64,000 nt of DNA, from NCBI RefSeq assembly GCF_022385335.1, contig NZ_CP092431.1, positions 9,424,001-9,488,000 on the forward strand, read 5' to 3'. This stretch comes from Streptomyces deccanensis. Its GTDB lineage: Bacteria > Actinomycetota > Actinomycetes > Streptomycetales > Streptomycetaceae. Shown piece by piece: positions 1 through 64,000 of the stretch. Under the pieces are notes generated by a model. That model saw only the letters and a program-made list of their open reading frames with translations. It had not been told where the DNA came from and ran no database searches. Each line of letters starts with the position of its first letter. Position 1 is the first letter of the stretch. A program made the position numbers and the translations under genes.

Positions 1-134
1 CGGGCGGCGCGATCGTCCTCGACTCCGATCCGGCCGCCGAGTACGACGAGATGCTGCTGAAGACGGCGGCACTGATGCGGGCCCACCGGGAGCACGCCTC
101 CGCCCCGGCCGTCACCGAGGAGCCGACGCGATGA
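1..134 (+). CDS. C-terminal end of a chorismate-utilising enzyme (PabB/TrpE type), partial
   Basis: Only the last 43 codons are in the window, read in the frame that begins at base 3 and stops at 132-134. The peptide begins GGAIVLDSDPAAEYDEMLLK, which matches the conserved C-terminal end of anthranilate synthase and aminodeoxychorismate synthase component I (the G-G-x-V-x-D-S-x-P-x-x-E-x-x-E segment). Such enzymes convert chorismate to amino-chorismate intermediates. Its stop overlaps the start of the next gene (ATGA), so the two are translationally coupled. With an ADC-lyase-type aminotransferase downstream, a 4-aminobenzoate route is the favoured guess, but PabB, TrpE and isochorismate/salicylate synthases cannot be told apart from this tail. 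Confidence 0.72.
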   Translation, partial: GGAIVLDSDPAAEYDEMLLKTAALMRAHREHASAPAVTEEPTR

Positions 135-1771
135 CGATCACGACGACGTTCACCACGACGGCCCGGCCCACCCGGCTGCCCGCCGACGCGGACGCCCCCG
201 GCAACCTGGCGGCCCATCTCGCCGCCCTCGCCGAGCGACGCGGCTGGACCCACCGCCCGGCCTTCCACCAGGGCCACCGGGCCTACTCTCACGGTGAGAT
301 CCACGACCTCGCGGCCCGCACCGCCACCGTCCTCACCGACCACGGCGTCCGCCCCGGCGACCGCGTCCTGCTCGCCCTCCCGGACTCCGTCACCTGGGTC
401 ACCACGTTCCTCGCCCTGGCCCGCCTGGGCGCGGTCGCGGTCCTGGTCAACCCCGAACTCACCCCGCCGGAACTGCAGTTCATGGCGGAGGACACGAAGG
501 CGGTCCTGTGGGTGACGGGCCCGGCGCTCGACGGTTACATCCCCTCGCCCCGAAAGGGGAACGGCGCCGTGACCTCCGCGGCCCCACCGCCCGGGCGCGA
601 CCAGTCACGGGCCGGCCGCGCCGCGCGGACGGGCAAGTCGGCGCCGCGCCTCGGCTCCGACCAACTGACGGCCCTGAGCGCCACCGCCGTGCCCAAGGAG
701 ACGGCCCACCCGGTCGACGCCCACACCCCCCTCTACATCCAGTACACCTCCGGAACCACCGGCCACCCCAAGGGCGTCGTCCACGTCCACGGCGACCCCA
801 AGACGTACCACGACCTCATCGGCCGCCGACTGCTGCGCATCACCCCCGACGACGTCACCCTCTCCGTCTCCCGCCTGTACTTCGCCTACGGCTTCGGCAA
901 CGCCCTCGTCTTCCCGCTCTTCTCCGGCTCCTCCGCAGTCCTCGCCGACCGCCGTCCCACCCCCGCGGCGGTCGACGAGCTCGTCGCCCGGCACCGCGTG
1001 ACCCTCCTGTACTCGGTGCCCTCCGCGTACGCCGCCCTCGTCACCGACCGGGCGGACGGCCACCGGGACTGCTTCGCCTCGGTGCGCGCGGCGGTGTCGG
1101 CCGGCGAGGGCATGCCCGCCGGACTCGGCAAGCAGGTCACCGAACTGCTCGGCGCCCCCGTCCTCGAACAGATCGGCTCCACCGAGGCCGGCCACGCGTT
1201 CTGCGCCAACAGCTTCGACCACAACCACCCCGGTACGGTCGGCCGCCCCGTCCCCGGGTTCGAGGTGGAACTCCGCGACCGCGCCGGCAAACCGGTGCCG
1301 GACGGCGAGGCGGGCGAACTCTGGGTGCGCGGACCGACGGTGACGCCCGGCTACCTCAACCGGCCCGAGGAGACCGAACGCACCCTCGTCGGCGGCTGGC
1401 TGGCCACACGGGACCGGGCCGTCCGCGAACCCGACGGCACCTACCGCCACCTCGGCCGCGCCGACGACATGGAGATGGTCGGCGGCATCACCGTCTCCCC
1501 GCTGGAGGTGGAGGCGCTGCTGCGCACCCACCCCGGCGTCCGGGACGTCGCCGTCGCCGCCGTCACCGACGAACGCGGCGCCAGCAGGCTCCGGGCCTTC
1601 GTCGTCCCCGTCCCGCCCATCGGGGTGGGTCTGGAGGCCGAACTGATCTGCATGGCCCGCGACCGGCTCGCCGCCTTCAAGGTCCCCCGCAGCGTCAGCT
1701 TCGTGCCCACGCTGCCCCGCACCGCGACCGGCAAGCTCCGCCGCCACCTCGTCCGCCAAGGAGCGTGGTGA
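131..1771 (+). CDS. Benzoate-CoA ligase-like adenylate-forming enzyme
   Basis: This 546-residue protein belongs to the ANL superfamily, which activates carboxylates as acyl-adenylates and passes them to CoA or a carrier protein. The ATP-binding loop YTSGTTGHPKG lies near residue 210, a GSTEAGH A5 motif near 350, the GELWVRGP and GRADDMEMVGG hinge motifs near 400-455, and the C-terminal catalytic lysine in TATGKLRR. The overall pattern is that of benzoate/4-hydroxybenzoate-CoA ligases. A low-complexity Arg/Gly/Pro insertion at about residues 137-180 makes it slightly longer than relatives. The ATG overlaps the stop of the chorismate enzyme gene, so a chorismate-derived arylcarboxylate such as aminobenzoate is the likely substrate (inference). 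Confidence 0.85.
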   Translation: MTITTTFTTTARPTRLPADADAPGNLAAHLAALAERRGWTHRPAFHQGHRAYSHGEIHDLAARTATVLTDHGVRPGDRVLLALPDSVTWVTTFLALARLGAVAVLVNPELTPPELQFMAEDTKAVLWVTGPALDGYIPSPRKGNGAVTSAAPPPGRDQSRAGRAARTGKSAPRLGSDQLTALSATAVPKETAHPVDAHTPLYIQYTSGTTGHPKGVVHVHGDPKTYHDLIGRRLLRITPDDVTLSVSRLYFAYGFGNALVFPLFSGSSAVLADRRPTPAAVDELVARHRVTLLYSVPSAYAALVTDRADGHRDCFASVRAAVSAGEGMPAGLGKQVTELLGAPVLEQIGSTEAGHAFCANSFDHNHPGTVGRPVPGFEVELRDRAGKPVPDGEAGELWVRGPTVTPGYLNRPEETERTLVGGWLATRDRAVREPDGTYRHLGRADDMEMVGGITVSPLEVEALLRTHPGVRDVAVAAVTDERGASRLRAFVVPVPPIGVGLEAELICMARDRLAAFKVPRSVSFVPTLPRTATGKLRRHLVRQGAW

Positions 1772-1774
1772 GCC

Positions 1775-3397
1775 ATGGCCGACACCCTCATCCCCGCAGA
1801 AAGGCCCGCTGCCATGCGAGAGCGGCTCCACACCGAACGACAACCCGCCCTCGCCGGCCGCGGCTTCTACCTGGGCTCCATGTTCCGCGAGGCCGCCGAA
1901 CGCCACGGCCCCGTCTTCGTCACACTGGACCGGCCCCTCGATGTCGACCCCGACCTCGGGACCGACCTCTCCTACACCGCCCTCGCCGACCTCGTCGACC
2001 AACTCTCCGGCCGCCTCTGGGAAGCGGGCGTGCGTCCCTCCGAAGAGGTGGTCGTCCACAAGACCGACAACGTCGACATCGTGCTGCTGACCTGCGCGGT
2101 CTCCCGGATCGGCGCCGTCCCCGTGCTGCTCTCGCCCGGCCTCGCCGGTCCGGTGGTCGGACAGCTCCTCGAACGCCTGCACAAGCCCTGGCTGATCACC
2201 GACCGGGCCAAGCTCGAAGGCCCCCTGAAGGACGTCGACCTCACCGGCCTCGTCCGGAGCGCGCTCTCCGTCGACGACGCCCCCGGAGCCGAACCGCTGC
2301 GGAAGTACCTGGGCGCCCCGACCCCGGCCGCGGTCCGCCTGCACCCCCGCGACGCCTCCCTGATCACCCACAGCTCGGGCACCACCGGCCTGCCCAAGCT
2401 GGCCGTGCACTGCCCGAACACCATGTGGAACCGGCTCGTCCCGCAGAAGGCCATGGGCTGGCCCACCCGGGGCGAGACCGCAGCCCTGCACATGTCGTTC
2501 GTGCACTCGCGCTTCTACCATCTCCTCGGCGTCCTGCTGCACTTCGGCAGCCCCCTGGTCCTGATCATCGACCCGGAACCGTCGAACGTCGGCCCGCTGC
2601 TGGCCCGTCACCGCCCCGGCATCGTCGAGACCCACCCCAACACCTTCGTCCTGTGGGAGGAGTTGGCCGACGCGCCCGGCGCCCCGCTGTCCCGCGTCCG
2701 CTCCTACGGCTCCACCTTCGACGCCATCCACCCCCGCACCGTGCAGCGACTCCTCGACGCCTCCCAACGGCGCTCGCCCTGGCTCATCCAGCTGTACGGG
2801 CAGAGCGAGACGGGCCCGGTCGCCTTCCAGTGGTTCACCCGCAGGAGCGCCGCCCGCGCCGACGGCCGCCGGGTCGGCATCGGCATCCCCGGCTTCACCC
2901 GCGTCCGCGTCGCCGACGACGCCGGACGACGGGTCGCCCCCGGCACCGCCGGCCGTATCGAGGCCCGCACCCGCGGCCGCATCCTCACCTACCTCGGCGC
3001 CCGGGAGCGCTATCTGCGCCAACTCGACAGCGGCTGGTGGCAGATGGGCGACATGGGCTACCAGAGCCGCTGGGGCGCCCTCTACCTCATCGACCGCGAG
3101 ATCGACCAGATCGACTCCGTGCACAGCAACCTGGAGGTCGAGGACACGCTGATGTCCCGCCTGGAGGAGCTGCGCGAGGTCGTCATCGTCCCCGGCGCCG
3201 ACCGCGAACCCGTCCCCGTGGTCTGCGTACGCGGCGAACGGCCCCTGGACCTGCGGCGCTGGCACGAGGCCACGGCCGATCTGCCCACCATGGCGGAGCC
3301 CAGGCAGTGGCGGTTCGACGAACTGCCGATGACGTCCACCTGGAAGGTCAAGCGCGTCGAGGTCACCCGCATGCTCGCCGAGAGCGCCCGCACATGA
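1775..3397 (+). CDS. Second class I adenylate-forming enzyme
   Basis: This 540-residue ANL enzyme is clearly divergent from the preceding ligase. It has the P-loop THSSGTTGLPK near residue 195, YGQSETGP near 340, the hinge region WWQMGDMG...LIDREIDQID near 420, and a terminal lysine in TSTWKVKR. The N-terminal half has an unusual Trp/His/Phe-rich stretch after the P-loop (NTMWNRL...SFVHSRFYHLLG), suggesting a specialised acceptor or acyl substrate. It starts 3 bases after the previous stop behind an AAGGAG site and its own stop overlaps the next ATG. Two ligases in one operon suggest two activation steps, for example starter loading and amide or ester formation. The substrate is unknown. Confidence 0.8.
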   Translation: MADTLIPAERPAAMRERLHTERQPALAGRGFYLGSMFREAAERHGPVFVTLDRPLDVDPDLGTDLSYTALADLVDQLSGRLWEAGVRPSEEVVVHKTDNVDIVLLTCAVSRIGAVPVLLSPGLAGPVVGQLLERLHKPWLITDRAKLEGPLKDVDLTGLVRSALSVDDAPGAEPLRKYLGAPTPAAVRLHPRDASLITHSSGTTGLPKLAVHCPNTMWNRLVPQKAMGWPTRGETAALHMSFVHSRFYHLLGVLLHFGSPLVLIIDPEPSNVGPLLARHRPGIVETHPNTFVLWEELADAPGAPLSRVRSYGSTFDAIHPRTVQRLLDASQRRSPWLIQLYGQSETGPVAFQWFTRRSAARADGRRVGIGIPGFTRVRVADDAGRRVAPGTAGRIEARTRGRILTYLGARERYLRQLDSGWWQMGDMGYQSRWGALYLIDREIDQIDSVHSNLEVEDTLMSRLEELREVVIVPGADREPVPVVCVRGERPLDLRRWHEATADLPTMAEPRQWRFDELPMTSTWKVKRVEVTRMLAESART

Positions 3398-4587
3398 CGC
3401 CCCCCGTCCCCGCCCCCGTCCTCGTCGTGGGCGCGGGGCCCGTGGGCCTCTCCGCCGCCCTCGCCCTGCGCGCCCACGACCTCCCCGTCACCCTCCTCGA
3501 AGCCGACCCCGAGGGCCGCGAACGCCCCGGCAGCCGCGCCCTGTTCGTGCACCGCGAGACCCTGCAGCTGCTGGAGGAGATCCATCCGGGGCTCGCGGCC
3601 GAGATCGCCGCGTACGGTCGGACCTGGCACACCAAGCGCACCCTCTACCGGGGCCGCGAGGTCTACGCCCGCACCTTCCCGCCGCCCACCGGCACCCCGC
3701 CCTTCACCAGCCTCCGCCAGGTCGACACCGAGCGTTTCCTGCTCGCCGCCTGCCGGGACGCCGGGGTAAAGTTCGTGTGGGACGCCCGGATCACCGCCGT
3801 ACGGACCGACCCGGACGGGGTGACCCTCACCGGCGAGGACGGTCGGACCTGGACGGGCCCCCACGCCATCGCCGCCGACGGCGCCCGCTCGGCGGTACGC
3901 CGCGCGCTCGGCATCCCGCTGGAGGGCACCCACGGGGAGGGCTTCCACGTCGTCGTGGACGTCGCCGACCTACCCGGCGCCGAACTGCCCCTGGAACGGG
4001 TCTTCCACTACGAACACCCGGCACTCGGCGGCCGCAGCGTCATGCGGGTGCCGTTCACCGGCGGCTTCCAACTCGACCTCCAGTGCCGCGACGACGACGC
4101 GACGCGGGACTACGGCACCCGGGAGGCCGTACGCCGCTGGCTGCCCGAGGTCGTCGGCGACGGCTACGACGAGCGGATCCTGTGGGTGTCCACCTACCGC
4201 TTCCTGCGCAAGGTCGCCGCCGACTTCACCGACCCGCACCGCCGGGTGCTGCTGGCCGGCGAGGCCGCGCACCTCTTCCCGCCGTTCGGGGCGCGCGGCA
4301 TGAACAGCGGCATCGCGGACGCGGTCGCCGCCGCCCGCGCGATCGCGGAGGGCACCCCCGACGCGGTCGGCTCCTTCGCCGACGTCCGGCGCGCGGCGGG
4401 CCTGTTCAACAGCGCCGCCGCCGGCACCGCCCTGGACCATCTGCGCCCCCGGCGCCGTATCGTCCGGGTCAAGCAGCGCGCGGCGGCCGCCCTCGCCCCC
4501 ATGGTGCCCCGCTGCGGCGCCTGGCTGGAGCACGCCCCCTACGGCCCCCGGCACGGCGCCCCGGCCGTCGCCGGCCGCAAGTACTGA
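3394..4587 (+). CDS. FAD-dependent aromatic monooxygenase (UbiH/PHBH fold)
   Basis: This 397-residue flavoprotein of the p-hydroxybenzoate-hydroxylase group should hydroxylate an aromatic ring using NAD(P)H and O2. The N-terminal dinucleotide motif GAGPVG starts near residue 10 and ends in an acidic residue (LLEADPEG). An internal DGARS motif is present, and the second FAD motif near residue 288 reads GEAAHLFPPFGARGMNSG, with Glu where Asp is usual. The ATGA overlap with the ligase and co-direction with the chorismate enzyme suggest that it acts on the aminobenzoate or its CoA ester (inference). It is separate from the PobA-like enzyme at 51328-52551, to which it is only distantly similar. 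Confidence 0.83.
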   Translation: MTPPVPAPVLVVGAGPVGLSAALALRAHDLPVTLLEADPEGRERPGSRALFVHRETLQLLEEIHPGLAAEIAAYGRTWHTKRTLYRGREVYARTFPPPTGTPPFTSLRQVDTERFLLAACRDAGVKFVWDARITAVRTDPDGVTLTGEDGRTWTGPHAIAADGARSAVRRALGIPLEGTHGEGFHVVVDVADLPGAELPLERVFHYEHPALGGRSVMRVPFTGGFQLDLQCRDDDATRDYGTREAVRRWLPEVVGDGYDERILWVSTYRFLRKVAADFTDPHRRVLLAGEAAHLFPPFGARGMNSGIADAVAAARAIAEGTPDAVGSFADVRRAAGLFNSAAAGTALDHLRPRRRIVRVKQRAAAALAPMVPRCGAWLEHAPYGPRHGAPAVAGRKY

Positions 4588-4657
4588 ACCGCTGCGGAAG
4601 CCGCACCGCCGCCCCGGAACACGGAACATGGAACCGAAAGACCGACAGGAGCACCGA

Positions 4658-5452
4658 GTGACACAACCCGCCGTCGCGGAAGGTCTGTTGACCTGGTCAC
4701 CCGAACACGGCCTCGTCCCCGGCCGGACCGAGGGCGGGCGCCTCCTCGTAGCGGACTCTTGGCTGCTGCGCGAGGGACGGGTGCGCGGCTTCGACCGGCA
4801 CCGTGAACGGTTCGTACGATCCTGCGGCGAGTGCGGCGCGCCGCCCCTGGCGCGGGTCGTCGACTTCTGGCAGGACATGACCCGAGCCCTGCCGCGCACG
4901 GGGGAGTGGTTCCCCCGCGTGGAACTCGTCGCCGGATCACTGGAGTTGAGGCTGCTGCTCCGGCACGCCCCGCCCCTCACCGCCGAGATCAAGGTCTGGG
5001 CGGCGGGACAGCCCGACCCGCGCACCGTGCCCCGCCGCAAGGGACCGGATCTGGACGCCCTGGCCCGGGTGCGCAGACGGGCGGCCGGGGTGGACGCCGA
5101 CGAGGCGATCCTCATCGCGCCCTCCGGCCTGGTGTTGGAGGGCGCGAGCAACAGCCTGCTCTGGTGGGAGGACGACACCCTCTGTCTGCCGCCGCCCCGG
5201 CTGCCGCTGCTCGCCGGCGTCACCGTGGCCCTCGTCCTGGAGCACGCCGCCCGCACCGGAGTCCGGGTCGCCCACCGCGAACGCTCCCTGGGGGAGTTGG
5301 ACGGTCGTGAGGTGTGGCTGGTCAACGCCCTGCACGGCATCCGCCCGGTCGCCGCCTGGACCGGCCGGCCGATGACCCCCGGCCGGGCCGTCCGCGCACC
5401 GGAATGGCGGCGATGGCTGGACGGGCTGATGCGGCCGCTGCCGGACCATTGA
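4658..5452 (+). CDS. Class IV aminotransferase / aminodeoxychorismate lyase-like PLP enzyme
   Basis: The preferred start is the GTG at 4658, 6 bases after AGGAG; an in-frame ATG at 4628 has no good ribosome site. The 264-residue product has the class IV PLP fold: catalytic lysine in RRKGPDLD, then the pattern ARVRRRAAGVDADEAIL and the Glu-Gly-x-Ser-Asn loop in LEGASNSLLWW, which binds the cofactor. ADC lyase of this fold eliminates pyruvate from aminodeoxychorismate to give 4-aminobenzoate. Its position at the end of an operon that begins with a chorismate enzyme supports that role, although a true transaminase is possible. Confidence 0.75.
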   Translation: MTQPAVAEGLLTWSPEHGLVPGRTEGGRLLVADSWLLREGRVRGFDRHRERFVRSCGECGAPPLARVVDFWQDMTRALPRTGEWFPRVELVAGSLELRLLLRHAPPLTAEIKVWAAGQPDPRTVPRRKGPDLDALARVRRRAAGVDADEAILIAPSGLVLEGASNSLLWWEDDTLCLPPPRLPLLAGVTVALVLEHAARTGVRVAHRERSLGELDGREVWLVNALHGIRPVAAWTGRPMTPGRAVRAPEWRRWLDGLMRPLPDH

Positions 5453-5479
5453 ATTCACAGCGAATACGGGCGCGGAAAC

Positions 5480-5510
5480 GCGCCGGGCCGAAGGGAATTC
5501 GGCCCGGCGC
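5480..5510. terminator. Hairpin terminator, 13-bp perfect stem
   Basis: Perfect inverted repeat with arms at 5480-5492 and 5498-5510 and a 5-base loop. It lies just after the aminotransferase stop and before the convergent AhpD-like gene, so it can end transcription from the left. Confidence 0.75.
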
Positions 5511-5553
5511 TCAAAGTCGTTCAACGACGTACGGGCGCTGAATTGTCGCGAAG

Positions 5554-5581
5554 AATCCCCGGGAATAACTTCCCGGGGATT
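5554..5581. terminator. Second hairpin terminator, 12-bp stem with TAAC loop
   Basis: Perfect arms at 5554-5565 and 5570-5581. It abuts the stop of the leftward AhpD-like gene and probably ends transcription from the right. Together with the hairpin at 5480 it isolates the aromatic operon. Confidence 0.7.
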
Positions 5582-5587
5582 CAGGGG

Positions 5588-6073
5588 CTACTTCTGGGCG
5601 GGCTGGTAGGCCCCCGGAACCATGCGCGTGGCGATGGCGATCCGGTTGTAGGCGTTGATCACGGTCGCCGCCCAGATCAGTGCCGCGACCTGCTGCTCGT
5701 CGAACACCTCCGCCGCCTCGGCGTACACGTCGTCCGGCACCTGCCCGTCGTGGACCAGCGTCACGGCCTCGGTCAACGCCAGTGCGGCGCGCTCGCGTTC
5801 GGTGAAGAACGGGGTCTCGCGCCAGGCGCTGAGCGCGTAGATCCGCTGCTCGGTCTCGCCCTGCGCGCGGGCGTCCTTGGTGTGCATGTCCAGGCAGAAG
5901 GCGCAGCCGTTGATCTGCGAGGCACGAATTCTGATCAGTTCGAGGATTTCGGGCTCGACCTTCGCGTCCCGGGCCGCGGTGACGGCGGCGCCGTGCAGGG
6001 AGCCCATCGCCCCGGAGACATCGGGGGTAATTTTCTTCAACGCCACGCGAGTTATGGATTCGCTGTTGCTCAT
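5588..6073 (-). CDS. AhpD/carboxymuconolactone decarboxylase-like protein
   Basis: The start was set at the Met of MSNSESITR (6073); the open frame runs further upstream but without family similarity. The 161-residue protein carries the AhpD-type core IRASQINGCAFCLDMH, with the redox CxxC (CAFC) and following His, then the helical region TERERAALALTEAVTLV. These proteins act as alkylhydroperoxidase-type thiol peroxidase partners or as stress proteins. It converges on the aromatic operon across two terminators, so it is probably an independent unit divergent from the transpeptidase gene. Confidence 0.82.
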   Translation of the reverse strand: MSNSESITRVALKKITPDVSGAMGSLHGAAVTAARDAKVEPEILELIRIRASQINGCAFCLDMHTKDARAQGETEQRIYALSAWRETPFFTERERAALALTEAVTLVHDGQVPDDVYAEAAEVFDEQQVAALIWAATVINAYNRIAIATRMVPGAYQPAQK

Positions 6074-6207
6074 GGGGGTAACTGTAACTGCGAATTCCCG
6101 GCTGTGTAACCGTTTCGTCTCGACGTGGGCTCTCCCACAACCGTCACCGCCGGTCGCCTGTCTAGGCAGGCAGGACCTACAAAACACTCGAAAGGGAAAG
6201 GCCCGTC

Positions 6208-6903
6208 ATGGGGGACATAGGCAGAAGAGGCGCCGTCGCGCTCACGATCACCGCACTGCTGACACCGCTCACGCTCGCGCTCGGCACCGCGCCCGCGCAG
6301 GCGGCGAGTTGTACGACGTCGACGGGGCCGTACCAGAAGCAGGTCGAGAAGTTCCTCGGCCGCACGGTCGACGGCAAGCAGTCCGCCGGCGACTGCAAGG
6401 CGATCAAGGCCTTCCAGACCAAGCACGGCATCACCCCGAACGCCGGCTACGCGGGAGCCGTCACCTGGGGCGTGATGGACCTCATGAACAAGCAGAAGGC
6501 CGTCGGCAAGAACCCCAACAAGGCGGGCAAGTGCCCGACGAACAAGGGCCGCATCGCCTGTGTGGACCTCACGCTCCAGCTGAGCTGGATCCAGGACGGC
6601 AAGAAGCTCGTCTACGGCCCCGTCCCGGTCCGCACCGGCCGCGACGGCGACGAGACCCGCACCGGCCTGAAGAAGATCTACTGGCGCAACATCGACCACG
6701 TGTCGTCGATCTATCACGTGCCCATGCCCTACGCCCAGTTCTTCGACGGCGGCCAGGCCTTCCACTCCGCCGCCGTCAGCATGTGGAACCCGCCGGGCTC
6801 CCGCGGCTGCGTCAACATGACCAAGACGGACGCCAAGAAGTACTGGTCGCTGCTGAAGAAGGGCGACGACGTCTTCGTGTACGGCCGCAAGCCGGGCACC
6901 TGA
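6208..6903 (+). CDS. Secreted L,D-transpeptidase (YkuD) with peptidoglycan-binding domain
   Basis: This 231-residue protein has a cleavable signal peptide (hydrophobic stretch ending APAQAA near residue 33), a short peptidoglycan-binding-like region (residues 38-95, with FLGRTVDGKQSAGDCKAIKAFQ), and a YkuD catalytic domain. The active-site signature FHSAAVSMWNPPGSRGCVNM supplies the His and the nucleophilic Cys of the SRGCVN motif. It should form 3-3 cross-links or attach proteins to the wall outside the cell. A GGGAAAG-type ribosome site precedes the ATG. The gene is divergent from the AhpD-like gene across about 134 bases. Confidence 0.9.
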   Translation: MGDIGRRGAVALTITALLTPLTLALGTAPAQAASCTTSTGPYQKQVEKFLGRTVDGKQSAGDCKAIKAFQTKHGITPNAGYAGAVTWGVMDLMNKQKAVGKNPNKAGKCPTNKGRIACVDLTLQLSWIQDGKKLVYGPVPVRTGRDGDETRTGLKKIYWRNIDHVSSIYHVPMPYAQFFDGGQAFHSAAVSMWNPPGSRGCVNMTKTDAKKYWSLLKKGDDVFVYGRKPGT

Positions 6904-6943
6904 CGGACAGCCAGGAGCCCGGCCGGGCGACGGAGGCGGAACG

Positions 6944-8146
6944 TCACGCCTCGGGGGCGTCCCCGAAGTCCGGGATCTCCAGCCGTACCCCACCCTGCCG
7001 CGCGGACTCGTGCGCGACGATCCCCGGCAGGGTGTAGCGGGCCGCCACCCAGGCGTTCACCGACGGCAGCGTCCGCGTGTTGACGGCGGTCACGAAGTCG
7101 TCCACCAGGAAGTGGTGGCTGCCCTCGTGCCCGTTGTGCAGATGGTCGAACTCCCTCGGCAGCCGCGACCGGTCGTGCACCGGCGCCGACCCGGAGGTGA
7201 AGGCGGCCCGCAGATCCGGCGCGATGTGCTGGAGCGAGGGATCGTCCGGGGACAGGGTGGGCTTGGGCTCCAGGAGTTCGCTGATGTCCTCGACCCCCTT
7301 CTTGTCCTGCCAGAACGCCACCGTCGCGAGTTGCTCCATGCTGGCGTCCGTGCCGAAGAACCGGAAACGCGACTCCCGTATCTGCGAGGGGTAGCCGACC
7401 CGGCGGAACTCGTTCGTACGGAACGACCCTCCGCCCGCCACCTCGAACAGCGCGGTCGCGTTGGAGAAGTCGTTGCCGAACTGGCTGACCTCCTTGTCGA
7501 ACACCCCGTCACCGCGCCCGTCGACGACACCGATCGCGGAGACGCTCACCGCGTGCGTCTGCCAGGCGCCCAGCACCCCGCCCACCGAGTGCGTCGGGTA
7601 CAGCAGCGGCGGATAGCTGGCGGTGCGCTTCCAGTCCTCGCCGCCGCTGTACTGGTAGGCCTCGTAGAACCCCAGATCCATGTCGTGGACGTAGTCGCCC
7701 TCGGCGTAGAAGAGCCGCCCGAAGGCGCCCTCCGCGATCTGGTTGCGGGCGTGCACGGTCGCCGGGTTGTACTGGCTCGTCTCACCCATCATGTACGTCA
7801 GCCCGGTCGCCCGGACCGCGTCGATGATCGCCGCGATCTCGTCGGCGGTGATCGCCATGGGGACCGCGGAGTAGACGTGCTTGCCGGCGTTCAGGCCCTG
7901 GAGCACCAGCGGCCCGTGCGTCCAGCGCTGGGTGAAGACGGCGACGGCGTCAACCGCCTTCGACTCCAGCATCGCCTCGTACGAGGGGAAGGTGCCGGCC
8001 AGTCCCTGGGCGGCCACGAGGGATGCGGCCCGCTCGGGCAGCAGATCGGTGACGTAGACGTCGCCGACGCCGGGGTGCGCCTGGAACAGCGTGGCGAACT
8101 GGCCGGAGAACTGGCCGGCGCCCACGATGCCGAGGGAGAACGTCAT
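6944..8146 (-). CDS. Gfo/Idh/MocA family oxidoreductase
   Basis: The 400-residue product starts MTFSLGIVGAGQFSGQF, a Rossmann GxGxxG motif for NAD(P), followed by the family pattern AVAVFTQRWTHGPLVLQGLNAGKHVYSAVPM, where the EKP-type lysine is replaced (HVYSAVP). The C-terminal half is the usual alpha/beta dehydrogenase domain. These enzymes oxidise or reduce sugars, inositols or sugar derivatives. The ATG at 8146 follows AAGGAC; a GTG 18 bases upstream is possible. The gene is divergent from a ROK regulator that probably controls it. Loss of the canonical lysine makes ordinary dehydrogenase activity uncertain. Confidence 0.85.
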   Translation of the reverse strand: MTFSLGIVGAGQFSGQFATLFQAHPGVGDVYVTDLLPERAASLVAAQGLAGTFPSYEAMLESKAVDAVAVFTQRWTHGPLVLQGLNAGKHVYSAVPMAITADEIAAIIDAVRATGLTYMMGETSQYNPATVHARNQIAEGAFGRLFYAEGDYVHDMDLGFYEAYQYSGGEDWKRTASYPPLLYPTHSVGGVLGAWQTHAVSVSAIGVVDGRGDGVFDKEVSQFGNDFSNATALFEVAGGGSFRTNEFRRVGYPSQIRESRFRFFGTDASMEQLATVAFWQDKKGVEDISELLEPKPTLSPDDPSLQHIAPDLRAAFTSGSAPVHDRSRLPREFDHLHNGHEGSHHFLVDDFVTAVNTRTLPSVNAWVAARYTLPGIVAHESARQGGVRLEIPDFGDAPEA

Positions 8147-8344
8147 GTGCGGAGTGTCCTTCACTGGTCGAGAAGCAGATTGATCTGGTCGTTGGTCTCG
8201 TCGAGGCCGCTCACCGGCGCTCCGTTGCCGTCGATCCTCAGGCCAGGAGGCAGTCGCCCCGCCTGCGGATCGGTGGACTGCTGGAGGCGATGGTCATCGG
8301 TGGCTCCCTCATCGGCGGCGGTGCCTCTGACTCCGGCCACTTAC

Positions 8345-8357
8345 TTTCGTCACGGAA
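8345..8357. promoter_or_regulatory. Candidate ROK operator, upstream copy
   Basis: TTTCGTCACGGAA is a 13-base near-perfect palindrome. It repeats, as its complement-symmetric form, at 8430-8442 within the 323-base divergent region between the Gfo/Idh and ROK genes. The rest of that region (8147-8469) holds no convincing gene. Confidence 0.5.
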
Positions 8358-8429
8358 TAATTGTGGCGTCAAGGGGTGCATCCGAATCTGTCACGAGGTG
8401 ATCTGGCGGGCTGGAAGCGGGCTTGTTGT

Positions 8430-8442
8430 TTTCGTGACGAAA
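8430..8442. promoter_or_regulatory. Candidate ROK operator, downstream copy
   Basis: TTTCGTGACGAAA is a perfect odd palindrome centred on 8436, exactly 85 bases (about eight helical turns) from the centre of the copy at 8351. It is 28 bases before the ROK start, where binding could give autoregulation, and paired sites could loop. Confidence 0.55.
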
Positions 8443-8469
8443 GAAAGAAGGTGTGGGAGTCTGGCCCTC

Positions 8470-9630
8470 ATGACCGCACTCGCTGCCAGTTGGCTGCCGC
8501 TCAGTCCCGGAGAACGCGCGGTGGCCATCGAGGTGCTCGTGCACGGCCCGCTCTCGCGCACGGAGCTCGCCAAGCGCCTCGGCCTGTCCGCCGGGAGCCT
8601 CACCCGGCTGACCAAACCGCTGATCGAGTCGGGGCTGCTGGTCGAGACCGCCGAGGGAACGGCGCTCCCCGAGGTCCGGCAGGGGCGCCCCTCGCAGCCC
8701 CTGGACATCGTCGCCGAGTCCCGCACCTTCGTCGGCTTCAAGATCACCGACGACACGGTGTACGCCGTGGTCACCACGTTGCGGAGCGAGATCGTCAGCC
8801 GCCACGACCGTCCGCTCCCCACGCACGAGCCGGAACGGGTCGCCGACCTGCTCGCCGAGATGACCGCCGAACTCGCCCGCACGCACCCCTCATTGGCCGG
8901 CATCGGCATCGGGGTCGGCGGACTCGTCCGGCGTCGCGCGGTCGTCGGGGAGTCGCCCTTCCTGTCGTGGCGCGACGTTCCGCTGGCCGACCTCGTCGAG
9001 GAGCGCACCGGGCTGCCGGTGGTCGTCGAGAACGACGTCGCCGCGCTCGTCGAGGCCGAGACCTGGTTCGGCGCGGGGCGCGGACTGGACCGGTTCGTCG
9101 TCCTCACCATCGGCGCGGGCATCGGCTACGGACTGGTCCTGGGCGGCAGGCGCGTGCCCTACGCCGAGGAGGACCGGGGCTTCGGCCGCCACTGGATCGT
9201 GGACCCCTCCGGCCCGCTCACCCCCGACGGCGAGCGCGGCAGCGCCGTCTCACTGCTGAGCATCCCCAGCATCCGCTACCAGGTGCGGGCGGCGACCGGA
9301 CGCGAGGTGACGTACGAGGAGATCCTGACCGGCGCGGCCGAGGGGGACCCGATGTGCGCGCGGGTCGTCGGCGAGGCGGGGCGGGCGCTGGGGATCCTGG
9401 TGGCCCAGATCGCGAACTTCGTGATGCCGCAGAAGATCCTGCTCGCGGGGGAGGGAGTGGGGCTGATGGCGGTGGCGGGCGAGGCCGTGCACGAGGCGGT
9501 CCGGGCCCATCGGCATCCGCTGGCCGCGCCCGTGCCCCTGGAGACGAAGGTGTCCGACTTCCACGACTGGGCACGGGGGGCGGCCGTGCTGGCCATTCGG
9601 GTCCTCGTGCTCGGAACGATGGAGCCGTAA
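8470..9630 (+). CDS. ROK family transcriptional regulator
   Basis: This 386-residue protein has an N-terminal winged helix-turn-helix (about residues 14-72; RTELAKRLGLSAGSLTRLTKPL is the recognition region) and a C-terminal ROK sugar-kinase fold with VVENDVAALVEAE and the phosphate-binding glycine loop VLTIGAGIGYG. The Cys-rich zinc signature of most ROK proteins is absent: the segment after the catalytic His region (GRHWIVDPSGPLTPDGERG) has no Cys. The open frame extends upstream to 8290, but the Met at 8470 fits the family and lies after the candidate operators. The divergent Gfo/Idh gene is the likely target, with a sugar ligand. Confidence 0.87.
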   Translation: MTALAASWLPLSPGERAVAIEVLVHGPLSRTELAKRLGLSAGSLTRLTKPLIESGLLVETAEGTALPEVRQGRPSQPLDIVAESRTFVGFKITDDTVYAVVTTLRSEIVSRHDRPLPTHEPERVADLLAEMTAELARTHPSLAGIGIGVGGLVRRRAVVGESPFLSWRDVPLADLVEERTGLPVVVENDVAALVEAETWFGAGRGLDRFVVLTIGAGIGYGLVLGGRRVPYAEEDRGFGRHWIVDPSGPLTPDGERGSAVSLLSIPSIRYQVRAATGREVTYEEILTGAAEGDPMCARVVGEAGRALGILVAQIANFVMPQKILLAGEGVGLMAVAGEAVHEAVRAHRHPLAAPVPLETKVSDFHDWARGAAVLAIRVLVLGTMEP

Positions 9631-9708
9631 ACGCAGAGTGATCAGCTTCACGGTCCGTAATGTCTGAAGTGGCACCTTTACTCACATCGACTTCACGTTC
9701 GAGGACAT

Positions 9709-9891
9709 ATGGTTTACACCATGTCCACTACCCCTGATGTCGTCCTGGAGAAAGCGGAAGGACCGGCGCGAACGGCCGCCGAGGTCAACGAGGAGATCCG
9801 GGCGCTCTGGTTCCGGAGCGGTGGGACGTTGAACAGGGAGCAGCGGAGCGAGTACGAGCGTCTCGTCCTGGAGTGGGCCGCCGCTTCGTAG
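9709..9891 (+). CDS. Small hypothetical acidic protein
   Basis: A 60-residue protein (or 56 residues from the Met at 9721) of no recognised family. It is mostly helical and charged, with the core AAEVNEEIRALWFRSGGTL and a C-terminal LVLEWAAAS. GAGGA precedes the first ATG but closely (3 bases), while it is rather far (15 bases) from the second, so the start is undecided. The coding bias and hairpin immediately after its stop support a real gene. Many streptomycetes carry such small orphan proteins; no function can be proposed. Confidence 0.6.
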   Translation: MVYTMSTTPDVVLEKAEGPARTAAEVNEEIRALWFRSGGTLNREQRSEYERLVLEWAAAS

Positions 9892-9914
9892 GGGCGCGCC
9901 CCCAGGGCGCGCCC
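9892..9914. terminator. Bidirectional hairpin between convergent genes
   Basis: Self-complementary arms GGGCGCGCCC at 9892-9901 and 9905-9914 with a 3-base loop, directly after the small gene and 14 bases before the protease stop. Confidence 0.6.
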
Positions 9915-9927
9915 GTCCCCCCGGGAT

Positions 9928-11304
9928 CTAGCTCCAGCTCTGTGAGTACTGGCGGCGGTACGCCTGGCGGTCCTGTTCCGTGCGGATGAAGCGGGTCGCC
10001 GCGAGGGCGACCATGCTGCCGGCGATGACCAGCAGGCCGGGGCCGACGTTGCGCGGGTCGGCGAGGCGGTCGAGCAGGTCGGAGGCGGCCTCGATGCCCT
10101 CGACGGATTCCACGGCACCCGGTTCGGCGGAGCCCGGGGCGGCGGCACCCTGGGCGTCGTCCTCGGAGCCGTCGGCCGCGGCGGTCGGCCGGGCCGCGGA
10201 CTGCGGCAGACCGTTCAGCTGGACACCGAGGTCGTCGAGGGCGTCGGACAGCGGCTGGAAGAACGTCGTACCGCCCTCCTCGCAGTCGCCGTTGCCGCCC
10301 GAGGTCACGCCCAGCGCCACTCCCTCCGAGAAGAGCGGGCCCCCGCTGTCGCCCGGCTCGGCGCAGACCGTCGTCTCGATGAGGCCGGAGACCGTGCCCT
10401 CGGGGTAGTTGACCGTGGCGTCGAGCCCGGTCACCTCGCCGTTGCGGAAGCCGCTGGTGCTGCCGCTGCGGAAGACCCGCTGGCCGACCGCCGCCTCACC
10501 GACGGAGGTGATGCGCACACCGCGGCCGTCGCCGACGGAGACGATGTTGGTCTTGTTGCTCGACGCGTCCTGGAGGTACTGGACGAGCGAGTAGTCGGCG
10601 CCGGGGAAGTTGGTCTCGGTCGTCCGGCCGATCTCCTGCCGGCCCTGGTCGTCCGAGAACCAGACGGATCCCGAGGGGCCGCAGTGCCCGGCGGTCAGCA
10701 TGAAGTCGTTCTCACCGTCGGTCACGTTGAAGCCGATCGAACAGCGCCCGCCGGTACCGAAGATCGGCTGCGCGCCGTTGAGCCGCATCGTGTACGCGCC
10801 CTCGGTGCGCTCCATCCGGACGGAACCGCCGATCTCCTCGGCGAGGTCGGTCAGGCTCGCCCAGTCCTTCTTGGAGACCGTGCTGTCGGCGCGCACCACC
10901 ACCTCGTTGGAGGCGGGGTCGATCGCCCAGGAGGTGCCCGGCACCCGGGGTGCCGAACGCAGCGCCTCCGTGGCGGACTTCAGGTCCTCGCCGCTGTACT
11001 CGACCATCTTCGGGCGGGCGCCCGCCCGCTTGACCTCGGCGGCGGCCTTCTCGTCGGTCACGGCGACGACCGGGCTGCCGTCGTCGGCGATCCACGTGCC
11101 CGCCGTCCGCTCGGAGCCGAGTTCGGTCAGCAGGCCGTTCCCGGTGCCGGACGCGGCCAGCACCGCGCTCGGGGTCGCGGGCGGGGTGACGGCGGGTTCG
11201 GTCGCCATCGCCGCCTGCGTGACCATCAGGGCTCCGCAGATCACTCCACCGGCGGCCGTCAGCCGCGCCACCCGCTTCACGACTCGTCGTCGTGCGTGCC
11301 TCAT
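9928..11304 (-). CDS. Membrane-anchored S1 (streptogrisin-type) serine protease
   Basis: The start at 11304 follows GGGAG by 8 bases and gives 458 residues. The order is an Arg-rich signal peptide, an alpha-lytic-type pro-region, then the chymotrypsin-fold domain with catalytic His in MLTAGHCG, Asp in GADYSLVQY and Ser in PGDSGGPLF. It ends with a disordered Ala/Gly/Ser-rich linker and a C-terminal transmembrane helix (GLLVIAGSMVALAATRF) followed by a short charged tail. Streptogrisins are normally soluble secreted enzymes; the C-terminal anchor would tether this one to the outer face of the membrane. The pro-region implies self-processing. Confidence 0.88.
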   Translation of the reverse strand: MRHARRRVVKRVARLTAAGGVICGALMVTQAAMATEPAVTPPATPSAVLAASGTGNGLLTELGSERTAGTWIADDGSPVVAVTDEKAAAEVKRAGARPKMVEYSGEDLKSATEALRSAPRVPGTSWAIDPASNEVVVRADSTVSKKDWASLTDLAEEIGGSVRMERTEGAYTMRLNGAQPIFGTGGRCSIGFNVTDGENDFMLTAGHCGPSGSVWFSDDQGRQEIGRTTETNFPGADYSLVQYLQDASSNKTNIVSVGDGRGVRITSVGEAAVGQRVFRSGSTSGFRNGEVTGLDATVNYPEGTVSGLIETTVCAEPGDSGGPLFSEGVALGVTSGGNGDCEEGGTTFFQPLSDALDDLGVQLNGLPQSAARPTAAADGSEDDAQGAAAPGSAEPGAVESVEGIEAASDLLDRLADPRNVGPGLLVIAGSMVALAATRFIRTEQDRQAYRRQYSQSWS

Positions 11305-11402
11305 TGCCTGGCTCCCGAACCCCGTCCGACACGGTGTCAACACCGCCAGGGCGTCCGGTCCTTGAGCGCCCTCCTTTCATACGTGCGGTGACCGGCACAT
11401 GT

Positions 11403-11924
11403 TCACCAGTCCGCGTCGACGAATCCCAACGTCCGGTTCATGGCGATCGCACGGCTGTTGGCCGGGTGGTGGACCGTTCGGACGGTGCTCACCCCGCAGA
11501 TCCCGGCGAACCCGATGCCGAAGGTCTTCATGGCCACCGAGATGCCCCGGCCGCGATGGCCGGACCGCACCCCGGTCATCTCGTTGAACACGAACCCGGA
11601 ACCGCGCCGGTCCGAGGTGGCCGCCATGCCGATCCACCGGTCGCCGTCCAGGGCCAGCACGACTCCGCGCGGATCGTAGGAGGGCACCTCGAAGCGGAGC
11701 CGGTGGTACTCGTCGTACGGGAAGAAGGCGCCGCGCTCGGGGATGTCGGCCGAGCACTCCTTGTTGAGGTCGTACAAAGCCCGCCGGTGCTCCGGGGTGT
11801 CGCCGAGTTCGGAGAGCGTCGTCAGACGGATGCCGGAGGTCCGGCACTTGTCGACGTACGGCTGGAAACGTGCCAGGTCGAAGGCGGCGACGTCCAGTTG
11901 CAGCCGGACCGGGCCGGTCGTCAT
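11403..11924 (-). CDS. GNAT family N-acetyltransferase
   Basis: This 173-residue protein has the GNAT acetyl-CoA fold: strand GVVLALDGDRWIGMAATS, then the motif-A region FNEMTGVRSGHRGRGISVAMK, in which RGHRGRG is the pyrophosphate-binding Q/RxxGxG/A signature, and a C-terminal NRTLGFVDADW typical of the family (N-x-x-L-G-F). The acetyl acceptor is unknown. Its ATG overlaps the stop of the upstream methyltransferase gene (TGATG), so the two are translationally coupled and may act on related substrates. Confidence 0.85.
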   Translation of the reverse strand: MTTGPVRLQLDVAAFDLARFQPYVDKCRTSGIRLTTLSELGDTPEHRRALYDLNKECSADIPERGAFFPYDEYHRLRFEVPSYDPRGVVLALDGDRWIGMAATSDRRGSGFVFNEMTGVRSGHRGRGISVAMKTFGIGFAGICGVSTVRTVHHPANSRAIAMNRTLGFVDADW

Positions 11925-12760
11925 CAGCGCTTGCCTCCCACTCCGCAGTACATGGCCACTTCCTCCGGCTCGCCGTCCTCGGTGTCGGCGGGGTCAGGGC
12001 GCCAGCGCGTGCACGAGACGACGCCCGGATCGAGGAGGTCCAGCCCGTCGAAGAAGCGGGCGATGGTCTCGGGGGTGCGCTGGTGCAACCGCGGGGTGCC
12101 GTGCGCGTTCCACCAGGCCGCGGCGATGTCCACATCGGGCCATCGGGGGCTCGTCACGGTGTGCGAGAGCATCAGATGGCTGCCGGACGGCAGGGCGGCC
12201 ATCAGTCGGCGCACGATGTCGTGCGGGTCCTCCTCGTCGGTGACGAAGGCCAGCACGTCGAGCAGCATCAGCGCGACCGGCTGGGCCAGGTCCAGGGTCC
12301 GCGCGGCGTGTTCGAGGATCGCGTCGACATTGCGCACGTCCTCGTCGACGTGGTCCGTACGGCCCTCGGGCGCGCTCGTCAGCAGGGCCCGGGCGTGCAC
12401 CAGGACCAGCGGGTCGTTGTCGACGTAGACGATCCGCGCGTCCGGGAGGACGCGCTGGGCGACCTCGTGGGTGTTCTCCGCGGTCGGCAGCCCCGCGCCG
12501 ATGTCCAGGAACTGCCGGATCCCCACCTCGGCGGCCAGATGGCGCACCGCCCGGCGCAGGAACCGCCGGTCCGCGCGGGCGTAGTCGTGGATGCTCGGAT
12601 GCAGTCGGCGTATCTCGTCCCCGGCCTTGCGGTCGACCTCGTAGTAGTCCCTGCCGCCGAGCCAGTAGTTCCAGATCCGCGCCGCGCTCGGCCGGGTGGT
12701 GACGATGCGACGGTTCAGCGACGAGGAGGGGAAGTCCGAGGCTGCCGGGTTGTCCGTCAC
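11924..12760 (-). CDS. SAM-dependent methyltransferase, SAV2177/DUF574 family
   Basis: The GTG at 12760 is chosen because AGGAG (complement of 12769-12773) lies 8 bases upstream; the open frame extends to 12856. The 278-residue product has the family's N-terminal ARIWNYWLGGRDYYEVDR signature, then the SAM-binding motif QFLDIGAGLPTAENTHE, an acidic strand end YVDNDPLVL, and MLLDVLAFV. This family is expanded in streptomycetes and its substrates are unknown. It heads a two-gene operon with the GNAT gene and is divergent from the HAD phosphatase gene. Confidence 0.87.
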   Translation of the reverse strand: MTDNPAASDFPSSSLNRRIVTTRPSAARIWNYWLGGRDYYEVDRKAGDEIRRLHPSIHDYARADRRFLRRAVRHLAAEVGIRQFLDIGAGLPTAENTHEVAQRVLPDARIVYVDNDPLVLVHARALLTSAPEGRTDHVDEDVRNVDAILEHAARTLDLAQPVALMLLDVLAFVTDEEDPHDIVRRLMAALPSGSHLMLSHTVTSPRWPDVDIAAAWWNAHGTPRLHQRTPETIARFFDGLDLLDPGVVSCTRWRPDPADTEDGEPEEVAMYCGVGGKR

Positions 12761-13030
12761 GGCATCAACTCCTGGATCTTCTGTGAAAGGTGCTTCCATC
12801 CAACGGGCAATGTAGACCCGCCGGTTGGTGTTTGCCGACCCTTCGGCGATCTTCACGGTCCCCGCCCGCCGGCTCCCCGGACGCCGCCCCGCCGAACAAC
12901 GTTCGTCGGGACCTCTCTACTAATCAGTAACTCTTAGGTAGTCTCCCGGCCACCGATGGGCATGACCATGACCAGTGCGGCGAAGGTTCCGACGGCCTCG
13001 CCGCTTTGACATGAGAAAAAGGGGACGAAC
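12761..13030. promoter_or_regulatory. Divergent intergenic region with AT-rich island
   Basis: Between the methyltransferase and HAD phosphatase genes. The only notable feature is an AT-rich island around 12917-12945 (CTAATCAGTAACTCTTAGG) with imperfect dyad symmetry, which probably holds a promoter or operator for the phosphatase. No gene is seen. Confidence 0.4.
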
Positions 13031-13666
13031 ATGACAGCAAGCGGTGTGGGACGCCGCGTCACCGCGGTCGCCACGGTGGCCGTACTGGGTCTGGGCGCTT
13101 CGCTGACCGCGGCCGGTCCGGCCGCCGCGGCGCCGAGCACGGCCGCGACCGCCGCGGCAGCGGCCGCCGAGGTGGACTACGCGACCTGGCAGAAGGACGT
13201 GAAGGCCGTCATCGACACGGCCACGCCCTACGTACAGCAGCGCACCGCGAACTCCTCGGGGCAGAAGCTCGCCATCGTCTTCGACATCGACAACACGACG
13301 CTGGAGACGCACTACACGCCCTGGTACCAGCTGCCGACCCCGGCCCTGAAGCCCTCCCTGGCGCTGGCCAAGTACGCCAAGTCCCGTGGGGTCGCGGTCT
13401 TCTTCGTCACCGCCCGCCCCGGCATCATCGAGTCCCTCACCGAATGGAACCTGGAGAACGTCGGCTACCCGGTCGACGGCCTCTACGTGCGCGACCTGCC
13501 CGACCTCTTCGGCGAGGTCGCCGCCTACAAGACCGCCTCGCGCGCGGACATCGAGTCCGACGGCTACACGATCATCGCCAACGTCGGCAACAACACCACC
13601 GACCTCGTCGGCGGCCACGCCGAGCGCACCTACAAGCTGCCGGACTACGACGGCCTGCTGGACTGA
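13031..13666 (+). CDS. Secreted HAD-type (class IIIB-like) acid phosphatase
   Basis: This 211-residue protein has an N-terminal signal peptide ending GPAAAA near residue 36. The HAD nucleophile motif is IVFDIDNTTLET (Asp-x-Asp), followed by the motif II threonine in FFVTARPG and a C-terminal IIANVGNNTTDLVGG, where Asn replaces the usual Asp of the motif IV DxxxD. It resembles plant VSP-like and bacterial class B/IIIB acid phosphatases, which release phosphate from organic esters outside the cell. A GGGGAC ribosome site precedes the ATG. The Asn substitution could weaken Mg binding, so catalytic activity is probable but not certain. Confidence 0.85.
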   Translation: MTASGVGRRVTAVATVAVLGLGASLTAAGPAAAAPSTAATAAAAAAEVDYATWQKDVKAVIDTATPYVQQRTANSSGQKLAIVFDIDNTTLETHYTPWYQLPTPALKPSLALAKYAKSRGVAVFFVTARPGIIESLTEWNLENVGYPVDGLYVRDLPDLFGEVAAYKTASRADIESDGYTIIANVGNNTTDLVGGHAERTYKLPDYDGLLD

Positions 13667-13691
13667 CGCCGCTCCACCGCTCGCTCCTGGG

Positions 13692-13723
13692 GCACGGCCG
13701 CCGGGTTCCGCCGGCGGCCGTGC
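13692..13723 (+). terminator. Hairpin terminator, 13-bp stem
   Basis: Perfect arms 13692-13704 and 13711-13723 with a 6-base loop, ending the phosphatase transcript just before the promoter of the next gene. Confidence 0.7.
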
Positions 13724-13726
13724 GCC

Positions 13727-13732
13727 TAGACT
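13727..13732 (+). promoter_or_regulatory. -10 element (TAGACT) of a probable leaderless gene
   Basis: TAGACT ends 6 bases before the ATG at 13739 and there is no ribosome site, the arrangement typical of leaderless actinobacterial mRNAs. No clear -35 is visible. Confidence 0.5.
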
Positions 13733-13738
13733 CCGGTC

Positions 13739-14131
13739 ATGGCCGACGAAACCACGCTCGACGCCCTCGGCGCGGGCAAGTACCTGCTGGTGACCACCTA
13801 TCGCAAGAACGGCACCACCGTGCCGACCCCGGTGTGGGTCGTGCGGGACGGGGACGCGCTCGGCATCTGGACCGTCGCCGACTCCTGGAAGGTCAAGCGG
13901 ATCCGCAACCGCGCCGACGTCCTCGTCGGTCCGTGCGACGTGCGCGGCAACCCCACCGGCTCCTCCGTCCCCGCCCACGCGGAGATCCTCGACGCGGCCG
14001 GCTCCGCCGCCTACCGCCGGCTCATCGCCCGCAAGTACAGCGTCCTCGGCCGCCTCACCCTCCTCGGCAGCCGACTGCGCCGGGGCGCCGACGGCACGAT
14101 CGGCATCCGCATCACCCTCACCGAGAGCTGA
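13739..14131 (+). CDS. PPOX-class F420/FMN-dependent oxidoreductase
   Basis: A 130-residue split-barrel flavin/deazaflavin reductase. The start region LGAGKYLLVTTYRKNGTTVPTPVWVV is the conserved first strand pair of the PPOX-class F420-dependent family, followed by WTVADSWKVKRIRNRADVLVGPCDVRGNP. These proteins reduce small molecules with F420H2 or bind flavin. The length is typical. Translation appears leaderless. It is convergent with the NarL-type response regulator gene, whose stop lies only 2 bases away. Confidence 0.85.
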   Translation: MADETTLDALGAGKYLLVTTYRKNGTTVPTPVWVVRDGDALGIWTVADSWKVKRIRNRADVLVGPCDVRGNPTGSSVPAHAEILDAAGSAAYRRLIARKYSVLGRLTLLGSRLRRGADGTIGIRITLTES

Positions 14132-14132
14132 C

Positions 14133-14822
14133 TCACGCCCCGTCGCCCGCGTGCCCCGTGCGCCACGCCCACGCCGCGATCTCCACCCGGTTCCGGGCGG
14201 CGAGCTTGAGCTGGATGCTGCCGAGGTGGGTCTTGACCGTGGAGAGGGACACGAACATCGAGGCGGCGATCTCCGCGTTGGTGTGCCCCAGCGCGACCAG
14301 CCGGACGACGTCGAGCTCCCGGTCGGTCAACGCCTCCTGGGGGCGCGGGACTTCGGGGGCGGGCGGGGCCTCCTTCCCGCCCTCCGCCGTCACGTGCTTG
14401 AGCAGCCGGACCGTCACTGACGGCGACACCAGCGAGTCGCCCACCGCCGCCGCCCGTACGGCCTCGGCCAGCAGGGTCGGCCCCGAGTCCTTCAGCAGGA
14501 AACCGCAGGCACCGCCGCGCAACGCCCCGTAGACGTACTCGTCGAGGTCGAACGTGGTCACCACGACCACCCGCAGCGGATCGGCCACCCCCGGACCGGC
14601 GAGCAGCCGGGTCGCCTCCAGCCCGTCCAGCCTCGGCATCCGGATGTCCAGCAGGCATACGTCCGGCCGCAGTTCACGGGCGAGTCGCACGGCCGTCTCG
14701 CCGTCGGCGGCCTCGGCCACCACGGTGATGTCGGGCTGCGCGTCGAGGAAGAAGCGGAAGCCGGTGCGGACCATGTCCTGGTCGTCGGCGATCAGGACCC
14801 GGATCGGGCTGCGGTCGTTCAT
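14133..14822 (-). CDS. NarL/LuxR-type response regulator
   Basis: This 229-residue regulator has a receiver domain (residues 1-125): acidic pair ADDQD, phospho-acceptor Asp in VCLLDIRMPRLDG, Thr in VVVTTFDLDEYV and Lys in FLLKDSG. A LuxR-type DNA-binding domain occupies about residues 160-225 (LTDRELDVVRLVALGHTNAEI, then FVSLSTVKTH). Its probable partner is the HisKA_3 kinase at 18382, which lies beyond the ABC transporter genes; the RR is the promoter-distal gene on this strand. It likely controls the transporter operon. Confidence 0.93.
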   Translation of the reverse strand: MNDRSPIRVLIADDQDMVRTGFRFFLDAQPDITVVAEAADGETAVRLARELRPDVCLLDIRMPRLDGLEATRLLAGPGVADPLRVVVVTTFDLDEYVYGALRGGACGFLLKDSGPTLLAEAVRAAAVGDSLVSPSVTVRLLKHVTAEGGKEAPPAPEVPRPQEALTDRELDVVRLVALGHTNAEIAASMFVSLSTVKTHLGSIQLKLAARNRVEIAAWAWRTGHAGDGA

Positions 14823-14883
14823 GGGCGCATCATGCCGGAAGGAGACAGGACAAGGGGGAGGCGGGCGGCGGCCGAGGGGTGCC

Positions 14884-16884
14884 TCAGTCGGCTTCCTGGG
14901 CCCGCTCCGCCGTCACCTTCCGCAGCAGCGGCCGGCTCCCGGCGAGCGCCGCGAACATGGTGGCCGTCCCGAGGGCGACACAGAGGGCGAGACGCAGGGC
15001 CCCCGACGCGTCCGGCTCCAGGTGGAACGCCTCGTTCACCCTGATCCCGCCGTAGATCCCGGTCGCCGTCGTACCCCCGGCGAGGACCACCAGCGGCAGC
15101 GCGGTCTCCCGGATCCGCGCCCGGTCCAGCACCTTCAGCGGCGTACCGGCCAGCCGCAGCAGCGCGTACACCCGGCGCCGGTCCAGGACCGTGGCCGCCG
15201 CGGTCAGTCCGGCGGAGGCGGCGGCGACGAGGAAGCCCAGGGCCAGCACCGCGAGCCCCATCTCGCCGATGAGCCGGGTCGTCGTCCCGCCCTCGGCGTT
15301 GACGTAGTCCTGGGTCAACGGCAGGTTCCCGGGCGAGAGGGAGGACAGCGCGGTCGACGCGGTGTCCACCTGCTCCTGACCGCCGCGCACATGGGCGACG
15401 ACGCCCTCCTCGCCGATCAGGATCCCGTCGTACGTGTCGGCGTCGACCGTCTCCACCCGCGCCTTCACCCCTGCTTCGGTGAGCAACTCCCTTGCCCTTA
15501 CGGCGAGTTCGTCCACATCCCCGTGTGCCGCGCGGACGGCGACCTGGCCCCGGTAGTCGTAGCCCACGAGGCCGACCTGCCCGACGGAGAAGAACCCGGC
15601 GACCAGCCCCGCGAGAACCAGACCGCTGACCGTGCGCCAGGCGCCGCGGGGGTCGTCGCTGAGCCGACGCGCGGCCAGCAGCGTCGCCGGACGGCGCGCG
15701 AAGCGGCTCAGCAGCCTGCCCAGCATGTCGACCACCCAGGGGCCGAGGGTCCAGAACGCCCCGTACACCAGGACGATCAGCGCGATCGTCTGACCCGTGC
15801 TCATCCCGCCGCTCGCGGTGCCCACCACGTACAGCCCGACGGCGACGAACAGCACCAGCCGGATCAGTCTCGTCCGGCGCGGATCGGACTGCTGGGCCAC
15901 GCCCAGCGGGGAACGCGCCACCCCGCGCAGCGTCGTCACCGCGCTGACGGAGGTGAGCGCGGCCACGGCCGCCACCACCGCGAGCAGCACGGGCACCCCG
16001 ACCCACAACTGGCCCGCGTACCAGGGGCCGATGCCGTACGGCACCCGCGCGAGGACCGGCACCAGCAGGGTGTACCCGACCGCGCCGAGGAAACCGCCGG
16101 CCAGGCCCACCGCCGCCGACTCCGCACCCGTCATCGCCAGGATCTGCCGGGGTGTCGCTCCGGCCAGCCGCAGGGCGGCGAGCCGCTCCTCACGGCGCGC
16201 GGCACCGAGGCGGCCGGCGGCCGAGGCCAGCACGATCACCGGGACGACGAGGAGCGCGCCGCCGAGCAGCGCGGCCTGCTGGTCGAACGAGGTGAACAGG
16301 CTCGGCCTGCCGCCGTCGAAACCGTCCACGCGGGCGCGGGCGGCGAGGAGGTCCAGGCCGCTGCCCTCGGCGGCCTGGGTGATCGCGGGGTCGGTGGAGG
16401 TGCGGCCGACGACGGCCACGAGTTCCTCGGGGGAGGCGAGGCCGGCCGCGCCGATCGTGCCGTAGCCGGCGGTGGTCGGGAAGCGGTCGGCGAGACGCGT
16501 CGCCGGCAGTTCGCGCATCAGCTCCGCCAGGGCCGGGGACAGATAGGTGCGCCCCGGTGCGGGGAAGCGGTCCAGGCCGGGCGGGGCGGGGGTCGCGGCC
16601 CGGTTCGGCAGCTGGGCCAGGGAGACGACGGTGACCGGGCGGTGGTTCACGTACGTCGTCCCCAGCGTCTGCACGGCGGTCGCCCGCTTCGCCGCCACGG
16701 CGTCGGGGGTGCGCCACGCCGTGCGGTCGGCCCGGACGCCGGAGCCCAGGTAGGCGGCGAGGAGCGTCAGCAGGACGAGGGCGCCGGCGGCCGCCGCGGC
16801 GGCGGACAGGAGGTGGCTCTGCAGGCCGCGCCTCCCGGAGGAACGGGCCAGGTGCCAGGTCAGGGGCAGGACGGGGGAGCGCAT
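14884..16884 (-). CDS. FtsX-type ABC transporter permease
   Basis: The ATG at 16884 has GGAG 7 bases upstream; the frame continues to 17073 through repetitive low-complexity DNA and is not coding there. The 666-residue protein has an N-terminal membrane segment, a large extracytoplasmic region, then two FtsX/MacB-type permease units (FTSFDQQAALLGGALLVVPVIVLASAAG and GLAVLALGFLVAAASAGLTAAATVLDRRR are the first helices of each), with LAALRLAGATPRQIL and YALLRLAGTPLKVLD cytoplasmic loops. It pairs with the ATPase at 17138-17821. Such pairs export or sense antibiotics and lipids or remodel the envelope. Confidence 0.88.
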   Translation of the reverse strand: MRSPVLPLTWHLARSSGRRGLQSHLLSAAAAAAGALVLLTLLAAYLGSGVRADRTAWRTPDAVAAKRATAVQTLGTTYVNHRPVTVVSLAQLPNRAATPAPPGLDRFPAPGRTYLSPALAELMRELPATRLADRFPTTAGYGTIGAAGLASPEELVAVVGRTSTDPAITQAAEGSGLDLLAARARVDGFDGGRPSLFTSFDQQAALLGGALLVVPVIVLASAAGRLGAARREERLAALRLAGATPRQILAMTGAESAAVGLAGGFLGAVGYTLLVPVLARVPYGIGPWYAGQLWVGVPVLLAVVAAVAALTSVSAVTTLRGVARSPLGVAQQSDPRRTRLIRLVLFVAVGLYVVGTASGGMSTGQTIALIVLVYGAFWTLGPWVVDMLGRLLSRFARRPATLLAARRLSDDPRGAWRTVSGLVLAGLVAGFFSVGQVGLVGYDYRGQVAVRAAHGDVDELAVRARELLTEAGVKARVETVDADTYDGILIGEEGVVAHVRGGQEQVDTASTALSSLSPGNLPLTQDYVNAEGGTTTRLIGEMGLAVLALGFLVAAASAGLTAAATVLDRRRVYALLRLAGTPLKVLDRARIRETALPLVVLAGGTTATGIYGGIRVNEAFHLEPDASGALRLALCVALGTATMFAALAGSRPLLRKVTAERAQEAD

Positions 16885-16904
16885 TCTTCGTCTCCGGGTG
16901 CTCG

Positions 16905-16958
16905 GGGGTGCGAGGGGTCGCGGCTTCGGGGGTCGGGGTGCGAGGGGTCGCGGCTTCG
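16905..16958. repeat. Two-copy 24-base direct repeat, 30-base period
   Basis: Copies at 16905-16928 and 16935-16958, upstream of the permease gene, with degenerate continuation to about 16975. Probably slippage-prone GC repeat without coding role. Confidence 0.7.
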
Positions 16959-17058
16959 AGGGGGCGAGGGGTGGGGGATTCATGGGGAACGGGGCGAGGG
17001 CTCGGGTCGCCGGAGAGTTCGGTCGGCTCGGTGCGAGGGCGAGTGCGGGTTGTTCGTG

Positions 17059-17122
17059 GCTCGTCGCGCCCACGCGGCGGAGCCGCAGATCGACACAGCC
17101 CCGCGCCCCTTCAGGGCGCTCG
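17059..17122. repeat. Streptomyces-type dispersed intergenic repeat
   Basis: The segment with GGCGGAGCCGC, then CAGCCCCGCGCCCCTTCAGG and GGGCGC is of the kind seen repeatedly between genes in Streptomyces chromosomes. It forms GC hairpins and sits between the ATPase stop and the permease start, where it may shape the operon transcript. Confidence 0.55.
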
Positions 17123-17137
17123 CGCGCCCGCGGCGGC

Positions 17138-17821
17138 CTATACGGCCGTGTACTGGCTGTAGCCGGCGATCCGGCCGTCCCTCACCTGGACGACGCGGTC
17201 GCAGTGGGCGGCCACCTCGGCGTCGTGGGTGACCATGACGAGGGAGGCGCCCTGATCGCGGGTGACCGAGGTGAGCAGGCGGATTACCTCCTTCCCGGTG
17301 GCCTGGTCGAGGGCGCCCGTGGGCTCGTCGGCGAAGACGACGTCGGGCTCCACGGCCAGGGCGCGGGCGATGGCGACGCGCTGGGCCTGACCGCCGGAGA
17401 GCTGACCGGGGCGGCGCTTCTCCAGGCCCGCGAGGCCGAGCGGGGCGAACCAGCGGCGGGCCCGCTCGACGGCCTGGCGCCGGGGCACGCCCTCCAGCAT
17501 CAGCGGGAGGGCCACGTTCTCCTCGGCGGGCAGCTCGGGCAGCAACTGGCCGAACTGGAAGACGAACCCGAACCGCTTGCGGCGCAGCGCGCTCAGCTTG
17601 TTCTCGCCCCAGTGGTCGATGCGTTCGCCGCGCAGCAGCACCTGGCCGTCGTCGGGGCGGACGATGCCGGCGAGGGTGTGCAGGAGGGTCGACTTGCCGG
17701 AGCCGGACGGGCCCATGATGGCGAGGGACTCCCGCTCGGCGACCGCGACGTCCACGCCGGCCAGGGCGGTGGTGGGGCCGTACTTCTTGACGAGGCCGGT
17801 GCCGGCCAGGACGGTGCTCAT
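17138..17821 (-). CDS. ABC transporter ATP-binding protein (LolD/MacB type)
   Basis: The ATG at 17821 gives 227 residues, the usual length. Walker A is GPSGSGKST, the Q-loop region FVFQFGQLLPELPAEENV, the signature LSGGQAQR, Walker B VVFADEPTGALD and the switch His VMVTHD. These ATPases power FtsX/MacB-type permeases. The gene lies upstream of the permease on the same strand and just after the DUF4333 gene, so the four leftward genes probably form one operon: DUF4333, ATPase, permease, response regulator. Confidence 0.93.
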   Translation of the reverse strand: MSTVLAGTGLVKKYGPTTALAGVDVAVAERESLAIMGPSGSGKSTLLHTLAGIVRPDDGQVLLRGERIDHWGENKLSALRRKRFGFVFQFGQLLPELPAEENVALPLMLEGVPRRQAVERARRWFAPLGLAGLEKRRPGQLSGGQAQRVAIARALAVEPDVVFADEPTGALDQATGKEVIRLLTSVTRDQGASLVMVTHDAEVAAHCDRVVQVRDGRIAGYSQYTAV

Positions 17822-17847
17822 GACGGTGACGGGTCCTTTCGGTCGGA

Positions 17848-18216
17848 CTAGGCGCGCTCGAACTTCCAGGTGATGCTGGAGGCGTCGGCCCTGACGACGG
17901 TGACGGGGACGGAGAGGTCCTTGCCGTCGCCGTCCTTGCCGGTGCACGTCACCTCGGTGCCGGCCACCGCCTTGAGGTCGGGGCACGTCAGCCCGGAGGT
18001 CTCGCCGCCGATCCAGGGCAGCGGGCTGTACTTCGACTCGGTGCGGCCGGCGACGATGTTCCCGCTGAGCGCCTTCCGGCCGTCCACGGTGACGGTGTTG
18101 AACCGGTCGAGTCCGGTCGTGGACTCCGTACCGCTCAGCGCGTAGGTGAGGGCTCCGCCGCCGACGGCGACGGCCGCCACGGTGGCGCCGGCGATGAGGA
18201 GGGGCGTGCGTTCCAT
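17848..18216 (-). CDS. DUF4333-like membrane-anchored extracytoplasmic protein
   Basis: The start at 18216 follows AGGGAG by 6 bases and gives 122 residues. An N-terminal membrane anchor or signal (LLIAGATVAAVAVGGGALTYAL) is followed by a small domain with two Cys, LTCPDLKAVAGTEVTCTGKDGDGK, the DUF4333 pattern, in which the cysteines can form a disulfide. The C-terminus is SSITWKFERA. The function of DUF4333 is unknown. As the first gene of the ABC/response-regulator operon and divergent from the kinase, it could sense the ligand or assist the transporter outside the membrane (inference). Confidence 0.75.
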   Translation of the reverse strand: MERTPLLIAGATVAAVAVGGGALTYALSGTESTTGLDRFNTVTVDGRKALSGNIVAGRTESKYSPLPWIGGETSGLTCPDLKAVAGTEVTCTGKDGDGKDLSVPVTVVRADASSITWKFERA

Positions 18217-18368
18217 GAGGTGCTCCCTGCGGAGAGTCGGGGTGGGGTGGCGACACCCAACCTCTCCCGGCGGCGGGGGCGGCCGCCTCGGCCGAACGGC
18301 CAGGCTTCCCAGCCCGCCGGCCACGCCTCCTCGGCCGTACGGCCGATACCGGGAGCACCTGCGCTGCC

Positions 18369-18374
18369 TACTGT
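18369..18374 (+). promoter_or_regulatory. -10 element (TACTGT) of a probable leaderless kinase gene
   Basis: TACTGT ends 7 bases before the GTG at 18382 and no ribosome site is visible. The spacing matches leaderless transcripts. Confidence 0.4.
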
Positions 18375-18381
18375 GATCCGC

Positions 18382-19677
18382 GTGAACCTCGTGCCCGACA
18401 CCAAGGAACCCGCGGACGGCGCCACCGGACGGCCGGGGCGCCCCGCCAGAACGAGCTGCGTACGCGTGGCCGGCATCGTGGCGCTCTGTCTGGCCTGCGC
18501 GTCCGACTTCCCCCTCCTGGCAGCGAACGGCGCCGCCTATGTGTGGCTGCACCTGCTCTCCCTCGCCCTCGGCCTCGCGGCGCTCCTGTGGCCCGAACAC
18601 CGCCGACCGGAGTGGATGACCCCGCAGGTCCGCACAGGTGTACCGGCTCTCGCCGCCCTGGCGAACGTGGTCGTCCTCGTCCTGGCCCGGGAGATGGGTG
18701 GCTTCGGCCTGGGGCAGGCGGCCGTGCTGCTGTGTCTGCTGGTCCTCGCCGTCCGCGCCTGCCCCCCCGGCTGGGCGCTGGCCTGCGGGCTCCTCGACGG
18801 TCTCGCACTGGTCCTGCTCCCGCTGCCCTACCTCGCCCTCGATCCGGGCGACGGTGGCAGCATCGGCGCCGTCATGGTCCTGATGATCCTCGGCGGGGCC
18901 GCGGCCGGTGTCGCCGCGTATCTGCGCACCCTGGACAACCGGCGGCACCAGATCGTCACCGAGACCCGCCGGGCCGAACGCCTCGCCATGGCCGCCGACC
19001 TGCACGACTTCGTCGCCCACCACGTCACCGGGATCCTGGTGCAGACCCAGGTCGCCCGGATGATGGCCGCCACCGAATCCGGGCGAGACGAGACGGGGGT
19101 CCCCCGGGACGACGTCCGGGGGAGGCTCGACCCCGTCCTCGCGGGCATCGAGCGCGCCGCGACCGAGGCACTGGCCTCCATGCGCCGCACGGTCGGCGTG
19201 CTGCGCGACCACGAGGAGGCGGCCGGGACCGGCGACCGGCGGCCGGTGGGCGATCTGGCGGGCGTCGACGAACTGGTGCGCGGTTTCGACGGCGTCGGCG
19301 GTGTCGACGGGCGCTCCGCCGTGCTCCGTCACGACCCCTCCGTCCCCGACGACCTGCCGCACGAGGTGCAGGCCGCCGCCTTCCGCGTGGTGCAGGAGGC
19401 CCTGACGAACGTCCGCCGGCACGCCGCCGACGCCACCGAGGTCACCGTCGACCTCCGCCACGGTCGCGGTGGCCTGGAGATCGTGGTCCGCGACGACGGG
19501 CGCGGCGGCGCCCGGCTGCCGGAGGCGGCCCGGGGCGGCGGCTTCGGACTGGTCGGCCTCACGGAACGGGTCACCGCGCTCGGCGGCCTTCTCCAGGCCC
19601 GGCCGCGCGAGCACGGCCCCGGCTGGGAGGTCGTCGCCGTGCTCCCGACCGCCCCCCGGAGCCGCCTGCCGCGCTGA
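18382..19677 (+). CDS. NarL-partner sensor histidine kinase (HisKA_3)
   Basis: The GTG at 18382 gives 431 residues; another GTG at 18373 is in frame. Five or six membrane helices fill residues 25-190 with little extracytoplasmic sequence, so it may sense within the membrane. The HisKA_3 phospho-acceptor is in MAADLHDFVAHHVTGILVQT, and the ATPase domain has the N-box FRVVQEALTNVRRHA and the G-boxes VRDDGRGG and GGGFGLVGLTERV. It is divergent from the DUF4333-ABC-regulator operon and should phosphorylate the regulator at 14133. Kinases of this shape often control transporters for cell-wall antibiotics. Confidence 0.9.
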   Translation: MNLVPDTKEPADGATGRPGRPARTSCVRVAGIVALCLACASDFPLLAANGAAYVWLHLLSLALGLAALLWPEHRRPEWMTPQVRTGVPALAALANVVVLVLAREMGGFGLGQAAVLLCLLVLAVRACPPGWALACGLLDGLALVLLPLPYLALDPGDGGSIGAVMVLMILGGAAAGVAAYLRTLDNRRHQIVTETRRAERLAMAADLHDFVAHHVTGILVQTQVARMMAATESGRDETGVPRDDVRGRLDPVLAGIERAATEALASMRRTVGVLRDHEEAAGTGDRRPVGDLAGVDELVRGFDGVGGVDGRSAVLRHDPSVPDDLPHEVQAAAFRVVQEALTNVRRHAADATEVTVDLRHGRGGLEIVVRDDGRGGARLPEAARGGGFGLVGLTERVTALGGLLQARPREHGPGWEVVAVLPTAPRSRLPR

Positions 19678-19748
19678 ACCTCCCGGCCCGGCCGCCCGTA
19701 TCTCCTCTCGGGGATGGCGGGAGACCGCGTGCACGGAAGGAGAACAGC

Positions 19749-20588
19749 GTGTCGAAACCGCCCGAACCGGGCCGGACGGCGAAGCGTCCCACGATCGAGC
19801 CGACCTATGTCATGCGGAGGCGCAGGACCGAGGCCCTGGCCGAGCTGCTGCGTGAGTTCGAGCAGTACAAGGGCGCGGGATCCGAGGCGAGCGCCCCCGA
19901 GGACGAGTACGAGACCGTCGCCGTACCCCCCACCCCGGCACCGGCCCCGACCCCGCCGCCACCGCCGTCGACACCGCCCCCGCCGGCGACGCCCGCGCCG
20001 GAGCCGAAGCCCGCTCCCGAGCGGATCCTGCCCCGGACGGAGTACGAGACCGAGGAACTCCCCCCGGTCATGGTCGGCGAGGACTTCGGCTCGGACACGG
20101 TCCCGCGCGACGACCCCGGACACCGGCGTCGGCAGCGGCGGCGGCCGGCCCCCGGCGACGGATCGGGCCTCAAGCGCGCCGCCGTGATCGTCGGCGTCGG
20201 CGCGGCGGCCCTGCTCGGCTTCGGCGCCGCCCTGCTGCTGCCCGGCGGCGGCACGCAGAAGGAGGCACGCGTCGTCACCCCGACCGCGACGCCGACCCCG
20301 ACCCCGTCCGCCCCCGCGTCCTCGGCACCCGCCCCGGACGACGGCGCCGACCCGGACGGCCCCGGCACCCTCCGTGAGGGAGACAGCGGCCCCGAGGTCT
20401 CCGAACTCCAGCAACGGCTGCTCCGCATCCCGAACGTGTACGACAACGGCTCCACCTCGGGGCGCTACGACGTCGTACTGCGGGAAGCCGTGGCGCGCTT
20501 CCAGCTCTGGTACGGCATCCGGGGCGACGAGACGGGCGTCTACGGCAACGACACCCGCAAGGACCTCGAATCCCGCACCACTCTCTAG
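19749..20588 (+). CDS. Membrane protein with C-terminal peptidoglycan-binding domain
   Basis: The GTG at 19749 follows AAGGAG and gives 279 residues. The order is an N-terminal charged cytoplasmic segment (LAELLREFEQYK), a long Pro/Ala/Thr-rich disordered stretch at about residues 57-100, a transmembrane helix near 145-166 (AAVIVGVGAAALLGFGAALLL), a second Pro/Thr/Ser linker, and a PG_binding_1 domain at the end (GDSGPEVSELQQRLLRIPNVY...REAVARFQLWYGI). It spans the membrane and reaches the wall. The cytoplasmic tail is of unknown type. Close spacing behind the kinase gene suggests co-transcription. Confidence 0.83.
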   Translation: MSKPPEPGRTAKRPTIEPTYVMRRRRTEALAELLREFEQYKGAGSEASAPEDEYETVAVPPTPAPAPTPPPPPSTPPPPATPAPEPKPAPERILPRTEYETEELPPVMVGEDFGSDTVPRDDPGHRRRQRRRPAPGDGSGLKRAAVIVGVGAAALLGFGAALLLPGGGTQKEARVVTPTATPTPTPSAPASSAPAPDDGADPDGPGTLREGDSGPEVSELQQRLLRIPNVYDNGSTSGRYDVVLREAVARFQLWYGIRGDETGVYGNDTRKDLESRTTL

Positions 20589-20669
20589 ACGCACGAAGGG
20601 GCCACGGACCCGGTGCGTCACGGGCCCGGCCGGGTTGTTGCCCCGCCCTGAACGGACCATCCTGGCCCT

Positions 20670-23063
20670 ATGGTGACGAAGGCGTCCGGCGCGTCGCGGG
20701 CTGCCACGGCCGGTGAGGCGATGGCGGTGGTCGACGCGCGCGGCCTCGTCGCGGGGTGGAGCGAGGGCGCCCGGCGCCTCACCGGGTACACCGTCGACGA
20801 GGTGACCGGAACGCCGGCGGCCGCCCTCGTCGACGGGGACGCGGCGGCGGTCTGGCGGACGCTGCTGACGCACGGCGACGCGGTGGTGGACCTGCGCTAC
20901 CGGGACGGACGCCGGCAGAAGGTCGCGGTGCGGATTTGCCCGGTGCGGGGCGCCGCGGGGGAGCGGCGACGGTTCGTCGTCCAGGCGACGCCCGATCCGA
21001 TCGAGCGCGGCCTCGGCGAGCTGGCCTTCGCCCAGGCGTCGATGTCCATGTCCGTCTTCGACACCGGGCAGCGCTATCTGCGGATGAACGACTGGGCGTG
21101 CAAGGTCATGGGGCAGCCCGAGGAGGAGTTCCGGCACCAGTACTTCCCCGACACCGTGGAGGACGCCACGCACAGCCGGGGCTTCCTGCGCCATCTGGAG
21201 CTCGTGGTGGAGACCGGGGAACCGGTCCGTTACGAGAGCTGGACCCGTTCGCCTTCCGGTCGCCGGATGCACGCGTGGACCTCCGAGATGTGGCCGGTGC
21301 GCGACCCCTCCGGAGAACTGATCGGCACCGCGCTCGCCGCGTTCGACAGCAGCGAGCAGTTCGCCGCCCGCCAGCGCCTCGCCCTGCTGAACGAGGCCGC
21401 GGGATCCATCGGCACCAAGCTCGACGTCGTCCGAACCGCCCGGGAACTCGCCGAACTCGTGGTCCCCCGACTCGCCGACTTCGCCAGCGTCGACCTCCTG
21501 GAGTCCGTCCTCCAGGGCGAGGAACCCGAGATGGGCCCCGTCGCCGGCGGTGTGCGACTGCACCGGGCCGCCCACCACTCCGGTACGCCCGGTGTACCGG
21601 AGGCGGCCATCGCCCTGGGGGCCGCCGACGTCTACCCGCCCTCCTCACCACCCGCCCGGGCCCTGGTCACCGGCGAGCCCGTGCTCACCCGCACCGGCGA
21701 CGACTCCCTCGACTCCTGGTTCGCCGGGCACGGCGCCCGCTCCGCGAAACTCCAGGAGGCCGCCGCGGACCACGACCTCTCCCTGATGGCCGTACCGCTG
21801 GTCGCCCGCGGCACGACCCTCGGGGTCGCCGTCCTCGTCCGGAACCTGACCCCCGAGCACCCCGACGCCTTCGACCAGGACGACATGTCGCTCGCCGAGG
21901 AGCTCGCCAGCCGGGCGGCCGTCTGCGTCGACAACGCCCGCCGCTACACCAGGGAGCGCACGACGGCGTTGGCCCTGCAACGCAGCCTGCTGCCGAAGAC
22001 GGTCGCCGGACAGGCGGCCGTCGAGTTCGCCTCCCGCTATCTGCCGGCCCTGTCGCAGGCCGGGGTGGGCGGCGACTGGTTCGACGTGATCCCGCTGTCC
22101 GGGACCCGGGTCGCGCTGGTCGTCGGCGACGTCGTGGGCCACGGCATCCACGCCTCCGTCACCATGGGCCGGCTGCGCACGGCCGTCTGGGCGCTCGCCG
22201 ACGTCGACCTGCCGCCCGACGAACTCCTCACCCACCTGGACGACCTGGTCGAGCATCTCGCGGCCGGCGACGGCACGGGGGACGGGGAGATCGGCGCGAC
22301 CTGTCTGTACGCGGTCTACGACCCGGTGGACCGCAGCTGCATGATCGCCTCCGCCGGTCATGTGCCGCCCGTGGTGGTGCGGCCCGACGGCAGTGTGCAG
22401 GTCGTCGAGGTGGCGGCCGGGCCGATGCTCGGCGTCGGAGGCCTCCCGTTCGAGGCCAGGGAGCTGGAGCTGCCCGAGGGCTCGGTCCTCGCCCTCTACA
22501 CCGACGGCCTGGTGGAGGCCCGCGACCGTGACGTCGACACCGGCACCGCCGCCCTGTGCGCCGCGCTGGCAGGGCAGGTGGACAGCCTGGAGCGCGCCTG
22601 CGACACCGTGCTGAAGGCGCTGCTGCCCGACACCCCCGGCGACGACGTGGCCCTGCTGCTCGCCCGCACCCGCGCCCTCGACGCGGAACAGGTCGCTGTC
22701 TGGAACCTCACCGACGACCCGGCGCTGGTCGCCAACGCGCGCAAACTGGCCACGGACCAGCTCACCCGCTGGGGCCTGGAGGAGGCTGCCTTCGTCACCG
22801 AACTCGTGGTCAGCGAACTCGTCACCAACGCCATCCGCTACGGCGGCGCCCCCATCCAGCTGCGCCTGATCCGTGACCGCACCCTGATCTGCGAGGTCTC
22901 CGACGCCAGCAGTACCTCACCCCATCTGCGCCGGGCCCGCCAGTTCGACGAGGGGGGCCGCGGGCTGCTCCTGGTCGCCCAGCTCACGGACCGCTGGGGC
23001 AGCCGCCCGAGCGGCGCGGGCAAGACCATCTGGGCCGAACAGGCCCTGCCGCCGAGCCTGTAG
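20670..23063 (+). CDS. PAS-PAS-GAF-SpoIIE phosphatase with C-terminal HATPase domain
   Basis: This 797-residue signalling protein begins with a PAS domain (residues 15-110) and a second PAS (115-230; MSMSVFDTGQRYLRMNDWACKVMG). A GAF domain follows (about 245-430), then a PP2C-like SpoIIE phosphatase (about 440-660; GGDWFDVIPLSG and VVGDVVGHG, with ALYTDGLVEARD), and an anti-sigma-type HATPase (680-790; FVTELVVSELVTNAIRYGG and GGRGLLLVAQLTDRWG). Such fusions phosphorylate and dephosphorylate anti-anti-sigma factors to control stress sigma factors. No partner gene is adjacent, so it may act in trans. A hairpin follows the stop. Confidence 0.93.
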   Translation: MVTKASGASRAATAGEAMAVVDARGLVAGWSEGARRLTGYTVDEVTGTPAAALVDGDAAAVWRTLLTHGDAVVDLRYRDGRRQKVAVRICPVRGAAGERRRFVVQATPDPIERGLGELAFAQASMSMSVFDTGQRYLRMNDWACKVMGQPEEEFRHQYFPDTVEDATHSRGFLRHLELVVETGEPVRYESWTRSPSGRRMHAWTSEMWPVRDPSGELIGTALAAFDSSEQFAARQRLALLNEAAGSIGTKLDVVRTARELAELVVPRLADFASVDLLESVLQGEEPEMGPVAGGVRLHRAAHHSGTPGVPEAAIALGAADVYPPSSPPARALVTGEPVLTRTGDDSLDSWFAGHGARSAKLQEAAADHDLSLMAVPLVARGTTLGVAVLVRNLTPEHPDAFDQDDMSLAEELASRAAVCVDNARRYTRERTTALALQRSLLPKTVAGQAAVEFASRYLPALSQAGVGGDWFDVIPLSGTRVALVVGDVVGHGIHASVTMGRLRTAVWALADVDLPPDELLTHLDDLVEHLAAGDGTGDGEIGATCLYAVYDPVDRSCMIASAGHVPPVVVRPDGSVQVVEVAAGPMLGVGGLPFEARELELPEGSVLALYTDGLVEARDRDVDTGTAALCAALAGQVDSLERACDTVLKALLPDTPGDDVALLLARTRALDAEQVAVWNLTDDPALVANARKLATDQLTRWGLEEAAFVTELVVSELVTNAIRYGGAPIQLRLIRDRTLICEVSDASSTSPHLRRARQFDEGGRGLLLVAQLTDRWGSRPSGAGKTIWAEQALPPSL

Positions 23064-23076
23064 CCCGGCGGAAACA

Positions 23077-23110
23077 GCTGTTGGGGGCGGCTCGCGCCAC
23101 CCCCAACAGC
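23077..23110. terminator. Bidirectional hairpin terminator, 11-bp stem
   Basis: Perfect arms GCTGTTGGGGG (23077-23087) and its complement (23100-23110) with a 12-base loop, between two convergent genes. Confidence 0.75.
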
Positions 23111-23127
23111 ACGACCCACTACGGGAG

Positions 23128-25038
23128 TTACTTCCTCCGCAGGCGCACCGACACCCCGTGCGCCGTGAAGACCTGCTCGGCCGTCCAGCCGTCGACGGCC
23201 ACGGAGACCTTCGAGAACCGGCCCTGCAGGGACCGCGCCCCGATCACCGCGACCGTGCTGCCGGACCGCGGCGCCTGCTTGGCGTCGAAGCGGACCACCA
23301 GCTCGCTGCCCCGCTCCAGGACCGCCCGCCCGTCGACCACGAGGGCCGCGTCGTCGCCCCGGTCCAGCGTCACGTCGAGGACACCGGCCTGCGCGTAGCC
23401 GCCGCGCACCCGGACGGTGCGGTCGCCGACGGCCAGCGTGCCGCCCTTCACCCGGACGTCACCGCGGCCGAACGCCTCCTTCGAGCCCGCCGCGAGGACA
23501 CCGGCCTCCACGACCGTGCCGCCCGTGTACCGGTTGGCGCCGGACAGCGTGAGCGTGCCGCTGCCCCGCTTGACGAGGCGGCCCGAGCCGTCGAGGTCGT
23601 TGCGCCAGGTGTCGGCCGCGTGGAAGCCGCCGAGGGAGGCGTCCAGCGTGACCGTGACATCCGAGTCGAGGGCGCCGTAACCGTCCGCAGCCGCGAACAG
23701 GTTGAGCCGGCCCCACTGCTCCCAGCCGTCCAGCAGCACATAGCCCGACGGCAGCGCGGTCGTGCGCAGCACCTCGCGGCGCTGCGCCGCGTCGAGGTAG
23801 GGCAGACGCGTCTCCAGCAGGACCTCGGCGCCCTTCGGCACGGTCAGGTCCTGGGACTTTCCGCGCCGGGTGAGCACGTACGTCAGCTTCGGCTCGACCA
23901 GGCGGGCGTTGGCCTGGCGGTCGGCGTACGGGTCGGTGTCCGTTCCCGCAGAGTGCGCGTAGGCGAACAGCGTGTCGGCCGTTGTGCCCGTCTTCGCCTG
24001 GAAGTACTCGGCAGCCTGCTTGCGCGCGGCGGCCTTGAGCTCGGCGTTCTTCGGGTCGGCGAGCGCGGCGGCGGCCAGCGCGGTGGCCATGACCCGGCCG
24101 CCGAGGACGTCGAGCGCGGAGTGCATGCCCGAGACGATCCTGTCGTGGCTCGCTTCGAAGGCGCGGGTCACCATCTCCTGGAAGCGCTCCGGGACGGCGT
24201 ACGCGTAGGCCAGGGCCGCCAGGTGGAGGGCGTTGGTGTGGCCGCTCGGGAAGCCGCCGTCCTCGGCGGGGTTCTCGCCCCGCTGGCGCAGCAGCTGCGG
24301 GACGACGATCACGTCGGAGTCGTACACCGGAAACCCGAACGCGTCGATCCTGCCGGTGTCGACGACCTCGCTGTTCTCGTTCATCCGCCAGGGGCGCGGG
24401 TACTGGTACGAGAACTTGGAGGGGTTGCCCGACGCGAACGGCCCGCGCACGGTGTTGACGAGCTCGGCCACCTTCCCGAGCGCGGAGCTGGTCGAGCCGG
24501 CGCCGTTCGCGGATCCGGCGGGAGCGTCGGCGGGGACGGAGTCGCTGATCTTGCCCGCCGGGGTGCCCTCCGGGGCGGAGGTGATCGCCGTGACCGCCAT
24601 GGCGCCGGCCTTGTACAGCTCCGCGAGCGGGCCGAGGCCGGTGATCACCGAGTAGCTCTGGTGCTGCCGGTCGGTGATGAACGCCTGGCGTGCCTGCGCC
24701 TCGGTGCGCCGGGAGGTGACACGCGCGCAGTAGCGCATGTTGGCCCGCAGGATGTCCGGCAGCAGCGGGGTGCCGGTGTTCCAGGCGTCGCCGGTCTTCC
24801 AGATCTCGGCGAAGCCGCCGAGGGCGCGGACCACGGCGTTGGTCTCGGGGGTGAGGTTCGCCGTGGTGTTGGTGGTGTAGTCGTCGACGAACGCGGCGAA
24901 CGCGGTGGCGGCCTTCGCCTCGGGGGCCTGCCAGAGGTTCGCGAGGGTCGGAGCGGCGATCAGGCCGGCCGAGACGCCGAGGGAGTTCCTGAGGAAGACA
25001 CGGCGGTTGAGCGTGTGGTGCCCGGCAGATGACGGCAT
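23128..25038 (-). CDS. Tat-exported PAP2 phosphatase with autotransporter-type beta repeats
   Basis: This 636-residue protein has a Tat signal (NRRVFLRNSLGVSAG). The PAP2/haloperoxidase core at about residues 45-330 carries the three phosphatase motifs KFSYQYPRPW, GGFPSGHTNA and SHDRIVSGMHSALDVLGGR. The C-terminal 200 residues are beta-rich with an autotransporter-associated repeat signature, GSGTLTLSGANRYTGGTVVE, followed by strands to SVRLRRK. It likely acts on an extracellular phosphate ester. The pairing with a repeat type best known in Gram-negative autotransporters is odd; there is no beta-barrel, so the repeats probably serve as a solenoid for binding. It is a single-gene unit. Confidence 0.85.
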   Translation of the reverse strand: MPSSAGHHTLNRRVFLRNSLGVSAGLIAAPTLANLWQAPEAKAATAFAAFVDDYTTNTTANLTPETNAVVRALGGFAEIWKTGDAWNTGTPLLPDILRANMRYCARVTSRRTEAQARQAFITDRQHQSYSVITGLGPLAELYKAGAMAVTAITSAPEGTPAGKISDSVPADAPAGSANGAGSTSSALGKVAELVNTVRGPFASGNPSKFSYQYPRPWRMNENSEVVDTGRIDAFGFPVYDSDVIVVPQLLRQRGENPAEDGGFPSGHTNALHLAALAYAYAVPERFQEMVTRAFEASHDRIVSGMHSALDVLGGRVMATALAAAALADPKNAELKAAARKQAAEYFQAKTGTTADTLFAYAHSAGTDTDPYADRQANARLVEPKLTYVLTRRGKSQDLTVPKGAEVLLETRLPYLDAAQRREVLRTTALPSGYVLLDGWEQWGRLNLFAAADGYGALDSDVTVTLDASLGGFHAADTWRNDLDGSGRLVKRGSGTLTLSGANRYTGGTVVEAGVLAAGSKEAFGRGDVRVKGGTLAVGDRTVRVRGGYAQAGVLDVTLDRGDDAALVVDGRAVLERGSELVVRFDAKQAPRSGSTVAVIGARSLQGRFSKVSVAVDGWTAEQVFTAHGVSVRLRRK

Positions 25039-25134
25039 GGAGCGCCGCTCCTTTCGCGGTGGGTTGATCGTGTGCGGGCTGAGCGTGGGGTTGACGCATG
25101 ACCGGTCGATGTCCGGTCGGCGACCGGACGGTGA

Positions 25135-26049
25135 TCAGCGCGTGACCGGTCGGAGGAGAGTACGTGAGAGTGCCAACGCCCCTTCGACCGGCGGCACTTG
25201 GAGCACATGCGGTCGCGCGGACGGTACAGCCTCGGCGAGCGCTTCGGCGAATGCCGCGTACAGGGCGGGCCGGGAGCGGATCGTCCCGCCGGCCACCACC
25301 ACGTCGGCCACGGGGACTTCGCGGGCGGCGAGCCGCGCCACGAGCGAGGCGAGCGCGCGGCCCCCTTCGCCGATCACCCGGTGGGCGAGGGCGGAGCCCT
25401 CCTCGGCGGCCTCGAAGACGGCGGGCGCGTGCCGGCCCCAGTCGGCGGACAGGGCCGTGGCGGACTCCAGGGCCCCGCCGAGAGCCGGGACCTCGCTCAC
25501 GCCGAAGGCGGCGACGAGCCGGTCGGCGAGGGCGTCGGGGGCTTCGCCGCGGTCGTGCGCGGCCCAGACGGCGCGGCACGCCTCCCGGACCAGACCGGCG
25601 GCGCCGCCCTCGTCGCCGAGGACCGCGCCCCAGCCGCCGACCTGCACCGACGTGCCGTCGGCGGACCGGCCGACGGCCACCGAACCGGTGCCCGCGACCA
25701 GCCCCACGCCCTGGTCGAAACCGGCGGCGGGCACCAGCAGTTCGGCGTCGCCCACCACCAGGCACGGCACCTGAAGCCGTTCCTGGAGGGCGAGACGTAT
25801 GCCCTCGCACTGCCGGGGCGTCTCACAGGCATGGGCGCCGACGGCCACGGCGGACGGAGGGGTGTGCGCGGGCAGCACCTCCCCGACCAGCGCGGCCAGC
25901 CATGAGGCGGCGGACGCCGGGTCGTGCGGTCGCCAGCCACGGCTGGGACGGATGTGGTCGGCGACCGGGTCCGTCCCCGTGACAGCACGGAGATGGGTCT
26001 TGGTGCCGCCCACGTCGATACCGACCGCGACGGGCCTGGGGTCCTGCAC
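25135..26049 (-). CDS. BadF/BadG/BcrA/BcrD-type kinase (N-acetylglucosamine kinase-like)
   Basis: This 304-residue ASKHA-fold ATPase starts with the phosphate-1 motif VAVGIDVGGTKTHLRAV, followed by the phosphate-2 and connector region GLVAGTGSVAVGR and GWGAVLGDEGGAAGLVREACRAV, the hallmark of eukaryote-like N-acetylglucosamine kinases and BadF proteins. The adenosine motif is VVVAGGTIRSRPALY. It probably phosphorylates an imported amino sugar or related sugar. The start is GTG at 26049. The gene is divergent from a ROK regulator and sits beside an ABC importer operon, so it is the likely intracellular kinase for the imported product (inference). Confidence 0.87.
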   Translation of the reverse strand: MQDPRPVAVGIDVGGTKTHLRAVTGTDPVADHIRPSRGWRPHDPASAASWLAALVGEVLPAHTPPSAVAVGAHACETPRQCEGIRLALQERLQVPCLVVGDAELLVPAAGFDQGVGLVAGTGSVAVGRSADGTSVQVGGWGAVLGDEGGAAGLVREACRAVWAAHDRGEAPDALADRLVAAFGVSEVPALGGALESATALSADWGRHAPAVFEAAEEGSALAHRVIGEGGRALASLVARLAAREVPVADVVVAGGTIRSRPALYAAFAEALAEAVPSARPHVLQVPPVEGALALSRTLLRPVTR

Positions 26050-26190
26050 GTGAGGCTTCTTTCGTCGTTGCGTTGCGATGGGCGCAGCGACGGCTGGGCG
26101 AAACCGTGCCTGGACACACAGAGTCTGTGGGGGGTGCTAGTGAGGCCCCGGGACGGGCCTCTGCGGTGCGGTAGGCGAGTACCGCTTGAC

Positions 26191-26214
26191 TTCGTTAGGA
26201 AATTAACTAACGAA
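26191..26214. promoter_or_regulatory. Candidate ROK operator, 8-bp inverted repeat
   Basis: TTCGTTAG (26191-26198) and CTAACGAA (26207-26214) are perfect complements around an 8-base AT-rich spacer. It lies in the 243-base divergent region between the kinase and ROK genes, 79 bases before the ROK start, in a local AT-rich dip. AT-rich palindromes of this kind are typical for ROK regulators. Confidence 0.65.
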
Positions 26215-26292
26215 TAAGGGTGCGTCAAGGGTTATGACGCCGGATCCCGCACGACCGTGCGGACGGAAGATCGCGGTACGACTGGGGAGAGC

Positions 26293-27414
26293 ATGCAACT
26301 GAGCGAGAGCGCCCGCGCTGTCTTCGCCGTACTGGCCGCGTCGAGCACCGCCACCCGCCCCCAACTGGCGACCGGGGCGCGTCTTTCCAAGCCGACCGTC
26401 TCCACCGCCGTGGCCGAGCTGGAGGCGGCCGGTCTCGCCGCCCGCTCCGGCACCCTCAACGGAGGAACCGGCAGGTCAGCGGCCGTATACGATCTCGGGA
26501 TCGCCGCCGGCGCGGTCCTCGCCGTCGACCTCGGCCCCAGCGTCACCCGGGTGCGGGTGTGCGCCCTGGACGGCACGCTGCTCGCCGAGGGCACCGGTCT
26601 GCGGGCGGACACCGTCGACGTCGTCGCGGAGGCCCTGGCGCGGCTGTCGCCCGGGGCGCCGCTGCGCGCCATCGTCGTCGCCGTCGGCGACGTCACCGTC
26701 CAGGGCCGGGAGGGCAGGTCCGTACGGCCCGCCACCGCCAAGGCGGGCCCCATCTTCGACGCCCTGACCGTGGCCCTCCCGCCCGGAGTGCCCGTCCACG
26801 TCGAGAACAACGTGAACTGCGCCGCCCTGGCCGAGCTGCACGAGGGCGCCGCCCGGGGCCGGGACACCTTCGGCTATCTGCGGATCGGCGTCGGCATCGG
26901 TCTCGGTGTGGTCATCGGCGGCCAGGTGCTGCGCGGCGCGAACGGCGCCGCCGGTGAGGTGGCCCGGCTGCCCTACCCGTGGGACGCGGACCGCGAACCC
27001 CGCCACGAGGGCCTGGAGGCGCACATAGGGGCGGGCTCCCTGCTGCGGCGGGCGGCGGACGCCTGGCGGGGCGTGGACGACCCCTGCCCCGACACCGTCG
27101 ACGGGCTGTTCGCGCTGGCCGACGCGGGGCACGCCACGGCGCGCGCCGTCGTCGCCCGGCACGCCGCCGACGTGGGCAGACTCGCCGTCGCGGCCGCCGC
27201 GGTCCTGGACCCCGGCCTGATCGTGCTGGGCGGTGCCGTGGGCTCCAAGCCCCTGCTGCTGCCCGGCGTACGGGCCGAGCTGGCCCGGCTGAGCTGGCCC
27301 ACCGAGGTCGTGAGCAGCGCCCTCGGCGACAGCGGCACCGTCGTGGGGGCCAGTCGGCTGGCCGTGGCCCGGGGAATCCAAACCGTGACCGGAGGTGCGG
27401 CGGTGAAGCATTGA
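26293..27414 (+). CDS. ROK family transcriptional regulator (glycan locus)
   Basis: The Met at 26293 (after GGGGAG) gives 373 residues. The winged helix domain covers residues 1-60 (SESARAVFAVLAASSTATRPQL and LSKPTVSTAVAELEAAGLAA). The ROK domain follows, with VLAVDLGPSVTRVRV, HVENNVNCAALAELHEGAARG and GIGLGVVIGG. As in the ROK at 8470, the zinc-binding Cys cluster is missing. It probably represses the downstream lipoprotein-permease-enzyme operon and the divergent BadF-type kinase through the palindrome at 26191, released by a sugar. The gene is followed by a 277-base region before the transporter. Confidence 0.88.
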   Translation: MQLSESARAVFAVLAASSTATRPQLATGARLSKPTVSTAVAELEAAGLAARSGTLNGGTGRSAAVYDLGIAAGAVLAVDLGPSVTRVRVCALDGTLLAEGTGLRADTVDVVAEALARLSPGAPLRAIVVAVGDVTVQGREGRSVRPATAKAGPIFDALTVALPPGVPVHVENNVNCAALAELHEGAARGRDTFGYLRIGVGIGLGVVIGGQVLRGANGAAGEVARLPYPWDADREPRHEGLEAHIGAGSLLRRAADAWRGVDDPCPDTVDGLFALADAGHATARAVVARHAADVGRLAVAAAAVLDPGLIVLGGAVGSKPLLLPGVRAELARLSWPTEVVSSALGDSGTVVGASRLAVARGIQTVTGGAAVKH

Positions 27415-27446
27415 CGGACTCCACCGGCATCTGCCAATGTCCGGAC

Positions 27447-27454
27447 AAGCGCTT
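27447..27454. promoter_or_regulatory. AAGCGCTT palindrome upstream of the sugar importer
   Basis: AAGCGCTT, extendable to ACAAGCGCTTTCT with one mismatch, lies 238 bases before the lipoprotein start. It resembles LacI/CcpA-type half-site cores. The remainder of 27415-27691 shows no gene. Confidence 0.35.
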
Positions 27455-27691
27455 TCTAAGTCGGCCGGGACGCCGGCTTGGGGCGAGCCTCCCGCCCGTA
27501 CTCGACGTACGGCCACCGCACGAGGGCGTGCCCGTGCGGTGACGGCCAGACGGCTGGGGATCCCGCCCCGCGTGGACGACGCGGCCGGGCGAGGCCGTGC
27601 CCCCCGGAAAGCAGCCCTCCTGCACAATGCACCCGTGCCGCCTCGGTCGGCGCGCCGTGCTCTGTCCCCTACCGAAAAAAAGGGATCGAAG

Positions 27692-29017
27692 ATGACCACT
27701 GTGGGTGTGCGGCGCTCAAGCCGACTCGGCCGCGGCGGTATGCGCCGCCTGGTTCCCCTCGCTGCCGGTGTCTCGGCGGCCGCCCTGCTGCTCTCCGCCT
27801 GCGGAGGAGGGGAATCCGACTCGGGCGGTACCTCCAAGTCGCTGACGTTCTGGATCTCCACGGTTCCGGGGCAGGACGCGGGCTGGAAGAAGATGGTGGC
27901 GCAGTACGAGAAGGAAACCGGCGTCAAGGTCAAGCTGGTCAACATCCCCTACGACGGCTACGCGACGAAGCTGCGCAACTCCGCGCAGGCGAACTCGCTG
28001 CCCGACGTGGCGGCCGTGCCGGCGCTCGACCCGATCTGGTCGAACAAGCTGATCGACCTCAGCGACATCGCCAACAACAAGACGAACAAGATCAACGCCA
28101 ACTTCGTCGCCAAGGACTCCTCCGGGAAGGTGCTGTCCATCCCCTCGGACGTCACCGCGTCCGGCATGTTCATCAACAAGTCCCTGTTCGAGAAGGCCGG
28201 CGTCGACTACCCGACCTCGCCCGACAAGACCTGGACCTGGGACGAGTTCATCAAGGCGGCGAACGAGGTCCGGGAGAAGACCGACGCCAAGTACTCCCTG
28301 ACCTTCGACCAGTCGCCGTCCCGGCTGCGCGCCATGGTCTACGAGATGGGCGGCAAGTACGTCCACGCCGACGACTCCGGCAAGTTCTCGGTGGACGCGG
28401 CGACCAAGAAGGCCGTGAAGACCTTCGTCGGCTGGAACGACGACAAGACCATGCCGAAGTCGGTGTGGACCAGCGGCGCCGACCCGTCCGCCATGTTCCA
28501 GAGCGGTGACGTCGTCGCCTACTGGTCCGGCGTGTGGCAGGTCGCCGCCTACTCGGAGAGCATCACCAAGTTCGAGTGGGCGAGCGTCCCGACCCCCGCC
28601 CAGCCGGTGCAGGCCAGTGACGTCAACAGCGGTGGCATGACGGTCGGCTTCAACAACAACGCCGACGCGGCCGCCGCCGCGAAGAAGTTCCTGTCCTGGC
28701 TGTACGAGCCCGACCACTACAAGACGCTGTGCGAGACGTCCGGCTTCCTGCCGGTCGAGAGCGGCCTGAACCCGAAGTACCCCTTCAAGTCCGAGGCGGC
28801 GCAGGCGGCGTTCAAGCTCTACAACGAGTCCATCCCGCTCTACGACCCCATCTCCGGCTACTTCAACAGCGCGCAGACGGCCTGGGTGCTGAAGGGCAAG
28901 AGCCTCGCCGACGACCCGACCAAGGCGGAGCTCGGCAAGGCGATCAACGGAGAGCAGTCGTCCGACAAGGCCCTGCAGAACATCGTCGACGGCTACAACA
29001 CGCAGGTCGGCGGCTGA
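27692..29017 (+). CDS. ABC sugar-binding lipoprotein
   Basis: This 441-residue solute-binding protein follows an AGGGA ribosome site by 7 bases. The signal peptide ends in the lipobox LLLSACGGG, with the lipidated Cys, so it is anchored outside the membrane. The mature part is of the carbohydrate uptake transporter-1 type: FWISTVPGQDAGWKKMVAQYEK, PDVAAVPALDPIW, and MFQSGDVVAYWSGVW. Lysine-rich loops and aromatic clusters fit oligosaccharide capture. It is the first gene of the importer operon, with a large hairpin after its stop, which probably raises its level relative to the permeases. Confidence 0.92.
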   Translation: MTTVGVRRSSRLGRGGMRRLVPLAAGVSAAALLLSACGGGESDSGGTSKSLTFWISTVPGQDAGWKKMVAQYEKETGVKVKLVNIPYDGYATKLRNSAQANSLPDVAAVPALDPIWSNKLIDLSDIANNKTNKINANFVAKDSSGKVLSIPSDVTASGMFINKSLFEKAGVDYPTSPDKTWTWDEFIKAANEVREKTDAKYSLTFDQSPSRLRAMVYEMGGKYVHADDSGKFSVDAATKKAVKTFVGWNDDKTMPKSVWTSGADPSAMFQSGDVVAYWSGVWQVAAYSESITKFEWASVPTPAQPVQASDVNSGGMTVGFNNNADAAAAAKKFLSWLYEPDHYKTLCETSGFLPVESGLNPKYPFKSEAAQAAFKLYNESIPLYDPISGYFNSAQTAWVLKGKSLADDPTKAELGKAINGEQSSDKALQNIVDGYNTQVGG

Positions 29018-29032
29018 GCGTAGGCAGGCAGT

Positions 29033-29066
29033 CCCGGGCGGCGGTGTCCCGACCCCGCCGCCCGGG
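29033..29066 (+). terminator. Intra-operon hairpin after the lipoprotein gene
   Basis: Perfect 12-base arms CCCGGGCGGCGG (29033-29044) and CCGCCGCCCGGG (29055-29066) with a 10-base loop, 15 bases after the stop. Probably a partial terminator or mRNA stabiliser that gives excess binding protein. Confidence 0.6.
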
Positions 29067-29146
29067 CCCGCGGACCCCACCCACGTGATGCCGGGCTCAT
29101 GACCTGAGCCTCCAGGAACCCATTCCACCAGCACGGAGTCAGGAAG

Positions 29147-30067
29147 ATGACCAAACGCGCCCCGGACGCTTCGGACGTGTCCGTGAGCCCGCCCAGGAGA
29201 CGAAGCAAGTACACCCTCGCACCGCTCGTCCTCATCTCGGGCAACGTCGTGCTCTTCGCGCTGTTCTTCGTCTGGCCGGCGGTGATCGGGCTCGTCTACT
29301 CCTTCACGAACTACACGGGCGTGGGGGCGTTCCAGTTCGTCGGACTGGACAACTACAGCAAGCTGTTCGGGGACTCCGCCTTCTACGACGCGATGAGCCG
29401 CACGCTGCTGTACACCGTGCTCTTCGTCCCGCTGAACTTCGTGCTCTCGCTGCTCATCGCCAACGTGCTGGTGAGCAAGCACGCCAAGGGCGCGTCGGTC
29501 GCCCGCATCTTCTTCTTCATCCCGTGGCTGCTGTCGCCCATCATCGTGGGTGTCCTGTGGCGGTGGCTGTTCGGTGAGAACTTCGGACTGGTCAACTACT
29601 TCATCGAGAAGGTCGGCGGGAGCGCCGTTCCCTGGCAGTCGAACGCGGACCTGTCACTGCTCGTGGTCGTGGTCGCGGCGGCCTGGGCCTGGACGGGCTT
29701 CTCGATGCTGCTGTTCATCGCGGCGATCAAGAACGTCCCGACGTCGTACTACGAGGCCGCCGCGCTCGACGGCGCCGGTCCCTGGCGCCAGTTCTTCAGC
29801 ATCACCCTGCCGAGCATCGCCCCCACGTCCTTCATCGTCATCCTGCTCAACACGATCCACGCGATGAAGGAATACGCGGTGTTCGCCTCCCTCAACAACG
29901 GCGGACCCGGAACGTCGAACAACCTGATGGTCCAGTACATCTACCAGACGGGGTTCAAGTCGGGCCAGATCGGCTACGCGAGCGCCGCGTCGTTCGTGCT
30001 CATGCTCATCCTGATGGCCGTCGCGATCATCCAGATGATGGTGAACCGGCGGGTGGAGAACCGATGA
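29147..30067 (+). CDS. ABC sugar transporter permease 1
   Basis: This 306-residue permease of the MalF type has six predicted membrane helices beginning VLISGNVVLFALFFVWPAVI. The EAA loop that contacts the ATPase reads YYEAAALDGAGPWRQFFSIT near residue 210. The usual ligand-side sequence SFTNYTG is present near residue 50. Its stop overlaps the next permease start (ATGA). No ATPase gene is in the cluster, as is usual for Streptomyces CUT1 importers served by a shared MsiK-type ATPase (known for such systems, inferred here). Confidence 0.92.
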   Translation: MTKRAPDASDVSVSPPRRRSKYTLAPLVLISGNVVLFALFFVWPAVIGLVYSFTNYTGVGAFQFVGLDNYSKLFGDSAFYDAMSRTLLYTVLFVPLNFVLSLLIANVLVSKHAKGASVARIFFFIPWLLSPIIVGVLWRWLFGENFGLVNYFIEKVGGSAVPWQSNADLSLLVVVVAAAWAWTGFSMLLFIAAIKNVPTSYYEAAALDGAGPWRQFFSITLPSIAPTSFIVILLNTIHAMKEYAVFASLNNGGPGTSNNLMVQYIYQTGFKSGQIGYASAASFVLMLILMAVAIIQMMVNRRVENR

Positions 30068-30966
30068 CAACCACAGACATGCCTCGCAAGGTCGACGCCC
30101 GGCCCGCACGACCTGTCCGCAAGAAGCGGTCCGGCGGCTCGGCCACCGGCGGTCTCCGGCGCGCGATCGCCCCGACGACCCTGCTGTGGGTCCTCGCGGC
30201 CCTCTACGGGGTGCCGGTGCTGTGGTTCGTCCTCAGCTCCCTCAAACCGGCGGGAGACCTGTTCTCCCTTCCGCTGACGGTGTTCCCCGAGAATCCCACC
30301 GTGTCGGGCTACAAGGAGGCGTGGGCGAGCGCCAACTTCTCCGAGTACTTCATCAACACGACCATCGTGTGTGTGATCGCGACGATCCTCACGGTGGGAG
30401 TCAGCTGCTGCACCGGGTACGCGCTGGCCAAGTACGACAACAAGTGGCTCAAGGCGTTCTTCCTCTGCATCCTGGCCACCACGATGCTGCCGGCCGAGGT
30501 CATGCTCGCCCCGCTGTTCCTGGTGGTCCGCGACCTCGGCTTCTACAACTCGCTGTCCGGCATCATCCTCCCGGCCCTGCTCACCGCGACCGGCTGCTTC
30601 ATGTTCCGCCAGTTCTTCCTGACGGTCCCCGACGAACTCATCGAGGCCGCCCGCATCGACGGCGCCAAAGAGCTGTCGATCTTCCTGCGGATCATGGTGC
30701 CGCTCTCCCGGCCCATCATGCTGACGCTCGCCATCCTGTCGTTCCAGTGGAGGTGGAACGACTACATCTGGCCGCTGCTGATGCTGAACGACCCGGAGAA
30801 GTTCACGGTGCAGATCGGCATCCAGAGCCTCGTCGGCGCGCAGAACATCAACTGGTCGGTGCTGCTGGGCGGTTCGGTCATCTCCATGGTCCCGCTGATC
30901 GTCGTCTTCCTGGTGTTCCAGAAGTACGTCATGAACGCCGACATCAACGCCGGACTGAAGGACTGA
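30064..30966 (+). CDS. ABC sugar transporter permease 2
   Basis: This 300-residue MalG-type permease has helices at LLWVLAALYGVPVLWFVLSSL and beyond, and the EAA loop IEAARIDGAKELSIFLRIMV near residue 200. A basic N-terminal tail precedes the first helix. It is translationally coupled to the first permease by a 4-base overlap, and its stop lies 2 bases before the TTG start of the next gene, so the transporter and the two downstream proteins form one operon. Confidence 0.92.
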   Translation: MTTTDMPRKVDARPARPVRKKRSGGSATGGLRRAIAPTTLLWVLAALYGVPVLWFVLSSLKPAGDLFSLPLTVFPENPTVSGYKEAWASANFSEYFINTTIVCVIATILTVGVSCCTGYALAKYDNKWLKAFFLCILATTMLPAEVMLAPLFLVVRDLGFYNSLSGIILPALLTATGCFMFRQFFLTVPDELIEAARIDGAKELSIFLRIMVPLSRPIMLTLAILSFQWRWNDYIWPLLMLNDPEKFTVQIGIQSLVGAQNINWSVLLGGSVISMVPLIVVFLVFQKYVMNADINAGLKD

Positions 30967-30968
30967 CC

Positions 30969-32687
30969 TTGCCCTCCGCGCTCGACCACGAGTTCGTCCG
31001 CGCGGCGGCCCGCGCCGCCGACCGGTCGGCCGTCCCCCTGGCGGCCGACCCGGACGCGGAACCCGCCGGTGTGCCGCACCGTGGTCTGGCGCGGCGGGTG
31101 AAGACCCTGGTCGCGGCATACCGTTCCCCGGACTCGGAACTGCACGGCGGCGAGCGGGCCGTCGCCGCCGCGCTGACCCACCTGCGCGCCCTGCGGGCCG
31201 TGCAGACGCCCTCCGGCCTCTTCGCGGGTGGCGACAACGTGCAGTCACCGCCGGACTCCGCGTTCACCGTCAACGACGTGTGCGACGCGTACGTCCTCGC
31301 CGCCGACGGGGGACCGGAACTGCGCGAGGTCACAGCCGCGCTCGCCGACATCGCCGGCGCCGCCACCGGCAGCCTCCTGACCGGCGGCGTGCACACCCCG
31401 AACCACCGCTGGGAACTGAGCGCGGCCCTCGCCCGGCTGCACCGGTCCTTCCCCGACGACCGACTCCTCGACCGCGTCCAGGAGTGGCTCGCCGAGGGCG
31501 TCGACATCGACGCGGACGGCCTGTACTCGGAACGCAGCGCCGTCTACGCGTCCATCGTGACCAACCCGGCGCTGCTCCTGCTGGCCGAGACGCTCGGCCG
31601 GACCGACCTGTCGGCGGCCGTCGAACGCAACCTCGCCACCACCCTGGACCTGATCCGACCGGACGGCACGGTGGAGACCGTCCACTCGCGACGGCAGGAC
31701 CAGAAGCTCACGTTCGCCCTGTGGCCCTACCTGCCGCACTACCGGCTCCTCGCGATCCGCACCGGCCGGGGCGACTTCGCCCGGGCGGTACGGCTGGCGG
31801 CCGCCGGCGGCATCGACGACCCCGACCTGCTCGCCCAGACCCTCCTCACCCCGGACCTGAGCCACGAACTGCCGGCCGAGGACGCGGAGACGCTTCCGCG
31901 CGCGAGGTACCTCACCACCGCTCGCCTCGCCACGCACGCCTCGGCCACCGCGCACACCGTGGTGTACGGCGGCTCCGACGTGCCCGAGCACCGGCGCATC
32001 CGCTCGGGTCTCGCCTGCAACCCGACCTTCCTGCGCCTGTTCGCCGGGGACGCCGTCCTCGACGCGGTCCGCCTCTCGCGCGGCTTCTTCGACCTGGGCC
32101 CGTTCCGCGCCGCCGCCATGGAACGGCTCGCCGACCACCGGTACCGGCTCACCCAGAGCCTCACCACCGCCTACTACCAGCCGCTCCCGAAGGACCACAG
32201 GCGCGACGACGGCGCCTACCGCCTGGTGGACGAGGGCCGCTTCTCCGCGGCGATGGCCTTCCCGGACCGTCCTGAGGACGAGGTCACCCACACCACCCGG
32301 GTCGAGGTCGACCTGCGGGAGGACGGGGCCGACCTGCGGATCGACATCAGCGGCCCACCGGTGCCCTGGGCCCTCGAACTGACCTTCCGGCCGGGCGGCG
32401 AGCCCCAGGGCGCCGTACCGCTCGGCGACGGACGCTGGTGCCTGACCACCGGACCCATGACCTACCGGGCCGGCGACGACGAGATCCGGGTCGAGGCCCG
32501 TGTCGAGGCGGGCGAGCCGCTCGCCGGGCCGGACCGGAGCGACATACTGCGGTACGACCCGGGCCAGGACTACACCGTGACCGGCGGCACCGACGCGACG
32601 ACCGGGAACCGCGTCCACCTCGGCGGCCACGGCCCGCACACACTGACCCTCGCCCTGCGCGCCCGCCGCCCCGCACCCGTCGTCTGA
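30969..32687 (+). CDS. Unrecognised toroid-like protein, candidate polysaccharide lyase or hydrolase (first)
   Basis: The TTG at 30969 is chosen because AAGGA at 30958-30962 lies 6 bases before it, overlapping the permease end; no ATG or GTG fits. The 572-residue product has no signal peptide. Residues 1-400 look all-helical with repeated hairpins (VKTLVAAYRS, ALTHLRALRAVQ, VQEWLAEGVDI), as in alpha/alpha toroids, and the C-terminal part (about 415-572) is beta-rich (TTRVEVDLREDGADLRIDIS). Motifs TPNHRWELSAAL and DADGLYSERSAVY recall the Asn-His/Tyr catalytic patterns of heparinase II/III-like lyases and related hydrolases. It does not clearly match a known family. Context suggests cytoplasmic breakdown of the imported glycan. 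Confidence 0.7.
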   Translation: MPSALDHEFVRAAARAADRSAVPLAADPDAEPAGVPHRGLARRVKTLVAAYRSPDSELHGGERAVAAALTHLRALRAVQTPSGLFAGGDNVQSPPDSAFTVNDVCDAYVLAADGGPELREVTAALADIAGAATGSLLTGGVHTPNHRWELSAALARLHRSFPDDRLLDRVQEWLAEGVDIDADGLYSERSAVYASIVTNPALLLLAETLGRTDLSAAVERNLATTLDLIRPDGTVETVHSRRQDQKLTFALWPYLPHYRLLAIRTGRGDFARAVRLAAAGGIDDPDLLAQTLLTPDLSHELPAEDAETLPRARYLTTARLATHASATAHTVVYGGSDVPEHRRIRSGLACNPTFLRLFAGDAVLDAVRLSRGFFDLGPFRAAAMERLADHRYRLTQSLTTAYYQPLPKDHRRDDGAYRLVDEGRFSAAMAFPDRPEDEVTHTTRVEVDLREDGADLRIDISGPPVPWALELTFRPGGEPQGAVPLGDGRWCLTTGPMTYRAGDDEIRVEARVEAGEPLAGPDRSDILRYDPGQDYTVTGGTDATTGNRVHLGGHGPHTLTLALRARRPAPVV

Positions 32688-32735
32688 CCCGACGCACCAC
32701 GTCATGGCCACCCCAGGCATGAAGGACTGATCCCC

Positions 32736-34568
32736 GTGCACCTCCCACGCCAGCTCGGTTCGCTGCACGACCTGCCGGACACTCCGGAGGCGTACGACGC
32801 CGTGCTCGCCGACGTCACCGAGCAGGCCCTGGCCCGCCTCACACCCGAGGGCAACCTCGAACACCCCGACTGCGTCGACGACATCGGCGACACCTCTCTC
32901 GGCATCACCTCCCTGCTCGCCCTCGCCTGGCAGCGCACCAAGGACCCGCGTCTTCCGGAGGCGGTCGGCCGCAGCACGGACTTCCACCTCCGCGAGCGCG
33001 TCTACACGGACGACAACCCCGGATACCCCAACCTGCGGGTACGCGACTCCGGCTTCCCGTACGCCCGTTACACCCTCGCGCCCGGCGCCCACCCCATCGG
33101 CGACTGGCCGAGCACGGTCTGGGCGCTGCTCCAGGCCGTCAACCTGCTCGACCTGGCCGACGGCCTCCTCACCGACGAACAGACCGACGCCCTGCGGGAG
33201 ATGAGCCGCGGCTACTGGCGCTGGCTCACCGAGGCGACCTTCTTCAACCCGCAGGAGGCCGGCAACCAGGCCATCGGCTGCGTCGTCGGCGGCCTGATGC
33301 TGGCCCGCCACCTCCCGCCCGAGGACGCCCGACGGGTCCGCGAGCAGGCGATCGCCCTGTACGTCGACGAGATCCGCGCGCACCGGGTGCGCGACCGGGG
33401 CGCCCTCCTCCCGCCCGAGCACGGCGGTGCCTGGGACAACAACTACGGCCCGATCTCCCTGTCCTTTCTCGCCCAGGCCCACCGGGTCAGCGGCGAGCAG
33501 ATCTTCGCCGAGGACGGGGAGACGGTCGCCCGCTACCTCGACGCGCGCCTGACGGTCGGCGGCTTCGACCTCGGCGGCCCCCGCTACAGCGAGCAGCACT
33601 CCGGCTTCGAGTCCGTGCTCGGCCTGCGCTACTTCGGCCACCGCGTCGGCGCCGACCTCGGCCGCTACCGGGGCGACCTCCGCTGGGGCCGGCACGCGGT
33701 CAAGCCGGACGGCGGGGTCGACGGCCACTTCGCGTGGATGCTGGTCTGGCAGATCCAGGACACCACGCCCTGGCACCGCACCCCGTCCGCACGGCCCGTC
33801 CGGCACCAGCTGCGCGCCGGCCGGGTCTCCGTCGCCTTCGACTCGAAGATGACGCCCGCCCTGATCGAGACCGACGGGACGTACTTCCTCGCCGCCGCCG
33901 TCAACCGCCAGCACGGCTTCGGCCCGGTCGTCGACGGCTTCCTGCTCTGCCGCCCCATGGGCGAGACCCGCGTCCGGGACGTCCGGGCCGACGGCCTCAC
34001 CGCCAAGCTGGTCACCAAGCCCGTCGTCACCCGCGACCACGTCCTGCGGCACGTGCAGTCCCTGTACGTCACCGACGGCACCCGACTGTGGACCACGGTC
34101 GCCGTCGAACGCCTGCCCGGATCGCCGTACCTCCTCGCCGGACTGCCGTACGTGGCCGACGACGCCGAGGGCCTGCGCCGGATCGCCGACGCCGACGTGG
34201 CCTCCGCCGGCGACCTGTGGCTGACCCACCCGGCCGCCGAGGGCCCCGAGTTCTTCGACGCCCGCGCCGACACCACCCAGGAACTCGCCGCCTTCGCCCT
34301 CGCCGCCGACCCCCGCGGCTACGGAAACCCCGACGAGGGCTGGTCCCACCTGGTGGCCTCCACGGCCATCGAGGCCACGCCCGCGCCGGGAGCACCGGAC
34401 GACCTCGATGTCTTCGCCGTCCGCCACGGCGGCTCCGGCGAGGTCTTCGACCCCACGTTCGACCGCGTCGCGGAGGGGCTGAGGGTCCGCACGGAGGCGT
34501 TCACCGCCGTGATCGGTGACCCGGCGGGCGACGACCGGGGCGAACCGACCCTGACCCTGCGGCCCTGA
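32736..34568 (+). CDS. Unrecognised toroid-like protein, candidate polysaccharide lyase or hydrolase (second)
   Basis: The GTG at 32736 has AAGGA 9 bases upstream and gives 610 residues without a signal peptide. The N-terminal 340 residues are helical hairpins with conserved-looking clusters GDWPSTVWALLQAVNLLDLA, EAGNQAIGCVVGGLMLARHL and EHGGAWDNNYGPISLSF. PRYSEQHSGFESV has the same YSE-x-x-x-aromatic pattern as YSERSAVY in the preceding protein. The rest is beta-rich (VSVAFDSKMTPALIETDGTY). The overall layout matches helical toroid plus beta-sandwich carbohydrate enzymes, but no family can be assigned. It is 48 bases after the first enzyme and followed by a terminator. Confidence 0.7.
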   Translation: MHLPRQLGSLHDLPDTPEAYDAVLADVTEQALARLTPEGNLEHPDCVDDIGDTSLGITSLLALAWQRTKDPRLPEAVGRSTDFHLRERVYTDDNPGYPNLRVRDSGFPYARYTLAPGAHPIGDWPSTVWALLQAVNLLDLADGLLTDEQTDALREMSRGYWRWLTEATFFNPQEAGNQAIGCVVGGLMLARHLPPEDARRVREQAIALYVDEIRAHRVRDRGALLPPEHGGAWDNNYGPISLSFLAQAHRVSGEQIFAEDGETVARYLDARLTVGGFDLGGPRYSEQHSGFESVLGLRYFGHRVGADLGRYRGDLRWGRHAVKPDGGVDGHFAWMLVWQIQDTTPWHRTPSARPVRHQLRAGRVSVAFDSKMTPALIETDGTYFLAAAVNRQHGFGPVVDGFLLCRPMGETRVRDVRADGLTAKLVTKPVVTRDHVLRHVQSLYVTDGTRLWTTVAVERLPGSPYLLAGLPYVADDAEGLRRIADADVASAGDLWLTHPAAEGPEFFDARADTTQELAAFALAADPRGYGNPDEGWSHLVASTAIEATPAPGAPDDLDVFAVRHGGSGEVFDPTFDRVAEGLRVRTEAFTAVIGDPAGDDRGEPTLTLRP

Positions 34569-34602
34569 CCGCCCCCGGCCCGCCCACGGGCCGCACCAGC
34601 CG

Positions 34603-34634
34603 GCAGCCCGACGTTCCTGACGACGTCGGGCTGC
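34603..34634. terminator. Hairpin terminator ending the glycan operon
   Basis: Perfect 12-base arms GCAGCCCGACGT (34603-34614) and ACGTCGGGCTGC (34623-34634), loop of 8, followed by CTCATTT. It separates the operon from the convergent kinase gene. Confidence 0.75.
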
Positions 34635-34652
34635 CTCATTTCCGCCCCCTCC

Positions 34653-35318
34653 CTATGCTTCCGTTCCCGTCTCCACCGCCGGCATCGCCGACGCCGGCAC
34701 CACCAGGTCCGCGTACGGCCTGGTCGTCGCCACCAGCTCCGCGTTGCGCTCGTCCGTGCGGAGAACCCAGGCGACCGCCTCGTCATGGCCCTTGCCGAAC
34801 TCCTCGTGCCGGGCGACCAGACGACGGACACGCTCGGCCTCGTCGAGATCGCAGAACCACACCTCGTCGAGACGGGACCGGACACGTGACCACGGCTCGC
34901 CGCCCACCAGCAGATAGTTCCCCTCGGTGACGACCAGCCGCGCGGACGGCGGGACCGGGATCGCCCCCGCGATCGGCTGCTCCAGGGTCCGTTCGAAGCC
35001 CGGCGCGTACACCACGTCGTCCTCGTCTCCCCGCAACCGCTCCAGCAGGGCCGCGTAGCCCGCCGCGTCGAAGGTGTCCGGCGCGCCCTTGCGATCCCGG
35101 CGGCCGAGGCGGTCGAGCTCCACGTCCGCAAGATGGAAACCGTCCATGGGGACATGGGCGACCCAGGGCTCGCCGTCCCCGTTCAGCGCCCGGGTCAGCC
35201 GCTCCGCCAGGGTCGTCTTCCCCGCGCCGGGGCCGCCCGCGATACCGAGGAGCGCGCGGCGGTCGGGGCGGGCCAGGGCGGCGGCCCGGCGCAGCAGGTC
35301 GTCGAAGGTCAGAGGCAT
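34653..35318 (-). CDS. Uridine-kinase-like P-loop nucleoside/sugar kinase
   Basis: The Met at 35318 gives 221 residues. Walker A is GIAGGPGAGKTTLAERL, followed by VPMDGFHLADVELDRLG, in which the DGFH segment is the substrate-binding motif of the phosphoribulokinase/uridine kinase/pantothenate kinase group, and a P-loop kinase lid VRRLVARHEEFGKGHDEAVAW. Members of this branch are annotated as nucleoside/nucleotide kinase family proteins, with pantothenate or fructose also possible substrates. It is leaderless by position and divergent from the ANTAR gene. Confidence 0.83.
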   Translation of the reverse strand: MPLTFDDLLRRAAALARPDRRALLGIAGGPGAGKTTLAERLTRALNGDGEPWVAHVPMDGFHLADVELDRLGRRDRKGAPDTFDAAGYAALLERLRGDEDDVVYAPGFERTLEQPIAGAIPVPPSARLVVTEGNYLLVGGEPWSRVRSRLDEVWFCDLDEAERVRRLVARHEEFGKGHDEAVAWVLRTDERNAELVATTRPYADLVVPASAMPAVETGTEA

Positions 35319-35325
35319 GAGGAAG

Positions 35326-35331
35326 ACGGTA
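35326..35331 (-). promoter_or_regulatory. -10 element (TACCGT) of a probable leaderless kinase gene
   Basis: On the minus strand TACCGT lies 7 bases before the ATG at 35318 with no ribosome site between them. Confidence 0.45.
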
Positions 35332-35409
35332 GACCCGACCGGCGTACTCCGGGCCGGGCCGGGCAGACGAGCCCTGCTGTCGTTCGAGCGGGACAAGTGG
35401 AAGGTGCCC

Positions 35410-36288
35410 ATGTGTGCGAGACCCTGGTCGGAGCGGGACGGCGACGACGAGGCGGTGCGGGAGGAACTGGCGCGGCTGCGCGCCGAGGTACGGCAGCTGC
35501 GCACCCGTACGGAGGGCCGGCGGCTGATCGCCCAGGCCCAGGGCATGCTGCGGGAGCGCTACGCCCTGCCGGACGCCGAGACCGCGTTCGCGCTGCTCCA
35601 GCGGGCCTCGCAGCAGTACAACGTCAAGCTGCGGACCCTCGCCGACGCGGCGGTCAGCGCCCCGCGTCCGGGTGCCCGCGACGCGCTGTGGTTCCCCGGC
35701 CGGGCCCGGCACGCGGAGCCGGCCCTCAGCTTCGCGGAGGCACGCGACCGCCGCACCGGACGCGGCAACCGGAGCGAGGTGCTGACCTCCGTCCTCAGCC
35801 AGGCCCTCACCGTCGTCGGCACCGACATGGGCAACGTGCAGATCGCCGACCGTACCGAGGGCGGACTGCGCATCGAACGGCACACCGGACACCCGGCGGA
35901 GTTCGTCGACTTCTTCGCGCACGTCGGTGACGACGGCACCGCCTGCGCCAAAGCCGCGCGGGACGTCGCCCACGTCACCGTCCAGGACGTGGCGACGGAC
36001 CCGGTGTTCACCGAGGACGCCCGCGCGGCGATCCTGCGCGCGGGCAGCCGCGCCTGCCACAGCGTGCCCCTGACCACGTCCTCCGGACTGTGCGTGGGCA
36101 TGGTCTCCGCCCACTTCGAACGCCCGCTCAAGGGGTTGACGCGCGCTCAGCTCAAGGCGCTCACCGTCGCCGCCGCCGAGACCGGCGAGTGGCTCGCCTG
36201 GTACGACCGGACCGTTGTCCTGGACGCCCTGGAACACCTCCACACCCTCGGCCGCGCGCACGGCGGCGGCAGCATCACCCGCCGATGA
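35410..36288 (+). CDS. ANTAR-GAF regulator, domains in reverse order
   Basis: The Met at 35410 gives 292 residues; GAAGG precedes it. An ANTAR RNA-binding domain is near the N-terminus (about residues 15-75: TEGRRLIAQAQGMLRERYALPDAETAFALLQRASQQYNVKL), preceded by a coiled-coil heptad stretch REELARLRAEVRQLRTR. A GAF domain follows (about 120-280: VLTSVLSQALTVVGTDMGNVQIAD and CHSVPLTTSSGLCVGMVSAHF). Most actinobacterial relatives have GAF first and ANTAR last. ANTAR proteins antiterminate by binding paired stem-loops, so it may control the downstream phosphorylase genes, but no paired loop was identified. Confidence 0.84.
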   Translation: MCARPWSERDGDDEAVREELARLRAEVRQLRTRTEGRRLIAQAQGMLRERYALPDAETAFALLQRASQQYNVKLRTLADAAVSAPRPGARDALWFPGRARHAEPALSFAEARDRRTGRGNRSEVLTSVLSQALTVVGTDMGNVQIADRTEGGLRIERHTGHPAEFVDFFAHVGDDGTACAKAARDVAHVTVQDVATDPVFTEDARAAILRAGSRACHSVPLTTSSGLCVGMVSAHFERPLKGLTRAQLKALTVAAAETGEWLAWYDRTVVLDALEHLHTLGRAHGGGSITRR

Positions 36289-36344
36289 CCGGGTTCTTAC
36301 CCGCCCGGCACACTGACGCCCGCCCCGCTGGGAACCCCCACCTC

Positions 36345-37103
36345 ATGACAGAGACGACCCAACTCACCGAACTGGGCCTGCCCGAGCGGATCCGCGCCTG
36401 CCTCTTCGACCTCGACGGAGTGATCACCAAGACGGCCGTCGTGCACGCCGCCGCGTGGCGGAAGGCGTTCGACGAGTTCCTGCGCCGACGCGACGGCGAC
36501 GCCTTCCGGCCCTTCGACCCCGCCGCCGACTACGACCAGTACGTGGACGGACTGCCCCGCGCCGACGGCGTCCGCACCTTCCTGGCCTCCCGGGGCATCC
36601 ACCTCCCCGAAGGCACCCCCGACGACCCGCCCGACACCCCCACCGTGCACGGCCTCGGCAACCGCAAGAACGAGATCCTGCTGGACCTCATCCGCACCGA
36701 CGGCGTCGAGGCCTACGACGGCACCCTGCGCTACATCGAACGCGTCCGCGCCCACGGCCTGCGCACCGCCGTCGTCTCCTCCAGCGCCAACTGCCAGGAC
36801 GTCCTGCGCTCCATCGACGCCGAGGACCTCTTCGACGTACGGATCGACGGCGTGGTCGCCGCCGAACGCGAACTGCCGGGCAAACCCCGCCCCGACACCT
36901 TCCTCGCCGCCGCCCACGACCTCGGCGTCGAAGCCGCCGACGCCGCCGTCTTCGAGGACGCCCTCGCCGGCATGGACGCCGGACGCGCCGGCCGCTTCGG
37001 ACACGTCGTCGGCCTCGACCGCGTCGGCCAGGCCGACGCGCTGCGCGCCCACGGCGCCGACACCGTCGTGGCGGACCTCACGGACCTGGGGGAGTGGGCG
37101 TGA
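36345..37103 (+). CDS. Beta-phosphoglucomutase (HAD superfamily)
   Basis: Start at 36345 (MTETTQ); an in-frame ATG at 36285 overlaps the previous stop but lacks a ribosome site. The 252-residue protein has the HAD motif ACLFDLDGVITKTAVVHAAAW (nucleophile and acid-base Asp), motif II TAVVSSSANCQDVL, and GKPRPDTFLAAAHDLGV...AAVFEDALAGMDAGR. It interconverts beta-glucose 1-phosphate and glucose 6-phosphate. The next gene encodes a GH65 phosphorylase that makes beta-glucose 1-phosphate, and the two genes overlap by 4 bases (GTGA), a classic pairing for disaccharide use. Confidence 0.9.
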   Translation: MTETTQLTELGLPERIRACLFDLDGVITKTAVVHAAAWRKAFDEFLRRRDGDAFRPFDPAADYDQYVDGLPRADGVRTFLASRGIHLPEGTPDDPPDTPTVHGLGNRKNEILLDLIRTDGVEAYDGTLRYIERVRAHGLRTAVVSSSANCQDVLRSIDAEDLFDVRIDGVVAAERELPGKPRPDTFLAAAHDLGVEAADAAVFEDALAGMDAGRAGRFGHVVGLDRVGQADALRAHGADTVVADLTDLGEWA

Positions 37104-39460
37104 TCACACACAGGTCGTACGGCGTCGAACCGTGGGCGCTGCGCGAACAGGGCCTGCACCTCGACGTCCTGCCGCAGAGCGAGTCCGTGTTCGCCCTCGC
37201 CAACGGACACATCGGCTGGCGCGGCAACCTCGACGAGGGCGAACCCCACGGGCTGCCCGGCACCTACCTCAACGGCGTCCACGAACTGCACCCCCTGCCC
37301 TACGCGGAGGCCGGCTACGGCTACCCCGAGTCCGGACAGACGGTCATCGACGTCACCAACGGCAAGATCCTCCGCCTCCTCGTCGACGACGAACCCTTCG
37401 ACCTGCGCTACGGCCGACTGCGCTCCCACGAACGCGTCCTCGACCTCCGCGCGGGCGTGCTGCGCCGCAGCTGCGAGTGGACCTCCCCGGCCGGCACGAC
37501 CGTCCGGGTGCGCTCCACCCGCCTGGTGTCCTTCACCCAGCGGGCGATCGCCGCCGTCGCCTACGAGGTCGAGGCCGTCGACGGCGAGGCACGCATCGTC
37601 GTGCAGTCGGAGCTGGTCGCCAATGAGCAACTGCCCCGGCGCGAGGGCGATCCCCGGGCCGCCGTCGCCCTGGAGTCCCCGCTGGAGCCGGAGGAGCACT
37701 TCGCCGACGGGACGCGGCTCCGGCTCGTCCACCGCACCCGGCGCAGCGGTCTGCGCGTCGCGGCCGCCGCCGACCACGTCGTCACCGCGCCCGGCCAGAT
37801 CACCACCGGCGGCGAGAGCAGGGACGACGTCGCCCGCGTCACCGCCACCACCGTCCTGGCGCCCGGCGAGCGCCTGCGGGTGGAGAAGACGGTCGCCTAC
37901 GGCTGGTCCGGCACCCGTTCGCTGCCCGCGGTCGGCGACCAGGTCGACGCCGCGCTCTCCGCCGCCGCGTACGGCGGCTGGCAGGGCCTCGTCGACGAAC
38001 AGCGGTCCTACCTCGACGACTTCTGGGCCCGCGCGGACGTCGAGGTCGACGGCGACGAGGAGATCCAGCAGGCCGTACGGTTCGCCCTGTTCCACGTCCT
38101 CCAGGCGGGCGCCCGCGCCGAACAGCGCGCCCTGCCCGCCAAGGGCCTCACCGGATCCGGCTACGACGGCCACGCCTTCTGGGACACCGAGGCCTTCGTC
38201 CTGCCGCTGCTCACCCACACCGCCCCCGGCGCGGTCACCGAAGCGCTCCGCTGGCGCCAGAACACCCTGCCCGCCGCCCGCGAACGCGCGGCCCAACTCG
38301 GCCTGAAGGGCGCCGCGTTCCCCTGGCGGACCATCGACGGCTCGGAGCGCTCCGCCTACTGGCCCGCCGGCACGGCCGCCTTCCACGTCAACGCCGCCAT
38401 CGCCGACGCCGTGGTCCGCCACACCGCCGCCACCGGCGACACCGCCTTCGAACGCGACACCGGCGTCGAACTCCTCGTCGAGACGGCCCGGCTCTGGCGC
38501 TCCCTCGGTCACCACGACCACCACGGCGCCTTCCACATCGACGGTGTGACCGGCCCGGACGAGTACAGCGCCGTCGTCGACGACAACACGTACACCAACC
38601 TCATGGCCCGAGCGAACCTGCTGGCCGCCGTCGACGTCGTCGAACGCCACCCCGACCGCGCCCGGCGGCTCGGCGTCGACGACGAGGAGAGCGCCGCCTG
38701 GCGCGACGCCGCCCACGCCATGTACGTCCCCTACGACCACGAACGGGGCGTCCACGAACAGCACGCCGGGTTCACCCGCCACCAGCGCTGGGAATTCGAG
38801 AACACCGGGCCCGACCAGTACCCGCTGATGCTGCACTTCCCCTACTTCGACCTCTACCGCAAACAGGTCGTCAAACAGGCCGACCTGGTCCTCGCGATGT
38901 ACAAGTGCGGCGACCACTTCGACGACGACCAGATGGCCCGCGACTTCGCCTACTACGAGCCGCTCACCGTCCGCGACTCCTCACTGTCCGCCTGCTGCCA
39001 GGCCGTCATCGCCGCCCAGGTCGGCCACCTCGACCTCGCCCACGACTACGTCACCGAGTCGGCGCTGATGGACCTGGCGGACCTGGAGCACAACACCCGC
39101 GACGGCCTCCACATCGCTGCCCTCGCCGGCACCTGGACGGCGCTGGTCGCGGGCTTCGGCGGGATGCGCCACCACGGCACGACCGTCGGCTTCGCACCCC
39201 GCCTCCCCGAGCGTCTGAGCAGGCTCGCCTTCAACCTCGGGCTGCTCGACACCTGTCTGCGCGTCGAGATCCGACCCCGCCACGCCACCTACACCCTGCT
39301 CTCCGGCGACTCCCTGACGATCCGCCACCACGGCGAACCGGTCACCCTCCACGGGGACAAACCCCGGCGCCTGGACATCCCGGCGCCGAAACCACCAGGC
39401 CCGGCGCCGGACCAGCCGCCGCACCGGCGCCCGGGCCGCCACCGGGGGAGGGCGGGCTGA
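37100..39460 (+). CDS. Glycoside hydrolase family 65 phosphorylase
   Basis: The GTG at 37100 overlaps the mutase stop and has GGGGGAG just upstream; 786 residues. The N-terminal beta-sandwich ends near residue 275. The alpha/alpha barrel contains GHAFWDTEAFVLPLL and the catalytic general acid in VTGPDEYSAVVDDNTYTN, with the phosphate loop in RDSSLSACCQAVIAAQVG. GH65 enzymes phosphorolyse maltose, trehalose, kojibiose or nigerose with inversion, giving beta-glucose 1-phosphate for the upstream mutase. The acceptor specificity cannot be read from motifs. A Pro/Arg-rich tail of about 25 residues follows the family's normal end. Confidence 0.92.
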   Translation: MITHRSYGVEPWALREQGLHLDVLPQSESVFALANGHIGWRGNLDEGEPHGLPGTYLNGVHELHPLPYAEAGYGYPESGQTVIDVTNGKILRLLVDDEPFDLRYGRLRSHERVLDLRAGVLRRSCEWTSPAGTTVRVRSTRLVSFTQRAIAAVAYEVEAVDGEARIVVQSELVANEQLPRREGDPRAAVALESPLEPEEHFADGTRLRLVHRTRRSGLRVAAAADHVVTAPGQITTGGESRDDVARVTATTVLAPGERLRVEKTVAYGWSGTRSLPAVGDQVDAALSAAAYGGWQGLVDEQRSYLDDFWARADVEVDGDEEIQQAVRFALFHVLQAGARAEQRALPAKGLTGSGYDGHAFWDTEAFVLPLLTHTAPGAVTEALRWRQNTLPAARERAAQLGLKGAAFPWRTIDGSERSAYWPAGTAAFHVNAAIADAVVRHTAATGDTAFERDTGVELLVETARLWRSLGHHDHHGAFHIDGVTGPDEYSAVVDDNTYTNLMARANLLAAVDVVERHPDRARRLGVDDEESAAWRDAAHAMYVPYDHERGVHEQHAGFTRHQRWEFENTGPDQYPLMLHFPYFDLYRKQVVKQADLVLAMYKCGDHFDDDQMARDFAYYEPLTVRDSSLSACCQAVIAAQVGHLDLAHDYVTESALMDLADLEHNTRDGLHIAALAGTWTALVAGFGGMRHHGTTVGFAPRLPERLSRLAFNLGLLDTCLRVEIRPRHATYTLLSGDSLTIRHHGEPVTLHGDKPRRLDIPAPKPPGPAPDQPPHRRPGRHRGRAG

Positions 39461-39497
39461 GAGGCCGGGTCGGTCGAGGACACGCTCCGCGCGGCCG

Positions 39498-40676
<1,179 letters not shown>

Positions 40677-40750
40677 TCACGGAGAGTCAAGTAGCCAGGT
40701 CTGGGGGCGAGTTGCCCGACTCGAAAGAGGGACAGTCGGATGGATCGGTT

Positions 40751-42130
40751 TCACCCGCCGAAGAGCTGGGTCCAGTACGTGCTGGCCGCGCCGCCGCCGA
40801 CGAAGCCGATACCTATATGGGTGAAGCCGGGTTTGAGGATGTTCGCCCGGTGCCCGGGGCTGTTCATCCACCCGAGCACCACCTCGGCGGCGGACCGCTG
40901 GCCGCACGCGATGTTCTCCCCGATGGACCGCCGGGTGGAGCCGGCGGCCGCCGCGCGGTGCCAGGGTTCGGCGCCGTCGGGGGAGGTGTGCGCGTAGAAG
41001 GCCCGCGCGACCATGTCGGCGCTGTGCGCCTGGGCGGCGTCGGTGAGATGGGGGTCGGGGGAGAGCGGGGGGAGGCCGGCCCTGGCCCGTTCAGTGTTGG
41101 TGAGGGCGATGACCTCGGTGGCGGTCCGGTGGAGGCCGGCGGGAGTGAAGGGCTGCGCCCAGAGCGCCGTCCAGTAGACGGTTCCCGAGCGGGGGTCGGT
41201 GGCGTGGCCCAAGCCCGCCTGGGTGCAGGCGGGTTCGCAGAGGGTGCGCCTGGCCTCGGGGTCGGAGCGGCAGTAGTCCACGAACTCGCCGGGGGTGCGG
41301 GGACCGGAGACCAGGTGTTCGCCGACGGTGAGGTAGGCGTAGCCGGTGGAGGTGACGCGTTGGTGGACGGAGAGGCCGTCGCTCTCCGAGCCGAGCCGGC
41401 CCTGGGCGGCCATCGCGGAGGCGTGGGCCTGGGCGGCGGTCGAGAGGCGGGAGTCGGGTGCGACGGGCGGAGAACCCTCGGCGGCCCGGGTGGAGTTGAC
41501 CAGGTCGAGGAAGTGGGTGGGGGTGGAGGTGGGGGGTGGTGGGGTTGTGGGGCGCGTGCGGGTCGGTGGGGGCTGGTCGCGCAGTTCCCCGCGCCCCTGA
41601 CGGGGCGCGAGTCCCGACGCGGGCACCTGTCCGGGCGCGCCCGACGTCGCGTCCTCCAGTACCTCCACGCCGAAGTCCCTCGCCACCCCCGCCAGTCCGT
41701 CCGCGTATCCCTGGCCGAGGGCCCGTATCTTCCAGCTCGTGCCCTTGCGGTACAGCTCCGCCAACAGCAGTACGGTCTCGCTCCGGGGCCTCGGTGGGGT
41801 GAAGCGGGCGAGTGTGCGGCCGTCGCGGCCCGTGACGAGCAGCGTCGGTGCGGGCAGATGGCCCAACGGGGTGCCGGGCTCGGCGGGGCTGACGGCGACG
41901 GTGAGCCGGGTCGCGCCGGGGCGGAGGCCCGGTGGATCCACCGTCAGGGTGTCGCCCGCCAGCCGGGCCCCGGGGGCCGTCGGCTGGTTGTAGAAGACGA
42001 AGTCCGCGTCGCCGCGGACCTTTCCGGTGTCGTCGGTGACGAGGGCGGAGACGTCGAAGGGGCCCGGCACCCTGATCGTCAGGGTGCCGCTCGGCAGAGG
42101 GGCGTTGCCCCCGGGTACCAGCTCGTTCAT
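40751..42130 (-). CDS. TerD domain fused to two CAP domains
   Basis: This 459-residue protein begins with a TerD domain (about residues 1-160: GGNAPLPSGTLTIRVPGP, DADFVFYNQPTAPGA and FTPPRPRSETVLLLAELYRKGTSWKIRALGQGYADG). A Pro/Arg/Thr-rich linker at about 165-205 follows, then two CAP/SCP-like domains. The first starts FLDLVNSTRAAEGSPPV, the second at ALTNTERARAGLPPLSPDPHL and carries the ARAFYAHTSPDG and GENIACGQRSAAEVVLGWMNSPGHRANILK signatures. TerD proteins are calcium-binding and intracellular or surface-associated, while CAP domains are usually secreted. No signal peptide is seen, so localisation is unclear. The linker is encoded by a dispersed repeat (41566-41609). Confidence 0.85.
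   Translation of the reverse strand: MNELVPGGNAPLPSGTLTIRVPGPFDVSALVTDDTGKVRGDADFVFYNQPTAPGARLAGDTLTVDPPGLRPGATRLTVAVSPAEPGTPLGHLPAPTLLVTGRDGRTLARFTPPRPRSETVLLLAELYRKGTSWKIRALGQGYADGLAGVARDFGVEVLEDATSGAPGQVPASGLAPRQGRGELRDQPPPTRTRPTTPPPPTSTPTHFLDLVNSTRAAEGSPPVAPDSRLSTAAQAHASAMAAQGRLGSESDGLSVHQRVTSTGYAYLTVGEHLVSGPRTPGEFVDYCRSDPEARRTLCEPACTQAGLGHATDPRSGTVYWTALWAQPFTPAGLHRTATEVIALTNTERARAGLPPLSPDPHLTDAAQAHSADMVARAFYAHTSPDGAEPWHRAAAAGSTRRSIGENIACGQRSAAEVVLGWMNSPGHRANILKPGFTHIGIGFVGGGAASTYWTQLFGG
41566..41609. repeat. Dispersed repeat inside the TerD-CAP gene
   Basis: The segment containing CGCGCAGTTCCCCGCGCCCC matches the inner part of the inverted repeat at 53707-53824 and lies in frame within the TerD-CAP coding sequence, where it encodes linker residues around LAPRQGRGELRDQPP. 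The complementary GGGGCGCG follows at 41602. Confidence 0.7.
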
Positions 42131-42170
42131 CGGTGCCGTCCGTCGCAGTGACCGTCAGCCCGACAACGAC

Positions 42171-42488
42171 TCATCCCCGCAGGGCGGTTCCCGTGCCCTC
42201 CTGCCGCTCCATGGCGGCCAGGGCGTCCTGGCGGCCGGAGCGCATGGACCTGATCGCCAGCAGCAGGACGCCGATGTCGTCCAGGTAGACCGGGTCCGGC
42301 ACCAGGTCGGTCGGCAGGACGAGATAGAGGACGGCACCCCAGAAGACCCACTTGGGGCCGGTGGGAAGTCCGGCCCGGCGCAGCTCGCGTCGGGTGCGGA
42401 CGAGCCGCAGGAGCAGCCAGACGGCGGCCCCGAGCAGAGCGGCCGCGGCCACCGCGACCGCGATGATCACCCACGTCCAGGAATCCAT
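42171..42488 (-). CDS. DUF1232 (YkvA-like) membrane protein
   Basis: The Met at 42488 gives 105 residues. One N-terminal transmembrane helix (WVIIAVAVAAAALLGAAVWLLL) is followed by an Arg-rich stretch and the DUF1232 core WVFWGAVLYLVLPTDLVPDPVYLDDIGVLLLAI, whose YLxxPxDLIPDxxxxxGxxDD pattern defines this family. Its function is unknown. It lies just upstream of the TerD-CAP gene on the same strand and may be co-transcribed with it. Confidence 0.82.
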   Translation of the reverse strand: MDSWTWVIIAVAVAAAALLGAAVWLLLRLVRTRRELRRAGLPTGPKWVFWGAVLYLVLPTDLVPDPVYLDDIGVLLLAIRSMRSGRQDALAAMERQEGTGTALRG

Positions 42489-42592
42489 CGGTCCCGCCCC
42501 TCTGTCGGGCCGGGCGGTGCGCCCGGCCGGTGCCTGTCCATCGTCTTCCCCCGGGCGGTCCCGTGTATCGCGGCGCGCGGGGGCGGGGACGG

Positions 42593-42976
42593 TCAGTGCG
42601 AGGCGCGGGCCAGGTTGTGGTCGACGAGGGCCTGGCTGACGGCCCGGATGGAGCGGGCCATGTGGTTCAGCTGCATGACCTCGGCGGCGTACATCTTGAT
42701 GGTGTGCTCGATGACCGACTCGGACATGCCGAGGTTGGGCAGCTCGGCGCGGGCCGTCTGCAGGGCGGTGCGGGCGACCCGGATCTCGTGCTGGACCTGG
42801 ATCTGCGCGTGGCGGGCGAGCAGCACGGGGTGACGCATCATCGCCGGGTAGGTGCCGTAGCGGGCCGGGACCAGCTCGCGCAGCCACTTGGCCGCGGACC
42901 TCTCCCAGTCGTAACTGCCGGGTGTCTTGACCTGACACGGCCAGTCCGTGCGGAGGGGCGAGGTGGTCAGGGCCAT
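42593..42976 (-). CDS. Conserved-looking hypothetical protein
   Basis: This 127-residue soluble protein matches no family that I recognise. GGAG precedes the ATG by 9 bases. It is helical in its C-terminal half, with an amphipathic run HAQIQVQHEIRVARTALQTA and LNHMARSIRAVSQALVDHN. The N-terminal part has paired Trp (DWPCQ, DWERSAAKWL). No membrane segment or metal site is visible. It follows an AT-rich intergenic region and may form the first gene of a unit with the DUF1232 and TerD-CAP genes. Confidence 0.7.
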   Translation of the reverse strand: MALTTSPLRTDWPCQVKTPGSYDWERSAAKWLRELVPARYGTYPAMMRHPVLLARHAQIQVQHEIRVARTALQTARAELPNLGMSESVIEHTIKMYAAEVMQLNHMARSIRAVSQALVDHNLARASH

Positions 42977-43154
42977 GTGTGAACACTCCGGTCTTGCATC
43001 GACGCCATGGGTGCAGCAGCGGGTGGGGCAATCCGGGCGGCCCCGGCATAGGGGATGGCCGGGGCCGCCTCCCGGGGCGCCGTGGCGGGTAGGAGCGGAC
43101 GGTCCCGGGTGGACGACGTCACCCGGCGTTCCACCGGGTCACGATCCGCGAGCA

Positions 43155-43240
43155 GTATTTATATATACCCCTGAGTATGCAAGGGCATGGAAAAATTCAT
43201 GCCGGGAAAGACAGGAAGAATCCACCGCTGTCCTGGCATG
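43155..43240. promoter_or_regulatory. AT-rich element and GGCATG/CATGCC hairpins upstream of the hypothetical gene
   Basis: The run TATTTATATATACC (about 43156-43169) is strikingly AT-rich for this DNA and reads as a -10-like promoter on the minus strand. Next to it are GGCATG and CATGCC boxes around GAAAAATT and a larger imperfect stem (43198-43214 with 43228-43240) before the RpiR stop. It may be a terminator for the RpiR gene and promoter for 42976. The rest of 42977-43254 shows no gene. Confidence 0.45.
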
Positions 43241-43254
43241 GGGGTGGAGTGCGA

Positions 43255-44178
43255 TCAGTCCCTGAGGAAGAACTGATGCTGCTCCGACACCTGCTCGTAC
43301 GCCTCCAGCCGGGCCTGGGTGCGCTCGGGGTCGGCGTCGGTCATGGCCTGGAGCAGGGCGGAGGACATCATCACGGGGGCCGCGTAGGAGTCGAAGACCA
43401 GGCGGGATCCGGTGCCGGTGGCGAAGACGGCGTCCGCCTCGTCCGCGAGCGGCCCGAGCGCCAGATCGGTCACCAGGGCCACCTTGAGCCCGGCACCGTG
43501 GGCGACCCGCAGCGCGGTCAGCGTCTCCTGCGCGTGCCGGGGCATGGAGAACGCCAGGACCCAGGTGCCCCCCGCCTCACGGGACTGCAGCAGCGTGTCG
43601 TAGGCGACCGTGCCGCCCTTGGTCACCAGCCGGACGTCTGGGTGGATACGGCGGGCCGCGTACGCGAAGTACTCGGCGAGCGCGCCGGAGATCCTGAGGC
43701 CGAGGACGGTCAGCGGGGCCGACAGGGACAGGGCACGGCCGATCTCGATCACCTGGTCGGGATCGGCGAAGTCGCGCCGCAGGTTCTCCAGGTTCTCGAT
43801 CTCGGCGTCCACGGCCGCCTGCAACTCGTTGCTGCGGTCCGCCGCCGAGACGCCCGGGGCGCTGCCGAGGGTGGCCAGCGCGATGGACTGGAGCCGCTCG
43901 CGCAGCGCGGGGTAGCCGCTGAAGCCGACGGCCGCCGCGAACCGGGTCACCGAGGGCTGGCTCACCCCGACCCGCTCCGCGAGATCGGTGATCGACAGGA
44001 ACGCGGCCTCGGTGATGTGCTCGATCAGATACTGCGCGATCCGCCGCTGCCCCGGGGAGAGCCGCGGGCCGTCGAACAGCTCCCTGAGCCGGGACGTGGG
44101 CGACTGCCCGGTCTCCGGCGCGGTCCGCCCGGACGTGATCGCTGATGCCTGCGCACGTGCCTGCTGCGGCGATGGCAC
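43255..44178 (-). CDS. RpiR/MurR-type transcriptional regulator (HTH and SIS domains)
   Basis: The GTG at 44178 has GGAGG 7 bases upstream and gives 307 residues; the frame runs on to 44208. The N-terminal HTH_6 (about residues 35-105) includes RIAQYLIEHITEAAFLSITDL and RVGVSQPSVTRFAAAVGFSG. The C-terminal SIS domain binds a phosphosugar (TVLGLRISGALAEYFAYAA, KGGTVAYDTLLQSREAGGT, VTDLALGPLADEADAVFATG). Such proteins repress or activate sugar-phosphate genes. No catabolic gene lies next to it, so its target is unknown. Confidence 0.9.
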   Translation of the reverse strand: MPSPQQARAQASAITSGRTAPETGQSPTSRLRELFDGPRLSPGQRRIAQYLIEHITEAAFLSITDLAERVGVSQPSVTRFAAAVGFSGYPALRERLQSIALATLGSAPGVSAADRSNELQAAVDAEIENLENLRRDFADPDQVIEIGRALSLSAPLTVLGLRISGALAEYFAYAARRIHPDVRLVTKGGTVAYDTLLQSREAGGTWVLAFSMPRHAQETLTALRVAHGAGLKVALVTDLALGPLADEADAVFATGTGSRLVFDSYAAPVMMSSALLQAMTDADPERTQARLEAYEQVSEQHQFFLRD

Positions 44179-44333
44179 CCGCGTGCCTCCTTCGTCTCCC
44201 ACGAGCACTCAACATAGCCCACGGCCCGTGCGGCGCCGGGCCGATCGCGCGACCTGCGAGAACCCCGTTTCGGGCAGACGATGGGGGTACTCGGGGTACC
44301 CGCACCCTGTCGCTCACACGAGGGAGAAGGCTC

Positions 44334-44723
44334 GTGACCCTGCCCAGTCTGCCCGTGTCCCAGGTGGAGGTCGTGCTCTGCGACTGCTCCGCCCAGGACG
44401 CCGAACGCGTCTTCGCCTGTCTGCGCGCCCACTACGAGTCGGACCGGCGCCCCGACGACCCGCCGCACGAGACGGGCACCGACCGGCCCACGATGTGGAC
44501 CGGCATGTACGACACCTCCGCCGCCGTCTCCACCGGCGCCGGCGGGCACGCCGAGCCGCCGTCCGCGCCCGTCACCGTCGAGGTCCAGGGCAGCCCGGCG
44601 GCCGTACGGCTGCTGCGGTCCGCGCTGGAGGAGGAGTACGCCGTGCGTCAGGTCGGCGTGGAAGCCGGCGACCAGGAGGTCCAGCTCCAGCTGCGGGTCG
44701 AGGGGCGGGAGGGGCGGGTCTGA
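44334..44723 (+). CDS. Hypothetical protein coupled to DUF1206 gene
   Basis: The GTG at 44334 follows GGGAGAAGG and gives 129 residues. No family is recognised. It has an alternating beta/alpha pattern (VEVVLCDCSAQDAERVFACLRAHY, then VTVEVQGSPAAVRLLRSALEEEYAV and VQLQLRVEGREG) suggesting a small ferredoxin-like or BON/ACT-like fold. Two close Cys (LCDCS) and DETGTDRP are visible. Its stop overlaps the next start (TGATG), so it is translationally coupled to a six-helix membrane protein, and the two may form a complex. Confidence 0.72.
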   Translation: MTLPSLPVSQVEVVLCDCSAQDAERVFACLRAHYESDRRPDDPPHETGTDRPTMWTGMYDTSAAVSTGAGGHAEPPSAPVTVEVQGSPAAVRLLRSALEEEYAVRQVGVEAGDQEVQLQLRVEGREGRV

Positions 44724-45550
44724 TGACGACTCTGGGGGTGGGCAGCCGGCGAGCGGCACGAAGTTCGGTGACCGAGGGCGCGGCTCGCGCCGGACTGACC
44801 GCGCGCGGCGTCATCTATCTGCTGGTCGGGGCGCTGGCCCTGCAGATCGCCTTCGGCGGGAGCTCGGAACAGGCGGACCGACAGGGCGCCCTGGAGGAGA
44901 TCGCCGAGAAGCCGCTGGGCTCCGTGATGCTGTGGGCCCTCGGCGTCGGCCTGGTGGGCATGGCGCTGTGGCGGCTGTCGGAGGCGGTGTTCGGGGCGGC
45001 GGGCCCCGACGGCCGCAAGTGGACCAAGCGGCTCGCGTCCGCCGCGCGCTTCGTCTTCTACGCCTTCGTCGCCTACTCGGTGCTGACGTTCGCATCGGGT
45101 GGGGGCAGCGGGGGAGGCGGTGGCGGTTCCAGCGACGAGCAGTCCCGGGACGTCACGGCCCGCGCGCTCGAACTCCCCGGCGGCCAGTGGCTCGTGGGTG
45201 CGGCGGGCGTGGGCGTGATCGCCGCCGGCGGGTGGATCGGCGTACGGGCCGCGATGCGCTCGTACCACAAGCATCTGCGGCTCGGTGAGATGTCCCGCCG
45301 GACGCGGCAGGCCGTCGATGTGACCGGGGTGGTCGGCGGGGTCGCCCGTGGCCTGGTGTTCGCCACGGCCGGTGTCTTCGCCGTCCGCGCCGCGATCCAG
45401 TACGAGCCGGACGAGGCCAAGGGGCTCGACGACACCCTCCGTTCCTTCGCCGACGCCCCCGCGGGCCCGGCGCTCCTGGCCTGTGTCGCGGCCGGGCTGG
45501 TCCTGTTCGGACTGTTCTCGTTCGCCATGGCGCGCTGGCGCAAGGTGTGA
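44723..45550 (+). CDS. DUF1206 six-helix membrane protein
   Basis: This 275-residue protein has three repeats of a two-helix unit (about residues 32-70, 95-155 and 205-270), with loops such as TEGAARAGLTARGVIYLLVGALA and TRQAVDVTGVVGGVARGLVFATAG, which are typical of DUF1206. A Gly-rich low-complexity loop (GGGSGGGGGGSS) separates the second and third units. The function is unknown; relatives occur widely in actinobacteria. It is translationally coupled to the preceding small protein and ends before a bidirectional hairpin. Confidence 0.85.
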   Translation: MTTLGVGSRRAARSSVTEGAARAGLTARGVIYLLVGALALQIAFGGSSEQADRQGALEEIAEKPLGSVMLWALGVGLVGMALWRLSEAVFGAAGPDGRKWTKRLASAARFVFYAFVAYSVLTFASGGGSGGGGGGSSDEQSRDVTARALELPGGQWLVGAAGVGVIAAGGWIGVRAAMRSYHKHLRLGEMSRRTRQAVDVTGVVGGVARGLVFATAGVFAVRAAIQYEPDEAKGLDDTLRSFADAPAGPALLACVAAGLVLFGLFSFAMARWRKV

Positions 45551-45565
45551 GACACCGGGAGGCGG

Positions 45566-45604
45566 AGCCGGCCGGAGCGCGGCACGCGCCGCCTCCGGCC
45601 GGCT
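45566..45604. terminator. Bidirectional hairpin terminator, 12-bp stem
   Basis: Perfect arms AGCCGGCCGGAG (45566-45577) and CTCCGGCCGGCT (45593-45604) with a 15-base loop, between two convergent genes. Confidence 0.65.
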
Positions 45605-45627
45605 GCCGGATTCGCTCACGGGAACAC

Positions 45628-47340
45628 TTACGGGAACAGTCGGTCGAGGAACGCGTTCCCATAGACCCGGTGCGGGTCGAGCCGGTCCAGGATCTCCAGC
45701 GCTCCGGCCCAGCCCGGTCCCGCGCCGTCGTCGAACGACTCCGGTACGACGGTGCCGAGCACCTCCTCGTCGCTCCAGGCGGCCTCGTCCGTGTAGGCCC
45801 AGCCCTTGGACCACTCGACCCGGGTGAGGGCGTGGCCGCCGTCGTACGTGGCGAGCAGGAACCGCTCCAGCTCCCGGAAGAACGCCTCGGCGTGCGGCGT
45901 CCCCGGCAGCGTCAGCACGTCCAGCCACACGGCGGTGTCCCATTCGGGCCGGTCGGCGCGCGGCCGCAGCGCCGACAGCAGCGGGGCACGGGCACCGGCC
46001 ACCCCGACGTCCGCCGGGTCGTCGAGGCCGGTCACCCGGATCTCCACCGACCCGTTGACGGGGAACCGCCCCCGGGCCGCGTACGCGGCGAGCCGCTCCC
46101 GGTAGAACGCCGCGAACTCGGAGACCACCCGCTGCACCTGGTCCCGCGAGGTGAGCACCGCGTACCCGTTGGCCGTCACCCGCAGGGTCGTCGGCTTCAG
46201 ATACAGAAGCGTGTTCTTCGACGGCCCCCAGATGTCCGCCGAGAACGTGGTCGTCAGCCCCAGCGAGGCCGTGGTCAGCTGGGCGTTGCCCAGCACCGGC
46301 GCGAGATGCCAGGCGGCGTCGGACACCATCCGCCCGACGAGGTCGGCGACGACGGTCGGCACGTTGTCCGAGAAGGGATAGTTGTACGGCGAGGTCACGC
46401 GCCGCGAGGTGAGCGGACGGGTCGGCTCGACGCTCCACACCTTGAACCAGGGGAACTCGGTGAACGCGAACCAGATCGCCTCCAGCCGCCCCGCCTCGTC
46501 CAGGAAGCTCGCGCAGGTACGCCCGCCGGTGCCGGGCGCGGCGAACAGCTCCCCGGCGGGGATGTCGGTCCGGCTCAGACACCGCAGATTGTTGTTCTCC
46601 CCGACCCGCAGCACGACCTCGGTGACCAGCGCCCGGCCGACATGGGTGAGCAGCGCGGCCCCGTCCGCGTCGTCGCGCCGAAAGGTCCGCAGGACGTACG
46701 CGTCGCTGTCCGCGTCCCAGACCACCGCCGTCAGCGACAGGACGAGATTGCTGAGCGAGCCGTACGTGTGACCGGGCGGCCGGGTCTCCCCGCGCGCCGG
46801 TACGGCCGTGCCGTGCGCGTCGACGGCGAGGGCGCCGCCGATAGAGAGGTCACCGGGCGCGGGGCAGGCGGTCACTCCGAGGCCGTGGCCCTCCAGGAAG
46901 GTCAGCAGCTCTTCCAGCGAGGCACCGGAGCCCACCCGGACGGCGGCCGGGTCGGTGGACTCCAGCGTCATGGCGGTGAGGTGGGCGGTCGTGTCGACGA
47001 GCAGCAACGGGGCGTCGGAGTCGGTGCCGGGGGTGATCGTCAGGGGCGACCAGCCGTGGGAGAGGCCGCGCGCGCGGACCCTCCAGCCCTGCCGCCGGGC
47101 CCAGTTGACGACCGCCACCGCCTGCCCGGCGTCGGCCGGCGCGCACGCCCACAGGCCGGAGGCCGTGATCTCCCCGTCCCAGTTGCGGTACACCGACCGG
47201 TACAGCTCGACGTCCGCGGGGAAGCCGGGCACATCGGCCGCGGCGGCGGCCGGGTCCTGGCGGACGAACTGCGGGGTGAGGGCGAGCGCGGCGGCGCCGA
47301 GGAGGAAACCCCGGCGGGACGTTGCTGAGGAGTCGGTCAC
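45628..47340 (-). CDS. Tat-exported FAD-binding oxidase, cholesterol oxidase class II-like
   Basis: The GTG at 47340 gives 570 residues and looks leaderless. A Tat signal (SRRGFLLGAAALAL) is followed by a vanillyl-alcohol-oxidase-type FAD domain (about residues 55-235: VRARGLSHGWSPLTI, GVTACPAPGDLSIGGALAVDAHG) and a C-terminal cholesterol-oxidase-type substrate domain (ending HRVYGNAFLDRLFP). Class II cholesterol oxidases of this fold oxidise and isomerise sterols with O2, using covalent FAD attached to His. A lactone or other alcohol oxidase role is possible. It is an independent gene. Confidence 0.85.
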   Translation of the reverse strand: MTDSSATSRRGFLLGAAALALTPQFVRQDPAAAAADVPGFPADVELYRSVYRNWDGEITASGLWACAPADAGQAVAVVNWARRQGWRVRARGLSHGWSPLTITPGTDSDAPLLLVDTTAHLTAMTLESTDPAAVRVGSGASLEELLTFLEGHGLGVTACPAPGDLSIGGALAVDAHGTAVPARGETRPPGHTYGSLSNLVLSLTAVVWDADSDAYVLRTFRRDDADGAALLTHVGRALVTEVVLRVGENNNLRCLSRTDIPAGELFAAPGTGGRTCASFLDEAGRLEAIWFAFTEFPWFKVWSVEPTRPLTSRRVTSPYNYPFSDNVPTVVADLVGRMVSDAAWHLAPVLGNAQLTTASLGLTTTFSADIWGPSKNTLLYLKPTTLRVTANGYAVLTSRDQVQRVVSEFAAFYRERLAAYAARGRFPVNGSVEIRVTGLDDPADVGVAGARAPLLSALRPRADRPEWDTAVWLDVLTLPGTPHAEAFFRELERFLLATYDGGHALTRVEWSKGWAYTDEAAWSDEEVLGTVVPESFDDGAGPGWAGALEILDRLDPHRVYGNAFLDRLFP

Positions 47341-47347
47341 GGCGATC

Positions 47348-47353
47348 ACGCTA
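47348..47353 (-). promoter_or_regulatory. -10 element (TAGCGT) of the probable leaderless oxidase gene
   Basis: On the minus strand TAGCGT lies 7 bases before GTG 47340 with no ribosome site; the other in-frame GTG at 47349 overlaps it. Confidence 0.4.
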
Positions 47354-47391
47354 AGCCGGAAATGACACAAGTGACCGACCAGGCAACTGGA

Positions 47392-47409
47392 TTCACTCGT
47401 GTGAGTGAA
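47392..47409. promoter_or_regulatory. Palindrome TTCACTC-GTGT-GAGTGAA, candidate operator
   Basis: Perfect 7-base arms (47392-47398 and 47403-47409) with a GTGT centre in the divergent region between the oxidase and the DUF6328 gene. No regulator gene is adjacent. Confidence 0.5.
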
Positions 47410-47485
47410 GCTGTGGAGGGGTGTGCGTGCCCGGCGGGTCACGGCACCATCCAGGGAAGGGAACATCGACCGACCGGGAGGACCT

Positions 47486-47977
47486 GTGACCGAGGTGCAC
47501 GGCAGCCGGGACCGAGGCCGCGACGAGACCGAGGACGAGCGCGCCGACCGCCGCTGGAGCGAACTCATCCAGGAGGTGCGGGTGGCCCAGACCGGGGTGC
47601 AGATCCTCTTCGGCTTCCTCCTCACCGTCGTCTTCACCCCGCGCTACGACGACCTGCCGCAGACCGAGAAGACCATCTACATCGTCACCGTCGTCCTCGG
47701 CGCCGCCGCCACCGGCGCCCTGATCGGCCCCGTCTCCTTCCACCGGATCGTCGCCGGCCGCCGCATCAAGCCGGCCGCCGTGGAGTGGGCGAGCAGACTG
47801 ACCGTCGTCGGCCTCATCCTGCTCCTCGCCACGATGACGGCGGCCCTGCTGCTCATCCTGCGCGTGGCCACCCACGACGAGTACGTGCCATGGCTCGTCG
47901 GCTGCGTGGTCCTCTGGTACCTGCTGTGCTGGTTCGCACTCCCTGCCTGGATCCGCCGCCGCCACGCCGGCGACTGA
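47486..47977 (+). CDS. DUF6328-type four-helix membrane protein
   Basis: The GTG at 47486 follows GGGAGGA and gives 163 residues. The N-terminus is charged, including DERADRRWSELIQEVRVAQT and LFGFLLTVVF. Four membrane helices follow (first TGVQILFGFLLTVVFTPRY, then TIYIVTVVLGAAATGALIGP, LTVVGLILLLATMTAALLLI, and VPWLVGCVVLWYLLCWFALP). A conserved-looking helix-edge motif SFHRIV is present. Proteins of this family occur widely in streptomycetes and have no known function. It is divergent from the sterol-oxidase-like gene, with a shared palindrome between them. Confidence 0.8.
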   Translation: MTEVHGSRDRGRDETEDERADRRWSELIQEVRVAQTGVQILFGFLLTVVFTPRYDDLPQTEKTIYIVTVVLGAAATGALIGPVSFHRIVAGRRIKPAAVEWASRLTVVGLILLLATMTAALLLILRVATHDEYVPWLVGCVVLWYLLCWFALPAWIRRRHAGD

Positions 47978-48067
47978 CCGGCGCCGTCACACCCGTGGGT
48001 GACGCCCCCCGATGGCGTGAATGGTGGTGTTGCCCGTGGGGCGGGTGGTGCGCGAGCGTGGCGTGTC

Positions 48068-51000
48068 ATGGACCGTGACCAGAGTCGCCCCACCCCGCCC
48101 CTGAGCCGCCGTCGACTTCTCGCCGCCACCGGTGCCACGGGGGCCGCCGCGGTCCTCGGCACCGTCGGCCCGGCCGCACCCGCCGCCGCCCGGCCCCGTA
48201 CCGCCGGCGCGGGCCGCACTCTCACCTTCACCCGGGCCACCAACGGCTCGGCGACCCTCGCGCCCGCCGGCGGCACACTGATCGCCGAGATCCAGAGCGG
48301 CCTGTGGTCGGTTCCGCGTGGCGGTGGCAAGGCGGTCCCCCTCACCCCGGCCGGCCTCGAACCCAACCGGCCCACGTACTCCCCGGACGGCGAACTCGTC
48401 GCCTTCTGCGCCTACCAGGGCGGCGGCTTCCACCTGTGGACCATGCGCCCCGACGGCTCCGACCTGACGCAGCGCACCGACGGCCCCTGGGACGACCGGG
48501 CACCGGCCTGGTCACCGGACGGCACCCGGCTCGCCTTCGGCTCCGAACGCGGCGGCGACCCGGGCGCCGCCTCCGGCGGAAGCCCCTACCGCATCCACGT
48601 CCTGCACCTCGCCACCGGCGAGATCACCCCCGTCACCGGCCTGCCCGACCAGGACGGCCCCCTCCAGGACGGCCCGTGGGAGGACTTCGACCCCACCTGG
48701 TCACCGGACGGCACCCGCCTGCTGTTCGTGCGCGGCAAGGTCGTCACCTCCGGCACCACCCCGTCCGTCGAGGCCCGCACGGTCGCCGCCGTGGCCGCCG
48801 ACGGCTCCGGAGCCGTGACCGTCGAGCACACCGAGACCACCGCCGCCCAGGTCATGACCCCCGCCCTCGCCGCCGACGGCCGCCTCGCCCACCTGCGCAC
48901 CACGGCCGCCCCCAACGGCTCCTGCACCCTCGTCGTCGACGGGCGGCCCGTCGAGGTCGACGGCGACCTCGCGCCCGTGCCGCCCCGCTGGACCACCGAC
49001 GGCCGACTGCTGGTCACCCTGGACGGCGCATTCAGCCTCGTACGGCCCGAGGAACCCGCGCGGGCCGAGCGGATCCCCTTCGAGGGCGTGCTCCCGGTCG
49101 ACCGGCCGCGCTACCGGGTCAAGGAGTACGACCTGGGGGAGGAACGGGTCCGGCCGGTACGGGGCATCCACCTGCCCGCCCTGTCGCCGGACGGCCGCAG
49201 CATCGCCTTCGCCGCCCTCAACTCGCTCTGGCTGGGCGGTACTTCGGGCGGCCGCCGACCGAAGAGGCTGCGCGAGTCGCCGCCCACCCGCACCCTCCTC
49301 GCACCCTCCTGGGCACCCGACGGACGCTCGCTCGTCTACGCCGACGACCGCGACGGCCTCCTCGGCGTGTACCGACACGATCCGGCCACCGGCGAGGAGA
49401 CCGCCCTCGCGACCGGCGGCCGGGTCATGCCCGCGCTCTCGCCCGACGGCGAACGGCTCGCGTGCCTCGACATGGCCGGCCGGCTCGTCGTACGGGATCT
49501 GGCGAGCGGAGAGGAACGCGTGCTCGTGGCACCGCTCGGCGGGGGCGGAATCCCCGGCAGGCCGAGCTGGTCGCCCGACGGCCGGTACCTCGCGCTGTGC
49601 GATCGCAACCGTCTCGGCGCCCGTTTCCGCGAGGGCTACAACCTGATCCGGGTCGTCGACGCCACGACCGGCGCCGACCGGCTGCACGCGGTCGCGCCCC
49701 ACACCTCCATCGCCGACCGCTACGACTCCGGCCCCGTCTGGTCACCCGACGGACGCTGGATGGCCGTGATCGTCGAATCCGCGCTGTGCCTGCTGCCGGT
49801 CGCCCCCGACGGCACCCCCCGGGGCAGACTCCGCACCCTCACCACCGAACCCGCCGACCACCCCACCTGGTCCGGCGACTCCACGACCCTGCTCTACCAG
49901 TCCGGCACCCGGCTCCGCCTGATCGACGTCAACGGCGACCACACCCGAACCGTCCGGGTACCGCTCGACCGCACCCGGCGCACCCCCGCCGACACCGTCG
50001 TCCACGCCGGACGGCTGTGGGACGGCACCGGCGAGACGGTCCGCGACGACGTCGACATCGTCGTCCGCGGCGGCCGCATCACCGCCGTCGAACCGCACCG
50101 GGGCAACCGCCGCGCCGCGCTCCGCCGGATCGACGCCTCCGCGCACACCGTGATCCCCGGCCTCTGGGACAGCCACACCCACCCCTGGCAGAGCACCTAC
50201 GGCAGCCGCCAGGCCACCGCACAGCTCACCTACGGCGTCACCACCGCCGTCTCCCTCGGCGGCTTCGCCCACGAACAGGCCCGCATCCGCGAGGAGGTGA
50301 ACGCCGGCCGACTCGCCGGACCCCGCCTCCTCACCACCGGCGAACTCCTCGACGGCGCCCGGGTCGCGTACAGCATGGGACGCGCCCACCGCACGAAGGC
50401 CGGACTGCGCCGCTCGCTCGAACGGGCCGAGGCGCTCGACTGGGACTTCGTCAAGACCTATGTACGAGCGCCCGGTTGGGTGATGAGCGAGGCCGCGCGC
50501 TTCGCCCACGAACGCCTCGGCGTCCGCACCGGCGGCCATCTGCTCTCGCCCGGCATCCAACTCGGCCAGGACCTGACGACCCATCTCCAGGCCACCCAAC
50601 GCGCCGAGTTCGGCCACGCCATCACCGCGAGCGGACAGGCCTACCAGGACGTCGTGGAGATCTACACCCGGCAGGGTGTCGACTTCTCCCTGATCGCCAC
50701 CCCCTTCACGGCCGCGCCCCTCATGGGCGCCGACCCGACGCTGGCCGACGACCCCCGCGTCACGGTCGTCATGCCGCCGTGGGACGCCGCCGTCGTCCGG
50801 CAGGGCGCGGCCGTCCCGCCGACCCACGCCCAACTCGCCGCGCTGCGCACCGAGACCGGTATCTACCGGCGGATCCTCGCGGCCGACGGCGTCGTCGCCC
50901 TCGGCACCGACCAGCCGCTCGGCCCCGTCGGCCTCTTCCTCCACCTCGCCCTGCGCGCCCTGCACGCCGGCGGCCTCACCCCCGCCGAGACCCTGCGCAC

Positions 51001-51289
51001 CGCGACCGCCCTCCCGGCCCGCCTGTTCGGCCTCGACGACGACCTCGGCACCGTCGAGACGGGCAAGCTCGCCGACCTGACGATCGTCGACGGCGACCCG
51101 TTCACCGACTTCGCCGACCTCGTCCGCACGGTGTCGGTCCTGCGCGGCGGGACCCCTTTCACCACCGAGGAGTTGGTGGCCGCCTACCGGCCCGCCGCCC
51201 GCCGCGCCGAGGCCGCCGCGACGGAGGAGGACTGGCTGGAGGTCGGTCGGCTGATGCGCCGGGACGGCTGCTGCCACGACGGCCACTGA
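48068..51289 (+). CDS. Tat-exported beta-propeller/amidohydrolase fusion
   Basis: The Met at 48068 gives 1073 residues and a Tat signal (SRRRLLAATGATG). Residues 50-640 are WD40-like PD40 (TolB-type) repeats with recurring YSPDGELVAF, WSPDGTRLAFGSE and WSPDGRYLAL, making one or two propellers. The C-terminal 420 residues are an amidohydrolase domain: TVIPGLWDSHTHPWQ (metal-binding HxH), DFVKTYVRAPGWV in place of the usual carboxylated lysine strand, TGGHLL, EFGHAI and ALGTDQPLG (metal-binding Asp). The fusion is known in actinobacteria and proteobacteria, where substrates are unclear. Confidence 0.9.
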   Translation: MDRDQSRPTPPLSRRRLLAATGATGAAAVLGTVGPAAPAAARPRTAGAGRTLTFTRATNGSATLAPAGGTLIAEIQSGLWSVPRGGGKAVPLTPAGLEPNRPTYSPDGELVAFCAYQGGGFHLWTMRPDGSDLTQRTDGPWDDRAPAWSPDGTRLAFGSERGGDPGAASGGSPYRIHVLHLATGEITPVTGLPDQDGPLQDGPWEDFDPTWSPDGTRLLFVRGKVVTSGTTPSVEARTVAAVAADGSGAVTVEHTETTAAQVMTPALAADGRLAHLRTTAAPNGSCTLVVDGRPVEVDGDLAPVPPRWTTDGRLLVTLDGAFSLVRPEEPARAERIPFEGVLPVDRPRYRVKEYDLGEERVRPVRGIHLPALSPDGRSIAFAALNSLWLGGTSGGRRPKRLRESPPTRTLLAPSWAPDGRSLVYADDRDGLLGVYRHDPATGEETALATGGRVMPALSPDGERLACLDMAGRLVVRDLASGEERVLVAPLGGGGIPGRPSWSPDGRYLALCDRNRLGARFREGYNLIRVVDATTGADRLHAVAPHTSIADRYDSGPVWSPDGRWMAVIVESALCLLPVAPDGTPRGRLRTLTTEPADHPTWSGDSTTLLYQSGTRLRLIDVNGDHTRTVRVPLDRTRRTPADTVVHAGRLWDGTGETVRDDVDIVVRGGRITAVEPHRGNRRAALRRIDASAHTVIPGLWDSHTHPWQSTYGSRQATAQLTYGVTTAVSLGGFAHEQARIREEVNAGRLAGPRLLTTGELLDGARVAYSMGRAHRTKAGLRRSLERAEALDWDFVKTYVRAPGWVMSEAARFAHERLGVRTGGHLLSPGIQLGQDLTTHLQATQRAEFGHAITASGQAYQDVVEIYTRQGVDFSLIATPFTAAPLMGADPTLADDPRVTVVMPPWDAAVVRQGAAVPPTHAQLAALRTETGIYRRILAADGVVALGTDQPLGPVGLFLHLALRALHAGGLTPAETLRTATALPARLFGLDDDLGTVETGKLADLTIVDGDPFTDFADLVRTVSVLRGGTPFTTEELVAAYRPAARRAEAAATEEDWLEVGRLMRRDGCCHDGH

Positions 51290-51333
51290 CGTCTCGACGA
51301 CGGTGCCGCCGCGAGGACCGGCCGACGTCAGTG
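51284..51333. terminator. Hairpin spanning both stop codons of two convergent genes
   Basis: CACTGACGTC (51284-51293) and GACGTCAGTG (51324-51333) are perfect complements and contain the His-stop codon pair of each gene. Confidence 0.5.
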
Positions 51334-52551
51334 ATCGGTTCCCTTGCCGATGAACAGTTCCGCGAAGGTCGACGCGGCGGCGGGGGAGCCGAGCACGCGG
51401 CGGAGCCTCGCGGTGGCGGCGCCGGCGCGGAACGGGTCGCCGGACGACGGCCCGTGCAGCAGCTCCGCCAGCCACTGCGAGAACTCCTGGTAGTGCCAGA
51501 CCCGGCGCAGACAGGCGTCCGAGTAGCCGCGCAGCCCGCTGTCGTCGCCCTTGCCCAGGCGGGCGATCAGGGCGTCCGCCAGGAGGAGGGCGTCGTGCAG
51601 GGCCAGGTTCATGCCCTTCGCGGCGATGGGCGCGACGAGGTGCGCGGCGTCACCGGCGAGGTACAGCCGGCCGTACGCCATCGGCTCGGTGACGTAGTTG
51701 TGCATGTCGAGCACCCGCTTCTCGACCAACGGCCCCTCGGTGAGCGGCCGGGCGCCCGGCGCCGCGAGGCGGGTGTGCAGCTCGGACCAGACCCGGTCGT
51801 CCGGCCAGTTCGCCGGATCGTCACCGGCCGGGACCTCCAGGTAGTAGCGGGTGACCTCGGGGCTGCGCGCCATGTGCCCGGCGAACCCCCGGGGATGCAC
51901 CCCGAGGACGACGCAGTCGGACGACGGGGGCGCCTCGGCGAGCAGCGCCAGCCACCCGACCCCGTGGTCGTGCCGGGCCACCGTGGCGTGCGCGGCCGGC
52001 AGCGCGGCCCGGGTGACCCCGCGGGCGCCGTCGCACCCGGCGACGAACTCGCAGGCGAGGACGTGCCGTTCGCCGGTGGCCGGGTCCACGTACGACACGG
52101 ACGGGTGCTCCCCGTCGATGTCGTGCAGTTCGACGTCCCGCACACCGAAGCGGATGTCGCCGCCCCGGACGTCCGCGTACTCCCGGACGAGGTCCGTCAC
52201 CAGCAGCGGCTGCGGATAGACGTAGTGGTGGTGACCGGTGATCTCCGTGTACGGGAACCGCCGCCGCTCACCGGCGAAACGGAACTCGAACTCCGTGTGC
52301 AACGGGGCCCGTTCCACGAGCCGGTCGGCCAGTCCGCGCCCCTGGAGCGCACGCACCGCCCACTCCTCCAGGAACCCGGCCCGGGGGCGGCGCTCGATGA
52401 ACGCGCGGCTCTCGGTCTCCAGCACCACACAGTCCACGGAGGCGGCGCGCAGGATGTTGCCGACGGTGAGCCCGGCCGGTCCGGCGCCGACGATGACGAC
52501 GGGGGTGCGCTCGGGCGGAGTCGGGCCCGGGAGGGGAGTGGGGGTGGTCAC
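51328..52551 (-). CDS. pobA: 4-hydroxybenzoate 3-monooxygenase (PobA-type)
   Basis: This 407-residue flavoprotein starts at a leaderless GTG. It has the N-terminal FAD motif VVIVGAGPAGLTVGNIL, the DG motif FVAGCDGARGVTR, RYYLEVP, and the second FAD site LYLAGDAAHLVAPIAAKGMNLALHDALLLADAL, where GAKGMNLA-like sequence is diagnostic of p-hydroxybenzoate hydroxylases. C-terminal RVWHYQEFSQWL also matches PobA. It should convert 4-hydroxybenzoate to protocatechuate with NAD(P)H and O2. No protocatechuate genes are nearby. It is a single gene convergent with the amidohydrolase. Confidence 0.87.
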   Translation of the reverse strand: MTTPTPLPGPTPPERTPVVIVGAGPAGLTVGNILRAASVDCVVLETESRAFIERRPRAGFLEEWAVRALQGRGLADRLVERAPLHTEFEFRFAGERRRFPYTEITGHHHYVYPQPLLVTDLVREYADVRGGDIRFGVRDVELHDIDGEHPSVSYVDPATGERHVLACEFVAGCDGARGVTRAALPAAHATVARHDHGVGWLALLAEAPPSSDCVVLGVHPRGFAGHMARSPEVTRYYLEVPAGDDPANWPDDRVWSELHTRLAAPGARPLTEGPLVEKRVLDMHNYVTEPMAYGRLYLAGDAAHLVAPIAAKGMNLALHDALLLADALIARLGKGDDSGLRGYSDACLRRVWHYQEFSQWLAELLHGPSSGDPFRAGAATARLRRVLGSPAAASTFAELFIGKGTDH

Positions 52552-52557
52552 CCGAAC

Positions 52558-52588
52558 ATTATGCCGGGCGACCGGTGAGCGACCTCAA
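52558..52588 (-). promoter_or_regulatory. Probable promoter of the leaderless pobA-like gene
   Basis: On the minus strand CATAAT (52558-52563) ends 6 bases before GTG 52551, with TTGAGG (52583-52588) 19 bases upstream of it. Both boxes fit a housekeeping promoter. Confidence 0.6.
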
Positions 52589-52660
52589 GTGCAGTGCGGG
52601 CCAAGGGCGTTGGGGGTAAGGGTGTTGGGGACAAGGACGTCGGGCCCCGGTGGCTCCGGG

Positions 52661-53650
52661 TCACCGCAGCTCGAACCGGCGCGCCCACTCCGCGATGTCG
52701 GCCGTCGTCGCGTTGCCGCCGCAGACCACGAGGCCCAGCCGGGCGCCGTCGCCGACGCGTGCGAGGACCTGCCGGGCCGCGGGCAGCAGACAGCCGGCGG
52801 CCGGCTCCGTCCACACCTTGCCGTGCTCGGCGAAGTCGAGAACCCCTTGCACGGCTTCGGCGTCGGAGACCACGAGGACGTCCTCGACGAGGGCGGCCAC
52901 ATGGTCGTACGTGAGCCGGGAGGCGGAGGGCGCGCTGAGGGTGGTGACGACGGAGGAGAGGGGGACGGTCACGGGGCCGCCCGCCGTGATCGCGTCGGCC
53001 ATGGCCGTGGCGCCGACGGTTTCCACGCCCCAGACGCGGACGCCCGGCAGCAGGGCCCGGAAGGCGGCGGCGACACCGGCGACGAGCCCGCCGCCACCGA
53101 TGCTGACGAGCACGTCGGTGAGTACGCCGGAGCCCGCCGTCGCCCCGGCGTCCGGCAGGTCCTCGGCGAACTCCAGGCCCACGGTGCCCTGTCCGGCGAT
53201 CACCATCGGGTCGTCGAACGGGTGGACGAGGGTGAGGCCCTCCGACCGGAGCTGCTCGGCGAGCGCGAACGCCTCCGCCATCCCGTCGGTGAGCCGCAGC
53301 GAGGCACCGGCGGCCTCGACGAGGTCGGCCGCCCGGCGGGGCGCGGATTGTGACATCACCACGGTCGCCTTGATGTGCAGCGCGGCGGCCATGTGCGCCA
53401 GCGCGATGCCGTGGTTGCCGCCGCTGACCGCGACGACCCCGGCCGCCCGCTCCGCGTCCGTCAACGTCAGCAGCTTCGCCGTCGCGCCGCGCGCCTTGAA
53501 CGAGCCGGTGCGCTGCAGCAGTTCCAGCTTCGTGGTCACCGGAGCGCCGAGCAGCGCGGACAGGCCTGGGCTCGCGAGGGTGGGGGTGCGCACGACGTGG
53601 CCGGCGATGCGCTGGGCGGCGTCCTGGATCTCGCCGATCCCGATCAACAC
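52661..53650 (-). CDS. Threonine/serine dehydratase-like PLP enzyme
   Basis: The GTG at 53650 is chosen since GGAG lies 7 bases upstream; the open frame extends to 53824 only through repeat DNA. The 329-residue fold type II protein has the PLP lysine in TGSFKARGATAKL, the Asn in SGGNHGIALAHMA, the phosphate loop SIGGGGLVAGVAAAF and a final VVCGGNATTADI. Such enzymes deaminate threonine or serine, or act on other hydroxy-amino acids. No regulatory ACT domain is present, so it is probably catabolic or a racemase-type relative. Confidence 0.87.
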   Translation of the reverse strand: MLIGIGEIQDAAQRIAGHVVRTPTLASPGLSALLGAPVTTKLELLQRTGSFKARGATAKLLTLTDAERAAGVVAVSGGNHGIALAHMAAALHIKATVVMSQSAPRRAADLVEAAGASLRLTDGMAEAFALAEQLRSEGLTLVHPFDDPMVIAGQGTVGLEFAEDLPDAGATAGSGVLTDVLVSIGGGGLVAGVAAAFRALLPGVRVWGVETVGATAMADAITAGGPVTVPLSSVVTTLSAPSASRLTYDHVAALVEDVLVVSDAEAVQGVLDFAEHGKVWTEPAAGCLLPAARQVLARVGDGARLGLVVCGGNATTADIAEWARRFELR

Positions 53651-53706
53651 GATGTCACTCCGTTCGGTGGGGCGGGGGCATGGGGTGCGTTGTCGGGTGC
53701 GGGTGC

Positions 53707-53824
53707 GTGGGGCTTCTCGCGCAGTTCCCCGCGCCCCTAAAAGACCAGGCCCCTGCGGGCCTGAAAAGCATGGGGCGCAGCCCCTGCTTTTCAGGGGCGC
53801 GGGGAACTGCGCGAGAAGCCCCAC
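53707..53824. repeat. Dispersed inverted repeat with perfect 32-base arms
   Basis: Arms 53707-53738 and 53793-53824 are perfect complements; the 54-base loop forms two more hairpins (CAGGCCC with GGGCCTG, and AAAAGCA/TGCTTTT stems). Its inner arm sequence recurs at 41566-41609. Between the dehydratase and zinc-finger genes, it probably acts as a strong bidirectional terminator or cruciform. Confidence 0.85.
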
Positions 53825-53851
53825 CGGCCCGCAGACGACAACGCGGCCCCG

Positions 53852-54202
53852 TCAGTGCAGTGCCTCGGTCCAGTTCCGCGGGACGCGCCCCGCGGGGCCC
53901 GGTGCCGGCTGGTCCTCGGGATGGCTGCGTGGCGGCGCGAGGTCGGGCCCCGACTCGTACATCTCGGAGGTCTCGTAGTTCCAGAACCAGGACTCACCCG
54001 GTTCGAAGCTCTGCACGAAGGGGTGCCCGGCGGCCTCCGCGTGGGCCGTGGCGTGCTGGGCCGGGGAGGAGTCGCAGCAGCCGACATGGCCGCACTGGGC
54101 GCAGCGCCGCAGGTGGAACCACCAGCCGCCGGCCGCGTCGCACTCCACGCATCCGTCGCCGCTCGGCGGAACGGCGGGGTCGATTCCGGCGGGCAGGGTC
54201 AT
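53852..54202 (-). CDS. UBP-type zinc finger protein
   Basis: This 116-residue protein is almost entirely one ZnF-UBP domain. Metal ligands by position are Cys18, Cys21, Cys34, Cys37, Cys42 (or 43), His50, His54 and His60, in the pattern GCVECDAAGGWWFHLRRCAQ and CGHVGCCDSSPAQHATAHAE, followed by HPFVQSFEPGESWFWNY. In eukaryotes this domain binds the ubiquitin C-terminus; in bacteria the role is unknown. Its ATG overlaps the stop of the histidine kinase gene, so the three genes form a translationally coupled operon. Confidence 0.9.
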   Translation of the reverse strand: MTLPAGIDPAVPPSGDGCVECDAAGGWWFHLRRCAQCGHVGCCDSSPAQHATAHAEAAGHPFVQSFEPGESWFWNYETSEMYESGPDLAPPRSHPEDQPAPGPAGRVPRNWTEALH

Positions 54203-55683
54203 GACGTCTCCTCGGGATCGTCGGCGAGCGTGATGTCCAGGTCGGTCGCCGGCGCCGTCAGTGGCAGGAAGACCTGGAAGCGGGTCTCCCCCGGCCGCGA
54301 GTGCACCTCGATGTGCCCGTGGTGCTTGTTGACGACGATGCGCCAGGAGATGTCGAGGCCGAGCCCGGTGCCCTGCCCGACCGGCTTGGTGGTGAAGAAC
54401 GGGTCGAAGATACGGCCCTTGATCTCCGCCGGGATGCCGGGACCGGTGTCACGGAACTCCACCAGCACCTGGTCCCGGTGGTCCAGCGCCGTCCGTACCG
54501 TCAGCGTGCCCGCGCCCCCGGTGTCGTTGATCGCCGAGACCGCGTTGTCGATCAGGTTCGTCCACACCTGGTTCAGCTCACCCGGGTAGGCGGGGATCCG
54601 CGGCAGCGAGCGGTCGTACTCCTTCACCACCTCGATCCGCTCGCCGATCTTCCCGGACAGCATCAGCAGGGTGCTGTCGAGGAGTTCGTGGACGTCGGCG
54701 TTCTGGTAGGGCGCGCGGTCGAGCTGCGAGTACTGCTTCGCCGCGTCGACGAGCTGGGTGACGCGGGTCGTGGAGTCCTCGATCTCGTTCATCAACAGCT
54801 CGGTCTCGACGGTGTAGTTGAGCCAGCGCACCGCCCCTTCGAGGGTGTGCTCGTCCACGGCCTCCGCGACCTGGTCCAGCCACGCGGTGTCGAGTCCGGC
54901 CTGCACGAAGTTCGGCGCGAGCTGCCAGCCGCCCGCGATGCCGTGGTCGTCGAGCCAGTCCGTCAGCTCGTCCTCCCGGTCGGAGGCCTCCAGCGGACTG
55001 AGCGGGGTCGCCTTGGCGACCTGCTCGGCCGTCCGTTCCTGGAGATCGACCAGTGACTCCAGCATGGCCCGCTTGTACGGCCCGGAGGCGATCGCCCCGA
55101 GCTTGTGCCGCATCCCGGCCACCCGCTCCCGCAGCGCCGAGGTCGCCCGGACGGCGGCCGCCGCCGGGTTGTTCAGCTCGTGCGTGAGTCCGGCCGACAA
55201 CGAGCCCAGCGCCAGCAGCCGTTCGCGCTGGTTGATGGTCCGCTGGGTGTTCTGGTTCCCGAAGAACAGGCCCTCCAGCAGGTGGACGGCCATGGGGAAC
55301 CAGTCGCGCATGATCTGGGCGAAGGCGGCGGCGGGCAGGACGTAGAAGCGGGAGGGGACGGTGACCCGCATGGAGCCCTTGTAGCGGGCCTGGTCCGCCT
55401 GGTCGCCGAGATACGCCTGGAAGGCGCCCGCGTACACCCCGACCTGGGAGCTGCGGCTGACCTCCACGTCGTCGTCGCCGACCTGCCGCGACAGCACCAC
55501 CGTGCCCTCCAGGAGCACGAAGAAGCAGGTGGCCGGCTCGCCCTCCCGGTAGACATGACCCGGCTCGAACCGCTCCACCCGGCCCTCACGGCACAGCCGG
55601 TCCAACTGCTCGTCGTCCAGCTTCTCGAACAGGAACAGGCGGCCCAGCTCGGCCCGGTCGCACGGCGACGGCTGCCCGCTCAT
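54199..55683 (-). CDS. Histidine kinase with N-terminal cyclic-nucleotide-binding domain
   Basis: This 494-residue soluble kinase has a cNMP-binding-like domain at about residues 12-130 (LFEKLDDEQLDRLCREGRVE, YREGEPATCFFVLLEGTVVL). The phospho-acceptor His168 lies in LGSLSAGLTHELNNPAAAAV. A long helical insert (185-315) separates it from the ATPase domain, with N-box NQVWTNLIDNAVSAI, DTGPGIP and GQGTGLGLDISWRIV. No membrane helices are present, so it senses a cytoplasmic signal, perhaps a cyclic nucleotide. It lies 28 bases downstream of a response regulator fusion, its likely partner. Confidence 0.9.
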   Translation of the reverse strand: MSGQPSPCDRAELGRLFLFEKLDDEQLDRLCREGRVERFEPGHVYREGEPATCFFVLLEGTVVLSRQVGDDDVEVSRSSQVGVYAGAFQAYLGDQADQARYKGSMRVTVPSRFYVLPAAAFAQIMRDWFPMAVHLLEGLFFGNQNTQRTINQRERLLALGSLSAGLTHELNNPAAAAVRATSALRERVAGMRHKLGAIASGPYKRAMLESLVDLQERTAEQVAKATPLSPLEASDREDELTDWLDDHGIAGGWQLAPNFVQAGLDTAWLDQVAEAVDEHTLEGAVRWLNYTVETELLMNEIEDSTTRVTQLVDAAKQYSQLDRAPYQNADVHELLDSTLLMLSGKIGERIEVVKEYDRSLPRIPAYPGELNQVWTNLIDNAVSAINDTGGAGTLTVRTALDHRDQVLVEFRDTGPGIPAEIKGRIFDPFFTTKPVGQGTGLGLDISWRIVVNKHHGHIEVHSRPGETRFQVFLPLTAPATDLDITLADDPEETS

Positions 55684-55711
55684 GACGAGACCTCCGAGGC
55701 CTCGGCACCGG

Positions 55712-57388
55712 TCATGACTGCTCCAGATACCTGTGCACCAGCATCACGGCCATCGCTCCCTCTCCCACGGCGGACGCGACCCGCTTCGCTGACTCCGACC
55801 GCGCGTCCCCGGCGACGAACACACCCGGCACATTGGTCTCCAGGTGGTACGGCGGCCGGTCCAGTTCCCAGCCCGCGGGCGGGCTCCCGTCCGGGGTCAT
55901 GTCCGGTCCGGCCACGATGAAACCGCGCTCGTCGCGGAGCACGGTCCCCTCCAGCCAGTCGGTGTGCGGCTCGGCGCCGATGAACACGAACAGCCACTGG
56001 GCGTCGACGAGTTCCTCCCGGCCGCTTGCCACGTCCTTCAGCGTCAGCTGCTCCAGCTGGTTCGTGCCGTGCGCGGCCTCCACGATCGTGCCGGGGCGCA
56101 CGAAGATGTTGGGGGCCTCGGCGAGCTGCTGGATCAGATAGTGCGACATGGACGCGGTGAGCGAGTCACCGCGGACGAGGAGGGTGATCGACTTGGCGCC
56201 CCTGGACAGGTACATCGCCGCCTGCCCGGCCGAGTTGGCGCCGCCGACGATGTACACGTCGTGGCCCTGGCAGCCGGCCGCCTCGGTCAGGGCGGAACCG
56301 TAGAACACCCCGCAGCCGGTGAGGTCCGCGCAGCCCGGCGCGGCGAGCTGCCGGTACGACACGCCGGTCGCGAGGATCACGCTGTGCGCGGCGACCGCCG
56401 AACCGTCGGAGAACCGGACGGTCCGCGCGGACCCGTTCACCTCCAGGGCGCTCACCTCGCGGGCCGAGAGGATCTCCGCGCCGAACTTGGTGGCCTGACG
56501 GCGCGCCCGGTCGGTGAGCTGGCCGCCGGACACCCCGTCGGGGAACCCGAGGTAGTTCTCGATGCGTGAACTCTGGCCCGCCTGCCCGCCGGTCGCCGAC
56601 CGCTCGACGAGGAGCGTCCGCAGCCCCTCCGAGGCCCCGTACACGGCCGCGCCCAGCCCGGCGGGTCCGCCGCCGATGACGACCAGGTCGTAGAACTCCT
56701 GGGCCGGCGTGGTCGCCAGCCCCACCTTCTCCGCCAGCTCCGGGTCCTCCGGCGCCACCAGCGGCGTACCGTCCGGGGTGACGACCAGCGGCAGCCGCTC
56801 GCCGTCCGCGCCGGCCGCCGCGAGCAGCCGCCGCCCCTCCGGCTCGTCCGACGAGAACCAGCGGTACGGCACCTGGTTGCGCGCCAGGAACTCCCGTACG
56901 CCGGACGACCGCGCCGACCACCGGTGTCCGACGACCTTCGTGGTGCCCGCACAGGTGCGGTCGGCGGCCCGCCAGGCCTGCAGCAGGTCGTCCAGGACCG
57001 GATAGAGCTTCTCCTCCGGCGGGTCCCACGGCTTCAGCAGATAGTGGTCGAGGTCGATGACGTTGATCGCGTCGATCGCCGCTCCGGTGTCGGCGTACGC
57101 GGTGAGCAGGACCCGCCGCGCCCCCGGATAGACGTCCAGGGCCTGTTCCAGGAACTCGATGCCGTTCATCTCCGGCATCCGGTAGTCGGCCAGGATCACC
57201 GCCACCTGGTCGCCCCGCAGCTTCAGCTCCCGCAGGGCCTCCAGCGCCGTCCGTCCGGACTCCGCCCGCACGATCCGGTACGACTCGCCGTACCTGCGGC
57301 GCAGATCCCGCGCCACCGCGCGGGACACCCCGGGATCGTCATCCACCGTGAGGATCACGTTCCGCGCCGGACCGACCGCCTGAGTCAT
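55712..57388 (-). CDS. Response regulator fused to thioredoxin-reductase-like flavoprotein
   Basis: This 558-residue protein starts with a receiver domain (acidic TVDDD at 15-18, phospho-acceptor Asp68 in VILADYRMPEMNG, Lys in YLLKPWDPPEEK). A glutaredoxin-like segment (about 155-225: VREFLARNQVPYRWFSSDEP) follows, then a thioredoxin-reductase fold (about 232-555): FAD motif VVIGGGPAGLGAAVYGA, NADPH motif YIVGGANSAGQAAMYL and GVFVAGDARSESAKRVASAVGEGAMA. The catalytic CATC-type pair is missing: the region reads GCGVFYGSALTEAAGC. It is therefore unlikely to reduce disulfides and may sense redox or peroxide state for the kinase. Confidence 0.9.
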   Translation of the reverse strand: MTQAVGPARNVILTVDDDPGVSRAVARDLRRRYGESYRIVRAESGRTALEALRELKLRGDQVAVILADYRMPEMNGIEFLEQALDVYPGARRVLLTAYADTGAAIDAINVIDLDHYLLKPWDPPEEKLYPVLDDLLQAWRAADRTCAGTTKVVGHRWSARSSGVREFLARNQVPYRWFSSDEPEGRRLLAAAGADGERLPLVVTPDGTPLVAPEDPELAEKVGLATTPAQEFYDLVVIGGGPAGLGAAVYGASEGLRTLLVERSATGGQAGQSSRIENYLGFPDGVSGGQLTDRARRQATKFGAEILSAREVSALEVNGSARTVRFSDGSAVAAHSVILATGVSYRQLAAPGCADLTGCGVFYGSALTEAAGCQGHDVYIVGGANSAGQAAMYLSRGAKSITLLVRGDSLTASMSHYLIQQLAEAPNIFVRPGTIVEAAHGTNQLEQLTLKDVASGREELVDAQWLFVFIGAEPHTDWLEGTVLRDERGFIVAGPDMTPDGSPPAGWELDRPPYHLETNVPGVFVAGDARSESAKRVASAVGEGAMAVMLVHRYLEQS

Positions 57389-57484
57389 ACTCCTCCGCCC
57401 CGAGACAATGGGCCCATCGTATGTTCGACCGCGCCGATGTGCGCGGTTTCCGCGGAGCCACGGGCCGGTACGCCGGCGGCGCCG

Positions 57485-57841
57485 TCAGCCCGCGCGTGGG
57501 GCCAGCACGCAGAACTCGTTGCCCTCCGGATCCTGGAGCACCACCCAGGGCTCGTCACCGGTCTGTCCGATGTCCGCGTGCCGGGCCCCGAGGGCGAGGA
57601 GGCGGGTGACCTCCGCCTCCTGGTCGACGGGGCGGAAGTCGAGATGGAGTCGGTTCTTGCCGTCCTTGGCGTCCGGGCTGCGCCCGAACAGCAGGCCGGG
57701 GAGACGGTCCGGCGCCGGGCGGATCTCGTATTCGTCGGGCGACTCGTCGACCACCACCCACCCGAGCGCCTCGGCCCACCAGCGCCCCAGCGCCGCCGGA
57801 TCGGCCGCGTCCACCAGCACCTGCTCCCACACCAAGGTCAT
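57485..57841 (-). CDS. VOC (glyoxalase/bleomycin resistance) superfamily protein
   Basis: The Met at 57841 gives 118 residues with two beta-alpha-beta-beta-beta units: MTLVWEQVLVDAADPAALGRWWAEALGW, then NRLHLDFRPVDQEAEVTRLLALG and the ending WVVLQDPEGNEFCVLAP. The metal-binding residue pattern (His in NRLHLDF, Glu in EGNEFCV) is partly kept. Such small proteins are lyases, drug-binding proteins or dioxygenase relatives; the function is not evident. It is probably leaderless and divergent from the Usp gene. Confidence 0.85.
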   Translation of the reverse strand: MTLVWEQVLVDAADPAALGRWWAEALGWVVVDESPDEYEIRPAPDRLPGLLFGRSPDAKDGKNRLHLDFRPVDQEAEVTRLLALGARHADIGQTGDEPWVVLQDPEGNEFCVLAPRAG

Positions 57842-57847
57842 ACGGCG

Positions 57848-57853
57848 AGCGTA
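57848..57853 (-). promoter_or_regulatory. -10 element (TACGCT) of a probable leaderless VOC gene
   Basis: On the minus strand TACGCT ends 6 bases before ATG 57841, without a ribosome site. Confidence 0.45.
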
Positions 57854-57898
57854 GTGAAGACTGGACCCGTCAGCCATGTGACGACCGAGAGGTGGCCG

Positions 57899-58771
57899 AT
57901 GACGACGCGCCCGATCACTGCCGCAGTGGACGGTACCCCCGAGAGCCTCGCCGCGCTGGCGTGGGCCGGCCGGGAGGCCGTACGCCGGGGCCTGGCGCTG
58001 CGGGTGGTGCACGCGTGGCGGTGGGAGCCGCACGAGGCGATCACCGTGGACCGGGACGGACAGGAGCGGTGGGCCCGGGAGGCCCTCGCCGAGGCGGCGC
58101 GGGGCGTGACCGAGCGCCACCCGGAGCTGGAGGTGACGACGGACCTGGTGGAGGGCCCGCCGGTCGACACGCTGGTCGGCGCCGCCGAGCACGCCGAGAC
58201 CCTGGTGCTGGGCTCGCGCGGACACGGCGCCGTCGTGGGCTTCCTGCTGGGCTCCGTGGGCCAGCAGGTGATCGTCGAGTCACCGCGCCCCGTCGTGCTC
58301 GTGCGCGCCGAGGACAGCCCGAGCGCCGAGGCCGCCGGACGCGAGGTCGTCGTCGGCCAGCAGGGCACCCCCGAGGACAGCGCCGACGTGCTGCGGTTCG
58401 CGTTCGAGACGGCGGCCGCCCGGGGGGCGTCGCTGCGCGCGGTGCGGGCGTGGACACTGCCCCCGCTGTACGCGTACAGCCCCGGCTCGCTCAAGCTCCT
58501 CGACGAGGCCGGCGGGCTGGAGCCGTACGAGAAGAAGGCACTCGCCGCCGCGCTGGAACCGTGGCGGGAGCGCTTCCCCGACGTGCGGGTCACCCAGCAC
58601 GTCGAGATGGGCAGCGCCGGGCAGGTGCTGCTGTCCGTGGCCCAGCGGGCCCAGCTGGTGGTCGTCGGGCGCCGGGCCCGCCGTACGGCCGTCGGCGCCC
58701 GCATCGGCTCGGTCGCCCACGGCGTCCTGCACCACGCGCACTGCCCGGTGGCGGTCGTCCCCCACAGGTGA
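57899..58771 (+). CDS. Tandem universal stress protein (two Usp domains)
   Basis: The Met at 57899 follows GAGAGG and gives 290 residues. Usp domain one is residues 1-140 (ITAAVDGTPESLAALAWAGREAVRRG, ETLVLGSRGHGAVVGFLLGSVGQQVI), with the ATP-binding G-x2-G-x9-G-S/T motif. Domain two is about 150-290 (VVVGQQGTPEDSADVLRFAFE, LVVVGRRARRTAVGARIGSVAHGVLHHA), in which the glycine motif is altered (RRARRTAVGARIGS). Tandem Usp proteins respond to starvation or oxidative stress. It is convergent with the DUF4032 gene with 9 bases between stops. Confidence 0.9.
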   Translation: MTTRPITAAVDGTPESLAALAWAGREAVRRGLALRVVHAWRWEPHEAITVDRDGQERWAREALAEAARGVTERHPELEVTTDLVEGPPVDTLVGAAEHAETLVLGSRGHGAVVGFLLGSVGQQVIVESPRPVVLVRAEDSPSAEAAGREVVVGQQGTPEDSADVLRFAFETAAARGASLRAVRAWTLPPLYAYSPGSLKLLDEAGGLEPYEKKALAAALEPWRERFPDVRVTQHVEMGSAGQVLLSVAQRAQLVVVGRRARRTAVGARIGSVAHGVLHHAHCPVAVVPHR

Positions 58772-58780
58772 CCGGGTGTC

Positions 58781-60028
58781 TCACTCGGGGGTGACGTCGT
58801 CCACCGTCGGCGGCAGCGGCGCGAGCGTCTTCGGCAGGACGTTGTCGATGTAGTCCTTCACCGCCATGTCGAGGCCGATGTCGTGCTGGGCCCGCTCGGA
58901 CAGGTACCAGCGGTGTTCGAGGAGCTGGTGGTAGATCTCCGCCGGGTCCACCGTGCCGCGCAGTTCGAGCGGGACGGCCCGCACGGTCGGGCGGAACACC
59001 TCCCGCACCCAGCGGTGCGCCAGCACCTCGGGGCGGGCGCCGAGGGGGTCGCCCGGGGCGTAGTCGTCCTGGGTGGCCATCCAGCTCTCCAGGTCGGTCA
59101 GCAGCCTCCGGGCCTGGTTCTCCTCGGTGTCCAGACCGGTCAGCCGCAGCAGCTGCCGCTGGTGGTGGCCCGCGTCGACGACCTTGGGCACGAAGGTCAC
59201 CGTGTCACCGTTGTCGGCGTGCTCGATCTGCATCTCGGCGACGTCGAAACCGAGGTCGTTGAGACGGCGGATCCGGCGCTCGATGTAGTGGTACTTCCCC
59301 GCCGGGTACACCGACCTGCGGGTCAGCTCCTCCCACAGCCGGTGGTAGCGGGAGCAGATCTCGTTGCCGAAGTCGATCGGGTCCACCGACGGGTGCAGCG
59401 CCCCCGACGCCTCCAGGTCCAGCAGCTCGCCGCTGATGTTCACCCGGGCCAGATCGAGGTCGTACTCCCGCTGCCCCTGGCTCAGCCGCGCGTGCAGGTC
59501 GCCCGTCTCGGCGTCCACCAGGTACGCCGCGTACGCGCCCGCGTCCCGCCGGAACAGGGTGTTGGACAGCGAGCAGTCGCCCCACGCGAACCCGGCCAGG
59601 TGCAGCCGCACCAGCAGGACGGCGAGGGCGTCCATCAGCCGGTGCATGGTGGCCGGGCGCATGGTCGTCTCGAACATCGAGCGGTACGGCATCGAACCGC
59701 CCAGGTGCCGGGTGATCAGCACCGGCTCCAGCGGCTCGCCCGCCTCGTCGAGACGGCCGGTGACCACACCGAGCGCGTCCACGGCGGGGATGCCGATCCG
59801 GTCGAGGTCGCGCAGCAGCTCGTACTCGCGCAGGGCGGGCCGCTCGGCGAGTTCCTTGACGGCGACGACCTCGTCGCCGGCGCGGGCATAACGCACCACG
59901 TGGCGGGAGATGCCCCGGGGGAGCGGCACGAGGTGGTGTTCGGGCCACTCCTCCAGCGGCAGGTGCCACGGCAGTTCGAGCAGCAGCGCGGGGTGTTCCG
60001 GGTTGGTGGCGCTGATCTGCAGTGCCAT
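58781..60028 (-). CDS. DUF4032 protein with kinase-like N-terminal region
   Basis: This 415-residue protein follows GAGGAC by 2 bases. The N-terminal 200 residues resemble lipopolysaccharide-kinase/protein-kinase-like folds: VVRYARAGDEVVAVKELAER (candidate ATP lysine), LLVRLHLAGFAWGDCSLSNTL (HxDxxxxN-like, here GDCSLSN) and YAAYLVDAETGDLH (DxE-type metal site). The C-terminal half is the DUF4032 domain, ending TVDPAEIYHQLLEHRWYLSERAQHDI. The substrate is unknown. It lies upstream of the acyl-CoA ligase gene on the opposite end, with 185 bases between, and could be an independent unit. Confidence 0.82.
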   Translation of the reverse strand: MALQISATNPEHPALLLELPWHLPLEEWPEHHLVPLPRGISRHVVRYARAGDEVVAVKELAERPALREYELLRDLDRIGIPAVDALGVVTGRLDEAGEPLEPVLITRHLGGSMPYRSMFETTMRPATMHRLMDALAVLLVRLHLAGFAWGDCSLSNTLFRRDAGAYAAYLVDAETGDLHARLSQGQREYDLDLARVNISGELLDLEASGALHPSVDPIDFGNEICSRYHRLWEELTRRSVYPAGKYHYIERRIRRLNDLGFDVAEMQIEHADNGDTVTFVPKVVDAGHHQRQLLRLTGLDTEENQARRLLTDLESWMATQDDYAPGDPLGARPEVLAHRWVREVFRPTVRAVPLELRGTVDPAEIYHQLLEHRWYLSERAQHDIGLDMAVKDYIDNVLPKTLAPLPPTVDDVTPE

Positions 60029-60213
60029 GGGTCCTCGTCCTTCGTCTCACGGTGGTGCGGAGTGCTCTCGGGCAAGCGGTCTCCCCGCTGGTGCCTGGAG
60101 CATCTCCGCATCTGAAGGACCGTTTCGTCAACAACGGCCTGACGCGTGGTCGGACGGGGACCCGACCCGTGGTCGGGACGGGGATCGACAGCCGTCGGCG
60201 GTCGCTCGCGCGA

Positions 60214-62145
60214 TCAGTGCCGGGCGCGTCGGAACACGTCGTCGGAGTCCGAGTCGTCCCAGCCCGCGTTCTGCTCCGAGAGGGTGCGGCGGGCGGTGCG
60301 CGCCGAGGTCGCGTACATCGCCTCGATCTCCGCCTCGTACCGCTGCACGATGGTGTCCCGGCGCAGCTTCATCGACGGGGTGAGCATCCCGTTGGCGAGG
60401 TCGAAGGGCTCGGGCAGGATGCGGTAGACACGGATCGACTCCGCGCGCGAGACCGTGCTGTTGGCCGCGGCGATCGCCCGCAGCACCTCCTGCCGCAGCG
60501 CGTTCTCCTCCCGCGCCTCCCGCCCCAGCAGCTCGCCCGGCGCGGACAACGACCCCCGCCAGTGCGCGAGGAACTCCGGGTCCAGCGTGAGCAGGGCGCC
60601 CACACAGGGCCGGTTGTCGCCCACGACCACCGCCTGGTGGATCAGCGGATGCGTCCGCAACTGCTCCTCCAGCGGCGCGGGAGCGACCCCCTTGCCGCCG
60701 CTGGTGATGATGATCTCCTTCTTCCGGCCGGTGATCGACAGATAGCCCTCGGAGTCCAGCCGCCCGATGTCCCCCGTGGCCAGCCAGCCGTCCTGCAGCG
60801 CGGCCCGGGTGCCCGCCTCGTCGTTGACGTACCCCTGGAACACCGAGGGCCCGTTGACCAGGATCTCCCCGTCCCGCGCCACCCGGATCTCGGTGCCCGG
60901 CAGCGGCCGGCCCACGGTGCCGAACTTCTCCCGGCCCACCGGCTGGGCGGTGATGCCCCCCGCGGTCTCGGTCAGGCCGTACCCGTCGTGGACGAGGATG
61001 CCGATGCCCGCGTAGAACAGCGCCAGATCGCGGTTGAGGGGGGAGCCGCCCGACGTGCCGCCGCGCACCCGGCCGCCCAGCGTCGCGCGCAGTTTGCGGT
61101 ACACCGTCTTCTCGTAGAGGGCGTGTTGGAGCTTCAGATCCATCGCCGGCCCGGGACCCGTGCCCAGCCGCTGCCGCTCGACCGCGAGGGCGTGGTCCTG
61201 GGCGGTGCGCGCGGCCCGTTCGAACAACGGCCCCCGGCCGGCCTGTTGGGCCTTGCGCAGGAAGTTCTTGTAGATCCGCTCGAAGAGGTACGGGACGCCG
61301 AAGAGGAACGTCGGCCGGAACGAGCGCAGCGCGGCGGACAGCGCCTCCTCGCTGAACTCCGGCTCGTGCGCGAGGAGCAGCCCGCCGCGCAGACACATCC
61401 CCTGGATCATCAGACCGTAGACGTGCGAGAACGGCAGGAAGGCCAGGATCGCGGGCTGTTCGCCGGGCGCCGCCGCCGTGTGCCGCCAGCCGGCGAGCAG
61501 GGCGTCACAGGGACTGGCGAGGCTGCGGTGGGAGAGCGCGCAGCCCCGGGGCCGGCCGGTGGTGCCCGAGGTGTACGCGATCACGGCGGTGGAGTCCGGC
61601 ATGACGATACGGCGCAACGAGTCCACCGTCGCGTCCGGTACGTCCCGGCCCGCCTCGATCAACTGCGGCAGGGACTCGGCGTCCAGTTGCCACACGTACC
61701 GCAGCAGCGGCAGCTTGGCGCACACCGAGCCGACGGTCATCACGCCCAACTCGTCCTCGACGACCACGCCCACACAGGCCGCGTCCCGCAGGATCCACTC
61801 GATCTGGTCGCGCGACGACGTCGGACAGACCGGCACGATCTCCGCGCCCACGGCCCACAGCGCGACGGCGAGCACCGTCCACTCGTAGCGGGTCCGCGCC
61901 ATCACGGCCACCCGGTTGCCCGGCCGGATCCCGGACGCGATCAACCCCTTGGCCAGATCGGAGACTTCGTCCCGTGCCTCGGCCGCGCTCACCCGCGTCC
62001 AGGTGCCCGGGGAGTCGGGGGAGGAGTTGTCGCGGCGGGCGAGCTGTGGCAGCGCGGGATCGCGGTGCGCCGTCTCGAACAACGGATCGGCCAGCCCTCC
62101 GGTCATGACCGGGCCCGTCGACGGAGCGATGCCGAAGTTGCCCAT
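60214..62145 (-). CDS. Long-chain fatty-acid-CoA ligase (AMP-forming)
   Basis: The Met at 62145 gives 643 residues; GAAGG is 12 bases away, so a later start is possible. The P-loop is AYTSGTTGRPRGCALSHRS near residue 200. It has the long-chain type motifs FLPFSHVYGLMIQGM, YGLTETAGGITAQ, and GWLATGDIGRLDSEGYLSITGRKKEIIITSGGKGVAP. The C-terminal helix region (LTPSMKLRRDTIVQRYEAEI) supplies the catalytic lysine of the FadD15-type branch. It activates long-chain fatty acids or mycolic/polyketide-type acids as CoA thioesters. No partners are close. Confidence 0.92.
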   Translation of the reverse strand: MGNFGIAPSTGPVMTGGLADPLFETAHRDPALPQLARRDNSSPDSPGTWTRVSAAEARDEVSDLAKGLIASGIRPGNRVAVMARTRYEWTVLAVALWAVGAEIVPVCPTSSRDQIEWILRDAACVGVVVEDELGVMTVGSVCAKLPLLRYVWQLDAESLPQLIEAGRDVPDATVDSLRRIVMPDSTAVIAYTSGTTGRPRGCALSHRSLASPCDALLAGWRHTAAAPGEQPAILAFLPFSHVYGLMIQGMCLRGGLLLAHEPEFSEEALSAALRSFRPTFLFGVPYLFERIYKNFLRKAQQAGRGPLFERAARTAQDHALAVERQRLGTGPGPAMDLKLQHALYEKTVYRKLRATLGGRVRGGTSGGSPLNRDLALFYAGIGILVHDGYGLTETAGGITAQPVGREKFGTVGRPLPGTEIRVARDGEILVNGPSVFQGYVNDEAGTRAALQDGWLATGDIGRLDSEGYLSITGRKKEIIITSGGKGVAPAPLEEQLRTHPLIHQAVVVGDNRPCVGALLTLDPEFLAHWRGSLSAPGELLGREAREENALRQEVLRAIAAANSTVSRAESIRVYRILPEPFDLANGMLTPSMKLRRDTIVQRYEAEIEAMYATSARTARRTLSEQNAGWDDSDSDDVFRRARH

Positions 62146-62458
62146 GCGACGCTCAGAACCTTCCCTGCACGCGACCTCGCCGACGGTGCGCCAACCGGCG
62201 GTGATCGAACGTAGCGTACGGCGCCGGAACCCGCCCGGGGAATCGGCAAGTCGGCCGCCGCACATCCGTTCCGTGGACCGTGAACGTGATGTGCGGCACG
62301 TGCCCGACCTCCTTCGTGGGACCCTCCCGGGAATCGTCGCTGCACACGGCTTGATCACCTCTGACCGGCGGTAATGCCCCGGACCCGGACGTCCGACGGG
62401 TGTGGCACTGTGGTGCGCGCGACGCGGGAGGTGTCCCGCCGATGTGGAGAGGTGGACG
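62146..62458. other. Divergent intergenic region, no gene recognised
   Basis: 313 bases between the ligase and the 62459 gene. Open frames exist but none has convincing start or similarity. A TACGCTACG segment around 62205-62215 on the minus strand could hold the -10 of the ligase promoter. Confidence 0.4.
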
Positions 62459-62983
62459 GTGCGCGAGCCCAACGTGATCGGGGACTGGCAGGAGTACGAG
62501 GGCGACCTGGCCGGCCTGCGTGTGCGCGTCCACGGAGTGGAGTGCGCGGAACCCCCACGGGGACGCGACGACGCCGCCGAGGGCCTCACGTACTTCCGGT
62601 TCCGGGTCACCGTCGAGAACCGGGGCGGCGACCACGTCGGCCTTCACCTGGAGGACGGCCAGCTCGACATCCGCACCGGCCCCGACGGCGAGAGCGCCTT
62701 CCTCGACTGGCGCAACTCCAAGTTCATCGAGGGCTTCGACCTCTACCCGCTGCGCCGCGCCACCTCCGTCCTGTACGCGGCCGCCCCCGAGGCCCACCTC
62801 ACCCAGTTCGACATCCAGGTCCAGCTGCGCGCCGACGAGGAGTGGACCGAGCGGTACCTGTGGTCCGGCGGCATCGGCGTCGACGAGGACCTCCTCGACC
62901 CGACGGGCGGCCCGGGCCGCGCGGACATCGCGGGCCAGATCAGCGCCTTCCTGCACGAGGAGGCGGAGCGGGGCGCGAGCTGA
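62459..62983 (+). CDS. Hypothetical beta-rich protein
   Basis: The GTG at 62459 follows GAGAGGTGG and gives 174 residues; the frame continues to 62402. No family is recognised. It has no signal peptide. The sequence looks beta-rich (LAGLRVRVHGVECAEPPRG, YFRFRVTVENRGGDHVGLHL, LTQFDIQVQLRADEEW), like an immunoglobulin-type or DUF4352-like fold, and ends in a helix ADIAGQISAFLHEEAERG. A conserved-looking EGFDLYPLRRATSVLY segment is central. It is convergent with the permease gene, with 15 bases between stops. Confidence 0.72.
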   Translation: MREPNVIGDWQEYEGDLAGLRVRVHGVECAEPPRGRDDAAEGLTYFRFRVTVENRGGDHVGLHLEDGQLDIRTGPDGESAFLDWRNSKFIEGFDLYPLRRATSVLYAAAPEAHLTQFDIQVQLRADEEWTERYLWSGGIGVDEDLLDPTGGPGRADIAGQISAFLHEEAERGAS

Positions 62984-62998
62984 GCGCACGGCAGCCGC

Positions 62999-64000
62999 TC
63001 ACCCCGCCTCGGCGCGGGGCCCGCGGGTGACGAGTCGCCTCAGCAGCGGCCACGCCAGCAGCACCGCGATGATCACGTACACCGTCACCGAGAACGGCGT
63101 GTTCACCAGGCCGGTGACGCTGCCGTCGCTGATCTGAAGGGCCCGGCGCAACTGCTGCTCGGCGTTCGGGCCGAGGATCACGCCGATGACGGCGGGGAGC
63201 ACCGGCAGGCCGTAGCGGCGCATGCCGAAGCCGATCAGGCCGATGACCAGCAGGATCACCAGGTCGATCACCTCGCCGCCGACCGCGTACGCGCCGACCG
63301 CCGCGAAGAACAGGATCCCCGCGTAGAGATACGGGCGCGGGATCCGCAGCAGCTTCGCCCACAGCGGGGCCAGCGGCAGGTTGAGGGCGAGCAGCAGCAC
63401 CATGCCGACGAAGAGCGAGGCGATCAGGCCCCACACGAGGTCCGGCTCGCGTTCGAAGAGCAGCGGGCCGGGCTGGATGCCGTACTGCTGGAACGCCGCC
63501 AGCATCACCGCCGCGACCGCCGTGGTCGGCAGGCCCAGGGTCAGCATGGAGACGAGCGTGCCCGCCGCCGAGGCCGACGCCGCCGACTCCGGGCCCGCGA
63601 CGCCCTCGATGGCGCCCTTGCCCCACTCGGCCTTGTGCTTCGACAGCCGCTTCTCGGTGACGTACGACAGGAACGTGGGGATCTCCGCGCCGCCCGCCGG
63701 GATCGCGCCGAACGGGAAGCCGATGAACGGGCCCCGCAGCCAGGACCTCCAGGTCCGCTTCACATCGGAGCGGCCGAGCCACGGCCGGCCCACCGGGATC
63801 GGTTCGGGCGGGCTGCGCCGCAGGTGGGCGGCGACCCACAGCGCCTCGCCGATGGCGAACAGACCCACCGCGACGATCACCACATCCACACCGTCGGCGA
63901 GTTGCAGGGAACCGAAGGTCAGCCGCTGCTGGCCGGTCATCTGATCCAGGCCCACCAGACCGATCGTCAGGCCGATGAGGAGGGACGCCAGGCCCCGGAT
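62999..64000 (-). CDS. Tripartite tricarboxylate transporter TctA-type permease, C-terminal part
   Basis: The reading frame runs off the right edge without a start; 333 codons plus stop are visible. The visible part has membrane helices and TctA signatures such as [37 protein letters not shown] and [34 protein letters not shown], which form the substrate loops of the large permease subunit. It imports tricarboxylates or related acids together with a small membrane protein and binding protein, which should lie further right (upstream on this strand). About a third of the protein is missing. Confidence 0.9.

What the first reader, a model, noticed from the sequence alone, without database searches (positions are those of the whole stretch)
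25135..34568. Candidate undescribed glycan-uptake and degradation locus
Seen: BadF-type kinase, divergent ROK regulator with an 8-bp palindrome, a sugar-binding lipoprotein, two permeases, then two large cytoplasmic-looking proteins coupled to the operon. Both unknowns have a helical N-terminal part and beta-rich C-terminal part and share a YSE-x-x-x-aromatic motif. Known: helical toroid plus beta-sandwich layouts occur in polysaccharide lyases and GH families, and Streptomyces importers of this type often borrow MsiK. Inferred: an imported oligosaccharide is cleaved inside the cell and phosphorylated by the BadF-type kinase, possibly an amino sugar or uronic acid product.
Basis: partly seen in the sequence, partly recalled or inferred. 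Interest (0 to 1): 0.78.

Follow-up and report, generated by a model that had tools for sequence, protein, structure and literature searches.

The report
Modular sugar-import operon with orphan enzymes
A conserved Streptomyces operon appears to import an unknown sugar chain and break it down inside the cell; one of its two unnamed enzymes is a distant relative of heparin-cutting enzymes, the other matched nothing searched, and the operon's transporter and sugar-processing parts have been swapped between species.

Summary
The genes lie where stated. The 8-bp palindrome is exact, the only such site in the genome (3 mismatches allowed), and present in 94 of 95 KIN-ROK intergenic regions. The layout matches csnREFGHK (ROK repressor, ABC importer, GH4 hydrolase, kinase); a cluster of that layout also lies at 3.60 Mb. 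Here GH4 is replaced by two proteins without Pfam, NCBIfam or PDB sequence match. U1 (30969-32687) is, by profile comparison, a remote relative of heparinase II/III-type lyases, keeping the Asn and Tyr positions but no invariant C-terminal His. U2 (32736-34568) is an orphan seen only in Streptomyces; no structure could be predicted. Linkage is strong: all 53 of 246 Streptomyces genomes with a KIN orthologue carry U1 or U2. New: the operon is modular. A non-orthologous importer stands in 21 of 108 loci, without U1 in the stretch read; in four genomes kinase and repressor are replaced by a Gfo/Idh/MocA oxidoreductase and another ROK. A secreted acid phosphatase (23128-25038) adjoins the kinase in 93 of 108 loci. 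Best reading: import of a hexosamine- and probably uronate-containing oligosaccharide, lyase-type cleavage by U1, phosphorylation of a released sugar. The substrate is not established.

The parts
23128..25038 (-). Secreted (Tat-like N-terminus, read by eye) PAP2 acid-phosphatase-like protein with a PATR repeat; possibly downstream of the kinase in one transcript
   Evidence: PF01569 50.2 bits, PF12951; class A acid phosphatases among PDB matches; co-directional neighbour of KIN in 93 of 108 loci; 56% identical homologue beside SBP-P1-P2-GH38-U1 in another genus, L209
25135..26049 (-). KIN, BadF/N-acetylhexosamine-kinase-type sugar kinase
   Evidence: PF01869; best PDB match 8zo3 MurNAc/GlcNAc kinase E 4.5e-13
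26191..26214 (.). Operator-like palindrome TTCGTTAG-8-CTAACGAA between KIN and ROK
26293..27414 (+). ROK-family regulator with winged helix-turn-helix
   Evidence: PF00480 82 bits over its cut-off; MarR_2 E 2.5e-5, below its cut-off
27439..27460 (.). Second conserved element GTCCGGACAAGCGCTTTCTAAG upstream of the transporter genes
   Evidence: AAGCGCTT core in 77 of 77 type-A (window included) and 21 of 21 type-B loci; core at 27447-27454 is the only copy in the window
27692..29017 (+). SBP, sugar-binding lipoprotein (type A importer)
   Evidence: PF01547 125.7 bits; PDB sugar-binding proteins
29147..30067 (+). P1, permease
   Evidence: PF00528
30064..30966 (+). P2, permease, overlaps P1 by 4 nt
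   Evidence: PF00528
30969..32687 (+). U1, remote heparinase II/III-type toroid lyase relative; no signal peptide seen by eye; candidate residues N145, H142/H146, Y193
   Evidence: hhalign prob 73.6, P 2.9e-5; score 46.9 vs 100 shuffles max 29.6; these four residues invariant in 157 of 157 rows
32736..34568 (+). U2, orphan protein of unknown fold, seen only in Streptomyces
34602..34635 (.). Hairpin with 13-nt perfect arms just after U2, possible terminator

Best explanation
The locus is a csnREFGHK-like catabolic operon. A ROK repressor bound at the KIN-ROK palindrome is released by an imported sugar, derepressing KIN(-PAP2) and the ROK-SBP-P1-P2-U1-U2 transcript. A secreted phosphatase may first strip phosphate from the substrate outside. 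The type A importer brings in an oligosaccharide. U1 cleaves it in the cytoplasm by lyase-type (beta-elimination) chemistry at a uronate, U2 carries out a second step (unknown), and KIN phosphorylates a released sugar, most likely an N-acetylhexosamine or hexosamine. Shown: gene content, conserved order, single conserved operator-like site, remote kinship of U1 to toroid lyases, modular swapping. Inferred: lyase chemistry, the uronate, the amino sugar, the role of the phosphatase, and every regulatory step.
For: Same layout as the characterised csnREFGHK (passages of PMC6097792 and PMC5635096); a cluster of that layout is present in this genome at 3.60 Mb. All 53 genomes of 246 with a KIN orthologue (61% identity or more) carry U1 or U2; 52 of 61 genomes with U1 or U2 carry KIN (from; G415, whose U2 one search gives in two pieces of one open frame, is aligned 6-593 in one piece). 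U1 aligns to heparinase II/III-like proteins with NHRW, DGxYSERSxxY and PDGxV in register; its Asn-to-Tyr distance is 48, against 53-63 for the lyases with a catalytic Asn tabulated in PMC12088678 (passages). KIN nearest MurNAc/GlcNAc kinase. In L214 a KIN homologue stands beside a glucosamine-6-phosphate-isomerase-family gene, an MFS-SIS gene, ROK, SBP-P1-P2-U1 and GH95; in L213 a KIN homologue stands beside SBP-P1-P2-GH38-U1.
Against: No Pfam hit of any of 37 U1 rows to a lyase at E up to 10. Two of three heparinase subsets gave no signal to U1 (hepA P 0.44; hepB P 0.05, below its own shuffles' maximum of 30.1), nor did most of 27 single heparinases. No invariant His in the C-terminal half of U1, whereas PL12, PL15, PL17, PL21, PL35 and PL39 list one with a high residue number. 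In four genomes the kinase is replaced by an oxidoreductase, so phosphorylation by KIN is not obligatory. GH38 and GH95 neighbours in other genera point to mannose- or fucose-like residues, not uronate. U1 or U2 is absent in many loci. KIN-like proteins at 43-56% identity occur in three genomes without U1 or U2 (G207, G241, G302). No structure could be made.
Confidence: 0.5

Rival explanations
1. U1 and U2 are glycoside hydrolases (toroid type or new) that trim a mannose/fucose/hexosamine-rich oligosaccharide, such as N-glycan or fungal-wall fragments, with KIN phosphorylating free hexosamine.
For: GH38 between P2 and U1 in three genomes of one other genus and GH95 after U1 in L214; hexosamine-kinase-like KIN; toroid domains also occur in hydrolases (recalled).
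Against: The detectable kinship of U1 is to lyases, with the Asn and Tyr positions of the lyase mechanism invariant; no similarity to single GH95 or GH127 sequences.
Confidence: 0.25
2. A redox route: U1 acts on a sugar oxidised by a Gfo/Idh/MocA enzyme (3-keto glycoside), a functional counterpart of GH4 in the csn cluster.
For: Gfo/Idh/MocA replaces KIN in L149/L284, L181, L279, L280, and is 48-50% identical to one in 7 of 12 loci of the distant U1 subfamily; two Gfo/Idh/MocA genes, DUF6807 and cupin in the L072 operon.
Against: No match to that oxidoreductase at E 1e-10 in any KIN-bearing locus among 138 loci searched; it may serve only downstream metabolism.
Confidence: 0.12
3. The locus recycles the cell's own wall or extracellular polymer instead of feeding on an external glycan.
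For: KIN nearest MurNAc/GlcNAc kinase; two loci keep U2 beside the phosphatase without importer genes (L081, L171).
Against: Patchy presence (61 of 246 Streptomyces genomes with U1 or U2), swapped importers and decayed U2 look like accessory catabolism.
Confidence: 0.1

Closest known systems
csnREFGHK chitosan-oligosaccharide cluster of Streptomyces (CsnR ROK repressor)
   Same: ROK regulator, SBP and two permeases, intracellular sugar-cleaving enzyme, putative saccharide kinase; palindromic operator (passages; own-genome cluster of this layout)
   Different: GH4 replaced by U1 and U2; kinase divergently placed; secreted phosphatase; importer proteins only 24-30% identical to those of the 3.60 Mb cluster; other operator sequence; modules swapped
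Heparinase II/III-like toroid lyases (PF07940 proteins; PL12, PL15, PL17, PL21, PL35, PL39)
   Same: Local profile alignment of 144 columns with NH, ERSxxY and PDG motifs in register
   Different: Below Pfam detection; no signal peptide in the window's U1; no invariant C-terminal His; conserved SRRQDQ block, not seen aligned in the heparinases
Distant-U1 loci (L072 type: LacI, Gfo/Idh/MocA, DUF6807, cupin, SBP-P1-P2, U1 with Tat-like start)
   Same: U1 homologue 40-43% identical, with permease genes next to it in 11 of 12 loci
   Different: LacI instead of ROK and oxidoreductases instead of kinase in L072; no U2 or KIN match in the 12 loci at the limits

Membership tests
csnREFGHK-type cluster | ROK regulator leading an SBP-permease-permease set | tested here: met
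csnREFGHK-type cluster | GH4 hydrolase between permease and kinase | tested here: not met
   No GH4 in the locus; the two GH4 matches of the genome lie at 3.60 and 8.76 Mb
csnREFGHK-type cluster | Binding of chitosan oligomers | not testable with these tools
   needs protein
Heparinase II/III-like superfamily (for U1) | Detectable profile similarity over the toroid motif region | tested here: met
   prob 62-74, P 3e-5 to 7e-5, 46.9 against shuffle maximum 29.6; but two of three subsets negative
Heparinase II/III-like superfamily (for U1) | Pfam heparinase model score over cut-off | tested here: not met
   0 families for U1; no lyase family in any of 37 rows
Heparinase II/III-like superfamily (for U1) | Catalytic Asn and Tyr | tested here: met
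   N145 and Y193 lie in the aligned motifs and are invariant in 157 of 157 rows; roles not tested
Heparinase II/III-like superfamily (for U1) | Catalytic His | tested here: inconclusive
   no invariant His in the C-terminal half; H142 and H146 invariant in the N-terminal half
Heparinase II/III-like superfamily (for U2) | Detectable profile similarity | tested here: not met
   score 18.3, 100 shuffles reach 25.4
PL8/PL23-like lyase (for U2) | Asn-His-Tyr triad with PL8/PL23 spacing | tested here: inconclusive
   N177-H229-Y237 fits (52 and 8), but 4-5% of permutations also do and the test was post hoc
Any toroid family | (alpha/alpha) toroid plus beta-sandwich fold | not tested
   structure prediction unavailable

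The most novel reading that the evidence does not exclude
U2 founds a new glycan-active enzyme family restricted to Streptomyces, and with U1 (a new, cytoplasmic polysaccharide-lyase-like family) forms an intracellular pathway whose import and product-processing modules (kinase versus Gfo/Idh/MocA oxidoreductase) are exchanged as cassettes to follow changes of the glycan.
Probability: 0.35. Interest if true: 0.7.

Novelty: new variant of a known kind. Interest (0 to 1): 0.5.

Why it matters
It links two uncharacterised protein families to an importer, a repressor with a single clean operator-like site, and a kinase, so the natural substrate can be found by induction tests. U1 could widen the toroid-lyase superfamily to cytoplasmic enzymes of Streptomyces; U2 has no relative that could be found. 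The natural cassette swaps (importer A/B, kinase/oxidoreductase, U1/U2 present or lost) are a ready comparative experiment on which part reads which sugar.

Tried and rejected
No model, so no fold search was run.

U2 kinship: phmmer and hmmsearch against PDB, Pfam for 49 rows at E up to 10 (only chance-level matches), profile search of 394 class genomes (all matches at E up to 0.001 in the window's genus; the weak one of L275 lies in a 587-residue frame that reads like a glycosyltransferase by eye), heparinase profiles, and GH38, GH95, GH127, DUF6807 and PAP2 single sequences: nothing. PADLOC: nothing for U1 or U2. Viral contigs: no relative of U2. Plasmids: one, a 1.16 Mb replicon of S. chartreusis.

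U1 and U2 as relatives of each other: rejected at this sensitivity. Two registers for U2 against the lyase motif are possible (N177/Y237, or the YSE-x4-F block with Phe in place of Tyr); neither is significant.

A CsnR-box-like pattern was looked for in the two GH4 regions of the genome and not found, so the 3.60 Mb cluster is called csn-like by layout only.

Literature: searches returned no paper that, by its listing, describes this locus; a statement of absence is limited to these searches of the held library. Of papers I read passages only of PMC4856308, PMC5635096, PMC6097792 and PMC12088678; the rest I saw as listings.
Full report
What is there. The window is 9424001-9488000 of a single-contig 10.1 Mb genome, a Streptomyces by its relatives; among named U2 relatives the nearest include S. 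caniscabiei 93%, S. brasiliscabiei 92% and S. europaeiscabiei 90%. Reading outward from the palindrome at 26191-26214: to the left KIN (25135-26049, minus) and, 96 nt further and on the same strand, a secreted PAP2 phosphatase (23128-25038); to the right ROK, SBP, P1, P2, U1 and U2, followed by a hairpin with 13-nt arms at 34602-34635. No ABC ATPase over its cut-off is among the ten proteins scanned. P2 and U1 are 2 nt apart, U1 and U2 48 nt.

Is it conserved? In a sample of 246 Streptomyces genomes (the window's included), counted by hand from the listings: U1 orthologues (76% identity or more) in 43, full-length U2 in 48, KIN (61% or more) in 53. All 53 KIN genomes have U1 or U2: 52 by this count, and G415, whose U2 one search gives in two pieces of one open frame and one search aligns in one (6-593, 67%). 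Nine of 61 genomes with U1 or U2 have no KIN over the cut-off; two of these show KIN fragments (G343; G429). U1 and U2 occur together in 30, U1 without full-length U2 in 13, U2 without orthologous U1 in 18. One U1 copy in this count (G329) is split over contigs. Dropped from the counts: eleven genomes with a distant U1 (40-43%), one with a short weak U1 match (G387), seven with U2 in pieces (G415 among them), one with a weak U2 match (G345), and three with KIN-like proteins of 43-56% and no U1 or U2 (G207, G241, G302). In a phylum sample a single-sequence search with U1 found 3 of 198 genomes, all Streptomyces.

Architecture. Of 108 loci examined (L081-L188; 80 are the best of 168 by U2 similarity, 28 chosen by me from the survey; at least three genomes are present twice): 55 have the type A importer with U1 and U2 (one with partial U1), 13 the type A importer and U2 without U1, 21 a different importer (type B) with U2 and no U1 in the stretch read, 8 type A and U1 with U2 missing or in fragments, 2 type A with U1 and U2 but no KIN (L149, L181), 4 U2 without importer genes in the stretch (one of them partial), and 5 are cut by contig ends (contig ends). 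Type B permeases are 31-38% and SBPs 24-29% identical to type A in the eight loci. PAP2 stands next to KIN, co-directional, in 93 of the 108. The sampling favours U2, so these are not population frequencies.

Swapped modules. Type A and type B importers sit between the same ROK and U2. The core AAGCGCTT, mostly within GTCCGGACAAGCGCTTTC, lies within 330 nt after ROK in 77 of 77 type A (window included) and 21 of 21 type B loci, so part of the promoter region is constant while the importer changes. In L149 and L284 (apparently one genome), L181, L279 and L280 the operator core, ROK and KIN are not found; a Gfo/Idh/MocA oxidoreductase and another ROK (24-25% in three of them) stand in their place. 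That oxidoreductase is 48-50% identical to one in 7 of 12 distant-U1 loci.

U1. Some databases name members 'Heparinase' or 'Heparinase II/III-like'; I did not rely on that. Against 43 PF07940-containing proteins (50 read, 7 dropped by length) hhalign gives prob 73.6, P 2.9e-5; with gap columns removed prob 62.4, P 7.4e-5, score 46.9, against a maximum of 29.6 in 100 column shuffles. A first set of 27 gave prob 13.6, P 0.002, and of three subsets of it one was positive (prob 60, P 8.5e-5) and two were not. The alignment puts TPNHRW on the Asn-His motif, DGLYSERSAVY on DGxxxERSxxYH and PDGTV on PDGxV. One heparinase-like protein reads DGVIAERSAMY at this place (L247). H142, N145, H146, Y193, R241, R242, Q243 and D244 are invariant in 157 of 157 rows, S240 and Q245 in 156. 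No His of the C-terminal half is invariant. The table in PMC12088678 (passages) lists Tyr and His with, mostly, Asn as the catalytic residues of such lyases.

U2. Everything tried was negative (see tried and rejected). Named relatives seen are Streptomyces, plus one record titled 'Actinobacteria bacterium OV320'; of 488 homologues only the best 120 were listed. The alignments are shallow (66-94% identity), so profile methods have little power; this is absence of evidence.

What the neighbours say about the substrate. KIN: a MurNAc/GlcNAc kinase is the best solved match, 52.8 bits; NCBIfam NagK at 59 bits, far below its cut-off of 370. L214: KIN homologue (36%) next to a PF01182 isomerase/deaminase-family gene and an MFS-SIS gene. 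L208, L209, L213 (three of five genomes of one other genus): GH38 between P2 and U1, in L213 in two pieces, with SBP 38-41% and P2 62-64% identical to the window's. L209 also has the PAP2 protein, 56% identical, and L213 a KIN homologue (42-53% in two pieces); L208 shows neither in the stretch read. L210: inositol-catabolism-like genes one gene beyond U1 (PfkB, KduI/IolB, TPP enzyme). These hints disagree on one sugar; hexosamine plus uronate fits the window's own genes best, in my judgement.

How it compares. CsnREFGHK is the nearest described system: ROK repressor, importer, GH4, putative saccharide kinase (passages of PMC6097792 and PMC5635096). This genome has that layout at 3.60 Mb (ROK, SBP and permease matches, GH4, then a PF01869 match), so the window locus is a second system of the same plan and not that cluster itself.

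Verdict. Real, conserved, not named by the libraries searched, and a plausible source of one new lyase-like family and one orphan family. The chemistry and the substrate remain inferred.

Noticed in passing
L083-L086, L105-L108, L114, L117, L123, L127, L129, L147, L156, L170, L178, L180, L183, L184, L187: A non-orthologous importer (type B) stands between the same ROK and U2; none of these 21 loci shows U1 in the stretch read.
   Followed up: partly
L149/L284, L181, L279, L280: KIN, its ROK and the operator core are not found; a Gfo/Idh/MocA oxidoreductase and a different ROK gene stand in their place.
   Followed up: partly
L094-L101: U2 is missing or reduced to fragments while U1 and the importer are present.
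   Followed up: partly
window 23128-25038: PAP2 phosphatase carrying a PATR repeat, a type named for autotransporter passengers, in a Gram-positive; homologue in the U1 locus of another genus.
   Followed up: partly
window 27439-27460: Conserved element GTCCGGACAAGCGCTTTCTAAG upstream of the transporter; its AAGCGCTT core is in 98 of 98 loci examined, the window included; the binding protein is unknown.
   Followed up: partly
L069-L080: Distant U1 (about 40%) with permease genes next to it in 11 of 12 loci; in L072 and L077 with DUF6807 and Gfo/Idh/MocA genes, a possible separate catabolic system.
   Followed up: partly
L210 11489-18181: Inositol-catabolism-like genes one gene beyond a U1 homologue.
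   Followed up: no
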